52,797 bases of DNA from Flavobacteriales bacterium (GTDB lineage: Bacteria; Bacteroidota; Bacteroidia; Flavobacteriales_F; PHOS-HE28), in the NCBI GenBank assembly GCA_019912395.1, contig JAIOIH010000061.1:1-52797 (forward strand). Reading direction: 5' to 3'. The position numbers and the translations under genes were made by a program. Positions 1-52,797 of the stretch are shown here, piece by piece. Under the pieces are notes generated by a model. That model saw only the letters and a list, made by a program, of their open reading frames with translations. It had not been told where the DNA came from and ran no database searches. Within the stretch, counting starts at the first letter, position 1, and each line of letters begins with the position of its first letter.

Positions 1-1686
1 GCTCACGCCCACGGTGGTGGTTTCCCCCGCGCAGATGGTGCGGTCCGGCCCGAGGTCCACCGTTTGGAGGTTGAAGTTGGCGAGCGCGGCGGCATCGCTG
101 GCGGAACATCCGTTCACGGTGACCTGCACGGAATAGTTCCCCGGTTGGTCCGTGGTGAGGGTGGCTCCGGAGGAACCGTCGCTCCAGAGGTAGGTGGCCC
201 CTGCGGTGGTGGCATCAAAGGTGGCCGAGGCACCGGGGCAGACGGTGAGGTTCGGTCCGAGGTCTATTACGGGTAACGGTTTTTCGGTCACCAGGATCGC
301 ATCTTGTGCCGAACATCCGTTCAGGTCCACGGTCACTTGGTAATTTCCTGCGGAGAGAACGGAAAGGGAGGGGTCCGTGCTGCCATCCTGCCAGAGGTAG
401 GTCGCTCCGGGAAAGGTGGCATCCAATAGAAGCGATGCATCGGCACAGATCGCCGTGTCATTACCAAGGAATACCGCTGGCATCGGCTTATACCCAACTA
501 CTAAGGAATCCCTGGCCGTACAGTTGTTCCGGGTCACTTCCACCCAATACGTTCCCGGTGCGTTCACCGTGAAGGAGGATGCGCTGGAACCGTCCTGCCA
601 GAGATAACCATAGCCCGGACTGAAGGCGGATAGGGTGAGCGTGCTGCCGTCGCAGAGCAAGGTATCCGCTCCAAGGTTCACGAATGGTAAAGGATCATAG
701 GCTATGGATACTTGGTCCGTGCTGGAGCAGTTCTGTGCGGTAACCGTTACGGTGTAATCCCCGGCAGTGCTTACCGGCAAGATCGGGTCCGTGCTGCCGT
801 CCTGCCAGAGATAGGTCCCCCCGGGAACCGTGGCGTTCAAGTCCAAGGTCTCACCAGCACATAAGGTCTGATCCGCTCCCAGGTCCACAATGGGCAGGGG
901 TGTCACCGTAACGTGTACTTCATCCCGCAAGACAACCGTTCCGGAGATGCTGATGTCATCGATGCCGAAATCATCCCCGACACCGTTGGCCGAGGTCATG
1001 GATATGCACGCTGTTACATTGGTTTGACCCGGTCCCGCTGTCCAACTGGTGTTGAACTGCTGCCACCCTGCCCCATAGGCAGGAAAGGTCATGTCGGGCC
1101 ATTGGGCCAGCACACCGTCCATCGTCCAAACCGCCCTGGCGGGGAGGTCATTGGATAGTGTGCGGGCCCAAAAGCTCAGTGTGTAGGTCTGCCCCGGACA
1201 ACACGAGATGGTCTGGCACCATACATCATGTTGATTATTGATCCAGCTCCCATAGCCTCCATTGGCGATCAGGAAATTACCAGTGCCCGTTCCTTGGAAC
1301 TGAGGATGGTACCAGCTGGCGTTGGAGCCTATGGTATAATAGCCTTCATTCTGGACCGATGTCGGGGAATAGTAATACTGCGAGGAGAATCCCGTGTTCC
1401 CGGCGGAGAAGTTTCCGTTGGTCACCAGGTTCCCGCTGGGGTAGCTCACCTCGCACCAATGGTCTCCGGCCGTGCTCACCGTGATGTCCTGCGTGGCGGC
1501 CCCGTTGCTCCAGAGGTAGCTGCCATATCCCGGCGGCCCCTGCAGGGTCACGGACCCACCCTCGCATATGGTCCGGTCCGGTCCGATATCGATCGAGCAC
1601 ACCGGCTGGCCCAACACAGAAAGGCCGAGCAGCCAGCCGAGCACAACAAGTGACCGGGCCGTATGGAATATGCGGCGGGTGTTCAA
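1..1686 (-). CDS. Secreted PKD/Ig-like repeat protein, 3' end beyond window (partial)
   Basis: This frame is open from 1686 down to position 1 without a stop and continues past the left edge, so at least 562 codons are present. It starts best at a TTG with an N-terminus rich in Arg followed by a hydrophobic stretch ending in LSVLGQP, a plausible signal peptide. No ATG lies upstream before the in-frame stop at 1729-1731. Residues about 90-248 look like a jelly-roll carbohydrate-binding-type domain (begins NLVTNGNF, ends GIDDISI). Before and after it come roughly 75-85-residue repeats with the pattern LGxDxxxCxG, then TYLWQDGS, then GxYxVxVT. This is typical of Bacteroidota surface proteins that end in a gliding-motility or T9SS C-terminal domain, but that end is not visible. 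Role unknown; likely cell-surface adhesion or glycan binding. Confidence 0.85.
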   Translation of the reverse strand, partial: MNTRRIFHTARSLVVLGWLLGLSVLGQPVCSIDIGPDRTICEGGSVTLQGPPGYGSYLWSNGAATQDITVSTAGDHWCEVSYPSGNLVTNGNFSAGNTGFSSQYYYSPTSVQNEGYYTIGSNASWYHPQFQGTGTGNFLIANGGYGSWINNQHDVWCQTISCCPGQTYTLSFWARTLSNDLPARAVWTMDGVLAQWPDMTFPAYGAGWQQFNTSWTAGPGQTNVTACISMTSANGVGDDFGIDDISISGTVVLRDEVHVTVTPLPIVDLGADQTLCAGETLDLNATVPGGTYLWQDGSTDPILPVSTAGDYTVTVTAQNCSSTDQVSIAYDPLPFVNLGADTLLCDGSTLTLSAFSPGYGYLWQDGSSASSFTVNAPGTYWVEVTRNNCTARDSLVVGYKPMPAVFLGNDTAICADASLLLDATFPGATYLWQDGSTDPSLSVLSAGNYQVTVDLNGCSAQDAILVTEKPLPVIDLGPNLTVCPGASATFDATTAGATYLWSDGSSGATLTTDQPGNYSVQVTVNGCSASDAAALANFNLQTVDLGPDRTICAGETTTVGVS

Positions 1687-1737
1687 AATAGTTCGTTGGT
1701 CTGTCAAATTTCGGGCCTGATCCGCATTTCAACGCAT

Positions 1738-2409
1738 TCAGCTCTGCTTGTTCGTCCACGTTGCCGTCAACACACGGTTGATCCCTTGGTAAAGATGCTC
1801 ATCCACCCGGTCGAACCAGAGACGCAAAAGATCGCTCACACGTTGGCTCCGTGCGCTGCTGGCATCATCATGCACCACCGTATTGAAACAGACCAGGCCG
1901 CCCGGCGCGGTGCATTTCCGAAGACCGATGATGAACGGAGCCTCATCCACGCCCGGTGCTAGGTCCAGCTCATGGCAAAGGTCCACCAATATCAGGTCGT
2001 GTGCATCGTTGTGCTGCTCCATGAACTCCATGGCATCGGTGATGCGAATGTCCAGGTCGGGAAGACGCTCCACCTTGAACCAGGTACGCGCCAAACGAAC
2101 CATTTCCGGATCGCCGTCCACACCGATGATCGGTGCTTTTACCCCCATTTCCTTGCGGAGAATGCTGGCCGAACTTCCTGCGCCGAAACCGAGGATCAGG
2201 ATGCTGGTCAGGTCCCTCCGGGCCACTTTCCGGTCTTCCAGGCATTGTTGCCATATCGCATGCAGGTTGCCATAGCTCTGGTTGGCATGGCCGCTGTTCA
2301 GCACCAAATGCCCGCTCTCCCATACCAATCGCAGAGGGCCGTATTTGCCGGGGCCTTCCCACGCCGTGATCGGCCAAGCGTAGCTCAGGAGGCTCTTCAC
2401 CCAGGACAT
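1738..2409 (-). CDS. Spermidine-synthase-like SAM-dependent methyltransferase
   Basis: The 223-residue protein has a Rossmann methyltransferase core. Motif I is ILILGFGAGSSASIL, the acidic end of strand 2 is IGVDGDPEMV, and strand 4 is DLILVDL. The layout is that of the spermidine synthase-like branch, but the GGGDGG putrescine/SAM loop of true spermidine synthases is GFGAGS here. Polyamine synthesis is therefore not supported and the substrate is unknown. The start at 2409 (MSWVKSLL) is preferred over an ATG 18 bases upstream because a -7-type element CATCTTTG (2414-2421) lies between them, 4 bases before the chosen ATG. Its 3' end is 51 bases from the neighbouring secreted protein on the same strand. 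Confidence 0.8.
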   Translation of the reverse strand: MSWVKSLLSYAWPITAWEGPGKYGPLRLVWESGHLVLNSGHANQSYGNLHAIWQQCLEDRKVARRDLTSILILGFGAGSSASILRKEMGVKAPIIGVDGDPEMVRLARTWFKVERLPDLDIRITDAMEFMEQHNDAHDLILVDLCHELDLAPGVDEAPFIIGLRKCTAPGGLVCFNTVVHDDASSARSQRVSDLLRLWFDRVDEHLYQGINRVLTATWTNKQS

Positions 2410-2413
2410 GCGG

Positions 2414-2421
2414 CAAAGATG
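2414..2421 (-). promoter_or_regulatory. -7 element of the methyltransferase gene, leaderless spacing
   Basis: CATCTTTG, one mismatch to the Bacteroidetes -7 consensus TAnnTTTG, followed by C and ending 4 bases before the ATG at 2409. The expected transcription start coincides with the start codon. Confidence 0.5.
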
Positions 2422-2437
2422 GGCCATTGCACAGACC

Positions 2438-2445
2438 TATCTTCG
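2438..2445 (+). promoter_or_regulatory. -7 element of the cyclase operon (2463-4627)
   Basis: TATCTTCG followed by C, matching TAnnTTYG. It lies 17 bases upstream of the TTG start at 2463 and downstream of an alternative TTG at 2427, which argues for the later start. Confidence 0.5.
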
Positions 2446-2462
2446 CGGTCCTTTTCCCTGTT

Positions 2463-3530
2463 TTGAAACGAATTTCCGCCATTACCCGCTACAAGCTGCG
2501 CAAGCTGCTGAAGTATGCCTTGGTAACAGCGACCGTGGGTGCCGTATTGACGTTGTTCGGAGGCACCATGAACGGCCCTATCCTTCTGGGATGGATCTTT
2601 CTGGGCACCTGGACCGGTATCCTGGAGGAATTTCTCTTCGGTAGACGGTTCAGGTCCCTCGCCGTCCCTCTCCAGTTCATTGGAAAGGCCCTGGCGGTCA
2701 ATCTCTTCACCATTGCGTTGATCGGCATTGCCTTGCTCGCCAGCAGGGGCCATTCCTTCCCGTTCGTGCGTGGCGTTTGGCAACCATTCGGCGAGGTGGT
2801 GGATGCCATCGGGACCTATCGCTTTGCCCTGCAGGTGGTGGTGATCACCTCCGTGGCGATCCTCGTGGTTCAAGTGGAGGAGTTCATGGGTCGGCGGTTC
2901 TTCATGGGTTTTCTCCTCGGATGGTACGACAAGCCGCGCGAAGCGGAACGCGTGGTCCTGAGCATCGACCTGGTAGGAAGCTCGGCGCTGAATGAACGAC
3001 TGGGAGACATGCTGTATTTCCGTTTTCTCAATACAACGCACTCGCTGATGACGGACGCGGTGCTCCGCCATGATGCCGAGATCCATAAATACGTGGGTGA
3101 TGAAGTGATCTTCACCTGGAACATGCGCACGGGCATACATCACCACAACTGTCTGCAGCTGTTCTTCGACATCAGGGAGCGCTTGGAGATGCATCGGCAG
3201 GAAATGATGCGCGAGTTCGGCGTGGCCCCCGAGTTCAGGGGAGGGTTGCATGGCGGCCGGGTGATCACCGCGCAGGTGGGCCACATCAAGCGGGCCATCG
3301 ACCTCAGTGGAGATGTGATGAATACCGTGAGCCGGGTGCAATCCATGGGCAAGAACATGAAAGCGGACCTCATGATCACGCAGGACCTGCTGGACCGCAT
3401 GCCGGATGCCGATGCGTATTTTGACCTTGGCGAACCCGTGCACTTGCGCGTAAAAGGAGGCAAACGGCAAATGACCATACGCAGTGTGGAGCGGAAAAAG
3501 TCGCGGACCGAAGTGGTTAAGGAAGGATGA
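2463..3530 (+). CDS. Membrane class III adenylate/guanylate cyclase (catalytic residues intact)
   Basis: A 355-residue protein with about four N-terminal membrane segments (residues about 14-135) and a C-terminal class III nucleotide cyclase domain (about 160-330). Visible catalytic positions are the metal-binding Asp169 (in IDLVGSS) and Asp213 (in KYVGDEV), the purine-selecting Lys209 and Asp280, and the transition-state Asn287 and Arg291 (MNTVSR). The Lys/Asp pair is the one associated with ATP, so it should make cAMP at the inner face of the cytoplasmic membrane. The start is a TTG at 2463; a TTG at 2427 lies upstream of the promoter-like element and is less likely. The stop overlaps the next start by four bases (ATGA), so the two genes are translationally coupled. 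A second, degenerate cyclase lies at 4621-5673. Confidence 0.88.
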   Translation: MKRISAITRYKLRKLLKYALVTATVGAVLTLFGGTMNGPILLGWIFLGTWTGILEEFLFGRRFRSLAVPLQFIGKALAVNLFTIALIGIALLASRGHSFPFVRGVWQPFGEVVDAIGTYRFALQVVVITSVAILVVQVEEFMGRRFFMGFLLGWYDKPREAERVVLSIDLVGSSALNERLGDMLYFRFLNTTHSLMTDAVLRHDAEIHKYVGDEVIFTWNMRTGIHHHNCLQLFFDIRERLEMHRQEMMREFGVAPEFRGGLHGGRVITAQVGHIKRAIDLSGDVMNTVSRVQSMGKNMKADLMITQDLLDRMPDADAYFDLGEPVHLRVKGGKRQMTIRSVERKKSRTEVVKEG

Positions 3531-4627
3531 GGATACCCTTGATCTTGTTCTGTTTTTCCTTCCATGGGATGAACCCGGGGCAGGCCCAAACCCCCGTGCC
3601 GCTGCTCACCGCATACGGACATCTGGTGGTCTTTGAGCATGGAGCGTTCCGTGAACTGGAGGCACGCACGCCGCAGGCTGTTTACCATGGGGGCGATAAG
3701 CTGGCCTACATCGCCGATGCAGGGGACCTCAAGCTCTATTCCAATGGGAAGGTGACCGTGTTGGAGCGCGGTGAACCGGTGGAAGTGTCCACCTCAAGGC
3801 ACATGCTCGCATGGAAGTCCGGACCGGCATTGCGCATTCCAACTTCGGAAGGGGCCACCACCTTGAGCCGGAGCGTTGGGCGCTTTACCGTGAGCGACAG
3901 CATCATCGCGTTTCATGACGTGATGCAGCAAGAACTGCTGGTCCGGTGGAACGGAAGAACGATCCCTGTCGCGGATGTGCTGATGACCAGCGAGGACGTG
4001 GTCTGGAAGAGCGGGTCGAACACGTTGCTCCTGTACGATCAAGGCCACCGTCGTGTATTGCTGTTCTACCGTGGCCATGTCAGTGTGTTGTGCAATGGCA
4101 CCGATCCCTCGCGCTCGGTGCCCGGAGGGGATCTGGTGGCCTTCATGGGTGAATATGATGATACGTTCCGTGTGTTCGAGAGGGGGAACGAATACGATCT
4201 TGAGGCCTTTGCGCCCGCAAGCTTTCAGGTGGGGGAAGGGCTGGTGGCCTTCGTGAACGCGACCGGCTCGTTCCGCTGCTTCCAGGCCGGTCGTGTGTGG
4301 GACATCATGGACTTCGCTCCGGAGGAATACTGGGTAAGGGACAGCGTGGTCGTATTTCGTGACCAGGGCATGTTCAAGGTGTTCAGCGGTGGAGCGGTGG
4401 AGATCATGGAGCGCTATGTGCCCGCCCGGTGGGCTGCGGTCGGCGGCATGGTGGCATGGCTGGATGATCGGGGAATGCTAAAGCTATTTCAAGCAGGCAG
4501 GCGCATCACTGTGAGCAAGGAAGCCGGCATCACCCAGTTCGATATCTTCCCCGGGGCGGTGACCTATCGCAGCAACAGTGGCGACACCAAGGTTTGGTGG
4601 AACGGCAAGCTGTACACGCACTATTGA
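3527..4627 (+). CDS. Secreted beta-propeller-like repeat protein, unknown function
   Basis: A 366-residue protein with a probable signal peptide ending near residue 20 (PGQAQ). The body is made of roughly 40-residue repeats with the pattern VAFxxxxGxFxxFxxG followed by a Val/Gly-rich turn (for example GLVAFVNATGSFRCF and SVVVFRDQGMFKVF), which suggests a beta-propeller. No known family is recognised. It is the second gene of a two-gene unit with the upstream cyclase (ATGA overlap), so it may sense or bind something in the periplasm for that enzyme; this is inference. Its last seven bases overlap the 3' end of the convergent second cyclase gene. Confidence 0.75.
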   Translation: MRIPLILFCFSFHGMNPGQAQTPVPLLTAYGHLVVFEHGAFRELEARTPQAVYHGGDKLAYIADAGDLKLYSNGKVTVLERGEPVEVSTSRHMLAWKSGPALRIPTSEGATTLSRSVGRFTVSDSIIAFHDVMQQELLVRWNGRTIPVADVLMTSEDVVWKSGSNTLLLYDQGHRRVLLFYRGHVSVLCNGTDPSRSVPGGDLVAFMGEYDDTFRVFERGNEYDLEAFAPASFQVGEGLVAFVNATGSFRCFQAGRVWDIMDFAPEEYWVRDSVVVFRDQGMFKVFSGGAVEIMERYVPARWAAVGGMVAWLDDRGMLKLFQAGRRITVSKEAGITQFDIFPGAVTYRSNSGDTKVWWNGKLYTHY

Positions 4628-5673
4628 GTTTCCTTCACCAGCGCCAACGTGAAGAGTTCCACGGCGTTGCGCTTGCCCTTCAAGGGGATCGTGCCGATGG
4701 GCTTGATCACGTATGCCGATGAGCTTAACGATAGTACGTCCAGCAACTCCTTGCTCAATAAGTTGTCCACGCCCCGTTCGTTGCAGCTTGCCTGGATATG
4801 GGCCGCCGTGTTCACCACGTCACCACTGAAGATCGTCTGGCGCTTCACCATGCCCACCTCTCCACTGGTGACGCGGCCGTAGTGGAATCCGGCCTTGAAA
4901 ACCGGTTCAATGCCATAGTTGTTCCGATAATGTTCCGCACGGTCGCGGAGCTTGCTCCGGATGGCAAAGAAGCATTTGATGCAGCGGTTGTTGCGGATCC
5001 CGCGATCCAGCCGCCAACTCACGCTGATCTCGTCGCCCACGTATTGGTAGATCTCGCCTTCCGAATAGATCACCGGATCGGTGATGTCCGCGTAGAGCTC
5101 GTTGAGCAGCTTGAAGTATCGCGTATCGCCGATGGACTCGGCCACCGATGTGCTGGACCGCATATCGAGGAACATGAAGATGCGCAATTCCTGCCGAGGC
5201 TTGCGGTACCGCTCCAGCAGATCGCTCACGGAGCCGCTGCCATATTGATCGCTCAAGCGGAGCATCACCATGGTGCCGATCATGAGCAGGGCCCAATGAA
5301 GGAATTGCCCGGCCACCTGCCAACCGTCCTTCCAGAGTGCCGGGCCGGTGTAGAGTCCTACGGGCAACAAGAGGTCCACCACCAAGGTCACGATGAGAAG
5401 AAGGGCCGTCACGATTGAGGCGCCATGGGTGAAGGGCAGCTTCCGAAGCCGGTCGTGCAGGAGAAACATGTAGGCCCCTCCGATCAGAAGCCCGCCGGCC
5501 AGGGCGCGGATGAGATGCGCCAACAAGATGGCCGATCGGTCAGGCAGGAAGCCTGCGGTGGACACCACATTGCTTTCGAACAAGGCGGTGAAGACGGCCA
5601 ACAGCATCCAAGCGCCGGTAATGCGCAAGGTGCGCCTGGAGCGGCGCCGGAACTTGGAAAGTGTGATCGGCAT
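4621..5673 (-). CDS. Membrane class III cyclase homologue with altered active site
   Basis: A 350-residue paralogue of the cyclase at 2463-3530 with the same plan: about four membrane helices (residues about 18-140) and a C-terminal cyclase domain (about 160-340). Both metal-binding aspartates remain (Asp170 in FLDMRSST, Asp214 in YVGDE) and Asn288 is kept. The purine-selecting Lys is Gln210, its partner Asp is Ile281 and the transition-state Arg is His292. It may have weak or altered nucleotide specificity, or act as a regulatory partner. The gene converges on the secreted repeat protein with a seven-base overlap. A -7-like TACTTTAG lies at 5692-5699. Confidence 0.85.
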   Translation of the reverse strand: MPITLSKFRRRSRRTLRITGAWMLLAVFTALFESNVVSTAGFLPDRSAILLAHLIRALAGGLLIGGAYMFLLHDRLRKLPFTHGASIVTALLLIVTLVVDLLLPVGLYTGPALWKDGWQVAGQFLHWALLMIGTMVMLRLSDQYGSGSVSDLLERYRKPRQELRIFMFLDMRSSTSVAESIGDTRYFKLLNELYADITDPVIYSEGEIYQYVGDEISVSWRLDRGIRNNRCIKCFFAIRSKLRDRAEHYRNNYGIEPVFKAGFHYGRVTSGEVGMVKRQTIFSGDVVNTAAHIQASCNERGVDNLLSKELLDVLSLSSSAYVIKPIGTIPLKGKRNAVELFTLALVKETQ

Positions 5674-5691
5674 CAGCTGCGTGCAACGGCG

Positions 5692-5699
5692 CTAAAGTA
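5692..5699 (-). promoter_or_regulatory. -7-like element of the second cyclase gene
   Basis: TACTTTAG on the minus strand, one mismatch to TAnnTTTG, 18 bases upstream of the ATG at 5673. Confidence 0.4.
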
Positions 5700-5752
5700 T
5701 CCAGCCATCGGTCCTTGCACCTTGCCTCTTGCCATGAGCGGACCACCAGGGG

Positions 5753-5760
5753 TATTTTTG
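5753..5760 (+). promoter_or_regulatory. -7 element, leaderless spacing, gene 5765
   Basis: TATTTTTG, a full TAnnTTTG match followed by C, exactly 4 bases before the ATG at 5765. A CTTG at 5728-5731 could be the -33 element (21-base spacer). Confidence 0.6.
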
Positions 5761-5764
5761 CACC

Positions 5765-6328
5765 ATGCGTTCACGTTTGACGGCCATCATGGCTTTGGCC
5801 CTCTCGTTCGTCCTGGTCCTCACCTCCGCAGTGAGCGCGCAACGCTTTCAGGTGAAACTTTCGGGGCAGGTCACGGAACTCTATTCCGGCGATCCCGTGC
5901 GAAGTGCCTTGGTGCGGGTGCTGAAGGCTGGCCAGGATGATCAGCAACAGATCACTCGCGGGGATGGCCGGTACGAGTTCGAATTGGAACGGGGCTGGAA
6001 ATACGAGGTCTGGTTCAGCAAGAAGAACATGGTGACCAAGCACGTGATCATTGATACGCGAGAGATCCCGCCCTATCCAGATGTTCCCTTCTATGAGATG
6101 GATCTCCAAATGACCTTGTTCCCGTGGATTGCGGATGTGGACCTTGGCGCGTTCCAGGAGGCCCTGGGCGTGGCCGCCTTCAAGGCCAGTGTGAGGAACA
6201 TGAGCTGGGACATGCCCTACACCGAAGAGATGCGCCCCGTCTTCTCCAAAGTGATGGACGAGTACGAGAAGACCTTCCGGGGCTACTACAAACGCCGTGA
6301 TCGCCGGGAGCGGGATGTCCTTCCCTGA
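5765..6328 (+). CDS. Secreted carboxypeptidase-regulatory-like domain protein
   Basis: A 187-residue exported protein with a signal peptide cleaved near residue 25 (SAVSAQ). The N-terminal half reads VKLSGQVTE, then a variable loop, then a GDGRYEFEL turn, the pattern of a small carboxypeptidase-regulatory-like beta sandwich. The C-terminal half is alpha-rich and Arg/Lys-rich at the end. It resembles the products of 8479-9045 and 26826-27923, so the three form a paralogous set. No function is known for this group. The start sits 4 bases behind a strong -7 element, so the message is probably leaderless. It is followed after 12 bases by the convergent end of folP. Confidence 0.75.
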   Translation: MRSRLTAIMALALSFVLVLTSAVSAQRFQVKLSGQVTELYSGDPVRSALVRVLKAGQDDQQQITRGDGRYEFELERGWKYEVWFSKKNMVTKHVIIDTREIPPYPDVPFYEMDLQMTLFPWIADVDLGAFQEALGVAAFKASVRNMSWDMPYTEEMRPVFSKVMDEYEKTFRGYYKRRDRRERDVLP

Positions 6329-6340
6329 TCGGGCGTGCCG

Positions 6341-7189
6341 TTATCCACGATCGTAGGCGGCCAGCAGCTTCACCGCTTCCACGGCCTCCCGCACGTCATG
6401 CACGCGCAGGATGGCCGCTCCGTTCAACAGGGCCAGCGTGTTCAGCACGGTTGTTCCGTTCAGGGCGCTTTCCGGGTCGGTTCCCAGCACTTCGTTGATC
6501 ATGCGCTTTCGTGAGAGGCCTGCCACGATGGGCGCACCGAGCTGTCGTATCGCGCCCGATCCCCTTAAGAGGGCAAAGTTGTGGGCGCTGTCCTTTCCAA
6601 AGCCGAAGCCCGGATCCACGAGCACGTCCGCGATGCCCGCTCTTCGGGCCGCAAGTACCCGTTCACTGAGGAACTTGACCACCTCCGCCACCACGTCCCG
6701 ATAAGTGGGGGCACGCTGCATCGTGCGCGGCGTTCCTTGCATGTGCATCACGATGTAGGGCACGCGCAGGCGGGCCACGGTGGGCAGCATGGCACTGTCC
6801 ATAAGCCCCGCGCCAATATCGTTCACCAGTGAGGCACCGGCTTCCACGGCTTCCGCTGCCAGGGCGGCACGCCACGTATCAATGCTGATCAGGGCCCCGG
6901 GGAACCGTTCGCGCAAGCCGGTGATCACAGGGATCACACGCTTGCGTTCCTCCTCCAGCGGAAGCTCCGAGGATCCCGGCCTGCTGCTGGCCCCGCCCAC
7001 ATCAAGCATGCCGGCCCCTTCCGCCAACATCCGGTCGGCGGTCCACAGCGCTTGGTCCAGGGTTTCCAGCCTGCTGCTCCTGACGAATGAGTCGGGGGTG
7101 ATGTTGAGGATGCCCATCACCATCGGGGTGCGCGCACGTTCGAGCCGTCCGTGCATGCACCACACGATATCTTCGCCGCCGATCTTCAC
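6341..7189 (-). CDS. folP: Dihydropteroate synthase
   Basis: A 282-residue TIM-barrel enzyme joining 6-hydroxymethyl-7,8-dihydropterin pyrophosphate to p-aminobenzoate in folate synthesis. Family marks in order are MGILNITPDSF, GGASSRPGS, SIDTW, GASLVNDI, VMHMQGTP, VDPGFGFGKD, GLSRKRMI and RVHDV near the end. The first loop reads DSFVRSSR instead of the common DSFSDGG. The start is GTG at 7189, exactly 4 bases after a -7-like CAACTTTG (7194-7201). It is divergent from the DUF1599 gene with only 29 bases between the two start codons, an arrangement I recall from other Bacteroidota. Confidence 0.95.
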   Translation of the reverse strand: MKIGGEDIVWCMHGRLERARTPMVMGILNITPDSFVRSSRLETLDQALWTADRMLAEGAGMLDVGGASSRPGSSELPLEEERKRVIPVITGLRERFPGALISIDTWRAALAAEAVEAGASLVNDIGAGLMDSAMLPTVARLRVPYIVMHMQGTPRTMQRAPTYRDVVAEVVKFLSERVLAARRAGIADVLVDPGFGFGKDSAHNFALLRGSGAIRQLGAPIVAGLSRKRMINEVLGTDPESALNGTTVLNTLALLNGAAILRVHDVREAVEAVKLLAAYDRG

Positions 7190-7193
7190 GCTC

Positions 7194-7201
7194 CAAAGTT
7201 G
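7194..7201 (-). promoter_or_regulatory. -7 element of folP, leaderless spacing
   Basis: CAACTTTG (one mismatch to TAnnTTTG) ends 4 bases before the GTG start at 7189. The intergenic gap to the divergent gene is 29 bases, so any -33 element must overlap the other gene. Confidence 0.45.
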
Positions 7202-7218
7202 GGGCAGCTCCGCTGCAC

Positions 7219-7782
7219 ATGGACAAGACCCTCGAACAATACGATCAAGTTACCGATACCTGCATGGAGCTCTTCATGAAGAAGGCCCATGACTATGGCA
7301 CGGCTTGGCGGGTCCTGCGCGTCCCATCGCTTACCGACCAGATCCTCATCAAGGCCCAGCGTATCCGAACGCTTCAACAGCTAGGGGAAAGCAAGGTGGA
7401 GGAGGGCATTCGCCCGGAGCTGATCGGCATTGTGAACTATGCGGCCATGGCGTTGGTGCAGGTGGACAAGGGCGTGGTGGAGGCCCCGGACCTCAAGCCC
7501 AAGGAGGCCACCGAACTTGTTCGGGCCCGGATACGGAGCGCTCGGGACCTCATGCAGCGCAAGAACCACGACTATGGGGAGGCTTGGCGCAGCATGCGTG
7601 TGAGCTCCCTGGTGGACCTCATCCTGATGAAGCTGCTACGGATCAAGCAGATCGAGGACAATCAAGGTGCCACCCTCGTAAGCGAGGGGATCGATGCCAA
7701 CTTCCTGGACATAGTGAACTATGCCGTGTTCGCGCTCATTCTGATGAACGAGCAGGAGGACTCAGCGATCGGCCGGAGCTGA
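7219..7782 (+). CDS. DUF1599 (nucleotide-modification-associated type) protein, two tandem domains
   Basis: A 187-residue cytoplasmic protein made of two homologous halves. Each half has HDYGxAWR, then SLxDxIxxKxxRI, then EGI followed by IVNYAxxAL (residues about 18-85 and 110-175). This is the DUF1599 family common in Bacteroidota. The duplication is visible in the sequence itself. Its biochemical role is unknown; the family name points to nucleotide modification, and the position divergent to folP suggests a link to folate or nucleotide metabolism, which is inference. The last 21 bases overlap the 3' end of the convergent gene at 7762-8301. Confidence 0.85.
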   Translation: MDKTLEQYDQVTDTCMELFMKKAHDYGTAWRVLRVPSLTDQILIKAQRIRTLQQLGESKVEEGIRPELIGIVNYAAMALVQVDKGVVEAPDLKPKEATELVRARIRSARDLMQRKNHDYGEAWRSMRVSSLVDLILMKLLRIKQIEDNQGATLVSEGIDANFLDIVNYAVFALILMNEQEDSAIGRS

Positions 7783-8301
7783 GAACGAGTTCAACATGGC
7801 TTCCGCCAGGAACAGGGACTCCTCATAAGCCTCTTCCGGAGCTACGTAAGTAAGGATGTAGGAGCGGTCTCCCTTTTCCACCACTCGCTCCAGCAGGTGG
7901 AACCGGATACCCATCAAGGTGTAACGGCATTCCGATCGGGATGCATCCGCATCGGGTTCATCCGAGGGGATGAACTCCACCTCGTCGGCCTTCTTCTTCT
8001 TCAGCCGCTTCTGCAGCGGGGTCGCTTTCCCTTCCACGCCTTGAACGATCACAGCAACCACTGGAGTGGAGGATTCCTTTCCGGGTACCACATTCCGGAA
8101 TGCCACCAGGGTATCATCCAAGGCGGCCCTGTCCACCGTCCACTTGCCGGGGTGGTTCATGGTAAAGCCATTCTCCTTCCACGTCTTCCATGCCGGTATT
8201 GTATCGGTGACCACCCGAGTGACCACCCGCACCTCCTGCGCTTGTACGGTCAAGGAGGTCATGAGAGCGGCGAGGAGCAAAAGGCGGGAGCATAGGGTCA
8301 T
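7762..8301 (-). CDS. Secreted PsbP-like protein
   Basis: A 179-residue exported protein; residues 1-22 form a signal peptide ending LTVQAQ. The body contains NGFTMNHPGKWTVD, then a strand-rich region and a Lys-rich loop (KRLKKKKAD), ending with a helix EESLFLAEAMLNSF. The opening and closing elements recall PsbP/MOG1-type alpha-beta folds found in many Bacteroidota secreted proteins, but the match is by eye only. The ATG at 8301 was chosen because it begins the signal peptide; the frame runs further upstream without signal features. Convergent overlap of 21 bases with the DUF1599 gene. Confidence 0.7.
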   Translation of the reverse strand: MTLCSRLLLLAALMTSLTVQAQEVRVVTRVVTDTIPAWKTWKENGFTMNHPGKWTVDRAALDDTLVAFRNVVPGKESSTPVVAVIVQGVEGKATPLQKRLKKKKADEVEFIPSDEPDADASRSECRYTLMGIRFHLLERVVEKGDRSYILTYVAPEEAYEESLFLAEAMLNSFSAPADR

Positions 8302-8440
8302 TGGAAGATGGAATAGATGGTGCCAATATCGGCATTGTGAAGTTATCACCTGCCGAAAGCTTCCGGGTAATGAACAAGGGGCTGTTGGCACATTGGTGGA
8401 ATTTGCCCGCATTGTGCTTGGATCCCAGTATTCACGGGGA

Positions 8441-8448
8441 TATTTTCG
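8441..8448 (+). promoter_or_regulatory. -7 element upstream of gene 8479
   Basis: TATTTTCG followed by C, fits TAnnTTYG; the predicted leader is about 26 bases. CTTG at 8417-8420 (20-base spacer) could serve as -33. Confidence 0.55.
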
Positions 8449-8478
8449 CCGCCCTACCTGCAATTCCCCGGAAACGTC

Positions 8479-9045
8479 ATGCGGATCTCCCTCCTCATCC
8501 TGGTTCTCGCCCTTCTCGGGGTCAGCCAGTCGGCCTCTGCCTTTCGCCTGCGGCTGAACGGTCTGGTAACGGAGCATGGCTCGCAGCAGCCCATGGCATC
8601 GGCACGGGTTCGCATCTATAAGGACGGAAGTCTTCAGCGGGTCCAGCGGACCAATATGACGGGCAAGTACACCCATTTGCTGGAAAACGGGGGAAGCTAT
8701 GTGATCCGGGTTGATGCTCCGGGTTATCAGGGCAAGTGCATCACCATCGATACGCACGGCATGGAATGGGAGGGCGACCGCAGGGTGAGCGAGCTGGAAG
8801 TGGAGATGCGTCTTCCCGCCAGAAGAGCCGAGATTGACCTGTCGTATTTCGACCTGCCCATGGGCATGGCCTTTTTTGAACCAGCGACCGGTCTGACGCG
8901 CTGGAGCATGACCTATGAGCGGACCGTCATGTTGAAGGCGCGGGAGCTGATGGCGAACTATGATCGGCGCTACGCCGAACACATGCAGCCCACCGTGGAG
9001 GAGCGGGTTCAACTCGGGGAATACCTGGTCCTTCACCGTCGGTGA
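8479..9045 (+). CDS. Secreted carboxypeptidase-regulatory-like domain protein (paralogue)
   Basis: A 188-residue exported protein with a signal peptide ending near SASAF (residue about 22). The pattern LNGLVTE, PMASARVRIYKDG, TGKYTHLLENGGSY, then CITIDTHG mirrors the protein at 5765-6328, with the same short Arg-rich tail. No enzyme motif is visible. It stands alone on its transcript with its own -7 element and a 150-base gap to the next gene. Function unknown. Confidence 0.72.
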   Translation: MRISLLILVLALLGVSQSASAFRLRLNGLVTEHGSQQPMASARVRIYKDGSLQRVQRTNMTGKYTHLLENGGSYVIRVDAPGYQGKCITIDTHGMEWEGDRRVSELEVEMRLPARRAEIDLSYFDLPMGMAFFEPATGLTRWSMTYERTVMLKARELMANYDRRYAEHMQPTVEERVQLGEYLVLHRR

Positions 9046-9131
9046 GACGGATTGCGCCGGAATCCATGCCTGCCACACAGGGATTTTGGCAACCTTTCCC
9101 AAACGGTTCGGGGATGGAGGACGGAGAACGT

Positions 9132-9139
9132 TAAATTCG
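9132..9139 (+). promoter_or_regulatory. -7 element upstream of DoxX-like gene and tpiA region
   Basis: TAAATTCG followed by C, fits TAnnTTYG, giving a leader of about 55 bases before the ATG at 9197. Confidence 0.5.
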
Positions 9140-9196
9140 CCGGACCCTGACAGAGCCGAGGTTCATTCGGTTCGTACCAACACCGGGCAACCCATC

Positions 9197-10537
9197 ATGC
9201 GCATCCTCCTTTTGATCTGCCGCATCCTGGTCGGCACCACCTTTATTATCAGCGGCCTTATCAAGGCCAACGACCCCTTGGGCTTCAGTTATAAATTGGA
9301 GGAGTACTTCGCGGCCAGCGCGTTGGGCCTGCCGTGGCTCATCCCGTTCTCACTCGCTTTGGCCGTACTTGCCTGCCTGGCGGAAGTGGTGCTCGGTTTC
9401 GCCGTGATCGTGGGTGGTAGAATGAAGTTGGCCACTTGGTCCTTGTTGCTGCTCACGGTCTTTTTCGGCTGGCTTACCGCCTATACCGCCACGTGCGACC
9501 CGATGGGCAAGTACGAGGTGGTCGTCAATGGAGTAACGGAAATGCGCGATGTGACCTGCGTTACCGACTGTGGTTGCTTCGGTGATGCGATGAAGGGTTC
9601 CCTTGGGAGGCCCATGACCCCGTGGGAGAGCTTCTCCAAGGACATGGCGCTTTTGGTGTTCGTGCTTCCCCTGTTCTTCTTCCACAAGCGGATCCACTTC
9701 AATACATGGGGGGATGATCTGGTGCTCCTTCCGGCATCGTTGCTGTTGCTGGTGTTCTATTGCTGGGTGTTCGCCTGGTGGTTCCCGCTGCTCTTTGCCA
9801 TCGCTGTGTTCGCGGGCTACCTGGGGATCAAGCGCTTCACCGAGGGACCGCACGGGGAATGGCTCACTGCGGCGTGGGTGGCCCTGGCCTCCTTGATCTT
9901 CATGTGGTATTGCATCGCACATCTGCCCGTGCGCGATTACCGCCCCTATGCCGTGGGCAAGAGCATCACCGAGCAAAGGGAGGAAGCCAAGCCTCCGGTG
10001 AACCTTACCTACGTGAGCTATCGCAACAAGACGACCGGCGAGGTGAAGGAATACCTCTCCTCCGAACCCTATCCCTGGGACGACCCCAATTATGAGAACG
10101 TGCCCAACAGCACCCGGGTGGTCGAAGTGGAACCCGGCATCGTTTCACAAGTGCAGGACTTCGCGATGTTCAACACCGATGGGGATGACCTCACCGAGGA
10201 TGTATTGAGCGATCCCGAGCCGGTATTGCTGGTGGTGGCCAAGACCATCAGCGACACGCGCACCGGCTGCATGCCGAAGATCAATGCACTTGTGTCCAAG
10301 GCGGACGAAGCCGGATGGAAGGTGTATGGCCTTACGAGCAGCTCGTACGACGAGACGGAGGAATTCCGCCATGCGAACCAGAACATGTTCGACTACCTCA
10401 CCTGCGACGAGATAACGCTGAAGACCGTGATCCGGAGCAACCCGGGAGTGGTGCTGCTCCAACAGGGCACCGTGCGTGGCAAGTGGCACTGCAACGACGT
10501 TCCCTCGTTCGCCAAGGCGGCGAAGGCATTGAAGTGA
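9197..10537 (+). CDS. DoxX-like (BT_3928-type) integral membrane protein with thioredoxin-like C-terminus
   Basis: A 446-residue protein. The N-terminal half has about eight membrane segments, starting with RILVGTTFIISGLIKANDP, the hallmark opening of Bacteroidota DoxX/MauE-type proteins. A Cys cluster (CVTDCGCFGD) lies in the loop around residue 120. After the last membrane helix (about residue 240) comes a soluble domain with VLLVVAKTISDTRTGC and WKVYGLTSS, which looks like a thioredoxin-like fold. It probably takes part in envelope redox or quinone-linked chemistry; this rests on the family resemblance only. The ATG at 9197 is chosen because it starts the first membrane helix. It precedes tpiA by 88 bases. 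Confidence 0.8.
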   Translation: MRILLLICRILVGTTFIISGLIKANDPLGFSYKLEEYFAASALGLPWLIPFSLALAVLACLAEVVLGFAVIVGGRMKLATWSLLLLTVFFGWLTAYTATCDPMGKYEVVVNGVTEMRDVTCVTDCGCFGDAMKGSLGRPMTPWESFSKDMALLVFVLPLFFFHKRIHFNTWGDDLVLLPASLLLLVFYCWVFAWWFPLLFAIAVFAGYLGIKRFTEGPHGEWLTAAWVALASLIFMWYCIAHLPVRDYRPYAVGKSITEQREEAKPPVNLTYVSYRNKTTGEVKEYLSSEPYPWDDPNYENVPNSTRVVEVEPGIVSQVQDFAMFNTDGDDLTEDVLSDPEPVLLVVAKTISDTRTGCMPKINALVSKADEAGWKVYGLTSSSYDETEEFRHANQNMFDYLTCDEITLKTVIRSNPGVVLLQQGTVRGKWHCNDVPSFAKAAKALK

Positions 10538-10608
10538 GCGTTGAGGCATTCACGTGGTCATCGTTGACAAACGATCGCCGGGTTCCTCGGCAGTGCGTCT
10601 TTCGCGCC

Positions 10609-10616
10609 GATCTTTG
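10609..10616 (+). promoter_or_regulatory. -7-like element of the tpiA-prmA operon
   Basis: GATCTTTG followed by C, one mismatch to TAnnTTTG, 9 bases before the tpiA ATG at 10626, so the leader would be only a few bases. Confidence 0.45.
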
Positions 10617-10625
10617 CATGCATAA

Positions 10626-11435
10626 ATGGCGAGTTTGATGAAGGCGAGGACAATTGTGGCGGGGAACTGGAAAATGCATACGGACCTGGATGAGGCCCGG
10701 AAGCTGATGGAGGCGCTGGCGGGCTGGTCCAAAGCGGGCCGGAGCGATGTGCAAATGATCGTGGCACCGCCCTATCCCTTTCTGGCCACCGCTGTTGACC
10801 GGGCCTCGGCGAGCGCCGGAACCGGAAGGAATTCATCGATCATCATTGCAGCTCAGAATTGCCATGAGGAGGAGCAGGGAGCGTTCACCGGTGAGGTGAG
10901 CGTACGCATGCTGAAGTCGTTGGGCGTGGATGCCTGCATCGTGGGCCACAGCGAGCGGCGCCAATACTACGGGGAGACGGATACGATCGTGGGACGGAAA
11001 GTGGCCTTGTTGCTCAAGCATGGTCTGCAGCCCATCTATTGCTGCGGTGAGCGGCGCGAGGAGCGGGAGGACGGTCGCTACCGCGATGTGGTCTCCGCGC
11101 AATTGCACGAAGCACTGGGTGCGCTCACCCCTGGCGAGGTCGCCAAGGTGATCGTGGCCTATGAGCCGGTATGGGCCATTGGTACCGGGCTTACCGCAAC
11201 CCCGGAACAGGCGCAAGAGGTGCATGGGTTCATCCGTGGCGAGCTGCGGCTCCTTGCCGGCGAAGCGGCCTCCGCGATCCCCATTTTGTACGGCGGCTCC
11301 TGCAAGCCGGAGAACGCCGCAGGCATTTTTGCCGGAAGCGATATCAACGGGGGCTTGATCGGCGGCGCGGCCTTGGTGGCCGATAGCTTCATCGAGCTGA
11401 TGCGCATCGCCCAACAGGTGAAATCCAGCTCCTGA
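10626..11435 (+). CDS. tpiA: Triosephosphate isomerase
   Basis: Interconverts dihydroxyacetone phosphate and glyceraldehyde 3-phosphate in glycolysis. The 269-residue protein shows AGNWKMH (catalytic Lys), VGHSERR (catalytic His), AYEPVWAIGTG (catalytic Glu and the mobile loop) and ILYGGSCKPENA (phosphate binding). It is slightly longer than the usual 250 residues because of four extra N-terminal residues and a Ser/Gly-rich insert near residue 60. A second ATG at 10638 is possible. The stop shares one base with the prmA start, so these genes form an operon. Confidence 0.97.
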   Translation: MASLMKARTIVAGNWKMHTDLDEARKLMEALAGWSKAGRSDVQMIVAPPYPFLATAVDRASASAGTGRNSSIIIAAQNCHEEEQGAFTGEVSVRMLKSLGVDACIVGHSERRQYYGETDTIVGRKVALLLKHGLQPIYCCGERREEREDGRYRDVVSAQLHEALGALTPGEVAKVIVAYEPVWAIGTGLTATPEQAQEVHGFIRGELRLLAGEAASAIPILYGGSCKPENAAGIFAGSDINGGLIGGAALVADSFIELMRIAQQVKSSS

Positions 11436-12286
11436 TGCGGTACACGGAGGTTGACTTCCTGATCGCGCCCACCGACCCTTGGCGCGAACTGCTGATGGTG
11501 GAACTGATGGAGCACGGTTACGAAGGTTTCGAGGAGACCACCCACGGGTTGAAGGCATTCCTTCCCACGGCGGACTTCGACCGTGCATTGCTGGACGGCT
11601 TGATGGTCGCACGCGATCCACACGTATCGGTGACACATACGGTGCGGGAGGTTCCGGACATCAATTGGAACGCCCGTTGGGAACGGGAGTTCCAACCTGT
11701 GGAGGTGGACGGCAAAGTGCGGATACGTGCGGAGTTCCATCCGGCAATGGCCGGTTACGAGCATGAGATCATTATTACCCCGCGCATGGCCTTCGGCACG
11801 GGTCACCACGCCACCACCCGGATGATGGTGCGATCCATGCTGGAACTGGACCTGGCGGATCAGCGCGTGTGCGACCTGGGCTGCGGCACGGGTGTACTGG
11901 CCATCCTGGCGGAGCGTTTGGGGGCAGCTGAAGTGGTGGCGATCGACAACGATCCGACGGCCGTGGCCAACGCCCGCGAAAACGTGGAGATGAACCAATG
12001 TGAGCGGGTGACCGTGGAAAAAGGAGGGACGGACCTGGAAAGCGGTGAAGAATACGGCACTATTTTAGCCAATATCGAGCGCAATACGCTGGTGAAGGCC
12101 ATGCCGAACCTGGTCGGAGCAATGGCTGAGGGAGGAAGTCTCCTGCTCAGCGGATACGTTCGGGCCGATGAGCAGGTAATGGCCAAGGCGGCCCGGAACG
12201 CGGGTTTGCGGAACGTGCAGAACCTGGAAGAGGGAGATTGGGCTTGTTCACGATGGGAAAAACACACTACGCCGCAAGCTGCATGA
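11435..12286 (+). CDS. prmA: Ribosomal protein L11 methyltransferase
   Basis: A 283-residue SAM-dependent enzyme that trimethylates ribosomal protein L11. The N-terminal L11-recognition domain is short (residues about 1-90). The methyltransferase core has AFGTGHHATT, VCDLGCGTGVLAI, VAIDNDP and the NIERN motif near residue 211 (the usual NPPY-like site, NIL or NIER in this family). It lies within an overlapping string: one base shared with tpiA upstream and an ATGA overlap with the giant secreted protein downstream. Confidence 0.95.
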   Translation: MRYTEVDFLIAPTDPWRELLMVELMEHGYEGFEETTHGLKAFLPTADFDRALLDGLMVARDPHVSVTHTVREVPDINWNARWEREFQPVEVDGKVRIRAEFHPAMAGYEHEIIITPRMAFGTGHHATTRMMVRSMLELDLADQRVCDLGCGTGVLAILAERLGAAEVVAIDNDPTAVANARENVEMNQCERVTVEKGGTDLESGEEYGTILANIERNTLVKAMPNLVGAMAEGGSLLLSGYVRADEQVMAKAARNAGLRNVQNLEEGDWACSRWEKHTTPQAA

Positions 12287-15200
12287 AACCGTTGCTCTCC
12301 GCATTGGTACTGACCGTGTCCTTCCTGATCGGGCCATCCGCTGCCCAAGGGCAAGCACTTGTGTTCACCAACGACCAAGCTGCCTATCTGGGAGAGGTCA
12401 ATGACTTTCTGGTCAGTGCCAATAAGAAAGAGGGTGCGGCCTTCATGGAAACGGTGTTCACGCCGTTCTGGAACGGCCCTTTCCTGAACAACGAGCAACG
12501 CTCGCGCTTCGTGGCCATATCCAATGTGATGGCCAAGAAACGGTTCACGGCCATCCCCGATTTCAAGGAGATGCTGAATACGGCCGCGATCTTCCCTGTC
12601 AAGGGGCATTCCTCGGCGGAGTTCGATGCTTGGCTTAAGGGCTTGGAGCAAGCAGGGCGTTCATCGCGCAAACAGGACCTGGCCGACTTTCTTGAGATGG
12701 GCCACGCGCTCCTTTCGGACAATATCCTCTTCAGTGCGGCAAGCTCGTACTGGCGCTCCAGGAACGGGAAGTTCACCTTCGCCTTTGACAGCGTGCCCAA
12801 GGTCCACTTCCCCGTCACCGATCTGGTGTGGGCATCCCGTACGGACAGCTCCGTGATCGAAGGAACCAGCGGTACCTTTTATCCGCTGACGAATTCTTGG
12901 GAGGGAAAGGGCGGTACCCTCACATGGCGTCGCGCTGGCCTGAAACCGGACATGACCTTCGTGAAGTGGGCGCACAGCTATGGGCTGCGATTGAAGACGA
13001 CCGAAGTGCTCATCGATAGCGTGGGCTTCACCGATCCCTATTTCGACAGAGTACTCTTGGGCACCGTGGTGGACAAGCTTCGCGCGAACGTCAGCGAGGA
13101 AACGGCCTCCTATCCCCGTTTCGAGAGCTACGACCTCCGCAAACGGATCAATGAGATCGTCCCGGGAATCGATTTTGAGGGCGGCTTCACCATGCAGGGC
13201 GCCAAGCTCCAAGGCTATGGTACCAAGGAGGAGCCAGCATCGCTCACGTTCAAGCGCGAGGGCCGTCCCTTCATCATCACCAAGGGCCTTGTGTACACCA
13301 TTGAGCCGGAGAAGGTGGCCAGCGAGGATGTCGCCGTAACCGTGATGCTGGACAAGGATTCCATCTATCATCCGAGCGTCGGTCTGCGTTTCCTGAGGGA
13401 TAAGAAGCAACTAACCCTGATCAAGCGCGACGAAGGCCTGTCCAAGGGGCCTTTCTATGATACCTATCATCAACTGGACATGTATTTCGAGGAGTTCCGC
13501 TGGAAACAGGGCGATCCGTTGGTGCAGTTGGGCAACATGCAGGGCACAACGCAGACCAGGACCTCCTTTGAAAGTTCCAATTATTTCGAGCAACGCAGAT
13601 ACACTGCGATGCTGGGGATCGACAACGTCCACCCGCTATCGCGCCTGCGGCAGTTCGGCAAGCAGGCCGGGGAGCAGTTCGATGCGAAGGACTTCGCCCT
13701 GTACGCCAAATTGCAAATGTCCCAAGTGAAGCCCATGCTCATAGACATGGCCAATAAGGGATTCCTGCACTATGATGTGGAGGAGGATCGCGTCACCTTG
13801 CTTCCCCGGCTCAAGCAGCACATCCTCTCCAGCGCAGGGCGCATGGATTATGATGTTCTTCAGTTCAATAGCAACAGCTCGGACGGGGTGAACGGCACGA
13901 TCAATCTCCTCAACAACGATCTGGCGCTCAAGGGTGTATCTCGGGTCACCCTAAGTGATTCCCAGGACGTGAGGATCTATCCCGCCGAGAAATTGGTGAC
14001 CATCAAGAAGGACCGGGACTTCAGTTTCGGGGGAATGATCAAGGCCGGCAAGCTTACCTATTACGGAAAGGAGTACTACTTTCACTATGCCCCCTTTGTC
14101 ATCGATCTGCTCAATGTGGACAGCGTTGGTTTTCTGGCCGAAAGTTTCGAGCCTGATGAAACGGGGCGGCGCGGGCTTGTGAAAGTGAAGAATGTGCTCG
14201 AGAAGGTAACCGGTACGTTGGAGATCGACGCTCCCTCCAACAAGAACGGCCTTCAACAGGAGAAGTATCCCGAGTATCCCAAATTCAACAGCACCCAGGA
14301 GAGCTTCGTCTTCTACGACCGAAACACCATACAGAACGGCGCGTACGGCCGGGACAGGTTCTACTACAAGAGCAACCCCTTCGTGCTGGACAGCCTGGAC
14401 AACTTCAGCAACGAGGGCCTGAATTTTGACGGCACCTTGGTGAGCGCGGGCATATTCCCGGACATCAATGAGACCTTGCGCTTGCAGCCCGACTATGCAT
14501 TGGGCTTCGTTCGCCCCACCGGCGATGGAGGGCTACCGCTCTACGGCAAGAAGGCCAAGTTCTCCGAAACGTTGAAATTGGACAGCCACGGCCTTCATGG
14601 CGAAGGCGATCTCAGCTACCTCACCACCATCGCCCGCAGCCAGGACCTGGTGTTCACACCCGATACCACCTTCGGCGTGGCCGACACCTTGTACAATGGT
14701 GCAGCTTCCAGCCCCACCATGAACGTGCCCAACGTGCAGGCATCGCAGGTGTTCCTCCGGCTTGAACCCGCCAAGGACGTGCTGCTGGCCCGCAACCTGG
14801 CCGCACCCATGGTGATGTACGACAAGCAGGCCTACCTCTACGGCAAGACCGAACTGAGGCCCGATGGCATGAGCGGTGCGGGACTGGTGGACTTCACCAA
14901 TGCCACGCTCAGCTCCAAACTGTTCGACTTCAAAACGATGAACGTGCATGCGGATACCAGCGATTTCCGCCTCACCGAGGGAGATACCGCCAGTATCGCC
15001 TTCCGCACCAATAACGTGAATGCCACGGTAAAGCTCGATGAGCGGATCGGCGAGTTCGTGAGCAATGGCAGCGAGACCAAGGTCGAATTCCCGTACAACC
15101 AATATGTCTGCTTCATGGACCGCTTCAAGTGGTACATGGACCAGGGCGACATTGAACTGGAGAGCGACCGCACCGCCTCCGCAGGCAATGAGGACCTCCA

Positions 15201-16734
15201 GCTCTCGGGAAGCAATTTCATCAGCGTGAACCCCGAACAGGATTCCTTGCGTTTCATGGCGCCAAAGGCCAGGTATGACCTGAAGAAACACTTGATCACG
15301 GCCAATGATGTCCAGTACATCCAAGTAGCCGATGCCTTGATCACACCCGATAGCATGCGGGTGCGCATTGGGCGAAACGCAAAAATGGACCCGCTCACCA
15401 ATGCCACCGTCACCGCCAATTTCGTGAACAGGTACCACACCATTCATGATGCCACGGTGAACATCGCGGCACGCAGGCAGTACAGCGGCTCCGGCATCTA
15501 TGATTACACGGACGAGACGGGCAAGGTCTTTCCGATCAACATGAACAACATCAACGTGGACACATCCTTCCAGACCTATGCGCGAGGCAGGGTACCCCAG
15601 GAGGAGGGATTCCAGCTAAGCCCGGCGTTCGACTTCTTCGGGGACGTGCTCCTGGAAGCCAGCAGCAAGGAGCTCACGTACACCGGCAATACGCGCATCA
15701 AGCACGCGTGTGCCGGGATCTCCAAGAATTGGATGGGCTTCACCGGGAAGATCGATCCCGCGGAGGTCTTTATTCCCGTCAGCGATTCCCTTGTGGATGC
15801 CCAAGGCTTTCCGGTGGGCGCAGGTATCTATATGACCAAGGACGACCCCTTCACCACATACGGCACCTTCCTCAGCCGCAAGGAGGACAAGGCTGACCGG
15901 GACATCATCAGCGCAAAGGGCCTGTTGTTCCATGACAAGGCCAAAAAGTCCTATCTCATCTCCAACAAGGACAAGATCCGGCAAGCCGATCTACCGGGCA
16001 ACTTGGTCGCCCTCTCCACCGAAACCTGCCTGTTATCGGCTGACGGGCAGATCAACCAAGGGGTGGATCTGGGACAGGTGCGGGCGGATGCATACGGCAT
16101 GTTGGAGTACCGCGGTGAGAGCAAGACCGCCGCGGAGCACGTGACCATGCTGGTTGACTTCCCATTCCTGGACAATGCACTGGACAAGATGGTGGCCGAT
16201 ATCGCTGCCTATCCGGAACAGAAACAGGTGGACCTTGCCAAGACGCCTTACGAACGATCGATCCGCGAGATACTGGGGAAAGAGAAGAGCGATAAGCTGA
16301 TCAGCGAGCTCAGCATCAAGGGCGAGATCAAGCGGTTGCCGGATGAACTGGTGAAAGCATTGGTTTTTTGCGACCTGAACCTGGAATGGAGCGCCAAGGA
16401 TGAAGCGTGGCAGAGCACCGGACAGATCGGCCTGGGCACCGTGTTGAAGAAGCCGGTGTACCGCTACCTGAAAGGCAAGGTGGAATTCCAGCGCAAGCGA
16501 AGCGGGGACGTCATGAACATCCTGTTGATGCTGGACGACCAGACCTACTGGTTCTTCCAGTACGCGCGGAACTATATGTACGCATACAGCAGCAATGCCG
16601 AATTCAACACAATGATCAGCGAACTGAAGGACGACAAGCGCCAATTCCCGGGCAGGAAGGGCATGCCGGACTATCAGTTCATCTTGACGAACAAACGCAA
16701 AGCGGATGAATTCCGGGACCGCTTCGGACTTTGA
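12283..16734 (+). CDS. Very large secreted protein, no recognised family
   Basis: A 1483-residue exported protein. The ATG at 12283 overlaps the prmA stop (ATGA) and begins a clear signal peptide ending SAAQGQ (residue about 23). Residues about 25-200 are helical; the rest looks like a long run of beta strands rich in Asp, Tyr and Phe with many short turns, with a more helical tail (about 1290-1483). No catalytic motif, sorting tail, TPR or OmpA domain is visible. The long strand-rich architecture is compatible with a periplasmic or outer-membrane bridge or scaffold, but this is a guess. It is followed after two bases by plsY, so it is probably cotranscribed with phospholipid synthesis. Confidence 0.75.
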   Translation: MKPLLSALVLTVSFLIGPSAAQGQALVFTNDQAAYLGEVNDFLVSANKKEGAAFMETVFTPFWNGPFLNNEQRSRFVAISNVMAKKRFTAIPDFKEMLNTAAIFPVKGHSSAEFDAWLKGLEQAGRSSRKQDLADFLEMGHALLSDNILFSAASSYWRSRNGKFTFAFDSVPKVHFPVTDLVWASRTDSSVIEGTSGTFYPLTNSWEGKGGTLTWRRAGLKPDMTFVKWAHSYGLRLKTTEVLIDSVGFTDPYFDRVLLGTVVDKLRANVSEETASYPRFESYDLRKRINEIVPGIDFEGGFTMQGAKLQGYGTKEEPASLTFKREGRPFIITKGLVYTIEPEKVASEDVAVTVMLDKDSIYHPSVGLRFLRDKKQLTLIKRDEGLSKGPFYDTYHQLDMYFEEFRWKQGDPLVQLGNMQGTTQTRTSFESSNYFEQRRYTAMLGIDNVHPLSRLRQFGKQAGEQFDAKDFALYAKLQMSQVKPMLIDMANKGFLHYDVEEDRVTLLPRLKQHILSSAGRMDYDVLQFNSNSSDGVNGTINLLNNDLALKGVSRVTLSDSQDVRIYPAEKLVTIKKDRDFSFGGMIKAGKLTYYGKEYYFHYAPFVIDLLNVDSVGFLAESFEPDETGRRGLVKVKNVLEKVTGTLEIDAPSNKNGLQQEKYPEYPKFNSTQESFVFYDRNTIQNGAYGRDRFYYKSNPFVLDSLDNFSNEGLNFDGTLVSAGIFPDINETLRLQPDYALGFVRPTGDGGLPLYGKKAKFSETLKLDSHGLHGEGDLSYLTTIARSQDLVFTPDTTFGVADTLYNGAASSPTMNVPNVQASQVFLRLEPAKDVLLARNLAAPMVMYDKQAYLYGKTELRPDGMSGAGLVDFTNATLSSKLFDFKTMNVHADTSDFRLTEGDTASIAFRTNNVNATVKLDERIGEFVSNGSETKVEFPYNQYVCFMDRFKWYMDQGDIELESDRTASAGNEDLQLSGSNFISVNPEQDSLRFMAPKARYDLKKHLITANDVQYIQVADALITPDSMRVRIGRNAKMDPLTNATVTANFVNRYHTIHDATVNIAARRQYSGSGIYDYTDETGKVFPINMNNINVDTSFQTYARGRVPQEEGFQLSPAFDFFGDVLLEASSKELTYTGNTRIKHACAGISKNWMGFTGKIDPAEVFIPVSDSLVDAQGFPVGAGIYMTKDDPFTTYGTFLSRKEDKADRDIISAKGLLFHDKAKKSYLISNKDKIRQADLPGNLVALSTETCLLSADGQINQGVDLGQVRADAYGMLEYRGESKTAAEHVTMLVDFPFLDNALDKMVADIAAYPEQKQVDLAKTPYERSIREILGKEKSDKLISELSIKGEIKRLPDELVKALVFCDLNLEWSAKDEAWQSTGQIGLGTVLKKPVYRYLKGKVEFQRKRSGDVMNILLMLDDQTYWFFQYARNYMYAYSSNAEFNTMISELKDDKRQFPGRKGMPDYQFILTNKRKADEFRDRFGL

Positions 16735-16736
16735 GC

Positions 16737-17387
16737 ATGGAATTCCCCTGGATGTTCGGTCTTACGGCGATGGCGATCAGCTACCTCTGCGGGAGCGTGC
16801 CCAGTTCCGTCTGGTGGGGCAAGGGCTTTTTCGGCGTGGACATACGCGAGCACGGCAGCCACAATGCGGGAGCTACCAATACCTTCCGTGTGCTCGGCCC
16901 CAAGGCCGGCATTCCAGTGCTGCTGCTGGATGTCCTGAAGGGTTTCCTACCGGTGAGGCTGCTGCCCTTGTGGAGCGGGACGGAACCCTATTCCGATGCG
17001 TGGACCCTGCTGCGGGTACTGCTGGTATCTGCCGCGGTCCTGGGGCACTTGTATCCGGTCTTTGCCGAATTCCGCGGAGGCAAGGGCATTGCTACTTCCT
17101 TGGGTGGCGTACTGGCGATCCATCCGGGTTCGGCCATGATCTGCATCGGGGTCTTTTTCATCGTGTTCATGATCACCCGCTATGTCTCGCTCTCCTCCCT
17201 GTTGGCTGCGGTCGCATTCCCTGTCGTGGTTACGTTTGTCTATCATGAACCCAGTCTGGTGCTGAAGAGCTTCTTCGTGCTGCTGTGCGTGGTGGTCTTC
17301 TATACGCACCGCCAGAACATCGGGCGCCTGCTCCAGGGCAAGGAGACCCGCATGGACCTGTTTGGCCGAAGGAACGTGAAAACATGA
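16737..17387 (+). CDS. plsY: Glycerol-3-phosphate acyltransferase PlsY
   Basis: Transfers an acyl group from acyl phosphate to glycerol 3-phosphate in the first step of phospholipid synthesis, in the inner membrane. The 216-residue protein has about five membrane helices and the family blocks CGSVPSSVW, REHGSHNAGATNTFRVLG and FRGGKGIATSLG, followed by a third block near THRQNIGRLLQGKE. The ATG at 16737 is preferred to a TTG two codons earlier that overlaps the upstream stop. It is sandwiched between two giant secreted-protein genes, with a 2-base gap before and an ATGA overlap after. Confidence 0.95.
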   Translation: MEFPWMFGLTAMAISYLCGSVPSSVWWGKGFFGVDIREHGSHNAGATNTFRVLGPKAGIPVLLLDVLKGFLPVRLLPLWSGTEPYSDAWTLLRVLLVSAAVLGHLYPVFAEFRGGKGIATSLGGVLAIHPGSAMICIGVFFIVFMITRYVSLSSLLAAVAFPVVVTFVYHEPSLVLKSFFVLLCVVVFYTHRQNIGRLLQGKETRMDLFGRRNVKT

Positions 17388-20300
17388 AGGTCCATCTCAA
17401 TATCCCCTTCCGCATTCTCTTCGGAATGCTGTTGGCCCTGTCGGCTCCCTTGAGCGGCCATGGCCAGGGTGGCGATGCGGCCCTGCAGGCCGAGGCGGAT
17501 GCGCTGTTTGAAAAAGGAGCGTATGCCAAGGCCTATCCGATGTACTCGCAACTGGTGAGCTTGTCTCCGCATGATCACGAGCTCAACTACAAGTTCGGTG
17601 CCTGCACCCTTTACGGAGGTGATGAAAAGGTAAAGGCCATCGGCTATTTGAAATTCGCCGTGGGCGGCCCGGCTACCCCGAAACTCGCGTGGTATTTCCT
17701 GGGCCGCGCCTATCAACTGGACTACCAGTTCGACGAGGCGATCACCGCCTTCCAGCATTACCGGGGAACTGCGGACAAAAAACTGCTCGCCCAGTTTCCC
17801 GTGGATGCCTTGGAACAACAGTGCCGGAACGGGAAACACCTGCTGAGCGACCTGAAGGACATTGACGTAATGAGCAAAGTGGAAGTGGAAGGCTCGGACT
17901 TCTTCCGTTTCTATGACCTCAGCGACATCGGGGGGAAGATCGTGGTGACCCCGCAGGAGCTGCTCTCCAACATGGACAAGAAAAGCGGGGAGCGCTTTTT
18001 GACCTATTTACCCTCCAGCGGGGGCCCCATCTACTTCAGCAGCTATGGCAAGGACGGCAAGACCGGCCGGGACATCTTTCGTAGTGAGCTGTTGCCAACG
18101 GGCGGATATGCCGCTCCGGTCAAACTGGCCGGGTACATCAATACGGACCAGGATGAGGACTATGCCGTGATGGCACCCGATGGGAAGACGTTCTACTTCT
18201 GCAGTCAGGGGCACAACAGCATGGGGGGCTATGATGTTTTCCGGAGCACGTACGACAAGGGAATGGATGTGTTCAGCGCGCCCGAGAACATGGACTTCGC
18301 CGTGAACACACCCGCGAACGAGATGCTGTACATCGTGGGGCCGGACGGTAAGCAGGCGGGTTTCGCCAGTGACCGCGACAGCAAGCAGGGCATGGTGAAC
18401 GTGTACCGGGTGGGCACCACCCAAACACCGCTCAACATCACCGTGCTCAAGGGCACTTATGCCTCGGCGTTCGATCCGTCGGACCGGCATGCGCGCATCA
18501 TTGTGGAGGATGACCTCACCCGCGAACGGGTGGCCGATATCACCACCGACATCAATGGCGAGTATGTGCTCGCTCTTCCTCGTGGAGGCAAGTACAAGGT
18601 GCTTGTGGAAGGCGGCCCCACCGGGCGCACCCATCTGACAACGGTGGATGTGCCGTCCACCCATAAGCCTCAAGCCTTCAGGCAGGAGATCCAACTTGTG
18701 GACCAAGGTGGTGAAAAGGCCAGCATCAGGAACTACTTCGATGAACCCTTGGATGAGGATGTAATGGCCTTGGCCCTGGACGAGATCCGGCGGCGGGCGA
18801 AGCTGGACGTGACCGCTGAAAAGGCTACCGCGATCGCAGCGGACAAGGTGCCGGTATCGCAAGACCCGATCCAAGCCGCAGGCTTCGATGGGACCATGAC
18901 CATGAGCAAGGCAACCCAGCTCGCACGCGAGGATGCCGACGCGATCAGCGCCTTGGCCGACGAACTGGAGCATCAGTCGAATACCGCCTTCGATCTGGCC
19001 TTGGAGAACCTGAGCGAGGCGGAAGCAGGTTCAGCACTTGCACTTGGCTTCGTGAAGCAGGCGAACGAGGCAACTGCTCCGGAGGAAAAGGACCGCCTGA
19101 TGCGTGCGGCCGCTGAGACGAAGGAACGTTCGGTCGAAGCGGGACATCGTGCGCGTGCAGCCTACCGGAGCGGTATGGAACTGGGGGAAGCCGGGGCCCT
19201 GAACAGGAAGCGTGCAGCTACCGCTGCGGCGTTGAGCCATAAACTGGAACAGGCACAAGCTGCCAACAACCCCACATCCACCACCGATGCACTGAAGCAA
19301 TTGAAGGCCAGCATGGATGCACGTAAAGGCCCTGAGGCCGATATCGGCGAACTGGAGCGTGCACGGCGGGTGGCAACGGACGCGGCATCGGAAGCTTCCA
19401 TGCGGATGAGGCAAGCCACGGCGCAGCGCGAGGATGAAACCATGCTCGCCGACAGGATCGCGCGCATGAACCGCGATGTTGCAACTGCCAAAGGCCGCAA
19501 GCGGGATGATCTCAATGCGCAGTTGGCCGTGCTCGAAGATCAACGCAGAGCCCTGCACGAGGAAGTGGAGGAAGCTTTTGACAAAGCCCGCGAAGCCGAA
19601 GAAGCTGCGGCATTGGCCAGGGGCCAGGTGGAACTGCTGAAGTACCTGAACACTGCACCCGATGTCGGAAAGGCTGTTCAAGTGGACGAGGGAGCCCTCG
19701 CCGATGTTGAGCAACGCCTGCTCCAGGTGCGCGAAGGCAACAAGGCACTGGTGATCGAGCAACAGTACGACCCCTATGCGTCGGTATCCGCTGAGGAAAG
19801 GGAGCGCCGCACGTTCAATTGGGGCACCGGGGAGGCCATCGCGGGGCTCACGGAGAGGCGCACATCCACCACCACCCAAGCTCAGCGCGGCAGTTCGCAG
19901 GCGGAAAAGGGATCGGGGACCAACAACGATCAGCGCGCCGCATCCGGATCTTCCTCGGAAGAGGGCGTTAACACCGCTTCCAATGAAAACGCGGCAGCGG
20001 ACATGGCCACTTCCCGCTCCGATCGCGAAGGAACAGACCCAGCAGCTGCTTCGCGGAGTGTCGTGAGCAGCGATCAGGCCAACGCGTTCGGAGCGCAAGG
20101 CGATAGCACGGTCGCTCAGGACGGCATGGTCGCGGTAGAGAATGGGAACCGCCCGACCTCCAATGGGGGTATCACCCCGCAGGAGGGGCAGGACCAACGC
20201 GTGGATGGTGGGTTGAATACCACGGACATCGCCGCGGCGCAAGCAATCGATAGTGCCAAGACGAACGGGAAGGGCGGAGCGTCTCAAGATCGCCAAGTTC

Positions 20301-23300
20301 CTGTGTCGGTTGGTCAGGAGCCGCTTGGGGATGGAAGCGCTGATGGTAAGGGGTCAACCGAACGGAACGACCGGCCCGATGCTGGGGGAGCCGCTGAGCA
20401 GGGATCGTCCACGGCAGGTGTGGTCCCACAGCAGCAAACCGCGACCACGGACCAGCAACCGCCAGCCACGGCTCAAGGCGTGACCAGCCAAGGTCAGGAG
20501 GAGGGCTTGAATGCCGATGAACAAGCCTTCCTGATGGCCAACAAGCTTGCCGAACTACAGCAGTTGCGGCAAGGGGAAAAGAGCCGTGCCAAGCGGGACA
20601 GCTTGGACCAGGCCATCACGGAACAGCGAAGCCGAATGGATGCTTTGCAAAGCGCAAGTGCAGTAGCTGAAGAGGTGGATGCCGAGCGTATTTCCGGTCC
20701 ACCTCACCGGTTCACTTTGCTGGAGTTCGACATGACCATGCTCGACGAGGAATGGGTGGACGAAGCCTATCCCGGATTCGATCTGCGGCGCAAGGCCATT
20801 GAAGAGGGGCCGGGAAGCGCTCGGGAGAAAGCGAGCATGTTGCATGCCCTTGAAATGCAATTGGTGGATAGCATCGACCTGCAGACCGCGCGGATCCTGG
20901 ATCATCTGGAAGAGCATCCGGAGCAGGCGGATGAGTTGCTCCCCGGACTGGAGCGTTGGCGAAGTTTAAAGACCGCGCACGTGAACAGCGCTGCGGAAGC
21001 ATTGGCACAGGTGGATCAGGAGTATGCCGCCACGGAGACGCGTGCGCTGGAGGATGCCCAGTTGGCCGGGCAGGCAGCCCCGCAAACACCTGCCGGAGGT
21101 GAGCTTGTTTCGGCTACACCGCACAACGACTCCTATGTTTCGATCAGCGACGATCTGGACCGGATCTATGCAAGCCCCTTGGTGCCGCGCTCAACCAAGG
21201 ACCTTGATGCGGTGGCCAAGAAGGACCGCGACCTTCAAATAGGAGAGGAAATGCTTGCCGAGATCGACAGCATGCAGCTCATCCTTTCCGACACTCCCCC
21301 GGGGAAGAACTACGACAAGCTGCGCCAAAAGGTCGATCGAAAGATCGACGACCTCCTGATCCATAATGTGGACCTGGGCCAGCGCTTGGCCTTCATCAGC
21401 AAAAGTGAATACGCCGTGGCCAAGGACAGTGCCAAGGTGTTGTCCAATAGCTTGTCACGGCGCGGACTGCCACCGGACGAGCCCCTGATGCAGATGGCCC
21501 GATCCTACGTGGATGCCGCCGAAGCCTCCATGAGCAAGGCCAAGAAGTTCCGGAAGCAAGCCGATGACGCAAGTGATATATTCAAGAGGAACTCCCTTTA
21601 CCGCCAAGCGTATGCGGAAGAGTTGAAAGCGCTGCGCGACTATGACCGTTCACATACGGTGCGCAACTATCTGCTGAACGGACAGGCCAAAGCCGGGGAA
21701 GCATTGACCTATGAGGAGGTGGAGCAACGTGTGTTCCCTTCCGCCTTGGCCAATGCATCCAGGCGCGCGCTGGAAAGCAGCTCGGCGGATGGCGTTTCAT
21801 CTGGATCCAGCAGCTCGCAAGCGAAGGTGGACACTGTACGGGAAAGTACATCGGAATTGGCGGTGGTGGAGTCCCGGCCGGCTCATGGCGATTCGGCCCT
21901 CACCGCTGGAGAACTCCGTGCGGAACAAGCAACATTGGACACGCTCAACCAGCCCGTGCAGCCCTCGGACAGGGGCACGGCCATCGCAATGGAACCCGCG
22001 CCCGAGGCTTCCTTGGCCGGCTCGGCCAACGCAGCTGCGGATAGCGTGGTGCTTTCGCGCTACCTCAACGAGTACTACTATTTGGACACGCTGGAGCGCA
22101 ACATGGTAATGAAAGGGGAGGAGGAGCGCAAGTACTTCATGATCAAGGGACGCTCCATGGAGGATCGTGCCGAGGCTGAAGCGGCCCGGAACGAGGCCGA
22201 AGGAGCGTTGGAACTCGCCGAGGCATTGATCCGCGAAGCGGGATCACTGCGAAGCGGCGCAGAAGCGGCGACGAGCACGGACACTACAGAACAGGTCCAC
22301 AAACTGGAAATACGCGCACAGGCGCTCATGGAGCGTTCGGATTCGTTGAACGACGCAGCCAACCGGTTGCTGGCGGCGGCCACCATGAACGATGCGCAAG
22401 CGGCCACATTAATGCAGGGCATGCCGGCGGATCGCTCCGCAGCGATCATGGACCTGGAGCAGGCCAAACGACGCACGGAACCCCTACTGGCAAGGACCCG
22501 GCCACGGCAGACAGCGCCGTTGACCACCACCACCCGAGCAGACCAGCAGGCACGCGAGGCGAGCCAGCGTGATTCATTGGAGATCGCTCAGACCATGGAG
22601 CCTCGGGAAGGCGGGGAGGAACTGTCCCCACCGGACACGCAGCCCGTGGTGAGCACTGAAGCGACCACCTCGGAGCCACCGGGAAGTGGAACTACGGAGA
22701 CCGCCGTCCCTGCGGAAGACGCAACTTCGCCGGCCGAAAGGGGGGAAGGGCCTGAGCGCATCACGGGCGTGGCTCCGATCGTGTCGCACGCTCCGGTACC
22801 GTTCAATACGCCGTTGAAGCGGGATGTATTCGCGTTCGAGGAGACTTCCACGCCACGTCGGGAAGAGATCCCGATCGATGCTCCGATGCCCACAGGGGTG
22901 GTCTATAAAGTGCAGGTCGGAGCTTTCCGCAATGCGCTGCCGTCCGAGGCTTTCAGTGATATGACCCCCGTGACCGGTGAACATGCCGATAATGGTCTGG
23001 TGAGGTATACCGCAGGCATGTTCACCAGTGCCAGGAGCGCTTCGGAAGCCGGTGCCAAGGTGCGTGACCGTGGCTACCGTGATGCGTTCGTTGTGGCGTA
23101 CATGGACGGGAAGCGCGTGCCGCTGCGCGATGCGATGCAAGCCGAGCGTGCTGCCCTTGCCCTTGCCCTTGCCCTTGCACAGGCCACGCCCACAAGCACC
23201 AGGGAAACCATACCTCCTGCAACCGATGCGGGTCGAACATCCGTTGTTCCTGACCCGGTGCCGGCCGCCACAACTACTCCGGTTCCTGTCGTCATACCCG

Positions 23301-23758
23301 TGCAACCGTCCGAGCCTTCCCCGGAGGCCGCCGTGCTGGCTGATTATCCCACTACGGCCGAGGAAGTTCTGGCCGCCTTCAAGCCAACGGAGACGGATAC
23401 CGAGTACTATAACGACCCCGATGCGGCACCTGCGAAACAGGTGGAAGCCGTGAAAGGGCTGTTTTTCACCGTGCAGGTAGGTGTGTACAGCAAGCCCACC
23501 GCGCTGGACCGCTTGTTCAATATCACACCGCTCAACAGCGAACGTACCGCCACGGGAAAGATCAGGTACACCACCGGGATCTTCCTCGATGAAGGGCAAG
23601 CCGTGCAGCGCAAGAACGGTACGGTCACGCTCGGAGTTACCGATGCATTCGTGACCGCCTACCTGAACGGAAAGCGCATTCCGGTGCGCGATGCCAGGGC
23701 CCTGTTGGCGAAATTCGGCAAGGACGTACTGGTGGACCCGGCACTGGCCACTCCCTGA
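17384..23758 (+). CDS. Giant PorE-like envelope protein: TPR, PD40 propeller, coiled coils, two SPOR-like repeats
   Basis: A 2124-residue exported protein whose ATG overlaps the plsY stop (ATGA). After a signal peptide (to about residue 26, SGHGQ) come TPR-type helices (about 30-130), PD40/WD40-like blades (about 205-345, with GKTFYFCSQGHNSMGGYDVF), and a carboxypeptidase-regulatory-like domain (about 350-430). Next is a long Ala/Glu-rich coiled-coil region (about 500-780), a Ser/Gln/Gly-rich low-complexity linker (about 800-1040), and further coiled coils. Two SPOR-like repeats close the protein, near 1839 (VYKVQVGAF) and 2027 (FFTVQVGVY), each ending in YxxGKRxPxRDA. The N-terminal half matches PorE-like proteins, but a SPOR-like end replaces the OmpA end. 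SPOR domains bind denuded peptidoglycan, so wall attachment is plausible. Confidence 0.85.
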   Translation: MKVHLNIPFRILFGMLLALSAPLSGHGQGGDAALQAEADALFEKGAYAKAYPMYSQLVSLSPHDHELNYKFGACTLYGGDEKVKAIGYLKFAVGGPATPKLAWYFLGRAYQLDYQFDEAITAFQHYRGTADKKLLAQFPVDALEQQCRNGKHLLSDLKDIDVMSKVEVEGSDFFRFYDLSDIGGKIVVTPQELLSNMDKKSGERFLTYLPSSGGPIYFSSYGKDGKTGRDIFRSELLPTGGYAAPVKLAGYINTDQDEDYAVMAPDGKTFYFCSQGHNSMGGYDVFRSTYDKGMDVFSAPENMDFAVNTPANEMLYIVGPDGKQAGFASDRDSKQGMVNVYRVGTTQTPLNITVLKGTYASAFDPSDRHARIIVEDDLTRERVADITTDINGEYVLALPRGGKYKVLVEGGPTGRTHLTTVDVPSTHKPQAFRQEIQLVDQGGEKASIRNYFDEPLDEDVMALALDEIRRRAKLDVTAEKATAIAADKVPVSQDPIQAAGFDGTMTMSKATQLAREDADAISALADELEHQSNTAFDLALENLSEAEAGSALALGFVKQANEATAPEEKDRLMRAAAETKERSVEAGHRARAAYRSGMELGEAGALNRKRAATAAALSHKLEQAQAANNPTSTTDALKQLKASMDARKGPEADIGELERARRVATDAASEASMRMRQATAQREDETMLADRIARMNRDVATAKGRKRDDLNAQLAVLEDQRRALHEEVEEAFDKAREAEEAAALARGQVELLKYLNTAPDVGKAVQVDEGALADVEQRLLQVREGNKALVIEQQYDPYASVSAEERERRTFNWGTGEAIAGLTERRTSTTTQAQRGSSQAEKGSGTNNDQRAASGSSSEEGVNTASNENAAADMATSRSDREGTDPAAASRSVVSSDQANAFGAQGDSTVAQDGMVAVENGNRPTSNGGITPQEGQDQRVDGGLNTTDIAAAQAIDSAKTNGKGGASQDRQVPVSVGQEPLGDGSADGKGSTERNDRPDAGGAAEQGSSTAGVVPQQQTATTDQQPPATAQGVTSQGQEEGLNADEQAFLMANKLAELQQLRQGEKSRAKRDSLDQAITEQRSRMDALQSASAVAEEVDAERISGPPHRFTLLEFDMTMLDEEWVDEAYPGFDLRRKAIEEGPGSAREKASMLHALEMQLVDSIDLQTARILDHLEEHPEQADELLPGLERWRSLKTAHVNSAAEALAQVDQEYAATETRALEDAQLAGQAAPQTPAGGELVSATPHNDSYVSISDDLDRIYASPLVPRSTKDLDAVAKKDRDLQIGEEMLAEIDSMQLILSDTPPGKNYDKLRQKVDRKIDDLLIHNVDLGQRLAFISKSEYAVAKDSAKVLSNSLSRRGLPPDEPLMQMARSYVDAAEASMSKAKKFRKQADDASDIFKRNSLYRQAYAEELKALRDYDRSHTVRNYLLNGQAKAGEALTYEEVEQRVFPSALANASRRALESSSADGVSSGSSSSQAKVDTVRESTSELAVVESRPAHGDSALTAGELRAEQATLDTLNQPVQPSDRGTAIAMEPAPEASLAGSANAAADSVVLSRYLNEYYYLDTLERNMVMKGEEERKYFMIKGRSMEDRAEAEAARNEAEGALELAEALIREAGSLRSGAEAATSTDTTEQVHKLEIRAQALMERSDSLNDAANRLLAAATMNDAQAATLMQGMPADRSAAIMDLEQAKRRTEPLLARTRPRQTAPLTTTTRADQQAREASQRDSLEIAQTMEPREGGEELSPPDTQPVVSTEATTSEPPGSGTTETAVPAEDATSPAERGEGPERITGVAPIVSHAPVPFNTPLKRDVFAFEETSTPRREEIPIDAPMPTGVVYKVQVGAFRNALPSEAFSDMTPVTGEHADNGLVRYTAGMFTSARSASEAGAKVRDRGYRDAFVVAYMDGKRVPLRDAMQAERAALALALALAQATPTSTRETIPPATDAGRTSVVPDPVPAATTTPVPVVIPVQPSEPSPEAAVLADYPTTAEEVLAAFKPTETDTEYYNDPDAAPAKQVEAVKGLFFTVQVGVYSKPTALDRLFNITPLNSERTATGKIRYTTGIFLDEGQAVQRKNGTVTLGVTDAFVTAYLNGKRIPVRDARALLAKFGKDVLVDPALATP

Positions 23759-23767
23759 TGGACTGCT

Positions 23768-23775
23768 TACCTTCG
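23768..23775 (+). promoter_or_regulatory. -7 element of clpS-M48 unit
   Basis: TACCTTCG followed by C, fits TAnnTTYG. It ends one base before an ATG at 23777, so translation more likely starts at 23801. Confidence 0.5.
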
Positions 23776-23800
23776 CATGCGGAAGAAACCGAGAGAAGAA

Positions 23801-24082
23801 ATGAGCATGCAACGCAAAGGAGAGGAACGTTCATTGGTGGATACGCTGCTGATCGATGTGAAAGCGAAGGAGATCATTCTGCACAACGACGATGTGAACA
23901 CGTTCGAGCATGTGATCGTGAGCTTGATGGATATCTGCGACCATGATCCCATCCAAGCCGAACAATGCGCATGGCTTGTGCATTATACCGGCAAATGCAG
24001 CGTGAAGCGGGGGGCCTTCGAGGTTCTACGGCCCATGTGCGACGCACTCTGCGAACGCGGTCTTTCAGCTGACATACAATGA
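23801..24082 (+). CDS. clpS: ATP-dependent Clp protease adaptor ClpS
   Basis: A 93-residue adaptor that hands N-end-rule substrates to the ClpAP protease. It shows the family core ILHNDDVNTFEHVI, the CDHDPIQAEQCAWLVHYTGKC helix pair region and the ending GLSADI. The ATG at 23801 (MSMQRKG) is chosen because a -7 element ends directly before the earlier ATG at 23777, which would then lie upstream of the transcript start. The stop overlaps the M48 protease start by ATGA, so the two are coupled. Confidence 0.93.
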   Translation: MSMQRKGEERSLVDTLLIDVKAKEIILHNDDVNTFEHVIVSLMDICDHDPIQAEQCAWLVHYTGKCSVKRGAFEVLRPMCDALCERGLSADIQ

Positions 24083-24885
24083 GTACGATCAGGACCCGGT
24101 TGTTCGTTCTGCCGCTCACGCTCGCCGTATGGGCGGGCTGTTCAACGGTGCCCATCACGGGCAGAAGTCAGTTGAACCTGTTGCCCGAAAGCGAACTGAT
24201 GGGCATGAGCCTCACGGAATACCAAGGCTTTCTGAAGGAACATCCGCCCCTCCCTCCATCGGATCAACGGGTGATCATGGTCAGGAAGATCGGGGATCGA
24301 TTGGCAGAGGCCGCCACCAACTACCTCAAGGAGAATGGTGCTGCCGGTCGGGTGGCCGACTTCCAATGGGAATTCAACGTGGTGGACGATCCCGCAGTGA
24401 ACGCGTGGTGCATGCCGGGAGGCAAGGTGGTGGTGTATACCGGACTGTTACCGGTAACCCGGGATGAGGTCGGCTTGGCCTTGGTGATGGGGCACGAGAT
24501 AGCCCATGCCATTGGGAGGCATGGCAATGAAAGGATGAGCCAAGGACTTGCGGTACAAGGTGTTGGTCTCACGCTTCAGGCTTTCGCCTCCGAGCACCCG
24601 ACCACGGCATCGAATCTCTTCTTGCAGGCATACGGGGTCGGAGGCCAACTCGGCATGCTGGCATACGGACGCAAGCACGAAAGTGAGGCGGACAAGATGG
24701 GGCTGGTCTTCATGGCCATGGCTGGTTATGACCCCCGAGGGGCTCCCGCATTTTGGGAGCGAATGGCCGCTCAAGGAGGTGCCAAGCCCCCGGAGTTCCT
24801 GAGCACCCACCCCAGCGACGAGCGACGGATCGCTGATCTGCAGGCTTATATGCCGGAGGCGATGAAGTATTACAAACCGCGTTGA
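24079..24885 (+). CDS. M48-family metalloprotease lipoprotein
   Basis: A 268-residue periplasmic zinc protease of the LoiP/BepA-like M48C group. A lipobox (VWAGC, Cys21) predicts a lipid anchor, followed by the common PITGRSQLNLL start. The zinc motif is HEIAH (His139, Glu140, His143) and the third ligand lies in ESEAD (Glu201). The C-terminal THPSDERRI block is also typical. Such enzymes degrade or chaperone misassembled outer-membrane proteins. It is translationally coupled to clpS. Confidence 0.92.
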   Translation: MSTIRTRLFVLPLTLAVWAGCSTVPITGRSQLNLLPESELMGMSLTEYQGFLKEHPPLPPSDQRVIMVRKIGDRLAEAATNYLKENGAAGRVADFQWEFNVVDDPAVNAWCMPGGKVVVYTGLLPVTRDEVGLALVMGHEIAHAIGRHGNERMSQGLAVQGVGLTLQAFASEHPTTASNLFLQAYGVGGQLGMLAYGRKHESEADKMGLVFMAMAGYDPRGAPAFWERMAAQGGAKPPEFLSTHPSDERRIADLQAYMPEAMKYYKPR

Positions 24886-24896
24886 GTGCTCCGTAG

Positions 24897-24904
24897 TATA
24901 TTCG
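24897..24904 (+). promoter_or_regulatory. -7 element of tRNA-Arg
   Basis: TATATTCG followed by C, fits TAnnTTYG, 36 bases upstream of the tRNA 5' end. Confidence 0.55.
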
Positions 24905-24940
24905 CGCCCGCTTTCCGTCCCTATTCGGGAAAAGGCACTT

Positions 24941-25014
24941 GGACTCGTAGCTCAATTGGATAGAGCACCTGACTACGGATCAGGAGGTTTGGGGTTCGAC
25001 TCCCTACGGGTCCA
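24941..25014 (+). tRNA. tRNA-Arg (anticodon ACG)
   Basis: A 74-base cloverleaf: acceptor arms GGACTCG and CGGGTCC pair (one G-T), the D arm is GCTCAATTGGATAGAGC, the anticodon stem CTGA/TCAG frames loop CTACGGA with anticodon ACG, and the T arm carries GGTTCGACTCC. The 3' CCA is not encoded. ACG is normally deaminated to ICG to read CGU, CGC and CGA. Confidence 0.97.
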
Positions 25015-25024
25015 CACCGAATGG

Positions 25025-25052
25025 TAAGCCCCCAGCGCAAGTTGGGGGTTTC
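25025..25052 (+). terminator. Terminator of tRNA-Arg
   Basis: Inverted repeat with CCCCCA pairing TGGGGG around the loop GCGCAAGT, flanked by AAG on the 5' side and TTTCGTT on the 3' side, 11 bases after the tRNA. Confidence 0.65.
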
Positions 25053-25105
25053 GTTGTTCAGGCCCATGCGGTCGGTGGAGTATTTTCCGTAGTGGAGCGA
25101 ACTGA

Positions 25106-25498
25106 TCAGAACAGGTCCTTCACCTCGATGAAGTTGAACTGCATGGGGAACAGGCTCTGGTAGTCCTTTCCGGTCTCGGCCATTTCCTCATCACCCGTCT
25201 CATAGTGCCAGTTCACCTCCACCATCCTGCCGTGCTCGTTCGCCGCGCAAAGACGGTCGAAAATGTTGTAGAAGTGCTTGCTGCTGCTCGTGTCCAAGTA
25301 ATCCAGGCGCATGTTCACCGTGGTCTGCGCACGCGGCTCCTTCAGGTATTCCTCCAGCCATCGGTACACGCGATCGTAAAATAGCTCACTGTTCGCCGGA
25401 AGGGAACGACCGATAATATCTATGGTGCCCCGTTCCAGATCCAGTTCGACCTCCGGCGATGTCGCCGTCCGACCGATATGCATGTGTTTGAGCCCCAT
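25106..25498 (-). CDS. SiaC-family (DUF1987) regulatory phosphoprotein
   Basis: A 130-residue protein with the SiaC/DUF1987 pattern: PEVELDLERG, IIGRSLPANSELFYDRVYRWLEEYL, then RLDYLDTSSSKH. In SiaC the Thr of this motif (here Thr70) is phosphorylated by a partner kinase and controls a diguanylate cyclase. None of the usual partners (SiaA phosphatase, SiaB kinase, SiaD cyclase) is within the window. A perfect 9-base inverted repeat lies three bases upstream of its start. Monocistronic by position, followed at the 3' side by the tRNA terminator from the other strand. Confidence 0.85.
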   Translation of the reverse strand: MGLKHMHIGRTATSPEVELDLERGTIDIIGRSLPANSELFYDRVYRWLEEYLKEPRAQTTVNMRLDYLDTSSSKHFYNIFDRLCAANEHGRMVEVNWHYETGDEEMAETGKDYQSLFPMQFNFIEVKDLF

Positions 25499-25501
25499 GG
25501 T

Positions 25502-25529
25502 CCTAAATTGATCTCCGGACCAATTTAGG
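25502..25529. repeat. Perfect inverted repeat upstream of SiaC-like gene, possible operator
   Basis: CCTAAATTG and CAATTTAGG are perfect reverse complements separated by ten bases, ending three bases before the ATG (minus strand) at 25498. The position overlaps where the core promoter or transcript start should be. It could be an operator or a 5' hairpin. Confidence 0.6.
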
Positions 25530-25635
25530 CGGGGACTCCTCTGCCTGGCGGCAAGCTCAGTGCATCATGTCAACATCGCAACGTTGATGACCCGGCGAAT
25601 TGAGAACCGCAGCCAGTAGCACGCTTACACCGAGT

Positions 25636-26040
25636 TCACTTACCAGGGTAGGCGCTTACGATGTCCCCATCGCTTGGAAGCACGATCTCGGTATCATTCA
25701 CGCGTCTGGCCCAATAGAGGTATTTCCCGGTTCCTCGACAGGCGAAGACCGACATGGTATCGCCGCCGGCAAGGGTTTTCACCGGAAAGGTGCGCCAGGT
25801 GCCGTTATCCTCCTCCATGGCCATCTTAACCTCCATCATTTCACCGCAGATGTTTCGGATCTGTACCTGGTAAACGCTGCTGTAGTCGCGCTTATACCCG
25901 GTGTAGATCTCACATTTCTCACAGGGTTGTCCCCAGCTACTGGAGGCCTTCACCAAGCAGTCCGCATAGCTCTGGTCCTGCGCGTGCGCGGGCATCCAGA
26001 GCAAAGCAGCGAAGAGGACGATCAGTGTGGTGCGCATCAT
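25636..26040 (-). CDS. Small secreted Cys-containing protein, unknown
   Basis: A 134-residue exported protein; the signal peptide ends MPAHAQ (residue about 20). The mature part has five Cys residues (CLVKA, CEKCEIYTG, NICGEMM, FACRGTGK), a spacing that suggests one or two disulfides. I do not recognise a family. Its ATG at 26040 overlaps the stop of the TPR gene (ATGA), so the two are coupled. Function unknown. Confidence 0.7.
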   Translation of the reverse strand: MMRTTLIVLFAALLWMPAHAQDQSYADCLVKASSSWGQPCEKCEIYTGYKRDYSSVYQVQIRNICGEMMEVKMAMEEDNGTWRTFPVKTLAGGDTMSVFACRGTGKYLYWARRVNDTEIVLPSDGDIVSAYPGK

Positions 26041-26564
26041 TTGCATTGGTTGTTCTTGAGGATGATCTTGGCTTCGGCATTGCCCATTTTCCGGCTGGCG
26101 ACCCAATCCTGGCAGGCAGCTTTGTGGTCTCCCGCAGCTTTCTTCGCCCAGCCGCGGTTATTGTAGGCTTCTTGGTTCCGTGGATCCAGCTGAAGCACGG
26201 TATTGAAATCCTGGATGGCCAGCTCCTGCTTGCCCCATTTTCCGTACGCACTACCCCGGCTGGTGTACGCCCACAGATGGTCGGGTTTCCGATCGATCAC
26301 CGATGAAAAATCAGTGATGGCTTTCTCATATTCACGCTGGAGGCTATGGCAAAAACCGCGTTGGAGATACGCGTTCAGATATTCCGGGTCGATCTCCAAC
26401 ACCCGGGTGTAGAACTGGATGGCTTCCGCATATGTGCCATTGCTGTAGGCCCGTTCACCCTTTCGAAAGAGCGCATCCACCTCATCGGGGTCCGCGGCGG
26501 TACGCTGTGCCGGGGCCACAAGGGCCTGCACGATCAGGAATGCGATGAGAACGGGTTTGAGCAT
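26037..26564 (-). CDS. Secreted TPR-repeat protein
   Basis: A 175-residue protein with a signal peptide (to about residue 20, LVAPAQ) and four TPR-type units with the A-Y-x-x-R-G pattern (AYSNGTYAEAIQFYTRVL, AYLQRGFCHSL, AYTSRGSAYGKWG, AYNNRGWAKKAAG). TPRs bind partner proteins. The ATG at 26564 starts the signal peptide; the frame continues upstream without coding features. It forms a two-gene unit with the Cys-containing protein. Confidence 0.82.
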   Translation of the reverse strand: MLKPVLIAFLIVQALVAPAQRTAADPDEVDALFRKGERAYSNGTYAEAIQFYTRVLEIDPEYLNAYLQRGFCHSLQREYEKAITDFSSVIDRKPDHLWAYTSRGSAYGKWGKQELAIQDFNTVLQLDPRNQEAYNNRGWAKKAAGDHKAACQDWVASRKMGNAEAKIILKNNQCK

Positions 26565-26694
26565 CGGGGCCGTTCTTACGCAGAAGCACACGCCCGGTTT
26601 CATTCCGGAAGCGAATGACCGGATGCGCACAGGAAAGAGGAGCGTGTAACCTTTTTGGGAAGAAGCTTCGTACAGGGGAGAAATTCCTCTGATC

Positions 26695-26817
26695 ATGACA
26701 AAGCCGAACAGTTCTGTAGCCGCCCGCACGTTGATCATGGCGGCGGTCCTGGTAATGGGCCTGATAGTTACGATGCTTGCCAAGGGCCTCATCTCCACTG
26801 CGATCCTGGCTTCTTGA
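26695..26817 (+). CDS. Candidate 40-residue single-pass membrane protein
   Basis: A short frame beginning MTKPNSSVAARTL with one hydrophobic helix (residues about 13-39) and ending ILAS. It lies 8 bases before the start of the gene at 26826 and on the same strand. The polar Lys-bearing N-terminus followed by a membrane stretch suggests a real small membrane protein rather than chance, but there is no family support and no clear promoter. Confidence 0.4.
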   Translation: MTKPNSSVAARTLIMAAVLVMGLIVTMLAKGLISTAILAS

Positions 26818-26825
26818 CCCCATTG

Positions 26826-27923
26826 ATGCGTGTAGCTCTGCGCCCGTCATTCCTGCGTAGTTGTTGGGTCGTGTTCGCCGTGGTGGTCACCACCATGGCC
26901 ATGGCCCAAAGCAAGTTCACCATCAACGGGCGCTTGAAGGTGGATGGAGGTGGAATGGACGGCTGCCGCATGGTGGTGTACATGGGGGGCGAAAAGCAAC
27001 GAACGATCTCCTCCGACCTCAATCGCTTCTCCTTGGAGATGGAGCTGAACAAGAACTATGTGCTGTCCTTCGAGAAGGATGGTTTCGTTACGAAGAAACT
27101 TTCGTTCAACACCCATGTTCCGGCTTCGGCGGCACAGGTCGGATTCACCCCGTTCGACTTCGTGGTCTCCCTCTTCAAGCAGTACGAGGGCATGAACACG
27201 GTGGTCTTCAATCAGCCGGTAGGCATGATCCGCTATGATGCTGTCCTGGCCGATTTTGACTATGATACCGATTATACCAAGAGCATCCAGAGCGCCTTGG
27301 AGGATGCGCAGGCGGAAGTGGAGAGGAAACAGAAGGAGGAAGTGCGCGAACAGGCCGATGCCGCCAAGCAAAAGGATCAGGAAGCCAAGGAAAAAGCAAA
27401 AGCCGATGCGCGCACAGCCAAGGAGGCGGATGCCAAGGCCAAGGAACTGGCCAAACAGGAATCGGCCGCGCGCAATGCCGCACCGGCACCTGTTGCCGAC
27501 GTGAAGTCAGTTTCACCGCCACCGGCAGTGGCACCACCACCGCCGGAAAAGGTGGAGCGGAAACCACCGCCACCGCCAAAGCCATTGCCCGCAAGTGTGA
27601 TCGCCAAGCCCGTGGAGGGGTCCGAGCAACGCAAGCCCAATGCGCCTCGGATGGTGCAGGAGCCTTCACGCGTGGAGCAAGCCATGGTGCGTGAGTCCGA
27701 GGAACCGCGACCGAAATATGAAATCACGCCCATGGCCGTGGTCCGCCATCACGATGTGATCGTGGAGCCCAATGAGGTGATCACCGTCATCAAGCTGGAA
27801 AAAGGGGATGTGACCACGGAGTATCGGCGCGTGTCGCGGAAGTACAGCGGTGTGTTCTACTTCAAGAACGGCACAAGCTGCACCCAGCTCACGTATGAGA
27901 ACGAGGCATTGGCGGAGAACTGA
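26826..27923 (+). CDS. Secreted carboxypeptidase-regulatory-like protein with coiled-coil and Pro-rich region
   Basis: A 365-residue exported protein; the ATG at 26826 opens a signal peptide ending TTMAMAQ. The first domain (about 28-150) has FTINGRLKVDG, MVVYMGGE, YVLSFEKDGFVTKKLSFNT and resembles the proteins at 5765 and 8479. A charged coiled coil (about 155-215, runs of Glu/Lys/Ala) and a Pro-rich segment (PPPAVAPPPPEKV) follow, then a compact C-terminal domain of about 70 residues (VVRHHDVIVEPNEVITVIKL). The tail may be a new small domain. Function unknown; envelope location predicted. Confidence 0.78.
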   Translation: MRVALRPSFLRSCWVVFAVVVTTMAMAQSKFTINGRLKVDGGGMDGCRMVVYMGGEKQRTISSDLNRFSLEMELNKNYVLSFEKDGFVTKKLSFNTHVPASAAQVGFTPFDFVVSLFKQYEGMNTVVFNQPVGMIRYDAVLADFDYDTDYTKSIQSALEDAQAEVERKQKEEVREQADAAKQKDQEAKEKAKADARTAKEADAKAKELAKQESAARNAAPAPVADVKSVSPPPAVAPPPPEKVERKPPPPPKPLPASVIAKPVEGSEQRKPNAPRMVQEPSRVEQAMVRESEEPRPKYEITPMAVVRHHDVIVEPNEVITVIKLEKGDVTTEYRRVSRKYSGVFYFKNGTSCTQLTYENEALAEN

Positions 27924-27935
27924 TCCAATGTTGGC

Positions 27936-29177
27936 TCACCAGACCACCCCCACACGCCCCGCCAAGGCCTTGCCTCTCGCCTGATCGGAGAACAGGCCCA
28001 CCGCGTTCGGCGTTCCGACACTGATGCTGAGGTGGTCCTGGACGAAAGCCTCTAGTCCCACACGTGCTCGGAATTCACCGAAGCCACCATAGGTTACGCC
28101 TACTTGGGCGAGAACAGCTCGGCTGAGCGGGAAGTTGCGGACCACTGTTCCACGGGGTATGTAGCCGGGTAAGGTCCGCTGGTCGATCGATACCGCGTAG
28201 GCATGACGCTCAAACCCGGGAATGCCCTTGTAGCGCCTGCCGAATTCGAGTTTGGCCTCCACCATTGCAGGGAGCGGGCGCAGGAAACTCATTGGCTCAT
28301 AGCCCAGTCCCAGACTATCCTGCAAGCTGTTCTCGTTCAGGATCAACCCGTCCAGGTCCAGTATTCCGGCCACTTCAACCCCCTCGTATCGGATGGTGGA
28401 ATCCTTGTCCACGGATAAGGACCGTTGGTTCCAGTTGATGAAACCCAGGTCGAAAATGCCGATGGAACCCATCGCGGGCATTCCGAACAGCCGAAAAGGC
28501 CGCTTCCATTGCAGAGTGATGGCCGCACCGATCCCGTTGGAGAAGCCAGTGCTTCCGGTATCACTACGCTGGTATTCTCCGTCCAGTTCCAGTTCCAAAT
28601 ATCGGCCATCGGTAGCGGTATAAAGGTCGGCCTTGGGGATATCCCCCGTGTTCAATGATCTCCCGTTCACAATGGCGAGTTCCACGAAGGATCCCGTCCT
28701 CTTGTCCTCCACGCCGAAGGCGAAGGTTTGGTATTGGACCTGTTCGAATGCGCTCGGTCCGATATGGGCGGTGCTTCCCTCGAACGCTGCATTGCCGAAA
28801 AAGGACAGTGTGTAGGCATCCCGGACAAAGCGGATCCCCAGAAGGTCGCGGTGGGCCACGCTGACGCGGGGCATGAGGTCAGCGAGTCCGAATAGGCTGT
28901 CCCCCCATGCAAAGCTGGCGGATCCGCTGAACTCATATCCAGCCCTGTTCGCGCTTCCCAGTGCGTTCAAGGTGCGTTCACGAACCTCGGTACTCAGGAA
29001 TCCGCCCCGATGGATGCCCATCACCAGGTCGTTGTACAGCACGTTGGAATCGTAGGCACCCACGGACTCCAACGTGATCCGATGCTTATGCACCATATGC
29101 TGACTCCAGGTGCTGTCCGCTTGGGCCGAGGCCAGCATGGGGAAAAGTAGCGGAAGCCAGCACCAGCGATCACTCAT
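27936..29177 (-). CDS. Outer-membrane beta-barrel protein, PorV/PorQ-like (DUF5723-type)
   Basis: A 413-residue protein with a signal peptide ending MLASAQ. The body alternates short polar and aromatic strands with Gly-rich turns and ends in VGVVW, a C-terminal aromatic suitable for the barrel assembly machinery. The pattern recalls DUF5723 barrels of Bacteroidota, related in style to PorV and PorQ; assignment is by overall character, not by a sharp motif. The ATG at 29177 overlaps the end of the upstream lipoprotein gene by eight bases, so the pair is coupled. Likely a partner of that lipoprotein at the outer membrane. Confidence 0.72.
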   Translation of the reverse strand: MSDRWCWLPLLFPMLASAQADSTWSQHMVHKHRITLESVGAYDSNVLYNDLVMGIHRGGFLSTEVRERTLNALGSANRAGYEFSGSASFAWGDSLFGLADLMPRVSVAHRDLLGIRFVRDAYTLSFFGNAAFEGSTAHIGPSAFEQVQYQTFAFGVEDKRTGSFVELAIVNGRSLNTGDIPKADLYTATDGRYLELELDGEYQRSDTGSTGFSNGIGAAITLQWKRPFRLFGMPAMGSIGIFDLGFINWNQRSLSVDKDSTIRYEGVEVAGILDLDGLILNENSLQDSLGLGYEPMSFLRPLPAMVEAKLEFGRRYKGIPGFERHAYAVSIDQRTLPGYIPRGTVVRNFPLSRAVLAQVGVTYGGFGEFRARVGLEAFVQDHLSISVGTPNAVGLFSDQARGKALAGRVGVVW

Positions 29178-30774
29178 CGCCATTCACGATGTAGTTGCCG
29201 TTCATCGTCACTTGCAACTCCATGCTGTAGTGGTCGAGGAGCTGAACGTGTTGAGCTTGGTCCGCCGTGTTGAAGATGGCTGTGATGCGCACGGTCCCCG
29301 TTTGATGCAGCAGGTCCATCTGTGCCGGGCTCACCTCAAGGTCCACGTGGCTGGTGGTGCTGGAGGAAACAAAACCATCCGCCCCCAAGTTGCCCGCTGC
29401 AACCGTTCCTCCGGGTGAGAGGTTCGCTAGCACTTGGCCACTGTGGTCCACCACGGCAACTTCGATGTTCGCGCTGAATGGAAATCCATTAACCGCGAAG
29501 AGGTGCAATGTTCCGCTCTGCCACGCGTGCGCCTCTGCGTTGCCGGGAAGGTCCAGGGACACGGTCTTTCCAAGGGTAAGGTCGGTGGCGATCAGCCGCA
29601 GCGGGATGTCCACCTCCATTTCGGCGATTAGCTTGCTGTCGTGGTACAGAAAATCGTGGCCATTGCTGATGTTGCCCAAGGGATTGATGGTGATGTCCAA
29701 GGCGTATCCGATACGGTCGGGCAGATTCTCCAGAAAAAGATCGATGTTGCTATTGCCCTGGTCCAGGTTGAACGTGTTCAGGGCGGACTGGGAACCAGTA
29801 CCGAGGTCCAGGGCGCGATCAATGTTCACCGGCCCCGAAGTGATGCTGCCGACAAGGTCCACATTGTTCCCGGTCGTCGTGTTCTGCGAACGTATGTAGT
29901 GGATGTTCGCGCGGGCATCCACACCGATCCCGTTCCGCAGCTTTACGCTTGCACTTACCTGGTCCAGGTCCAGTGTTCCACTGATGTTGGTGAAGAGGTC
30001 GAGTTCCGTGGAGGCGGGATCCACGGTGATGATGCGCGTGCCGAAGGAACCCGTGGCGTACTGCGGAATGATGTCGTAGTAGCTCACCGTGGCGAGCAGG
30101 CTGTCCTGATCAGTGATCGTGATGATGGTCCCGTCCGGTGAGTTGGAATAGCTGATGTGGGTGGCAAGCGAGTTCACGTCATCATGGTCGGGGCCACGCA
30201 TGTCGAAGACGTATCCATCCAAGGGCCTGCCCGACATAACCGTGCTGGGAGCGGTAGGTGTGCCCGGGGGAATGAGCTGTTCCAAGTGGAAAGGAACGCC
30301 GTTCAATGATGCGCCGGGCAAGGCGAAATCCCCGATGATGTTGCCGTTCATCATGCTGGTGATGGCAACGTCCACCTGTCCCGATCGCACGATCAGTTCG
30401 GTGAGTTGAAGATCCTCCAGGTCGAAACGGGTCACATCATCGCTGGTATTGAAGGTGGCCCCGGGCTGGAACGGCACGGGGCCGGGGAAGGGGAGGGCAT
30501 AGGCATAGCGGAAGCTGGTATCCGGCGCAGTGAGCACAGTATCCAACGCGAGTGAAAAAAGCTCGGTGGTATAGAGGATGCTGACGTTGCCTTGTGCGTC
30601 AGCACTGAGAATACTGTCGGGCATCAGGTCGCGGATGGTCAGCGTGGTTTTGGCCAGTGGGGCTAAAACGTTCAGGTCCCATTGGGATTTCAGCTTATCC
30701 TTCCGGCAGGAAGTAATGGATACCGTGGCCACGAGCAGGCCAAGGGCGAGGGAGGCGGAAAGCAAGCGACTCAT
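29170..30774 (-). CDS. Large lipoprotein, unknown function, partner of barrel protein
   Basis: A 534-residue lipoprotein: the N-terminus SRLLSASLALGLL leads to a lipobox VSITSC (Cys near residue 24). The mature part is strand-rich with many Asn/Asp turns (for example DRIGYALDITINPLGNISNG) and carries no catalytic motif I recognise. It overlaps the barrel gene downstream by eight bases. The ATG at 30774 was chosen for the signal peptide; the frame extends upstream into the divergent promoter region. A possible promoter element (ATACCTTG, minus strand, 30781-30788) is weaker than the divergent one. Likely outer-membrane-attached. Confidence 0.72.
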   Translation of the reverse strand: MSRLLSASLALGLLVATVSITSCRKDKLKSQWDLNVLAPLAKTTLTIRDLMPDSILSADAQGNVSILYTTELFSLALDTVLTAPDTSFRYAYALPFPGPVPFQPGATFNTSDDVTRFDLEDLQLTELIVRSGQVDVAITSMMNGNIIGDFALPGASLNGVPFHLEQLIPPGTPTAPSTVMSGRPLDGYVFDMRGPDHDDVNSLATHISYSNSPDGTIITITDQDSLLATVSYYDIIPQYATGSFGTRIITVDPASTELDLFTNISGTLDLDQVSASVKLRNGIGVDARANIHYIRSQNTTTGNNVDLVGSITSGPVNIDRALDLGTGSQSALNTFNLDQGNSNIDLFLENLPDRIGYALDITINPLGNISNGHDFLYHDSKLIAEMEVDIPLRLIATDLTLGKTVSLDLPGNAEAHAWQSGTLHLFAVNGFPFSANIEVAVVDHSGQVLANLSPGGTVAAGNLGADGFVSSSTTSHVDLEVSPAQMDLLHQTGTVRITAIFNTADQAQHVQLLDHYSMELQVTMNGNYIVNGDE

Positions 30775-30822
30775 TGTGGGCAAGGTATGGGATGAAGCAC
30801 GATCAACTGGTCTGCTGGTGCC

Positions 30823-30830
30823 TAAATTTG
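30823..30830 (+). promoter_or_regulatory. -7 element of gene 30854
   Basis: TAAATTTG followed by C, a full match to TAnnTTTG, 23 bases before the GTG start at 30854, in the 79-base divergent gap with the lipoprotein gene. Confidence 0.6.
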
Positions 30831-30853
30831 CAGCAACGGCACTAAGGCCGAAC

Positions 30854-31300
30854 GTGTTGCTGAAACGTCGCATTCTGTCTCCTTGGTTAATGAGCTCAGC
30901 AGTGATGCTGGGCATCTCCTATGCGTGGCATGGCTTGGCGTTGACCGACATCTCGGACCTCCGGGTGGATCCTTGGCTGTACCTCGGTCTATCCAGTCTC
31001 GCCTATCTCTGCATCGGCCTCATCCTAACGCTGACGATCCACTTCCTGATCGCTCGCGAATGGCTCTCGTTGAAGACGGCCTTCCAACTGAAGGCCATGT
31101 TGGTGGGCGGCGGGGTCGGGGTACTGGTGTATTTGGTGATGCTGCTATCCGGACTGTCCTTCGCCAGTCATGGCATCGAACATGTGGTGGTGGACCTGAT
31201 CTGGCAGATCATTGAGCAAGGGATCGGGGGGCTGATGGTGAGCTTGGGCATCATCTACGACCTGCACCGGAGGTTCATGGAAGCGGAGCGGGCACACTGA
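30854..31300 (+). CDS. Small integral membrane protein, unknown
   Basis: About 148 residues with four predicted membrane helices (LMSSAVMLGISYAW, YLGLSSLAYLCIGLILTL, VGGGVGVLVYLVMLLSG, IWQIIEQGIGGLMVSLG). The start is uncertain: GTG 30854 (then TTG, CTG, AAA) follows a perfect -7 element; a downstream ATG at 30892 would cut the first helix. No family recognised. It converges on rarA with a two-base gap. Confidence 0.65.
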   Translation: MLLKRRILSPWLMSSAVMLGISYAWHGLALTDISDLRVDPWLYLGLSSLAYLCIGLILTLTIHFLIAREWLSLKTAFQLKAMLVGGGVGVLVYLVMLLSGLSFASHGIEHVVVDLIWQIIEQGIGGLMVSLGIIYDLHRRFMEAERAH

Positions 31301-31302
31301 GG

Positions 31303-32601
31303 TCACGTAGCGTATTTGCTTCCCCAGACCTGTTGAAGATAGGCTGCGAACGCCTGTTCCCTCCTGTTGTCGCCTGGTTTGTAGAATGCTGTCCCGCTCA
31401 GTTCCAGCGGTAGGAATTCCTGCTCGGAATAATGCCCCGGCGCATCGTGGCTGTACTGGTAATCCTTGCCGTGCCCCAGGTCCTTCATTAGCTTGGTCGG
31501 AGCGTTCCGCAGATGGATGGGTACGGCCAGGTCCCCCGTACGCGTGACCGCTTGCTGGGCTTCCCCGATGGCCATGTAACTGGCATTGCTCTTGGGCGCA
31601 CAGGCCAAATACACGGCACACTGCGAAAGCACGATGCGGCTTTCCGGCCAGCCGATCATCTTCACCGCCTGCATGGCCGTGGTAGCCATGAGCAAGGCAT
31701 TGGGGTCGGCATTGCCGATGTCCTCACTGGCCAGGATCAGCATCCGGCGGGCGATGAAGAGGGGGTCCTCTCCACCTTCCACCATTCTCGCCAGCCAATA
31801 CACGGCGGCATTCGGGTCGCTGCCGCGCATGCTTTTAATGAAGGCGCTCACGATATCATAGTGCTGCTCGCCCTGCTTGTCATACCGTGCCGTGGTGGTC
31901 TGTACGACATCGTGTACCAGTGCATCGGTGATCACCACCGGTTCCGCATGTGCCTTGTCCTGTTGGGAAGGCCGAACTGCTCGCACGCAGAGCTCAAAGG
32001 TGTTCAGCAACCTGCGGGCATCGCCACCACTGGCCCGCATCAAGGCATCGGTTTCCTTCAGTTCGATCGTTTCCTTTTGAAGTTCAGGGTCCTCCCGCAT
32101 CGCCCGGTGCAGCAATCCGGTGAGGTCCTCCACGCTCAGCGGCTTCAGCACATATACCTGTGAACGCGACAACAACGCACTGATGACCTCGAAGGAGGGG
32201 TTCTCCGTGGTGGCACCGATCAATGTGATCACTCCTTTTTCCACGGCACCGAGAAGCGAATCCTGCTGGGCCTTGCTGAAGCGGTGGATCTCATCAATGA
32301 AGAGGACTGCACTTCGGGAGAAAAGCCCGCTACCCCCGGCCTTTGCGATCACCTCACGGATGTCCTTCACCCCGCTACTGATGGCGCTGAGGGTGTGGAA
32401 GGGCCGGTCCAGCTCCTTCGCCAGGAGCCGGGCCATGGTGGTCTTGCCCACCCCGGGTGGGCCCCAGAGGATCATACTGGGCAGGATCTTTCCCGCGATC
32501 GCTTTTCGGATGATGCCTTCGGGGCCCACCAAATGCTCCTGGCCAACGATCTCGTCCAGGTTGGAGGGGCGCATCCGTTCGGCGAGAGGTGCTGTATCCA
32601 T
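31303..32601 (-). CDS. rarA: Replication-associated recombination AAA+ protein RarA (MgsA)
   Basis: A 432-residue AAA+ ATPase that acts at stalled replication forks. It shows LAERMRPSNLDEIVGQEHL, Walker A GPPGVGKTT, Walker B VLFIDEIHRF, sensor GATTENPSFEV, and the C-terminal MgsA-type block (RGSDPNAAVYWLARM, ASEDIGNADP) ending YLQQVWGSKY. The start at 32601 is 11 bases downstream of a -7 element; an upstream in-frame ATG lies before it. Length is normal for the family. Confidence 0.96.
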   Translation of the reverse strand: MDTAPLAERMRPSNLDEIVGQEHLVGPEGIIRKAIAGKILPSMILWGPPGVGKTTMARLLAKELDRPFHTLSAISSGVKDIREVIAKAGGSGLFSRSAVLFIDEIHRFSKAQQDSLLGAVEKGVITLIGATTENPSFEVISALLSRSQVYVLKPLSVEDLTGLLHRAMREDPELQKETIELKETDALMRASGGDARRLLNTFELCVRAVRPSQQDKAHAEPVVITDALVHDVVQTTTARYDKQGEQHYDIVSAFIKSMRGSDPNAAVYWLARMVEGGEDPLFIARRMLILASEDIGNADPNALLMATTAMQAVKMIGWPESRIVLSQCAVYLACAPKSNASYMAIGEAQQAVTRTGDLAVPIHLRNAPTKLMKDLGHGKDYQYSHDAPGHYSEQEFLPLELSGTAFYKPGDNRREQAFAAYLQQVWGSKYAT

Positions 32602-32612
32602 GTTCGGGATGG

Positions 32613-32620
32613 CGAAATTA
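32613..32620 (-). promoter_or_regulatory. -7 element of rarA
   Basis: TAATTTCG followed by C on the minus strand, fits TAnnTTYG, 11 bases before the ATG at 32601. Confidence 0.5.
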
Positions 32621-32636
32621 CCCCATGCCGAATGAC

Positions 32637-32664
32637 AAAAGCCCCCGCCAACGGCGAGGGCTTT
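32637..32664 (-). terminator. Terminator of the T9SS cargo gene
   Basis: On the minus strand AAAGCCCTCGCC pairs with GGCGGGGGCTTTT around a GTT loop, 21 bases past the stop of the gene at 32686-38214, with a run of T. Confidence 0.8.
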
Positions 32665-32685
32665 CATCAATCTTGCTGCGAAGGG

Positions 32686-35600
32686 TCAAGGCCGGTACAT
32701 GATCTTGCCCGTAGCCTCGGTGCCGTTCAGGATGATGCGGTAGAAGAAGAGCCCGCCACTTGAGCTTTCCGGCGTGAACTTCAATTTCATCGCTGCACCG
32801 TTCTCCACTTCGCCGTCGAAGAGGGTGGTCACTTTATGGCCCAGCATGTCCATGACGATCACAGTTGCGTGTCCACCTGCCGTAGTGTTGAAGCTGATGT
32901 TGGTGCTTTCATTCCGGAAGGGGTTCGGTGCGACCAGCACGTTGGTAATGGGCGCTTGGCCGATGGCCGGTGTTCCCAAGGCCTTCGGTGAATTGCCGCC
33001 ATTGATCACATGGATGGTCTGCACGGTGGTCGCCGTATTCCCGCAATCATCAGTGGCAGTGTAGGTGCGGGTAATGGTGTAACCGCTTTCACAATCGCCT
33101 TTGAAGGTCTCCTCCGTCATGAACACTTCGAAATCGGTATCACAGTTGTCCGTGGCCGAGCACTTCTCAGCTTCCGGTATCGAGCTGCAGTCCACCGTTA
33201 TTTCCGAGGGCAGGCAGCTTAGCACGGGCGCTTGCGTATCGATGATGTGGATGGTCTGTACGCAATTCTCCTCGTTCCCGTCCTCGTCCCGGAATGTCCA
33301 CGTACGCTGGATGGTCACTGGGCAGATGCCACTGTACTCGTCCACATAGGTGAAGTAGTTCACCAACGGACAGTCGGGGCTCTTGCGGAGGATCGGCAGG
33401 CCGATGTCCTCGGCATCGATCGAGCTTCCACATTCAATCGTGGTCACGGCAGGCTCGCAGGAAATGATGATCGGGACCTCGCAGGCCGCCTTGCAGCCTG
33501 TCACCGAGATCACCTGGGTGGCTGAAGCGGTGTTGCCACAAGCGTCGGTCGCTGTAAAGATGCGATCGATGGTGTAGGTGGATTCATCAGGACCCGGGAT
33601 GATCACATCGTTCACTTCCACATCCACGTTGTTCTTGCAATCAGCTGCCCAAACATTCGTGGGAACCTCGGGTACATCGCTGCACTCCACAGTCACGTCA
33701 ACCGGGACATTCATCAGTTCGGGTGCCTGGGTGTCGATGATCAGAATGGTCTGTGTGCAGGTCTCCTCATTGCCTTCCACGTCGCGGAAGGTCCAGTTCC
33801 GGGTAACCGTGATCGGACAGATGCCGCTGAATTCATCGTAGTAGTTGAAGTAGTCAACCAGCGGGCAGTCGGGGCTCTTGCGGACCACCGGAAGGCCGAT
33901 GTCCTCGGGATCGATGGAGCTACCGCACTCCACCGTGGTCATGGCCGGCCCACAGGAGATGATGATGGGGGTTTCGCAACCTCCGCAATCCTGAGGGAGT
34001 ACGTTGGCGGTGGCGCTGCTGGTGCAGCCGTTGGCTCCGGTAACCACGAGCGTGTACATGCCCACCTCACCTACCGTCGGGTTCTGCTGTGTACTGCTGT
34101 AGCCGTATGGACCCGTCCACATGAAGGTTCCGTTTCCGGTTCCTTGCAAGGTGACCGTATTCGTGATGCAGTCGAGCGTTCCACCCATGGCTTGTGCTCC
34201 CGGTACGCTCAGGTCCTCGTCCACCGTGGCTGTGGCGGTGCTGGTGCAACCGTTGGTTCCGGTCACCACGAGGGTGTAGGTGCCGGCTTCGGTCACAGTG
34301 GGGTTTTGCGCGGAGCTGGTGAACCCGTTCGGGCCGGTCCAGCTATAGGTTCCGTTGCCCGTTCCCTGCAGGGTCACGCTTGTAGCCGTGCAGCTCAGTG
34401 TTCCGCCGGCAGCCTGTGCTCCCGGTACGGTACCGTCCCGATCGACCAGGGCCGTTGCGGTGCTGGTGCATCCGTTAGTGCCCGTCACCACGAGGGTGTA
34501 GGTTCCGGCCTCGGTCACAGAGGGGTTCTGCATGGAGGAGGTGAACCCGTTGGGGCCGGTCCAGGCAAAGGTGCCGTTGCCGGTTCCCTGGAGGGTGATC
34601 GAGCTGACGATGCAATTGAGCGTTCCACCAGCGGCCTGTGCACCGGGGGCAGCGTTGTCGAGGATCACGTCCGCGGAGGCGGTGCTGGTGCATCCGTTGG
34701 ACGGGTCCGTGACAGTAAGTGTGTAGGTGCCGGGAGTGGAAACCACAGGGTCTTCATCGGTGCTCGTAAATCCTCCGGGACCTGTCCAGCTAAACGTAGC
34801 TCCGCTGGTCGTGCTTCCACCGTCGAGGGGAACACTGGTCACCGAGCATGTTAAGGTGCCGTTGGCGGAAGCAGTGGCATTCGGAACAGCCGTGTTCATC
34901 GTTACCGTGGCCTCGTCGGTGCTGGTGCAACCGGTCTGGATGTTGGTAACGACCAAGGTGTAAGTTCCAGCCGCATCCACGTACGGCGTAGCCGTATTGG
35001 CACCGCTCGCGATATGGCCCCCGCCGCTAGCGGTCCAAGCGTATGAAACTCCTCCCGTGGGAGAGCTGCCGTTGAGCATTACTTGGTTACCCGTGGTGCA
35101 GGTGATCACCTTGTCCGCACCCGCGTTCGCACCGGGCGTTCCGCTGGATCCGATGGTGACGGAGAGTTGGAGCGTGCAGCCATGGGCGTCGGTGATGTCC
35201 ACCGTATAGCTACCCGCTGCCAGATTGTTCACCGACGAGCCGGAGCCTCCAGTACTCCATGCATAGGCGTACGGTGCGGTTCCTCCACTAACGTTCACAC
35301 TGGCCGAACCATCACTATTGTTACAAGTGGCATTCACGCCATTGATCAAGCCTGCAAGCACGGCGGGCTGGGTGACATTGAACGTCTGTGAAGCGTGGCA
35401 ACCATTGGCGTCCGTCACTTCCACGGTATATGCACCTGCGGTCAGGCCATTGATCGTGGCACCGGTAGGGCCGTGGCTCCAAACGAAGGTGAAGGGGGCA
35501 ACGCCCGTGGAGCTTGCGGTAATGGCCCCGTCACTCGCACCATTGCAGGAAACATGAGTGATCGTGGCGGTGGCCTCGATCAACTTCACCGTGACCACCT

Positions 35601-38214
35601 GGTCGGCAGCGCCGGCCAAAATACACGCGTCGCCACCGATGATCCGGCGGATATAGGTCTTCTGGTTCACCGTACCGATCAAGGAGCCGGGAAGGTCCTT
35701 GGCCGTGGCGCCGCTGATGTCGCTCCAGATCAAGCTATCACTGCTGATCTGCCATTGATAGGTGGTGGCCGAACCGAGGGGAGGGTAGCTCGACGCGCTG
35801 TTGTTCCGCACGATCGTCGGCAGGGAGTACGCTGGTACGCTCCCGATGATGTCGCTGGGAACCGATCCCGCGCAGACGCTTTGGTTGCCGGTGATGGTGT
35901 TGCCCAACAGGTCGGGCGGATTGGCCCATACCACCAGGCCTGGCTCGTAGCGGCTGGTGGAACTGTACTTGGTCGTGTTCAGTGCACCTTGCGTCAACGG
36001 GATGTTGTTGGACATGGAGGTGACGATGGTATAGATGCGGCAGTTGCTGAACTTGATGCCACGCTCACCTACGGGATCATAGTCATCCTGTGAACCGCCG
36101 TAGTAGGTGCTGAACTCAAGGTTGCTCAGGTCCGCGCTCAACTTCAGGAATACCTTGTCGTTGGAACCATTATTGGTGGCTTGCAAGGGCACGTTCGGGC
36201 CTGAGCTTACCGGGAAATTGGTGCTGTTGGTATAGCCGAACACATAGACGTCGTTGTTGAGGTCCGTGTTCAGACCCATCATGTTCACCTCGTTGTTGCT
36301 GCCGCCGATGTATGTGGCACCGATGAAACTCTGATCCAGACCCATGCGGGCCACGAACAGGTCATTGGTCCCTCCATTGTACGAATTGTCGTATACGCCG
36401 CTGGAAGAGATGTTGCTGGAAGCTAATCCGGAAGTGACCCCGCCGAAGTAGATCTCACTTCCGGTGGTGTTCATTGACATGCACAGGATGGTCAAGCTCT
36501 TGCTGCTGGCTGCTTGAAAGTATGAGGACCACAGGGTAGTGCCTGCACCCGAAATGCGCTGAAGAAAGCCGGCCTCGCTGCCACCACGCGTGGATTGCCT
36601 CGGGATCAGCGTGGGGAAGTTGGTGCTCGTGGTCCTGCCCCCCACGAAAATGTCTCCTGTGGTAGGCTCATAAAGCATGATCTGGGCAAGGTCATCGCTT
36701 GACCCACCGAAGTTCTTCATCCATTGCACGGCGGAAAGGTCTCCGTTGATGCGGAACAGCAGGACATCAATGCCGCCGGAATTGCCGTTGGTGGCGCCGC
36801 TGCCGCTGTTGCTGGTAGCCAAGTTGGTGCTCACGGTGTTCCCGCCTACGATCACATCACCATTGGCAGCGATGCGCAGGTCGAAGGCGTTTTCATCTCC
36901 ATTACCACCTACCACGGCCGACTTGATCGAGTTGCCGGCAGTGTTGATCTTCACGATGTAGACGTCATCACCGGATTGTGATTGCTGATCCACGCTGCTG
37001 CCGGAGAAGGCCGGGCCACCGAGCATGGGGAAGTTCGTACTGGCCGTGTAGCCGGTGATGTACAGGTTGCCATCGGCCCCTTGCTCCATGGCATACGGGT
37101 TTTCAATGCCGTTGCCTCCGATATAGGTCTGCCAGACACGGGTACCGCTTTGGCCGATGGTGGCGGGTTCCAGGTATTTTCCCACGACCATGTCATAGCT
37201 TCCATTGGTTGTTTCGTCGAATGCACCCGGGGTGATCTGGTCAGTACCATTGCTAACACGGGCCACAACATAAATGGCACCGTCGGTAGGGTCCACCCAA
37301 ATGCAGTGTCCGTGGTTGTCCGAACCGGAGTTCGTGTTCATCCATGTGGCCCAGCGCAGGGCAATGGGGTCGATCACCAAGGTCTCGTTCTTGTCGTACG
37401 CACCAAGAGCGAAGCGCAACGTGTTCTTTCCTTCCACGGTGTAAGATGCCTTTACGGAGGTTTCCTTGCCGTTCGCACGCTGGTAGACCACGGGGGCCGG
37501 GTACGTAAGATCCCCCAAGCTGGTGGTGATCACCAGTTCACCCTTCCGGTTAACGCTGATGCGGTCAATGCCTTCGAACTCAATGGCGACCTGTTTGGGG
37601 TCGCTTCCGGGCTTGCAGATGATGTCATATTCCAATGAGCCGTCCGCGGCAGGGTAGTATCGCACATCGATACCGCGGTAGGTGTTCGTGTACCACACCT
37701 CCTGATAACTGTGTACGTCCATGGCCGAAACATCTCCCATGAAATAGTTGGAGGTGCCCTCATGGCTGTTTCGGCTCTCCACCTTCATACTGGGGGAGCT
37801 GCCCGTGAAGTTCAACTTCCAGCTATGGCCTTTCTTGTGCCAGACCGGTACGCGATGGGGCAAGCCCGCTTGGATCTCCTTCTCGAAGGCGATACCGTCC
37901 TGTTGTAGCTGCTCGATGGTGGCCGGGTCAAAGGCCGTAACGACCATGCCACTGCTGGTGGCCACCGCTTGGCCCATGGGCAGGTCGGCCCGATAGATCA
38001 CCGGGGAAGTGAACTGGCCTTTGTTCTCCGTGAAGTGGATCTCCTGGTCATGCACGTTCAACAGGCCGCCAAGGTCATCGTGTTGATGATCATGGGACTT
38101 GCTGATCGCAGGCCGCATTTCAGCTAACTGGCCGAAGCTCGGCAGGGCTAACGCTAGGACCAGCATCAGGTTCAGAGCGTGCCGTATCAGGGTACTGGGT
38201 CGGATATGCTTCAT
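32686..38214 (-). CDS. T9SS-secreted SBBP / SprB-like repeat protein with type A sorting domain
   Basis: An 1842-residue surface or secreted protein. Order: signal peptide (to about 30, LPSFGQ), a DUF7948-like start (FTENKGQF, about 60-230), SBBP-type beta-propeller repeats (about 290-740), SprB/PKD-type repeats (about 880-1190), three near-identical 74-residue Ig-like repeats (about 1189-1410), and two similar HYR-like modules that begin CETPIIISC (about 1413) and CEVPIIISC (about 1578). A type A sorting domain (about 1755-1842, PNPFRNESTNISF then FFYRIILNG, ending TGKIMYRP) closes it. The sorting tail predicts export by T9SS and attachment or release at the cell surface. The ATG at 38214 heads the signal peptide. 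Monocistronic with its own terminator. Confidence 0.92.
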   Translation of the reverse strand: MKHIRPSTLIRHALNLMLVLALALPSFGQLAEMRPAISKSHDHQHDDLGGLLNVHDQEIHFTENKGQFTSPVIYRADLPMGQAVATSSGMVVTAFDPATIEQLQQDGIAFEKEIQAGLPHRVPVWHKKGHSWKLNFTGSSPSMKVESRNSHEGTSNYFMGDVSAMDVHSYQEVWYTNTYRGIDVRYYPAADGSLEYDIICKPGSDPKQVAIEFEGIDRISVNRKGELVITTSLGDLTYPAPVVYQRANGKETSVKASYTVEGKNTLRFALGAYDKNETLVIDPIALRWATWMNTNSGSDNHGHCIWVDPTDGAIYVVARVSNGTDQITPGAFDETTNGSYDMVVGKYLEPATIGQSGTRVWQTYIGGNGIENPYAMEQGADGNLYITGYTASTNFPMLGGPAFSGSSVDQQSQSGDDVYIVKINTAGNSIKSAVVGGNGDENAFDLRIAANGDVIVGGNTVSTNLATSNSGSGATNGNSGGIDVLLFRINGDLSAVQWMKNFGGSSDDLAQIMLYEPTTGDIFVGGRTTSTNFPTLIPRQSTRGGSEAGFLQRISGAGTTLWSSYFQAASSKSLTILCMSMNTTGSEIYFGGVTSGLASSNISSSGVYDNSYNGGTNDLFVARMGLDQSFIGATYIGGSNNEVNMMGLNTDLNNDVYVFGYTNSTNFPVSSGPNVPLQATNNGSNDKVFLKLSADLSNLEFSTYYGGSQDDYDPVGERGIKFSNCRIYTIVTSMSNNIPLTQGALNTTKYSSTSRYEPGLVVWANPPDLLGNTITGNQSVCAGSVPSDIIGSVPAYSLPTIVRNNSASSYPPLGSATTYQWQISSDSLIWSDISGATAKDLPGSLIGTVNQKTYIRRIIGGDACILAGAADQVVTVKLIEATATITHVSCNGASDGAITASSTGVAPFTFVWSHGPTGATINGLTAGAYTVEVTDANGCHASQTFNVTQPAVLAGLINGVNATCNNSDGSASVNVSGGTAPYAYAWSTGGSGSSVNNLAAGSYTVDITDAHGCTLQLSVTIGSSGTPGANAGADKVITCTTGNQVMLNGSSPTGGVSYAWTASGGGHIASGANTATPYVDAAGTYTLVVTNIQTGCTSTDEATVTMNTAVPNATASANGTLTCSVTSVPLDGGSTTSGATFSWTGPGGFTSTDEDPVVSTPGTYTLTVTDPSNGCTSTASADVILDNAAPGAQAAGGTLNCIVSSITLQGTGNGTFAWTGPNGFTSSMQNPSVTEAGTYTLVVTGTNGCTSTATALVDRDGTVPGAQAAGGTLSCTATSVTLQGTGNGTYSWTGPNGFTSSAQNPTVTEAGTYTLVVTGTNGCTSTATATVDEDLSVPGAQAMGGTLDCITNTVTLQGTGNGTFMWTGPYGYSSTQQNPTVGEVGMYTLVVTGANGCTSSATANVLPQDCGGCETPIIISCGPAMTTVECGSSIDPEDIGLPVVRKSPDCPLVDYFNYYDEFSGICPITVTRNWTFRDVEGNEETCTQTILIIDTQAPELMNVPVDVTVECSDVPEVPTNVWAADCKNNVDVEVNDVIIPGPDESTYTIDRIFTATDACGNTASATQVISVTGCKAACEVPIIISCEPAVTTIECGSSIDAEDIGLPILRKSPDCPLVNYFTYVDEYSGICPVTIQRTWTFRDEDGNEENCVQTIHIIDTQAPVLSCLPSEITVDCSSIPEAEKCSATDNCDTDFEVFMTEETFKGDCESGYTITRTYTATDDCGNTATTVQTIHVINGGNSPKALGTPAIGQAPITNVLVAPNPFRNESTNISFNTTAGGHATVIVMDMLGHKVTTLFDGEVENGAAMKLKFTPESSSGGLFFYRIILNGTEATGKIMYRP
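33985..34651 (-). repeat. Three tandem 222-base coding repeats (74 residues each)
   Basis: Within the T9SS cargo gene, three units begin PGAQAAGGTL or PGAQAMGGTL and contain TLQGTGNGT, then WTGPNGFTSS, then GTYTLVVTGTNGCTSTAT. The first two are nearly identical and the third is more diverged. A fourth, more distant copy (PNATASANGTL) precedes them. They are Ig-like modules expanded by duplication. Confidence 0.85.
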
Positions 38215-38274
38215 GTGCGTATGGATGAAGGGTTGAAAGGTTCGGACCACGCCGGTGGATTTTTGGCGAGGGGG

Positions 38275-38282
38275 CAAATATT
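38275..38282 (-). promoter_or_regulatory. -7-like element of the T9SS cargo gene
   Basis: AATATTTG followed by C on the minus strand, one mismatch to TAnnTTTG, 60 bases before the ATG at 38214. TTG in GGCTTGAC about 22 bases upstream could be -33. The rest of the 296-base divergent gap to bcp shows no gene. Confidence 0.5.
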
Positions 38283-38510
38283 CCGGCGTCCGTCTCCATT
38301 TGTCAAGCCCTCGTCGATGAATATCCCCATTTTGTGGGAGAAAATGAATGATCGGTCGGCTTCTTGGTTGGCGGGATCGAGCGAATTTTGCGTGTGGCGA
38401 TTCGGGCTTGTTCAAAACTTTTCCTGCCCTTGGATTTGGTGGATCCCGAGTTAAGTGGTTAATTGTGCGTCAACTTAGTGACGTGAATGTCGTCAATGAC
38501 GGGAATGACC

Positions 38511-38969
38511 ATGACCAGCTTGAAAGTCGGAGACAAAGCACCTGCCCTCACAGGCGTGGATCAGGATGGAAAGGCCATCGACCTGAGCATATTTTCCGGC
38601 AAAAAGCTGCTGTTGTACTTCTATCCGAAGGATGACACACCGGGGTGTACCGCAGAAGCGTGCAGCTTGCGTGATGAACATGCAGCGCTACGAAGGGCGG
38701 GCTACGAAGTGCTCGGTGTAAGTCCGGACAAGGCGACGAAGCACAAGAAATTCGCGGACAAGTACAACCTGCCTTTCCGCCTGTTGGCTGACCCGGACAA
38801 GGAAGCTGCGGTGGCCTACGGGGTCTGGGGCCCGAAGAAGTTCATGGGGCGCGAGTACGTTGGCATCCTGCGCACCACCTTTCTGATCGACGAGGAAGGC
38901 GTCATTGAGCACATCATCACCAAAGTGCGCACCAAGGACCACGCGGCTCAAGTGTTGGAAACGGTTTGA
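38511..38969 (+). CDS. bcp: Thioredoxin-dependent peroxiredoxin (Bcp/PrxQ type)
   Basis: A 152-residue cytosolic peroxidase that reduces hydroperoxides using thioredoxin. The motif DTPGCTAEACSLRD gives the peroxidatic Cys46 and, five residues on, the resolving Cys51, the alpha-type arrangement of PrxQ. The family opening LKVGDKAPALTG follows the ATG at 38511; ATGs at 38487, 38496 and 38505 are possible but add residues absent from the family. The stop is 120 bases before recA. Confidence 0.94.
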   Translation: MTSLKVGDKAPALTGVDQDGKAIDLSIFSGKKLLLYFYPKDDTPGCTAEACSLRDEHAALRRAGYEVLGVSPDKATKHKKFADKYNLPFRLLADPDKEAAVAYGVWGPKKFMGREYVGILRTTFLIDEEGVIEHIITKVRTKDHAAQVLETV

Positions 38970-38978
38970 ATTTCAAAA

Positions 38979-39067
38979 CTTGAAAGCCGAAACCCGAAAT
39001 TCAACCCGCAACGGGACAACCCGCAACGGACAACCCCGCAACACGCAACGGACCAACCCTCAACCAA
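38979..39067 (+). repeat. T-poor A/C-rich intergenic repeats before recA
   Basis: The segment begins TTGAAAGCCGAAACCCGAAA and continues with three imperfect copies of CAACCCGCAACGG (39002, 39017, 39031). It is almost free of T on this strand and should be unstructured as RNA. A related core (TTGAAAGCTGAAACC) occurs at 42262 before recR. Confidence 0.7.
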
Positions 39068-39089
39068 GTAACCACAACAACATCATAGC

Positions 39090-40106
39090 ATGGCAACGGA
39101 GATCAACAAGGACAAGCTGAAGGCATTGCAACTCACCATGGACAAAATGGAGAAGTCCTTCGGCAAGGGCGCGGTGATGCGCATGGGGGACGATGCCATC
39201 GAGAAGGTGGAGGTGATCCCGTCCGGTTCCATCGGGTTGGACCTCGCGCTGGGCGTGGGCGGATACCCCAAGGGGCGCGTGGTGGAGATCTACGGACCGG
39301 AAAGCAGTGGAAAGACCACCCTCGCCATCCACGCCATCGCGGAATGCCAGCGCAACGGCGGTATCGCGGCCATCATCGACGCGGAACACGCCTTCGACCG
39401 CTCCTATGCCGAGGCCCTCGGCGTGGATACGGAGAACCTCTTGATCAGCCAGCCCGATAATGGCGAGCAGGCCCTGGAGATCGCCGATAACCTGATCCGC
39501 TCGGGCGCCATCGACATCCTCGTCGTGGACAGCGTAGCAGCATTGACCCCGCGCGCGGAGATCGAGGGTGAAATGGGTGACAGCGTGGTGGGCATGCAGG
39601 CCCGCCTGATGAGCAAGGCCCTGCGCAAGCTCACCGGCACCATCAGCAAGACCGGCTGCTGCTGCATCTTCATCAACCAGCTCCGTGAAAAGATCGGGGT
39701 GATGTTCGGCAATCCCGAAACCACTACCGGTGGCAACGCGCTGAAATTCTATGCTTCCATCCGTTTGGACATCCGTCGCTCCAGCCAGATCAAGGACGGG
39801 GAGAACGTGTTGGGCAACCGCACCAAGGTGAAAGTGGTGAAGAACAAGGTGGCACCACCATTCCGCAAAACCGAGTTCGACATCCTGTACGGCAAGGGGA
39901 TCAGCAAGACCGGTGAGATCATCGACATGGGCGTGGAGCTCGGCATCATCAAGAAGAGCGGTAGCTGGTTCTCCTATGACGAGACCAAGCTGGGCCAAGG
40001 CCGCGATGCCGTGCGCCAACTCCTGGACGACAACGCCGAGCTTTGCGAAGAACTGGAGAAGCGCATCAAGGCGGCGATGACCCCGGCGGCATTGCCTGTG
40101 GCATAA
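39090..40106 (+). CDS. recA: Recombinase RecA
   Basis: The 338-residue ATP-dependent strand-exchange protein of homologous recombination and SOS induction. It has KGAVMRMGD, Walker [18 protein letters not shown], Walker [16 protein letters not shown], the L2-region block [19 protein letters not shown] and [17 protein letters not shown]. The acidic C-terminal tail is shorter than in E. coli, as is usual for Bacteroidota. No -7 element is visible in the T-poor 120-base leader, so transcription may begin inside or before bcp. Confidence 0.98.
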
Positions 40107-40188
40107 ACCCCAGTTTTCTTCCCAAGGACGAAGAGGACCTTGGGGGGCGATGCCCCTGCGGGTTCAAGAATCCTGCGGGTTCGGAGTA

Positions 40189-40196
40189 TACTTTTG
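40189..40196 (+). promoter_or_regulatory. -7 element of TPR lipoprotein gene
   Basis: TACTTTTG, a full TAnnTTTG match, 54 bases before the ATG at 40251. Confidence 0.55.
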
Positions 40197-40250
40197 TCCC
40201 CCGCGACCGGAGCGCAGTGCGTGCGTCCGGCGCGGGGATCATTTTCCACC

Positions 40251-41324
40251 ATGCTCGTGCTGACCAAACTGCTCCGTCGTTCCTTGTACATCACGGCCCC
40301 GGTGCTGATCTGGGCGGCGTGTGGCGGACCCGCCGATGTGCCCGGGCAGATGCCGGTCCAGGCGCGGGATCCCTTCCAGGTCTCGATGGATTCCATCAAT
40401 GCACGCATCCTCGATGACCCCGGAAAAGCCTCCCTCTATGCGTGGCGTGCCACGCTCTTCCTCTCGGTGGACAGCCTCTCCGATGGCCAGCGCGATCTGG
40501 AATGGGCGGTGAAATTGGACAGCACCAATGTGAACTACAGGCTGCGCTTGGGCGACCTGTATTACCGCACCACGCGGGTAGCGAAAGCGCAAAACCAGTT
40601 TGAGCGGGCAGCGCAGGTGGACCCGTCGAACATCTCCGCCATCCTCAAGCAGGCCGAGATCCAGCTGGTGCTTCGCAATTACGCCCAGAGCATGGACCTG
40701 GTGAACAAGGCCCTGCGAAAGGACCAACACGCCGCCCATGGCTATTTCCTCAAGGGCTGGATCCACATGGAGACCGGGGACACGGCCTTGGCCTTGAGCA
40801 GCTTCCGCACGGCGGTGGAGCAGGATGCGCAGGACTATCCGGCCTACATCATGTTGGGGAAGATCAGCGCTGCCAAGCACGACCCGCTTGCCGAGCAGTA
40901 CTACGCCACGGCCATCTCGCTGAGGCCGCGAAGCGTGGAGGCGTGGTACAACAAAGGCATGTACCATCAGGAGGCCGGGCAGGACAGCTTGGCGCTGGCC
41001 TGCTATGAGCAGATCATGAAGCTGGACCCGCGCAACGCGCTGGCTTGGTACAATAGCGGCTTTATCCGAATGGAGCACCTGCAGGACCTCTCCGGGGCCA
41101 AGCGCGATTTCAGCGAGGCCATCAAATTAGAGCCCGGCTATGCCGATGCCTGGTACAACCGCGGCCTCGCCGAGGAACGCAGCAACGAGCTGGACAGTGC
41201 CGCGGCCAACTACCAGATCGTCATCAGCATGCGCCCGGACCACGCCTTGGCCGCTGAAGGCTTGGACCGGCTGCAATCCCAAGGGGTGCGCATCAAGATC
41301 CGCGAGGCGAAGAACAGGAAGTAG
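40251..41324 (+). CDS. TPR-repeat lipoprotein
   Basis: A 357-residue lipoprotein: hydrophobic start then lipobox IWAAC (Cys24) followed by GGPADVPG. The body is a run of about eight TPR units with the pattern AWYNxGxxxxExxxxxxA (for example AWYNKGMYHQEAGQD, AWYNSGFIRMEHLQD, AWYNRGLAEERSNE). TPR lipoproteins often act as assembly or scaffold factors at the membrane; the partner is not visible. The ATG at 40251 opens the signal sequence. Confidence 0.88.
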   Translation: MLVLTKLLRRSLYITAPVLIWAACGGPADVPGQMPVQARDPFQVSMDSINARILDDPGKASLYAWRATLFLSVDSLSDGQRDLEWAVKLDSTNVNYRLRLGDLYYRTTRVAKAQNQFERAAQVDPSNISAILKQAEIQLVLRNYAQSMDLVNKALRKDQHAAHGYFLKGWIHMETGDTALALSSFRTAVEQDAQDYPAYIMLGKISAAKHDPLAEQYYATAISLRPRSVEAWYNKGMYHQEAGQDSLALACYEQIMKLDPRNALAWYNSGFIRMEHLQDLSGAKRDFSEAIKLEPGYADAWYNRGLAEERSNELDSAAANYQIVISMRPDHALAAEGLDRLQSQGVRIKIREAKNRK

Positions 41325-41452
41325 GAGAGGGGCGGTGTTTTTCCGGGGTCTGTTGCCTCTGTCCGTCCGATCACGTGTGCAGCACGGGCTTGAGAGCCAA
41401 CGGCACGCTGTGTTAGGCTTCCCCGGACCCTCACCCATCACATCACCACCTT

Positions 41453-41460
41453 TACCTTCG
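41453..41460 (+). promoter_or_regulatory. -7 element of PhnP-like gene
   Basis: TACCTTCG followed by C, fits TAnnTTYG, 19 bases before the GTG start at 41480. Confidence 0.5.
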
Positions 41461-41479
41461 CGGCACAACCCGTTCCCTC

Positions 41480-42241
41480 GTGCAGCTCACATTCCTCGGT
41501 ACCGGTACCAGCCAAGGCATTCCCGTGATCGCCTGCAATTGTGCGGTGTGCCGCAGCGCCGATCCCCGCGACAGGCGCACGCGCTCCTCCGTGCTGGTGG
41601 AAGTGAAGGGGAGGACCATCCTGATCGATGCAGGGCCGGATCTGCGTCAGCAGATGCTGCGCGAGGGCGTGCAGGAGCTGGACGCGGTGCTGCTCACCCA
41701 TGAGCACATGGACCACATCGCCGGGATGGACGATCTGCGGGCCTTCAGTTTTGCACACGAACCGGTCCGCCCCATTTCCATTTTTGCGGATGCGGTCACG
41801 CTCGCTGCGGTACGCCGCGTGTACGCCTATGCCTTTTCGGACTCCAAGTATCCCGGAGTCCCGCAATTCGATCTTCATACCATTAGTCGCGATCCCTTCT
41901 CGGCGGCGGACATTCCCGTCATTCCCGTGGAAGTCCTGCACCATCACATGCCGGTACTGGGGTTCCGGGTCGGAGGACTCACCTACATCACCGATGCCAA
42001 GTCCATCACCGAGGTGGAGAAGGAAAAGATCCGTGGCAGCAAGGTAGTGGTGGTGAACGCGCTGCGAAGGAAGGAGCACATCTCTCACTTCAACTTGGAG
42101 GAAGCCCTGGCGCTGATCGCGGAGCTGGCCCCGGAGCGTGCCTTCCTTACGCACATCAGCCACCTGATGGGCCCGCATGCGGAAGTGAAGCTGCCTCCGA
42201 ACGTGCAGGTGGCCCATGATGGGCTGAAGGTGGAGCTTTAA
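41480..42241 (+). CDS. PhnP-like metallo-beta-lactamase-fold phosphodiesterase
   Basis: A 253-residue cytosolic hydrolase. It opens LTFLGTGTSQGIPV, has a Cys pair CNCAVC typical of the PhnP/lipoyl-transferase-linked MBL group, and carries the metal motif THEHMDH (His74, His76, Asp78, His79), LHHHMP, TDAK, and a final His in LTHISH. PhnP opens phosphoribosyl 1,2-cyclic phosphate in phosphonate use; no phn genes are near, so the physiological substrate is uncertain. Start is GTG. Confidence 0.88.
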   Translation: MQLTFLGTGTSQGIPVIACNCAVCRSADPRDRRTRSSVLVEVKGRTILIDAGPDLRQQMLREGVQELDAVLLTHEHMDHIAGMDDLRAFSFAHEPVRPISIFADAVTLAAVRRVYAYAFSDSKYPGVPQFDLHTISRDPFSAADIPVIPVEVLHHHMPVLGFRVGGLTYITDAKSITEVEKEKIRGSKVVVVNALRRKEHISHFNLEEALALIAELAPERAFLTHISHLMGPHAEVKLPPNVQVAHDGLKVEL

Positions 42242-42607
42242 GGCGAGGGTGAACTGACAAGTTGAAAGCTGAAACCTAAAAGCTGAAACGGAGCAACAGA
42301 GTTGAAGTGAGCGGTCGTCGGCGGTAGCGGGCAGTCGGCTATTTGCAATAGTGATCACCTTAGATCGGCGCTCTTCCGGGAAGATCGGGATGAAACATTT
42401 GCGACTTGGCGGTGAACGCGGAAGCCGTCACATTCGGCATCCCTCGTTTCGTTGCGTGCGTTACGACCGTTGCGGTAAACCCCAAGATCAACTTCCGGCC
42501 CTCCATCTGCGTTCACCCGCCGTCGCGAGGCGCTTTGGCTGGGCACGGTCTGCGACAACTGCGGTCTTTGCCCTTGATCTGCGGTGAAGCGTTTGCATCT
42601 TTGCCCC
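42242..42607. other. 366-base intergenic region before recR
   Basis: Holds a direct repeat AAAGCTGAAAC (42266 and 42279) related to the element before recA, then about 250 bases without recognisable genes or structured RNA. Two -7-like sites occur near its end, GGTCTTTG (42563-42570) and CATCTTTG (42596-42603); only the second has good spacing to recR. Confidence 0.55.
42596..42603 (+). promoter_or_regulatory. -7 element of recR, leaderless spacing
   Basis: CATCTTTG followed by C, one mismatch to TAnnTTTG, 4 bases before the ATG at 42608. Confidence 0.5.
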
Positions 42608-43225
42608 ATGGCGCTCAGTTCCTCCTTGCTCGACCAGGCCGTGGACCAACTGGCCACTTTGCCGGGCATCGGCAGGCGCACGGCGATGCGCTTGGCGCTG
42701 GACCTGCTGCGCCGGGAACGTCAGGAGGTGGTGCGCTTCAGCGAGGCGGTTCGCAAACTGAGGGAGGAGGTGAGGTACTGCTCCGAATGCTGCAACATCA
42801 GCGACCGGCCGGTGTGCGAAATATGCGCCAACCCATCGCGCGAACGCAGCATCATCTGCGTGGTGGAGGATATCCGGGACGTGATCGCCATTGAGAACAC
42901 CCGTCAGTTCAAGGGCCTCTACCATGTGCTGGGCGGGGTGATCAGCCCCATGGACGGCATCGGGCCGGACGACCTGAACACCAAGGAGCTGCTGGCGCGG
43001 ATCGGGCAGGGCGGCGTGAAGGAGGTGGTGCTCGCACTGGGTGCGACGCTGGAGGGGGATACCACCAGCTTCTTTCTTCATCGCAAGTTGGACGCGCTGG
43101 GCGTGACCGTAAGCATGATCGCCCGCGGCATCAGCATCGGCGGGGACCTCGATCAGGTGGACGAGGTGACCTTGGGCCGCAGCATCGCCGACCGGAAGCC
43201 ATACGAGCAAAGCGTGAAGCGGTAA
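42608..43225 (+). CDS. recR: Recombination mediator RecR
   Basis: The 205-residue RecR ring protein that loads RecA on gapped DNA. An HhH segment (ATLPGIGRRTAMRLAL), a C4 zinc finger (CSECC ... CEIC), a Toprim domain (ICVVEDIRDVIAIE, then GGVISPMDGIGPDDL) and the Walker-B-like tail are in normal order. The ATG at 42608 lies 4 bases behind a -7 element; an ATG eight codons upstream lies before that element and is rejected. Confidence 0.97.
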   Translation: MALSSSLLDQAVDQLATLPGIGRRTAMRLALDLLRRERQEVVRFSEAVRKLREEVRYCSECCNISDRPVCEICANPSRERSIICVVEDIRDVIAIENTRQFKGLYHVLGGVISPMDGIGPDDLNTKELLARIGQGGVKEVVLALGATLEGDTTSFFLHRKLDALGVTVSMIARGISIGGDLDQVDEVTLGRSIADRKPYEQSVKR

Positions 43226-43258
43226 TTAGCCGACATGTGATATAGCCGCCCCCGGTCC

Positions 43259-45169
43259 ATGAAGCTCAGCGTCATCATCGTCAACTACAATGTCAAGGCA
43301 TTCCTGGAGCAATGCCTGCGCACGGTGTTCGAGGCGTTGGAGGGGATGGAGGGGGAGGTGTTCGTGGTGGACAACCTCAGCACCGATGGAAGCGCCGAAA
43401 TGGTGCGCGGGAAATATCCGCGGGTCCGGTTGATCGCGAACACGGAGAACGTGGGCTTCAGCAGGGCCAACAATCAGGCCATCCGGGTGAGCCAAGGTGA
43501 GTACGTGCTACTGCTGAACCCCGATACCGTGGTAGGCGAGGACGTGTTCCATAAGGTGGTCCGATTCCTCGATGCGCATCCCAAAGCGGGAGGGTTGGGT
43601 GTGAAGATGATCGACGGCACCGGCCGTTTCCTGCCGGAGAGCAAGCGCGGATTACCCACGCCCACCGTGGCTTTCTTCAAGATCATGGGCTTGTCGCGGC
43701 TGTTCCCGCACAGCAAGCTCTTCGGCCGCTACCACCTGGGGCATCTGCCGGAGAACGAGGCCGCGGCCATCGAGATCCTATCCGGGGCCTGCATGTTCCT
43801 GCGCCGGGAAATGCTCGATAAGGTCGGCTTGCTCGATGAGAGCTTCTTCATGTACGGGGAGGACATCGACCTCAGCTATCGCATCACCCTGGGAGGTTAT
43901 GAGAACTGGTATTTTCCGGATGCCCGGATCATCCACTACAAAGGAGAGAGCACGAAGAAGAGCAGCGTGAACTATGTTTTCGTCTTCTACAATGCCATGG
44001 TGATCTTCGCCAGGAAGCACTTCACGCGGCGGGGCACCCAATTCTTCTCGTTCCTCATCCGGGGTGCCATCTACCTGAGCGCCGCCGCTGCCATCGTCCT
44101 CCGCTTTCTGCGCGGGGCCCTGTTGCCGATGCTGGATCTCCTCCTGCTGTACGCCGGCTTGTCCTGGATGGACCGGATGTCCGCAGCGGAGTTGCACAGC
44201 CCCTTGTACAAGGCCCTGGTTTCTGCCGTGATCCTGGGGGTGATGGCCTTTTCCGGTGTGTACGACCTCCCGCTTCGCATACGCAACGTGTTCAAAGGCC
44301 TCTTGGCACTGCTGCTTTTGGCCATTGTCGGCCAGGGGTGGACCGGTCTCGGATTTGTACAGGCACTGCCCATACTGGCCATGGCAGGCGGCATCTACGT
44401 GGGTGTACGCCTGTTGCTGCGCCTGTTCCGTGTATGGCGCCTACCCACATCCCCGATGGAGCGGGCCCGGGTACTGGCGGCCGGTTCCCCCGAGGAAACG
44501 AAGCTTGCCTTGGGACTGCTTTGGCAGACCCACTACGGCCTGGACCGGGAGGTGACCTTGGATACGGAAACGGTGAACGGCCCGAACGGGGTGCAGAAGA
44601 TCAAGGGGACGATCAAGAAGCATCGCTTGGACGAGGTGGTGTTCTGCGCCAAGGACCTGTCCATGCAGCGCATCATCACCATGATCGAACAGTTGAAGGA
44701 CACCGGGGTGGTCTTCAAGATCGCCCAGCCGGCCTCGGAGTTCATCATTGGCCCCAGCACCACTGAGAGCCTGCAGGACCTGCTGGTGCTCCCCGACCAT
44801 GCCGTGGACAGTTCGGCCTCCAAGCGGCGCAGAAGGACCTTGGATGTGTTGCTTTCGTTGTTCTTTCTGGTCACGCTGCCGGTTGGCATCTGGTTCGTCG
44901 GTTCCAAACCCGGATTTGTTCGGAACCTGGTATTGGTGCTCCTGGGCAAGCGCACCTGGGTGGGCTATGCGGTACCGGGCAGGGACCGTCGCCTGCCCCG
45001 TATCAAGCCGGGGGTGTTGGATCCCGCCCATGCCGATCGATCGCGGCCCGCACCGCCGACGGTGAGCCGCATGGACCTGGAATACGCCAAGGACTATCGG
45101 GTATGGAAGGATCTGGGCCGGATCATGGTGAATTTCCGGGCGTTGGGATCGGCGGTGGCCGCCTGCTGA
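43259..45169 (+). CDS. Family 2 glycosyltransferase fused to a sugar-phosphate-transferase-like C-terminus
   Basis: A 636-residue membrane protein. The GT2 domain (about 1-250) starts LSVIIVNYNVKAFLEQCL, with the nucleotide-sugar site around LLNPDTVVG (Asp89) and EDIDLSYR near 200. About four membrane helices follow (270-385). The region 400-520 (KGTIKKHRLDEVVFC, VVFKIAQPASEFIIG) resembles the CoA-binding-like domain of polyisoprenyl-phosphate hexose-1-phosphate transferases. The tail (KRRRRTLDVLL, then GKRTWVGYA, LPRIKPGVL, YAKDYRVWKDLGRI) matches the ends of that family, but its central catalytic segment is missing. It probably makes a surface polysaccharide. Follows recR by 33 bases. Confidence 0.85.
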   Translation: MKLSVIIVNYNVKAFLEQCLRTVFEALEGMEGEVFVVDNLSTDGSAEMVRGKYPRVRLIANTENVGFSRANNQAIRVSQGEYVLLLNPDTVVGEDVFHKVVRFLDAHPKAGGLGVKMIDGTGRFLPESKRGLPTPTVAFFKIMGLSRLFPHSKLFGRYHLGHLPENEAAAIEILSGACMFLRREMLDKVGLLDESFFMYGEDIDLSYRITLGGYENWYFPDARIIHYKGESTKKSSVNYVFVFYNAMVIFARKHFTRRGTQFFSFLIRGAIYLSAAAAIVLRFLRGALLPMLDLLLLYAGLSWMDRMSAAELHSPLYKALVSAVILGVMAFSGVYDLPLRIRNVFKGLLALLLLAIVGQGWTGLGFVQALPILAMAGGIYVGVRLLLRLFRVWRLPTSPMERARVLAAGSPEETKLALGLLWQTHYGLDREVTLDTETVNGPNGVQKIKGTIKKHRLDEVVFCAKDLSMQRIITMIEQLKDTGVVFKIAQPASEFIIGPSTTESLQDLLVLPDHAVDSSASKRRRRTLDVLLSLFFLVTLPVGIWFVGSKPGFVRNLVLVLLGKRTWVGYAVPGRDRRLPRIKPGVLDPAHADRSRPAPPTVSRMDLEYAKDYRVWKDLGRIMVNFRALGSAVAAC

Positions 45170-45224
45170 GGAAGAGAAATGAAAAAGCCCGTGAATGAAA
45201 CGTGGCTTGTTCCCATGGCTCGGA

Positions 45225-45232
45225 TAACTTCG
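45225..45232 (+). promoter_or_regulatory. -7 element of the E2 gene
   Basis: TAACTTCG followed by C, fits TAnnTTYG, 36 bases before the ATG at 45269. Confidence 0.5.
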
Positions 45233-45268
45233 CAGCCCGTGAGCCAGTGCTCCCAGAAGCGGAATTGA

Positions 45269-46603
45269 ATGTCACAGATCGAGATCCTGTTGCCCAAAAT
45301 GGGCGAAAGCGTGGCGGAGGCCACCATCATCAAGTGGTTGAAGAACGAAGGGGACCGCGTGGAAGCCGATGAACCCCTGGTGGAGATCGCCACGGACAAG
45401 GTGGACAGTGAAGTGCCCGCACCCCAGAACGGCATCCTGCTGAAACGGTTGGTGAGCGATGGGGATGTGGTGCAGGTGGGGCAAGCGATCGCCCAATTGG
45501 GTGCGGAGGGTGATGTTGCCCCGGCCGCTCCGGCAGCTGCGCCCCAGGAGGCAGCTACCCCCAGTGTACATGCCGCATCAGCGCCGGCGGCCAAGGCCGT
45601 TCCCAGTACGAGTGTGGAGCGCACCGGGCCGAGCGGCAAATTCTACAGTCCCTTGGTGCGCAACATCGCGCAAAGCGAGGGCGTGAGCCTGGAGGAGCTC
45701 GAGAACCTGGAAGGCACTGGGCAGGGGGGCCGGGTGACCAAGAAGGACCTGTTGGATTATCTGCCCCGGCGGCAAGCGGTCGTTAACGGCGATGCCGGGA
45801 AGTCCGCGCCGGAGAAGGCCACCGCACCCCGGCCGGCAGCGACCGCAGCGCAGGCCGCAGGGGATGCTCCAGCGCCGGCGATCAAGCTCGCACCGGGAGA
45901 TGAACTGATCGAGATGGACCGCATGCGCCGGATGATCGCCGACCACATGGTGATGAGCAAGCGCACAAGCCCGCACGTCACCAGCTTTGTGGAGGCCGAT
46001 GTGACCAACCTGGTGCTGTGGCGCAACAAGGTGAAGGGCGCTTTCGAGAAGCGGGAAGGGGAGAAGATCACCTTCACACCGGTGTTCATCATGGCTATCG
46101 CCCAAGCGATCAAGGAGATGCCGATGATCAATATCCAGGTGAGCGGGGACAAGATCATCAAGAAGAAGGACATCAACATCGGCATGGCCGCCGCACTGCC
46201 ATCGGGCAACCTCATCGTGCCGGTGGTGCGCAATGCGGACCGGCTGAACCTGATGGGCTTGGCCAAAGCGGTGAACGATCTGGCCGCCCGGGCCCGGACC
46301 GGAAAACTTGCACCGGACGAGATCAGCGGGGGAACGTACACGATCACCAACGTAGGCACTTTCGGCAATGTGCTCGGCACGCCGATCATCAATCAGCCCC
46401 AGGTGGCGATCATGGCCACGGGGGCCATCAAGAAAAAACCAGCCGTGCTGGAAACGCCCAGCGGCGATGTGATCGCGATCCGGCACATGATGTACCTCAG
46501 CCACAGCTATGACCACCGCGTGGTGGATGGTGCCTTGGGCGGAAAGTTCGTCCGCCGTGTGGCGGACATACTCGAAGGCTGGTCCATGGACACGGAGATC
46601 TGA
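45269..46603 (+). CDS. Dihydrolipoamide acyltransferase, E2 of a 2-oxoacid dehydrogenase
   Basis: A 444-residue E2 core. The lipoyl domain (about 1-78) has the lipoylated Lys44 in EIATDKVDSEV. An Ala/Pro linker leads to a subunit-binding domain (about 125-165, SPLVRNIAQSEGV ... GRVTKKDLLDYL), a second linker, and the catalytic domain (about 215-444) with SYDHRVVDGA (His416, Asp420). The TDKVDSEV lipoyl site is the form common in branched-chain or 2-oxoglutarate-type enzymes. E1 and E3 are not adjacent, so the exact substrate cannot be fixed. Preceded by its own -7 element. Confidence 0.94.
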   Translation: MSQIEILLPKMGESVAEATIIKWLKNEGDRVEADEPLVEIATDKVDSEVPAPQNGILLKRLVSDGDVVQVGQAIAQLGAEGDVAPAAPAAAPQEAATPSVHAASAPAAKAVPSTSVERTGPSGKFYSPLVRNIAQSEGVSLEELENLEGTGQGGRVTKKDLLDYLPRRQAVVNGDAGKSAPEKATAPRPAATAAQAAGDAPAPAIKLAPGDELIEMDRMRRMIADHMVMSKRTSPHVTSFVEADVTNLVLWRNKVKGAFEKREGEKITFTPVFIMAIAQAIKEMPMINIQVSGDKIIKKKDINIGMAAALPSGNLIVPVVRNADRLNLMGLAKAVNDLAARARTGKLAPDEISGGTYTITNVGTFGNVLGTPIINQPQVAIMATGAIKKKPAVLETPSGDVIAIRHMMYLSHSYDHRVVDGALGGKFVRRVADILEGWSMDTEI

Positions 46604-46631
46604 ACAAATACACCCCGCACGGGAATTATCC

Positions 46632-46639
46632 TACTTTTA
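46632..46639 (+). promoter_or_regulatory. -7-like element of the PorE-like gene
   Basis: TACTTTTA (one mismatch to TAnnTTTG) lies 25 bases before an ATG at 46665 and 49 before the ATG at 46689. Confidence 0.4.
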
Positions 46640-46688
46640 GCCACCAACCACACCGCTCCGGAAGATGGAGCACTTGAAGCAGCACGTG

Positions 46689-48875
46689 ATGATCCGAAAA
46701 CTCTACGCTACACTTGTCGCCATTCCGTTGCTCGCGATGGGGACTGGTCTCATGGCCCAGATGCCCACCACGCCGACCACCTCCACCTTCGAAGAAGCCA
46801 GCCGATTGATGGAGGAGAAATTTTACGGACAGGCGGCAATGGTATGGAAGGACCTGCTGGCGAAGGACCCGGAGAACTCCAATCTCAATTGGAAGGTGGG
46901 TGAGGCCTACATGCTCTCCTATAACGAAAAGTCCAAGGCGTTGCCGTATTTGGAAGCGGCAGCGGCCAAGCGCGGCAGCAGTTATGGCGGATTGAACACC
47001 TCGGGGTACGATCCCTTCGATCCCAAGGAAAAGAACGCGCCGCCTCAAGTGGACTACTGGCTGGGTAAAGCCTACCACCTCAATAATGAATTCGACAAGG
47101 CGGATGCCTCCTACCGGACGTTCATCGCCGAGGCCGGCGACCGTAGCGACTTCAAACCGATGGCCGTGCGCGGCCTTGAGGAAACGGCCAATGCCCGCAA
47201 GTTGATGGCCGAGCCCAAGGAATTCGATATCAGCAATATCGGTTCCGTCATCAACTCGGAATACCCCGACTTCAGTCCCGTGATCAGTGTGGACGGCAAC
47301 GCCCTGTTCTTCACCACCCGTCGCATCCGTCCGGACAGTGCCAACTTGGGCATGATCGATCCGGTGGCGGGGCTGCCCTTCGAGAACATTTATGTGAGCT
47401 ACAAGGACCGGAACGGAAAGTGGCAGGCGCCGGAACCGCTGAACATCAATCCGCCGGTTGGGCACCTTGGAACGGTGAACGTATCGGCAGACGGACAGAC
47501 CTTGATCATTTACAAGGATGACGACGGTGACGGGAACCTCTACGAGAGCAAGCTGGTGGGTGAACTCTGGAGCGATCCCGTGAAGATGGGATCGGACATC
47601 AACACCAAGGCCTGGGAGACCCATGGCGCCCTCAGCGGCGACGGGAACACCTTCTACTTCGTCAGCAACCGGTCCGGGGGGCGCGGCGGCCGTGATATCT
47701 ATCGCGTGGTGAAATTGCCCAACGGGGAATGGAGCAAAGCGCAGAACTTGGGCAACGAGGTGAACACCCCGTACGAGGAGGATGGCGTGTTCATTCACCC
47801 CAACGGCCGCACCATGTACTTCTCCAGCAAGGGCCACAACAGCATGGGTGGTTTCGACATCTTCACCACCGAGATGCAGGCCGATGGCACATGGAGCACC
47901 CCGGTGAACATCGGCTACCCGCTGAACACCGTGGACGACGATGTTTTCTTCGTGACCACAGCCGACGGTAAGCGGGGCTACTTCAGCTCCGACAAGATCG
48001 GCGGCTACGGGGAGAAGGACATCTACTTCGTGGATTTCCCCGGTGAAATGGGCGCCGAAGGGCTGGCCGTACTGAAGGGCTTCATCATTCCTCCCCCGGG
48101 TGAACAGCTTTCGCCCACCACCACGCTGTACGTCACCGACAAGGCCACGGGCGAAGTGAAGAGCTACAAGCCCCGCCAGCGCGACGGGGTGTATGTGGCC
48201 ATCCTGGCACCCTGCAAGAACTACAACTTGGACTACCGGGTGAACGACAAGACCATCCACACGGAGGATATATTCGTGGAGTGCGAAAGCGCCTACCAGG
48301 AGATCAACAAGGAGGTATATCTCAACCCCGTGTCGTTGGACGGTGCGGCCAGTATCGTGGACCTCCCCGAGGGCGCTCCTCCCGGAAGCAAGGAGAAGGG
48401 CGAACCGGTGAAGGGAGGGGTGACCGTGGTGGGACCCCAAACACCGAAGACCGATGCACAACGCAAGGAGGAAGGCGAGAAGCACGTAACACCCGATGCC
48501 GCCTTCGCTGCCGAATTCGTAAAATACCACGATTACAACGAAACGGAGATCGATGTGAACAGTGCCCAGTGGAAGGAGTTCATCGGCAAGGTGATCGCGC
48601 TGTTCGACAAGCAGGAAACGGTGAACGTGACCATTGAGGCCAGCGCATCACACGTGCCCACAAAGACCTATGGCACCAATGACAAACTGAGCAACCTGCG
48701 CATGGAGGTGGCCCGGAAAGACCTCTTGGATGCGGTGAGGGCTGCGGGCAAGGACCCGAAGAACCTCCTGCTGGGCTCCGTGAACCACTTGGTACAGGGA
48801 CCGAAATATCGCGGCGATTACAAGAACAAGGAGAAGTACGGCAAGTTCCAGTTCGTGAAGCTGAAGGTCCGTTGA
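46689..48875 (+). CDS. PorE-like envelope protein: TPR, PD40 propeller, divergent OmpA-like end
   Basis: A 728-residue exported protein: signal peptide (to about 25, TGLMAQ), TPR helices (about 30-180), PD40/WD40 blades (about 190-450, with GNTFYFVSNRSGGRGGRDIYRV and RTMYFSSKGHNSMGGFDIF), a carboxypeptidase-regulatory-like segment (about 460-530), and an OmpA-like end (about 600-728). The plan is that of PorE, which anchors T9SS to peptidoglycan. The OmpA part keeps NDKLSNLR but lacks the peptidoglycan-binding Asp after the SAS strand. The ATG at 46689 heads the signal peptide; 46665 is possible. A strong terminator follows. Confidence 0.85.
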   Translation: MIRKLYATLVAIPLLAMGTGLMAQMPTTPTTSTFEEASRLMEEKFYGQAAMVWKDLLAKDPENSNLNWKVGEAYMLSYNEKSKALPYLEAAAAKRGSSYGGLNTSGYDPFDPKEKNAPPQVDYWLGKAYHLNNEFDKADASYRTFIAEAGDRSDFKPMAVRGLEETANARKLMAEPKEFDISNIGSVINSEYPDFSPVISVDGNALFFTTRRIRPDSANLGMIDPVAGLPFENIYVSYKDRNGKWQAPEPLNINPPVGHLGTVNVSADGQTLIIYKDDDGDGNLYESKLVGELWSDPVKMGSDINTKAWETHGALSGDGNTFYFVSNRSGGRGGRDIYRVVKLPNGEWSKAQNLGNEVNTPYEEDGVFIHPNGRTMYFSSKGHNSMGGFDIFTTEMQADGTWSTPVNIGYPLNTVDDDVFFVTTADGKRGYFSSDKIGGYGEKDIYFVDFPGEMGAEGLAVLKGFIIPPPGEQLSPTTTLYVTDKATGEVKSYKPRQRDGVYVAILAPCKNYNLDYRVNDKTIHTEDIFVECESAYQEINKEVYLNPVSLDGAASIVDLPEGAPPGSKEKGEPVKGGVTVVGPQTPKTDAQRKEEGEKHVTPDAAFAAEFVKYHDYNETEIDVNSAQWKEFIGKVIALFDKQETVNVTIEASASHVPTKTYGTNDKLSNLRMEVARKDLLDAVRAAGKDPKNLLLGSVNHLVQGPKYRGDYKNKEKYGKFQFVKLKVR

Positions 48876-48896
48876 TCACCCCTGTTCAAAAATAGA

Positions 48897-48924
48897 AAAG
48901 CCCCCGCGACCACGGGGGCTTTTT
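48897..48924 (+). terminator. Rho-independent terminator of PorE-like gene
   Basis: AAAGCCCCCG pairs perfectly with CGGGGGCTTT around the loop CGACCA, followed by further T, 21 bases after the stop at 48875. Confidence 0.9.
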
Positions 48925-48942
48925 CATGCCCAACTTGCAGCC

Positions 48943-49713
48943 ATGTCAATTGAGCTTGAGCGTCCCCTAGCCGTGTTCGATCTGGAAACCACCGGCATCC
49001 GTATCGGGCGCGACCGCATCGTTCAGGTCGCCATTGTGCGCCTGATGCCCGATGGAACGCGCGAGAAGTGGCAGAGCTTGGTGAACCCTGAAATGCCCAT
49101 TCCCCCGGAAGCCACTGCCGTGCATGGCATTTCCAATGCCGATGTGGCCGATGCCCCGGTGCTTGCGGAGCTATCCACTGAGCTCCTTCACCAGTTGGAC
49201 GGCTGCGACCTGTGCGGGTTCAACGTTCTGCGTTTCGACCTGCCCTTTCTCAGCGAGGAGCTTTACCGGGTGGGGGCTACATGGGATTCGTCCACCCTGC
49301 GCGTGATCGATGCCTTGCGGATCTACCATCACTTCGAACGACGAGACCTCTCTGCTGCTGCGCGATTCTATCTGGATCGCGACCATGCGGGCGCCCATGA
49401 TGCCTTGGCCGATGTGGAGATGACCGCCGATGTATTGCTCGCCCAACTGGAGCGCTACACGGAACTTCCGAGGAATGCGGCCGAGCTGGGTGAATTCTGC
49501 GGGGACCGGAAACGCTCGCCGGACGCGGCGGGCAAGTTGCAGTTCGATGACCACGGGAGCGTGTGCCTCGCGTTCGGGAAATACAAGGGATGGACCATTG
49601 AGAACATCGGCCGCAACGACCCCGGCTACATGCAGTGGTTGATCACCAGGGCCGAGCTGCCGGGAAGTACACTGGCCGTGATGAAGAACGTGCTCGCCGA
49701 TATCCACGCGTAA
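48943..49713 (+). CDS. DEDDh 3'-5' exonuclease fused to DUF3820-type domain
   Basis: A 256-residue protein related to the DNA polymerase III epsilon subunit. Exonuclease motifs: FDLETTG (Asp13, Glu15), the second Asp in NVLRFDLPFL, and AHDALAD (His and Asp) near residue 150. The C-terminal 65 residues contain LAFGKYKGWTIENI and PGYMQWLI, the DUF3820 (putative quorum-sensing-regulated or Sak-type) signature often joined to epsilon-like exonucleases in Bacteroidota. It probably trims DNA or RNA ends in repair rather than replicative proofreading. Starts 18 bases after the terminator of the PorE-like gene. Confidence 0.9.
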   Translation: MSIELERPLAVFDLETTGIRIGRDRIVQVAIVRLMPDGTREKWQSLVNPEMPIPPEATAVHGISNADVADAPVLAELSTELLHQLDGCDLCGFNVLRFDLPFLSEELYRVGATWDSSTLRVIDALRIYHHFERRDLSAAARFYLDRDHAGAHDALADVEMTADVLLAQLERYTELPRNAAELGEFCGDRKRSPDAAGKLQFDDHGSVCLAFGKYKGWTIENIGRNDPGYMQWLITRAELPGSTLAVMKNVLADIHA

Positions 49714-49814
49714 TGACAATGGTCGCAGGTATGCTGGGGCGCCGAGGAATGCTTCACGGTATTCCGGGGAAGCATCTTCCGGCGGATGGTCATGCCGTCC
49801 TTTCGCTGAGGGAT

Positions 49815-49868
49815 CTGCTGCGTGCCTCTGCACCTCCGCGGCCATCAAACCAGCGCTCTGCGCCCCTG
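49815..49868 (+). repeat. CTCTGCG-type intergenic repeat (degenerate copy)
   Basis: GCCTCTGCACCTCCGCGGC and GCGCTCTGCGCCCCTGA lie just before the ATG at 49871. They resemble the repeat at 51503-51529 and, inverted, that at 51379-51407. Confidence 0.55.
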
Positions 49869-49870
49869 AA

Positions 49871-50491
49871 ATGAAGATCATCTGCATCGGTCGCAACTAT
49901 GCCGACCACGCCAAGGAAACCGGCAACGAGCCTCCGACGGACCCCATCTTCTTCCTGAAACCAACCACGGCCTGCCTGTATCCCGGTCAACCCATCCAGT
50001 TGCCGGATATCCCTGGAGAGATCGAGCATGAACTGGAGCTGGTGGTAATGATCGACAGCTATGCCAAGGATGTGCCCGTGAACATGGCGTTGGGCCTGAT
50101 CGCCTCCTTCAGCTTGGGGTTGGACCTTACCGCACGCACACTGCAGGACCAATTGAAGGCAAAGGGGCTGCCCTGGGAAAAGGCGAAGGCCTGGGACGGT
50201 TCGGCGGTACTGGGAGAGGTGGAATTGCCCATGACGGCCTCAACCGACCTGCAAGCCTTTGGGATCGAACTGAAGAAGAACGGTGAAACGGTCCAGAAGG
50301 ACACCACGGCGAACATGCTCTTTACCGTGGCCGAGCTCATCGCGTACGTCTCACGCTACATCACGCTGGAGCCGGGTGACCTGCTCTTTACCGGCACTCC
50401 GTCCGGCGTTGGACCGATCGTGGAGGGCGATGTACTGGAAGGGTTCCTGAACGGCAAACTCCTGCTGAATGCGACGGTGGGGAAACGGTAG
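49871..50491 (+). CDS. Fumarylacetoacetate hydrolase-family protein
   Basis: A 206-residue FAH-fold enzyme of the short acylpyruvase / oxaloacetate decarboxylase type. It opens KIICIGRNYADHAKE, has PIFFLKP, the metal-binding HELEL (Glu54, Glu56), LGLDLTARTLQ, AKAWDGSAVLG and the C-terminal LLFTGTPSGVGP. It hydrolyses or decarboxylates small 2-keto acids with a divalent metal; the substrate cannot be told from sequence. Its stop TAG forms part of a -7 element serving kdsA. Confidence 0.92.
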   Translation: MKIICIGRNYADHAKETGNEPPTDPIFFLKPTTACLYPGQPIQLPDIPGEIEHELELVVMIDSYAKDVPVNMALGLIASFSLGLDLTARTLQDQLKAKGLPWEKAKAWDGSAVLGEVELPMTASTDLQAFGIELKKNGETVQKDTTANMLFTVAELIAYVSRYITLEPGDLLFTGTPSGVGPIVEGDVLEGFLNGKLLLNATVGKR

Positions 50492-50497
50492 CTTTGC
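50490..50497 (+). promoter_or_regulatory. -7 element of kdsA
   Basis: TAGCTTTG followed by C, a full TAnnTTTG match. Its TA is the first two bases of the upstream stop codon TAG. The ATG is 48 bases downstream. Confidence 0.6.
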
Positions 50498-50545
50498 ACC
50501 CGGTTTTCATCCCGTAGTCACCAGCCTCTCCATTCCCTTTAGCAG

Positions 50546-51403
50546 ATGACCAAGCACGTACAAGTCGGCAACATCGATTGCGGCGGAGACCAGCTCTTCC
50601 TCATCTCCGGCCCTTGCGTGATCGAGGAGGAGAGCATCATGATGCGCACGGCGGAGAAGCTCCGCGAGGTTAGCGAGCGCACCAAGGTCCCTGTGATCTA
50701 CAAGAGCAGCTTCATGAAGGACAACCGCAGCAGTGTGGAGTTCTACATGGGCCCAGGACTCGATGCGGGGTTGAAGACACTGGAGAAGGTGAAGAAGGAA
50801 TTCGGATTCCCCATCCTCACGGACGTACACTATCCGAGCCAGGTGAAAGCCGCAGCCGAGGTGTGCGACGTGCTGCAGATCCCCGCCTACCTCTGCATGC
50901 AGACCACCTTGGTCACGGAGGCCGCCAGGACCGGTGCGGTGATCAACCTGAAGCATGGTCAATTCCTCGCTCCGGACAACATGGTAAAACCGGTGAAGAA
51001 GATCGAGAGCGTGGGCAACGAGAAGATCATCCTTACCGAGCGTGGGTTCGTCCTTGGGTACAACGACCTGGTGGTGGACCCCCGAGCGTTCTATCACTTG
51101 CGCCAAGCGGGCTATCCCGTGGTGTTCGACATCACGCACAGCATCCGCAAGTACGGTATCCCCAGCGCCGACCCACGTGGTGGCAATCGTGAGTTCCTGC
51201 CCACCATCGCTCGTGCCGGGGTGGCAGCGGGCGTTGATGGTGTCTTCATCGAAACCCATCCTGACCCCAGCACTGCACTTTGCGATGCAGCCAGCCAACT
51301 TTGTGTTCATGATCTGGAGGAATTCCTGAAGCCGCTGCTGGACCTGCATGCGGTGGAGGTGAAGTACCGGGAACGAACGGACGCAGAGGCGCAGAGGCGC
51401 TGA
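50546..51403 (+). CDS. kdsA: 3-deoxy-D-manno-octulosonate 8-phosphate synthase
   Basis: Condenses phosphoenolpyruvate with D-arabinose 5-phosphate to make KDO 8-phosphate for LPS inner core. Blocks: LISGPCVIE, YKSSFMKDNRSS, PILTDVH, KHGQFLAP, ILTERG, VFDITHS, GGNREFLPTIARAG, FIETHPDP. Cys24 in GPCVIE is the metal ligand of the metal-dependent class (Asn in the E. coli-type enzyme). After the usual ending HAVEVKY the frame gains RERTDAEAQRR, encoded by a CTCTGCG-type repeat, so the tail appears to be captured non-coding sequence. The downstream aldolase-CBS gene lies 141 bases away. Confidence 0.95.
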   Translation: MTKHVQVGNIDCGGDQLFLISGPCVIEEESIMMRTAEKLREVSERTKVPVIYKSSFMKDNRSSVEFYMGPGLDAGLKTLEKVKKEFGFPILTDVHYPSQVKAAAEVCDVLQIPAYLCMQTTLVTEAARTGAVINLKHGQFLAPDNMVKPVKKIESVGNEKIILTERGFVLGYNDLVVDPRAFYHLRQAGYPVVFDITHSIRKYGIPSADPRGGNREFLPTIARAGVAAGVDGVFIETHPDPSTALCDAASQLCVHDLEEFLKPLLDLHAVEVKYRERTDAEAQRR

Positions 51404-51407
51404 GCGG
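51379..51407 (-). repeat. CTCTGCG-type repeat, inverted copy, encoding the KdsA tail
   Basis: ACGCAGAGGCGCAGAGGCGCTGA on the plus strand is the reverse complement of the repeat 100 bases downstream (shared GCGCCTCTGCG and CTCTGCGTC). It includes the kdsA stop codon. Confidence 0.7.
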
Positions 51408-51502
51408 AAAAGATGCACGTGAAATACACGGCCCGTACCTTCTAAACAAACGTAACCCAGGAATCACCCAAAGCCATCGATCGCGTGCCGCAGAGCATTT
51501 GA

Positions 51503-51529
51503 CCCTCTGCGTCTCCGCGCCTCTGCGGC
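51503..51529 (+). repeat. CTCTGCG-type repeat before the aldolase-CBS gene
   Basis: CCCTCTGCGTCTCCGCGCC followed by TCTGCGGC, 15 bases upstream of the ATG at 51545. With the inverted copy at 51379 it brackets about 95 bases that contain no gene. Confidence 0.7.
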
Positions 51530-51544
51530 AAATAACCTTTTCAC

Positions 51545-52567
51545 ATGGAACTCTACTTAGACAGTGCCGACATCAAGGAGATCGACGAAGCCTTCAAGCT
51601 AGGTTTTCTCACCGGTCTCACCACCACGCCCACCTTCATGCACCGGGGCGGGGTCACGAACATCGACAAGATGATCCTGGACCTGGCCAAGAAGGTGCCC
51701 ATCCTGCAGGTGGAGGCCCTCGGTGAGACGGCGGAGGAAGTGGTGAAGGAGGCCAAGCGCCAATTGAAGATGGGCCTGAAAAAGGAGACCACGGTCTTCA
51801 AGATCCCGGTGAGCCTCGAAGGTCTGCGCGCTTGCAAGATGCTACGGGACCAAGGCATCATGGTGAATGTTCACCTCGTGTACACCTTGCAACAAGCGTA
51901 CATGGCGATGCAGGCCGGCGCCAACTACGTGTGCCCGCTCGTGGGCCGCTTACAGGACCAAGGGCATGATGCGCTCAGTCTTGTACAGCAGTGCGTGGAG
52001 GCGGTGAACTACTACGGCTACGACAGCAAGATCATGTTCAGCAGCGTGCGCACCGTGGAGCATGTGCGCAACGCGGTGGAGATCGGGGTGCATACCATCA
52101 CCGTGCCTTGGAAGCTGATGAGGCAGCTCACCGACAACCACTTCACCACCATCGGCACGCAGCAGTTCTATGAGCACACGCGCCTGATCACCATGAAGGT
52201 GAAGGACGTACTATCGCGCAGTAATCCCGTGGTGAAGGAAAGTGCCACCGTGAGCGAGGCCTTGGTGGAAATGACCAAGCACGGCTTCGGTGCCGTGATG
52301 GTGGTGGACGCGAAGGGGAAGAACAAGGGCGTCTTCACCGATGGCGGCCTGCGCCGTGGCATCGAGAAGGACGGTAACAAATTCCTCGGAAGGAAGCTGA
52401 GCGCATTGAAGTTCAACGCACCGTACACGGTGTCGCCGGAAGCGTTGCTGGACGAAGCCCAGAAGCTTTTCAAAGAGCACAAGGTGGACACGCTCAGTGT
52501 GAGCGAGAACAGCAAGCAGCTTGGCATGCTGGACATCCAGGATATGATGAAGGCAATTGCCGGATAG
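51545..52567 (+). CDS. Transaldolase/fructose-6-phosphate aldolase-like domain fused to a CBS pair
   Basis: A 340-residue fusion. Residues 1-215 match the small transaldolase/FSA family: Asp6 (MELYLD), Gln55, Schiff-base Lys86 (FKIPVS), Arg135 (GRLQDQG) and Ser166 are kept. Asn28 of TTNP is Thr28 (TTTPTF), and the donor-pocket Thr109 and Ala129 of FSA align with His110 and Cys130. Residues about 217-340 form two CBS motifs (MKVKDVL ... GVFTDGGLRRGIE, then KVDTLSV ... MLDIQDMMKAI), whose GxFTDGxLRR and final LDIQDMM pattern resembles the CBS pair of KdsD. It follows kdsA. A role in sugar-phosphate supply for KDO is inference. Confidence 0.88.
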   Translation: MELYLDSADIKEIDEAFKLGFLTGLTTTPTFMHRGGVTNIDKMILDLAKKVPILQVEALGETAEEVVKEAKRQLKMGLKKETTVFKIPVSLEGLRACKMLRDQGIMVNVHLVYTLQQAYMAMQAGANYVCPLVGRLQDQGHDALSLVQQCVEAVNYYGYDSKIMFSSVRTVEHVRNAVEIGVHTITVPWKLMRQLTDNHFTTIGTQQFYEHTRLITMKVKDVLSRSNPVVKESATVSEALVEMTKHGFGAVMVVDAKGKNKGVFTDGGLRRGIEKDGNKFLGRKLSALKFNAPYTVSPEALLDEAQKLFKEHKVDTLSVSENSKQLGMLDIQDMMKAIAG

Positions 52568-52696
52568 TTGCCGGTTGTCGGTTTCCCGTTCGGCGCTTGA
52601 AACTTCGGTAGTTATCGGTTGTTCGGAGCGATCTGCATCACTGCAACGGTCGGCAGCCTGTGCTTGCCTGAATATATTGACCGCTCGGAGGTTACA
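52568..52696. other. Intergenic segment between aldolase-CBS gene and IS end
   Basis: About 130 bases without a gene. It contains repeated GGTTGTTCGG-like and GTTGCCGGTTGTCGGTT words and a weak TATATTGACC site. No terminator hairpin with a T run was seen. Confidence 0.4.
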
Positions 52697-52797
52697 TGTC
52701 AACTCCCCAAACCTAGATAAAAATGGCACGAAGAGACCAAGTGAAGGGGGAAGTTGCAGAACGTCAAATGCGCTACTTCAGCGAAGAATTCAAACGA
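52697..52797 (+). mobile_element. Probable left end of an insertion sequence (partial)
   Basis: TGTCAACTCCCCAAACC at 52697 looks like a terminal inverted repeat and stands 26 bases before the ATG of a transposase-like frame. The A-rich AGATAAAA before the ATG differs from neighbouring GC-rich gene starts. The right end lies outside the window. Confidence 0.45.
52723..52797 (+). CDS. Transposase-like protein, N-terminal fragment (cut by window edge)
   Basis: The 25 visible codons read MARRDQVKGEVAER and then RYFSEEFKR. RxFSEEFKR is the usual opening of the helix-turn-helix OrfA of IS3/IS911-type transposases in Bacteroidota. Too short for a firm family call. Confidence 0.55.
   Translation, partial: MARRDQVKGEVAERQMRYFSEEFKR

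Follow-up and report, generated by a model that had tools for sequence, protein, structure and literature searches.

The window, which is the whole analysed stretch of 52,797 nucleotides from a Flavobacteriales bacterium, carries near its end a gene for a protein, called TAL-CBS here, that joins a barrel of the transaldolase/fructose-6-phosphate aldolase (FSA) type to a CBS pair akin to that of KdsD. TAL-CBS very probably supplies D-arabinose 5-phosphate (A5P), from which the outer-membrane sugar Kdo is built, in a Kdo pathway without KdsD, and its best reading is that of a putative non-orthologous replacement of this isomerase. Such an alternative A5P supply had been proposed in an earlier note on this DNA, and it gains support from the absence of KdsD, the kinship of the CBS pair, the gene neighbourhood and the complementary distribution of the two proteins. 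The aldol reaction is held slightly better than even as the way in which A5P would be made, and the whole explanation, an A5P supplier working by the aldol route with the CBS pair as pathway sensor, is modestly favoured. In the portions of the literature available, Kdo pathways take A5P from KdsD-type isomerases, and the open-licence PMC literature, as searched, yielded no account of a transaldolase fused to a CBS pair, nor of any stand-in for KdsD. The features concerned are as follows.

50546..51403, + strand: kdsA2, gene for a KDO-8-phosphate synthase (TIGR01362) from the TAL-CBS-linked clade
51404..51544, + strand: gap of 141 bp between kdsA2 and TAL-CBS, which lie on the same strand
51545..52567, + strand: TAL-CBS gene, ATG start, 340 amino acids, transaldolase/FSA-type barrel and CBS pair
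51551..52204, + strand: TAL_FSA domain, residues 3-220 (Pfam and alignment)
51626-51628, + strand: Thr28 codon (alignment)
51713-51715, + strand: Glu57 codon (alignment)
51800-51802, + strand: Lys86 codon, Schiff-base lysine (alignment)
51872-51874, + strand: His110 codon (alignment)
51932-51934, + strand: Cys130 codon (alignment)
52199..52561, + strand: CBS pair, residues about 219-339, KdsD/KpsF-like (Pfam, NCBIfam and structure ranking)

The aldolase-CBS fusion following kdsA, as first described in the earlier note, is confirmed by the open reading frame, by Pfam matches to TAL_FSA and two CBS stretches, and by kdsA lying 141 bp upstream. The two genes presumably form one operon, short same-strand gaps being found in relatives too. 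The TAL_FSA match (PF00923) has an E-value of 1.1e-35 and 123.8 bits against a curated cut-off of 27, and the CBS stretches reach 9.2e-16; with Lys86, Asp6, Arg135 and Arg169 also present by alignment, the protein belongs to PF00923. It scores below the equivalog model of fructose-6-phosphate aldolase, TIGR00875 (162.7 bits, cut-off 245.95), and below the KdsD/KpsF model, TIGR00393 (62.7 bits, cut-off 203.7), which covers the CBS part alone (215-329), no SIS domain being present. An AlphaFold model (mean pLDDT 78, pTM 0.59) can be trusted in the barrel alone; the pLDDT falls below 50-60 at residues 198-225 and over much of the CBS half. In a fold search the barrel superimposes on transaldolase 3s0c with a Z-score of 29.4 (203 residues, rmsd 1.5), on 3r8r with about 29 and on FSA 1l6w with 27.2. 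To the right of the gene, in the last 230 bp (52568-52797), the kdsC-like gene of the near-identical relative L055 is not continued; a short open frame, MARRDQVKGEV..., may be the beginning of a transposase gene at which the contig was interrupted, and its 25 residues gave no Pfam match.

Residues were mapped by alignment to E. coli FsaA and to the TalC of the same genome. The predicted Schiff-base lysine, Lys86, aligns with FsaA Lys85; Asp6, Arg135 and Ser167 are likewise common to FsaA, while Arg169 replaces FsaA Lys168, as it does in the genome's TalC. The acid/base position is held by Glu57, where FsaA has Gln59 and the TalC a glutamate; Gln55, considered as an FSA-type acid/base residue, was dropped since the alignments set Glu57 at that position. 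Three donor-site changes had been noticed before (Asn28 to Thr28, Thr109 to His110, Ala129 to Cys130) and hold, to which a fourth, Tyr131 to Leu132, must be added. The FSA donor-site set Asn28/Thr109/Gln59/Tyr131 is thus represented by Thr28/His110/Glu57/Leu132, and Thr28, Glu57, His110, Cys130 and Leu132 are invariant in the 21 aligned TAL-CBS members. Because Asn28 and Thr109, conserved in both FsaA and the TalC, are replaced, one cannot take for granted that TAL-CBS works as an ordinary FSA does. From FSA and transaldolase work, the replacements fall on the donor and catalytic-water side of FsaA. The retained arginine pair suggests a phosphorylated acceptor, and from the replacements we infer an altered donor.

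The source genome (99.02% complete) was searched for KdsD, a check that had been advised at the outset. A whole-genome SIS search gave seven matches in five proteins, typed by NCBIfam as GlmS (contig C39), a GlmS cut by a contig end (C77), a phosphoglucose/phosphomannose isomerase, GmhA and MurQ; none lies on the window's contig, in line with the SIS-free window reported earlier. Neither the KdsD model nor this one-by-one typing revealed a KdsD in the genome, and a KdsD encoded elsewhere in it was dropped as a candidate, all five SIS proteins being other enzymes. The genome also encodes kdsA, kdsB and a WaaA-type transferase. An ordinary TalC is encoded separately, so that TAL-CBS is not the housekeeping copy, and the idea that it is the plain transaldolase of this genome was abandoned.

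Across the phylum, the two proteins are distributed in a complementary way. The survey covered 392 genomes, of which 389 reach a completeness of 90% or more with no more than 5% contamination, with thresholds of E <= 1e-70 for TAL-CBS, 1e-20 for KdsD and 1e-60 for KdsA. KdsA was found in 282 genomes, KdsD in 275 (270 above the curated cut-off) and TAL-CBS in seven (G000, the source genome, and G130, G185, G229, G331, G427, G405), all seven with KdsA and none with KdsD. TAL-CBS thus occurs in 7/11 genomes having KdsA without KdsD, against 0/271 having both. Fisher's test gives p = 1.3e-11 (3.2e-10 without the source genome), a guide only as the genomes are related and kinship is uncorrected. 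The seven genomes span five families (f1, f3, f9, f11, f18), four of which (f3, f9, f11, f18) also contain KdsD genomes. At the thresholds used, four genomes with KdsA have neither protein (G062, G239, G307, G323), which indicates that KdsD may be lacking for other reasons, such as gaps in the assembly or a further source of A5P. All four are at least 90% complete and possess kdsB and a WaaA-type gene. Conversely, KdsD is found without KdsA in G091, G153, G387 and G393; in this comparison, made by eye, both totals leave the same 271 genomes (282 - 11 and 275 - 4). Within the genus of the source organism, TAL-CBS is complete in 29 of 40 genomes and partial in seven; among the 28 of 39 relatives searched, KdsD was found in none and KdsA in 27. 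The remaining one, G007, carries kdsB and a WaaA-type gene with neither KdsA nor TAL-CBS, its match being a plain TalC only. That it had lost kdsA together with TAL-CBS was considered and dropped: with kdsB and the WaaA-type gene present, a single gap in the assembly that swallowed both neighbouring genes is equally probable.

A scan of named genomes, in which 80 of 167 TAL-CBS matches were kept, gave entries whose titles name Bacteroidota groups, apart from L114, which bears the title Saccharibacteria. KdsD and KdsA were then sought in the genomes of 50 of the 51 loci outside the genus (far loci), among the matches listed. There, a full KdsD accompanies TAL-CBS in seven (L102, L105 from Chryseolinea serpens, L107, L115, L118, L125 and L132), three show a KdsD-model match to the CBS part alone of a TAL-CBS-sized protein, and 40 show no match; KdsA is found in 49, with two copies in the genomes of L102 and L105. 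Both systems can coexist, and their mutual exclusion is a strong tendency and not a law.

The neighbourhood of the gene is conserved beyond the genus and into distant families, as the proposal of a functional link with kdsA had called for. Among the 29 genus loci, kdsA2 lies directly upstream at 25/25 with room and a kdsC-like gene downstream at 23/28 with room. Among the matches listed, the 51 far loci have kdsA2 directly upstream in 28/47 and the kdsC-like gene downstream in 36/49; at least one Kdo gene is found at 39/51, and none within the stretch examined at 12/51. The complete order kdnA-kdnB-kdsA2-TAL-CBS-kdsC-like-kdsB occurs at two of the 47 loci inspected (L103 and L128). The kdsB of L136 scores above the curated cut-off of TIGR00466, and the kdsC-like HAD protein falls far under the KdsC cut-offs: the cassette KdsC may be of a divergent type too. 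The phosphatase slot is occupied by a HAD protein of about 230-260 residues (L136:718-1413 (-); L055 about 6039-6815 (+)). A further gene of 218-236 residues stands between kdsA2 and TAL-CBS in L116 (4220-4927), L130 (4260-4922), L133 and L120; the L116 copy gave no NCBIfam match. The window and the genus loci inspected showed neither kdnA nor kdnB. Both kdnA- and kdnB-like genes occur at 13/51 far loci among the matches listed (e.g., L103, L128, L116, L130, L133), and also at L232 (genome G288); the two L116 proteins align in full length with 5k8b, an 8-amino-Kdo transaminase (E 3.9e-123), and with 5k8c, a Kdo 8-oxidase (4.7e-126). 8-amino-Kdo, known from Shewanella, may be common in distant Bacteroidota.

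The CBS pair points to the same pathway step. GVFTDGGLRRGIE, the KdsD-like pattern originally pointed out in this region, is present, and the best NCBIfam models are kpsF (62.7 bits), KdsD (57.0) and GutQ (48.0), followed by PrdR (37.2). In a ranking of 26 solved structures, the CBS pairs of A5P isomerases take the first (4o9k, 1.2e-14), third (3fna) and sixth (3k2v) places. When 27 KdsD loci were scanned along with the CBS loci of the genome, every one of the 27 KdsD proteins (4e-16 to 6e-8) ranked ahead of the highest-scoring other CBS protein that the genome encodes (8e-6). By these three comparisons the pair is of the KdsD type, nearer to KdsD than to the genome's own CBS proteins or to other solved CBS structures, as had been surmised, and the two probably share an ancestor. 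A CBS tree places TAL-CBS as one clade (support 94) beside KdsD and not inside it, the separating branch on the KdsD side being weak (72); its rows are long and poorly aligned, and it does not settle the origin of the pair. Of the former suggestion that the SIS half of KdsD was swapped for an aldolase, the replacement of KdsD gains support from the genomes, and a swap out of a Bacteroidota KdsD is conjectural. KdsD-type CBS pairs bind CMP-Kdo or nucleotides.

In the aldol route, Lys86 would form a Schiff base with glycolaldehyde, and the resulting enamine would add to glyceraldehyde 3-phosphate held by Arg135 and Arg169; A5P would then leave for KdsA2. With its changes at 28, 110, 130 and 132, the donor pocket would suit a two-carbon donor, and the KdsD-like CBS pair would set the rate by sensing a ligand of the pathway, which may be CMP-Kdo or a nucleotide. 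The aldolase reading is the simplest as the reaction is published: in the portions available of PMC9947464 and PMC6298115, FsaA serves, both in vitro and in vivo, to join glycolaldehyde and glyceraldehyde 3-phosphate to A5P, and FsaA and FsaB have glycolaldehyde as a preferred donor. Against it stand the co-occurrence with KdsD (7/50, among the matches listed), the replaced Asn28 and Thr109, the transaldolase-type Glu57 and the sub-threshold TIGR00875 score.

Its weak point is that no source of glycolaldehyde for TAL-CBS was identified, and for this reason a ribose-5-phosphate 2-epimerase remains the main and serious rival, though on balance an unlikely one. Here, Lys86 would bind ribose 5-phosphate through its aldehyde as a Schiff base and C2 would be inverted to give A5P, either by proton transfer with His110 as a new base, or by retro-aldol cleavage and re-addition of the bound glycolaldehyde enamine. 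Free glycolaldehyde would not be needed, the distribution and the cassette would be explained equally, and His110 and Leu132, invariant in 21 members, alter the place of FsaA Thr109 and Tyr131. PDB entry 3upb names, in its title, arabinose 5-phosphate as a covalent ligand of a transaldolase, which speaks for the aldolase reading as well. We know of no transaldolase-fold epimerase. A5P formation by an FSA-type aldol reaction is published and the epimerisation is not. The wider picture, a KdsD-free entry into Kdo in which a transaldolase fold epimerises C2 or breaks and remakes ribose 5-phosphate under KdsD-type CBS control, in a module with its own KdsA clade, is similarly doubtful.

This KdsA clade, KdsA2, is at the centre of another rival reading. 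The KdsA of the window exceeds the TIGR01362 (KDO8P_synth) cut-off (331 bits against 314). In families f3, f9 and f18, the KdsA of TAL-CBS genomes is 70-74% identical to it, and that of KdsD genomes 43-51%. In a tree of 52 rows hand-chosen from 134 candidates, 29 TAL-CBS-linked rows and 23 from KdsD genomes are parted by one branch with support 100; linked-type KdsAs from genomes with both systems are labelled as linked, and G288, found later, would be an exception. The KdsA2 type is found in eight of the 392 genomes, the seven TAL-CBS genomes and G288. KdsA2 keeps Lys53, Lys58, Asn60, Arg61, Asp93, His95, Lys136, Arg166, His198, Glu236 and Asp247, and has Asp59, Met118, Arg201 and Tyr203 in place of E. 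coli Ala61, Arg120, Gln205 and Arg207. These clade-specific residues are near the acceptor site of ordinary KdsA, Arg120 being, as we take it, a phosphate-binding residue for A5P; the acceptor site of KdsA2 may differ.

TAL-CBS and KdsA2 could accordingly be imagined to handle another aldose phosphate, leading to a variant octulosonic acid instead of Kdo, with no need of A5P and hence of KdsD. The separate clade and its own residues are the best argument for this improbable scheme, and the kdnA/kdnB-like genes of many cassettes point to a modified Kdo. However, KdnB matches a 3-deoxy-manno-octulosonate 8-oxidase, so that Kdo itself would be the precursor, and KdsA2 stands above the KDO8P synthase cut-off with the eleven listed residues retained. 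The scheme also fits poorly with G288 (family f11, assembled as one contig), where KdsD is present and TAL-CBS absent at E <= 1e-70, and where the only KdsA match is a KdsA2 71% identical to that of the window, paired with this KdsD. Its cassette reads kdnA-kdnB-kdsA2-kdsC-like-kdsB, without TAL-CBS between kdsA2 and the kdsC-like gene. Although a single genome, this is what interchangeability of TAL-CBS and KdsD predicts, and it suggests that KdsA2 accepts A5P.

Least probable is a regulated but ordinary transaldolase or fructose-6-phosphate aldolase of pentose metabolism, with A5P from an unrecognised isomerase and adjacency to kdsA by chance or for flux balance: its fold and Lys/Asp/Glu/Arg residues are those of transaldolases and KdsD co-occurs in 7/50 named genomes (among the matches listed), but the source genome has a separate ordinary TalC, Asn28, Thr109 and Ala/Ser129 are replaced in 21/21 aligned members, and chance adjacency leaves the KdsD complementarity and the G288 cassette lacking TAL-CBS unexplained.

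As an A5P supplier, TAL-CBS would provide a second route explaining the genomes that have kdsA, kdsB and a Kdo-transferase-type gene without KdsD, filling a gap in pathway models for many Bacteroidota. It resembles KdsD/KpsF/GutQ, the SIS-CBS A5P isomerases, in its proposed product, its place in the pathway and its C-terminal CBS pair, and differs in having a Schiff-base barrel instead of the SIS catalytic half; if confirmed, an allosteric CBS module would have been kept on two unrelated catalytic domains serving the same step. An E. coli K-12 kdsD gutQ double mutant is non-viable (PMC10448790) unless A5P function is provided. kdsD lies within 0.7-1.2 kb of kdsA in 4/4 f18 genomes examined with wide flanks, and beside it in 0/13 other KdsD genomes (1.5-kb flanks). 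With FsaA and TalC-type transaldolases (PF00923), TAL-CBS shares the fold, Lys86, Asp6, Arg135 and Ser167, and departs from them by Thr28/His110/Cys130/Leu132 (a two-residue-type change on the donor side), the CBS pair and its score below TIGR00875. KdnA and KdnB (5k8b, 5k8c) have similar genes adjoining kdsA2 in part of the cassettes. Finally, the reaction proposed for TAL-CBS is that of FsaA as an A5P aldolase in the synthetic A5P-dependent assimilation of glycolaldehyde. As far as the available portions of those reports go, the synthetic route is engineered and consumes A5P through KdsD, whereas TAL-CBS occurs naturally, in a Kdo cassette that has no KdsD, and would be the natural counterpart of this aldol reaction.
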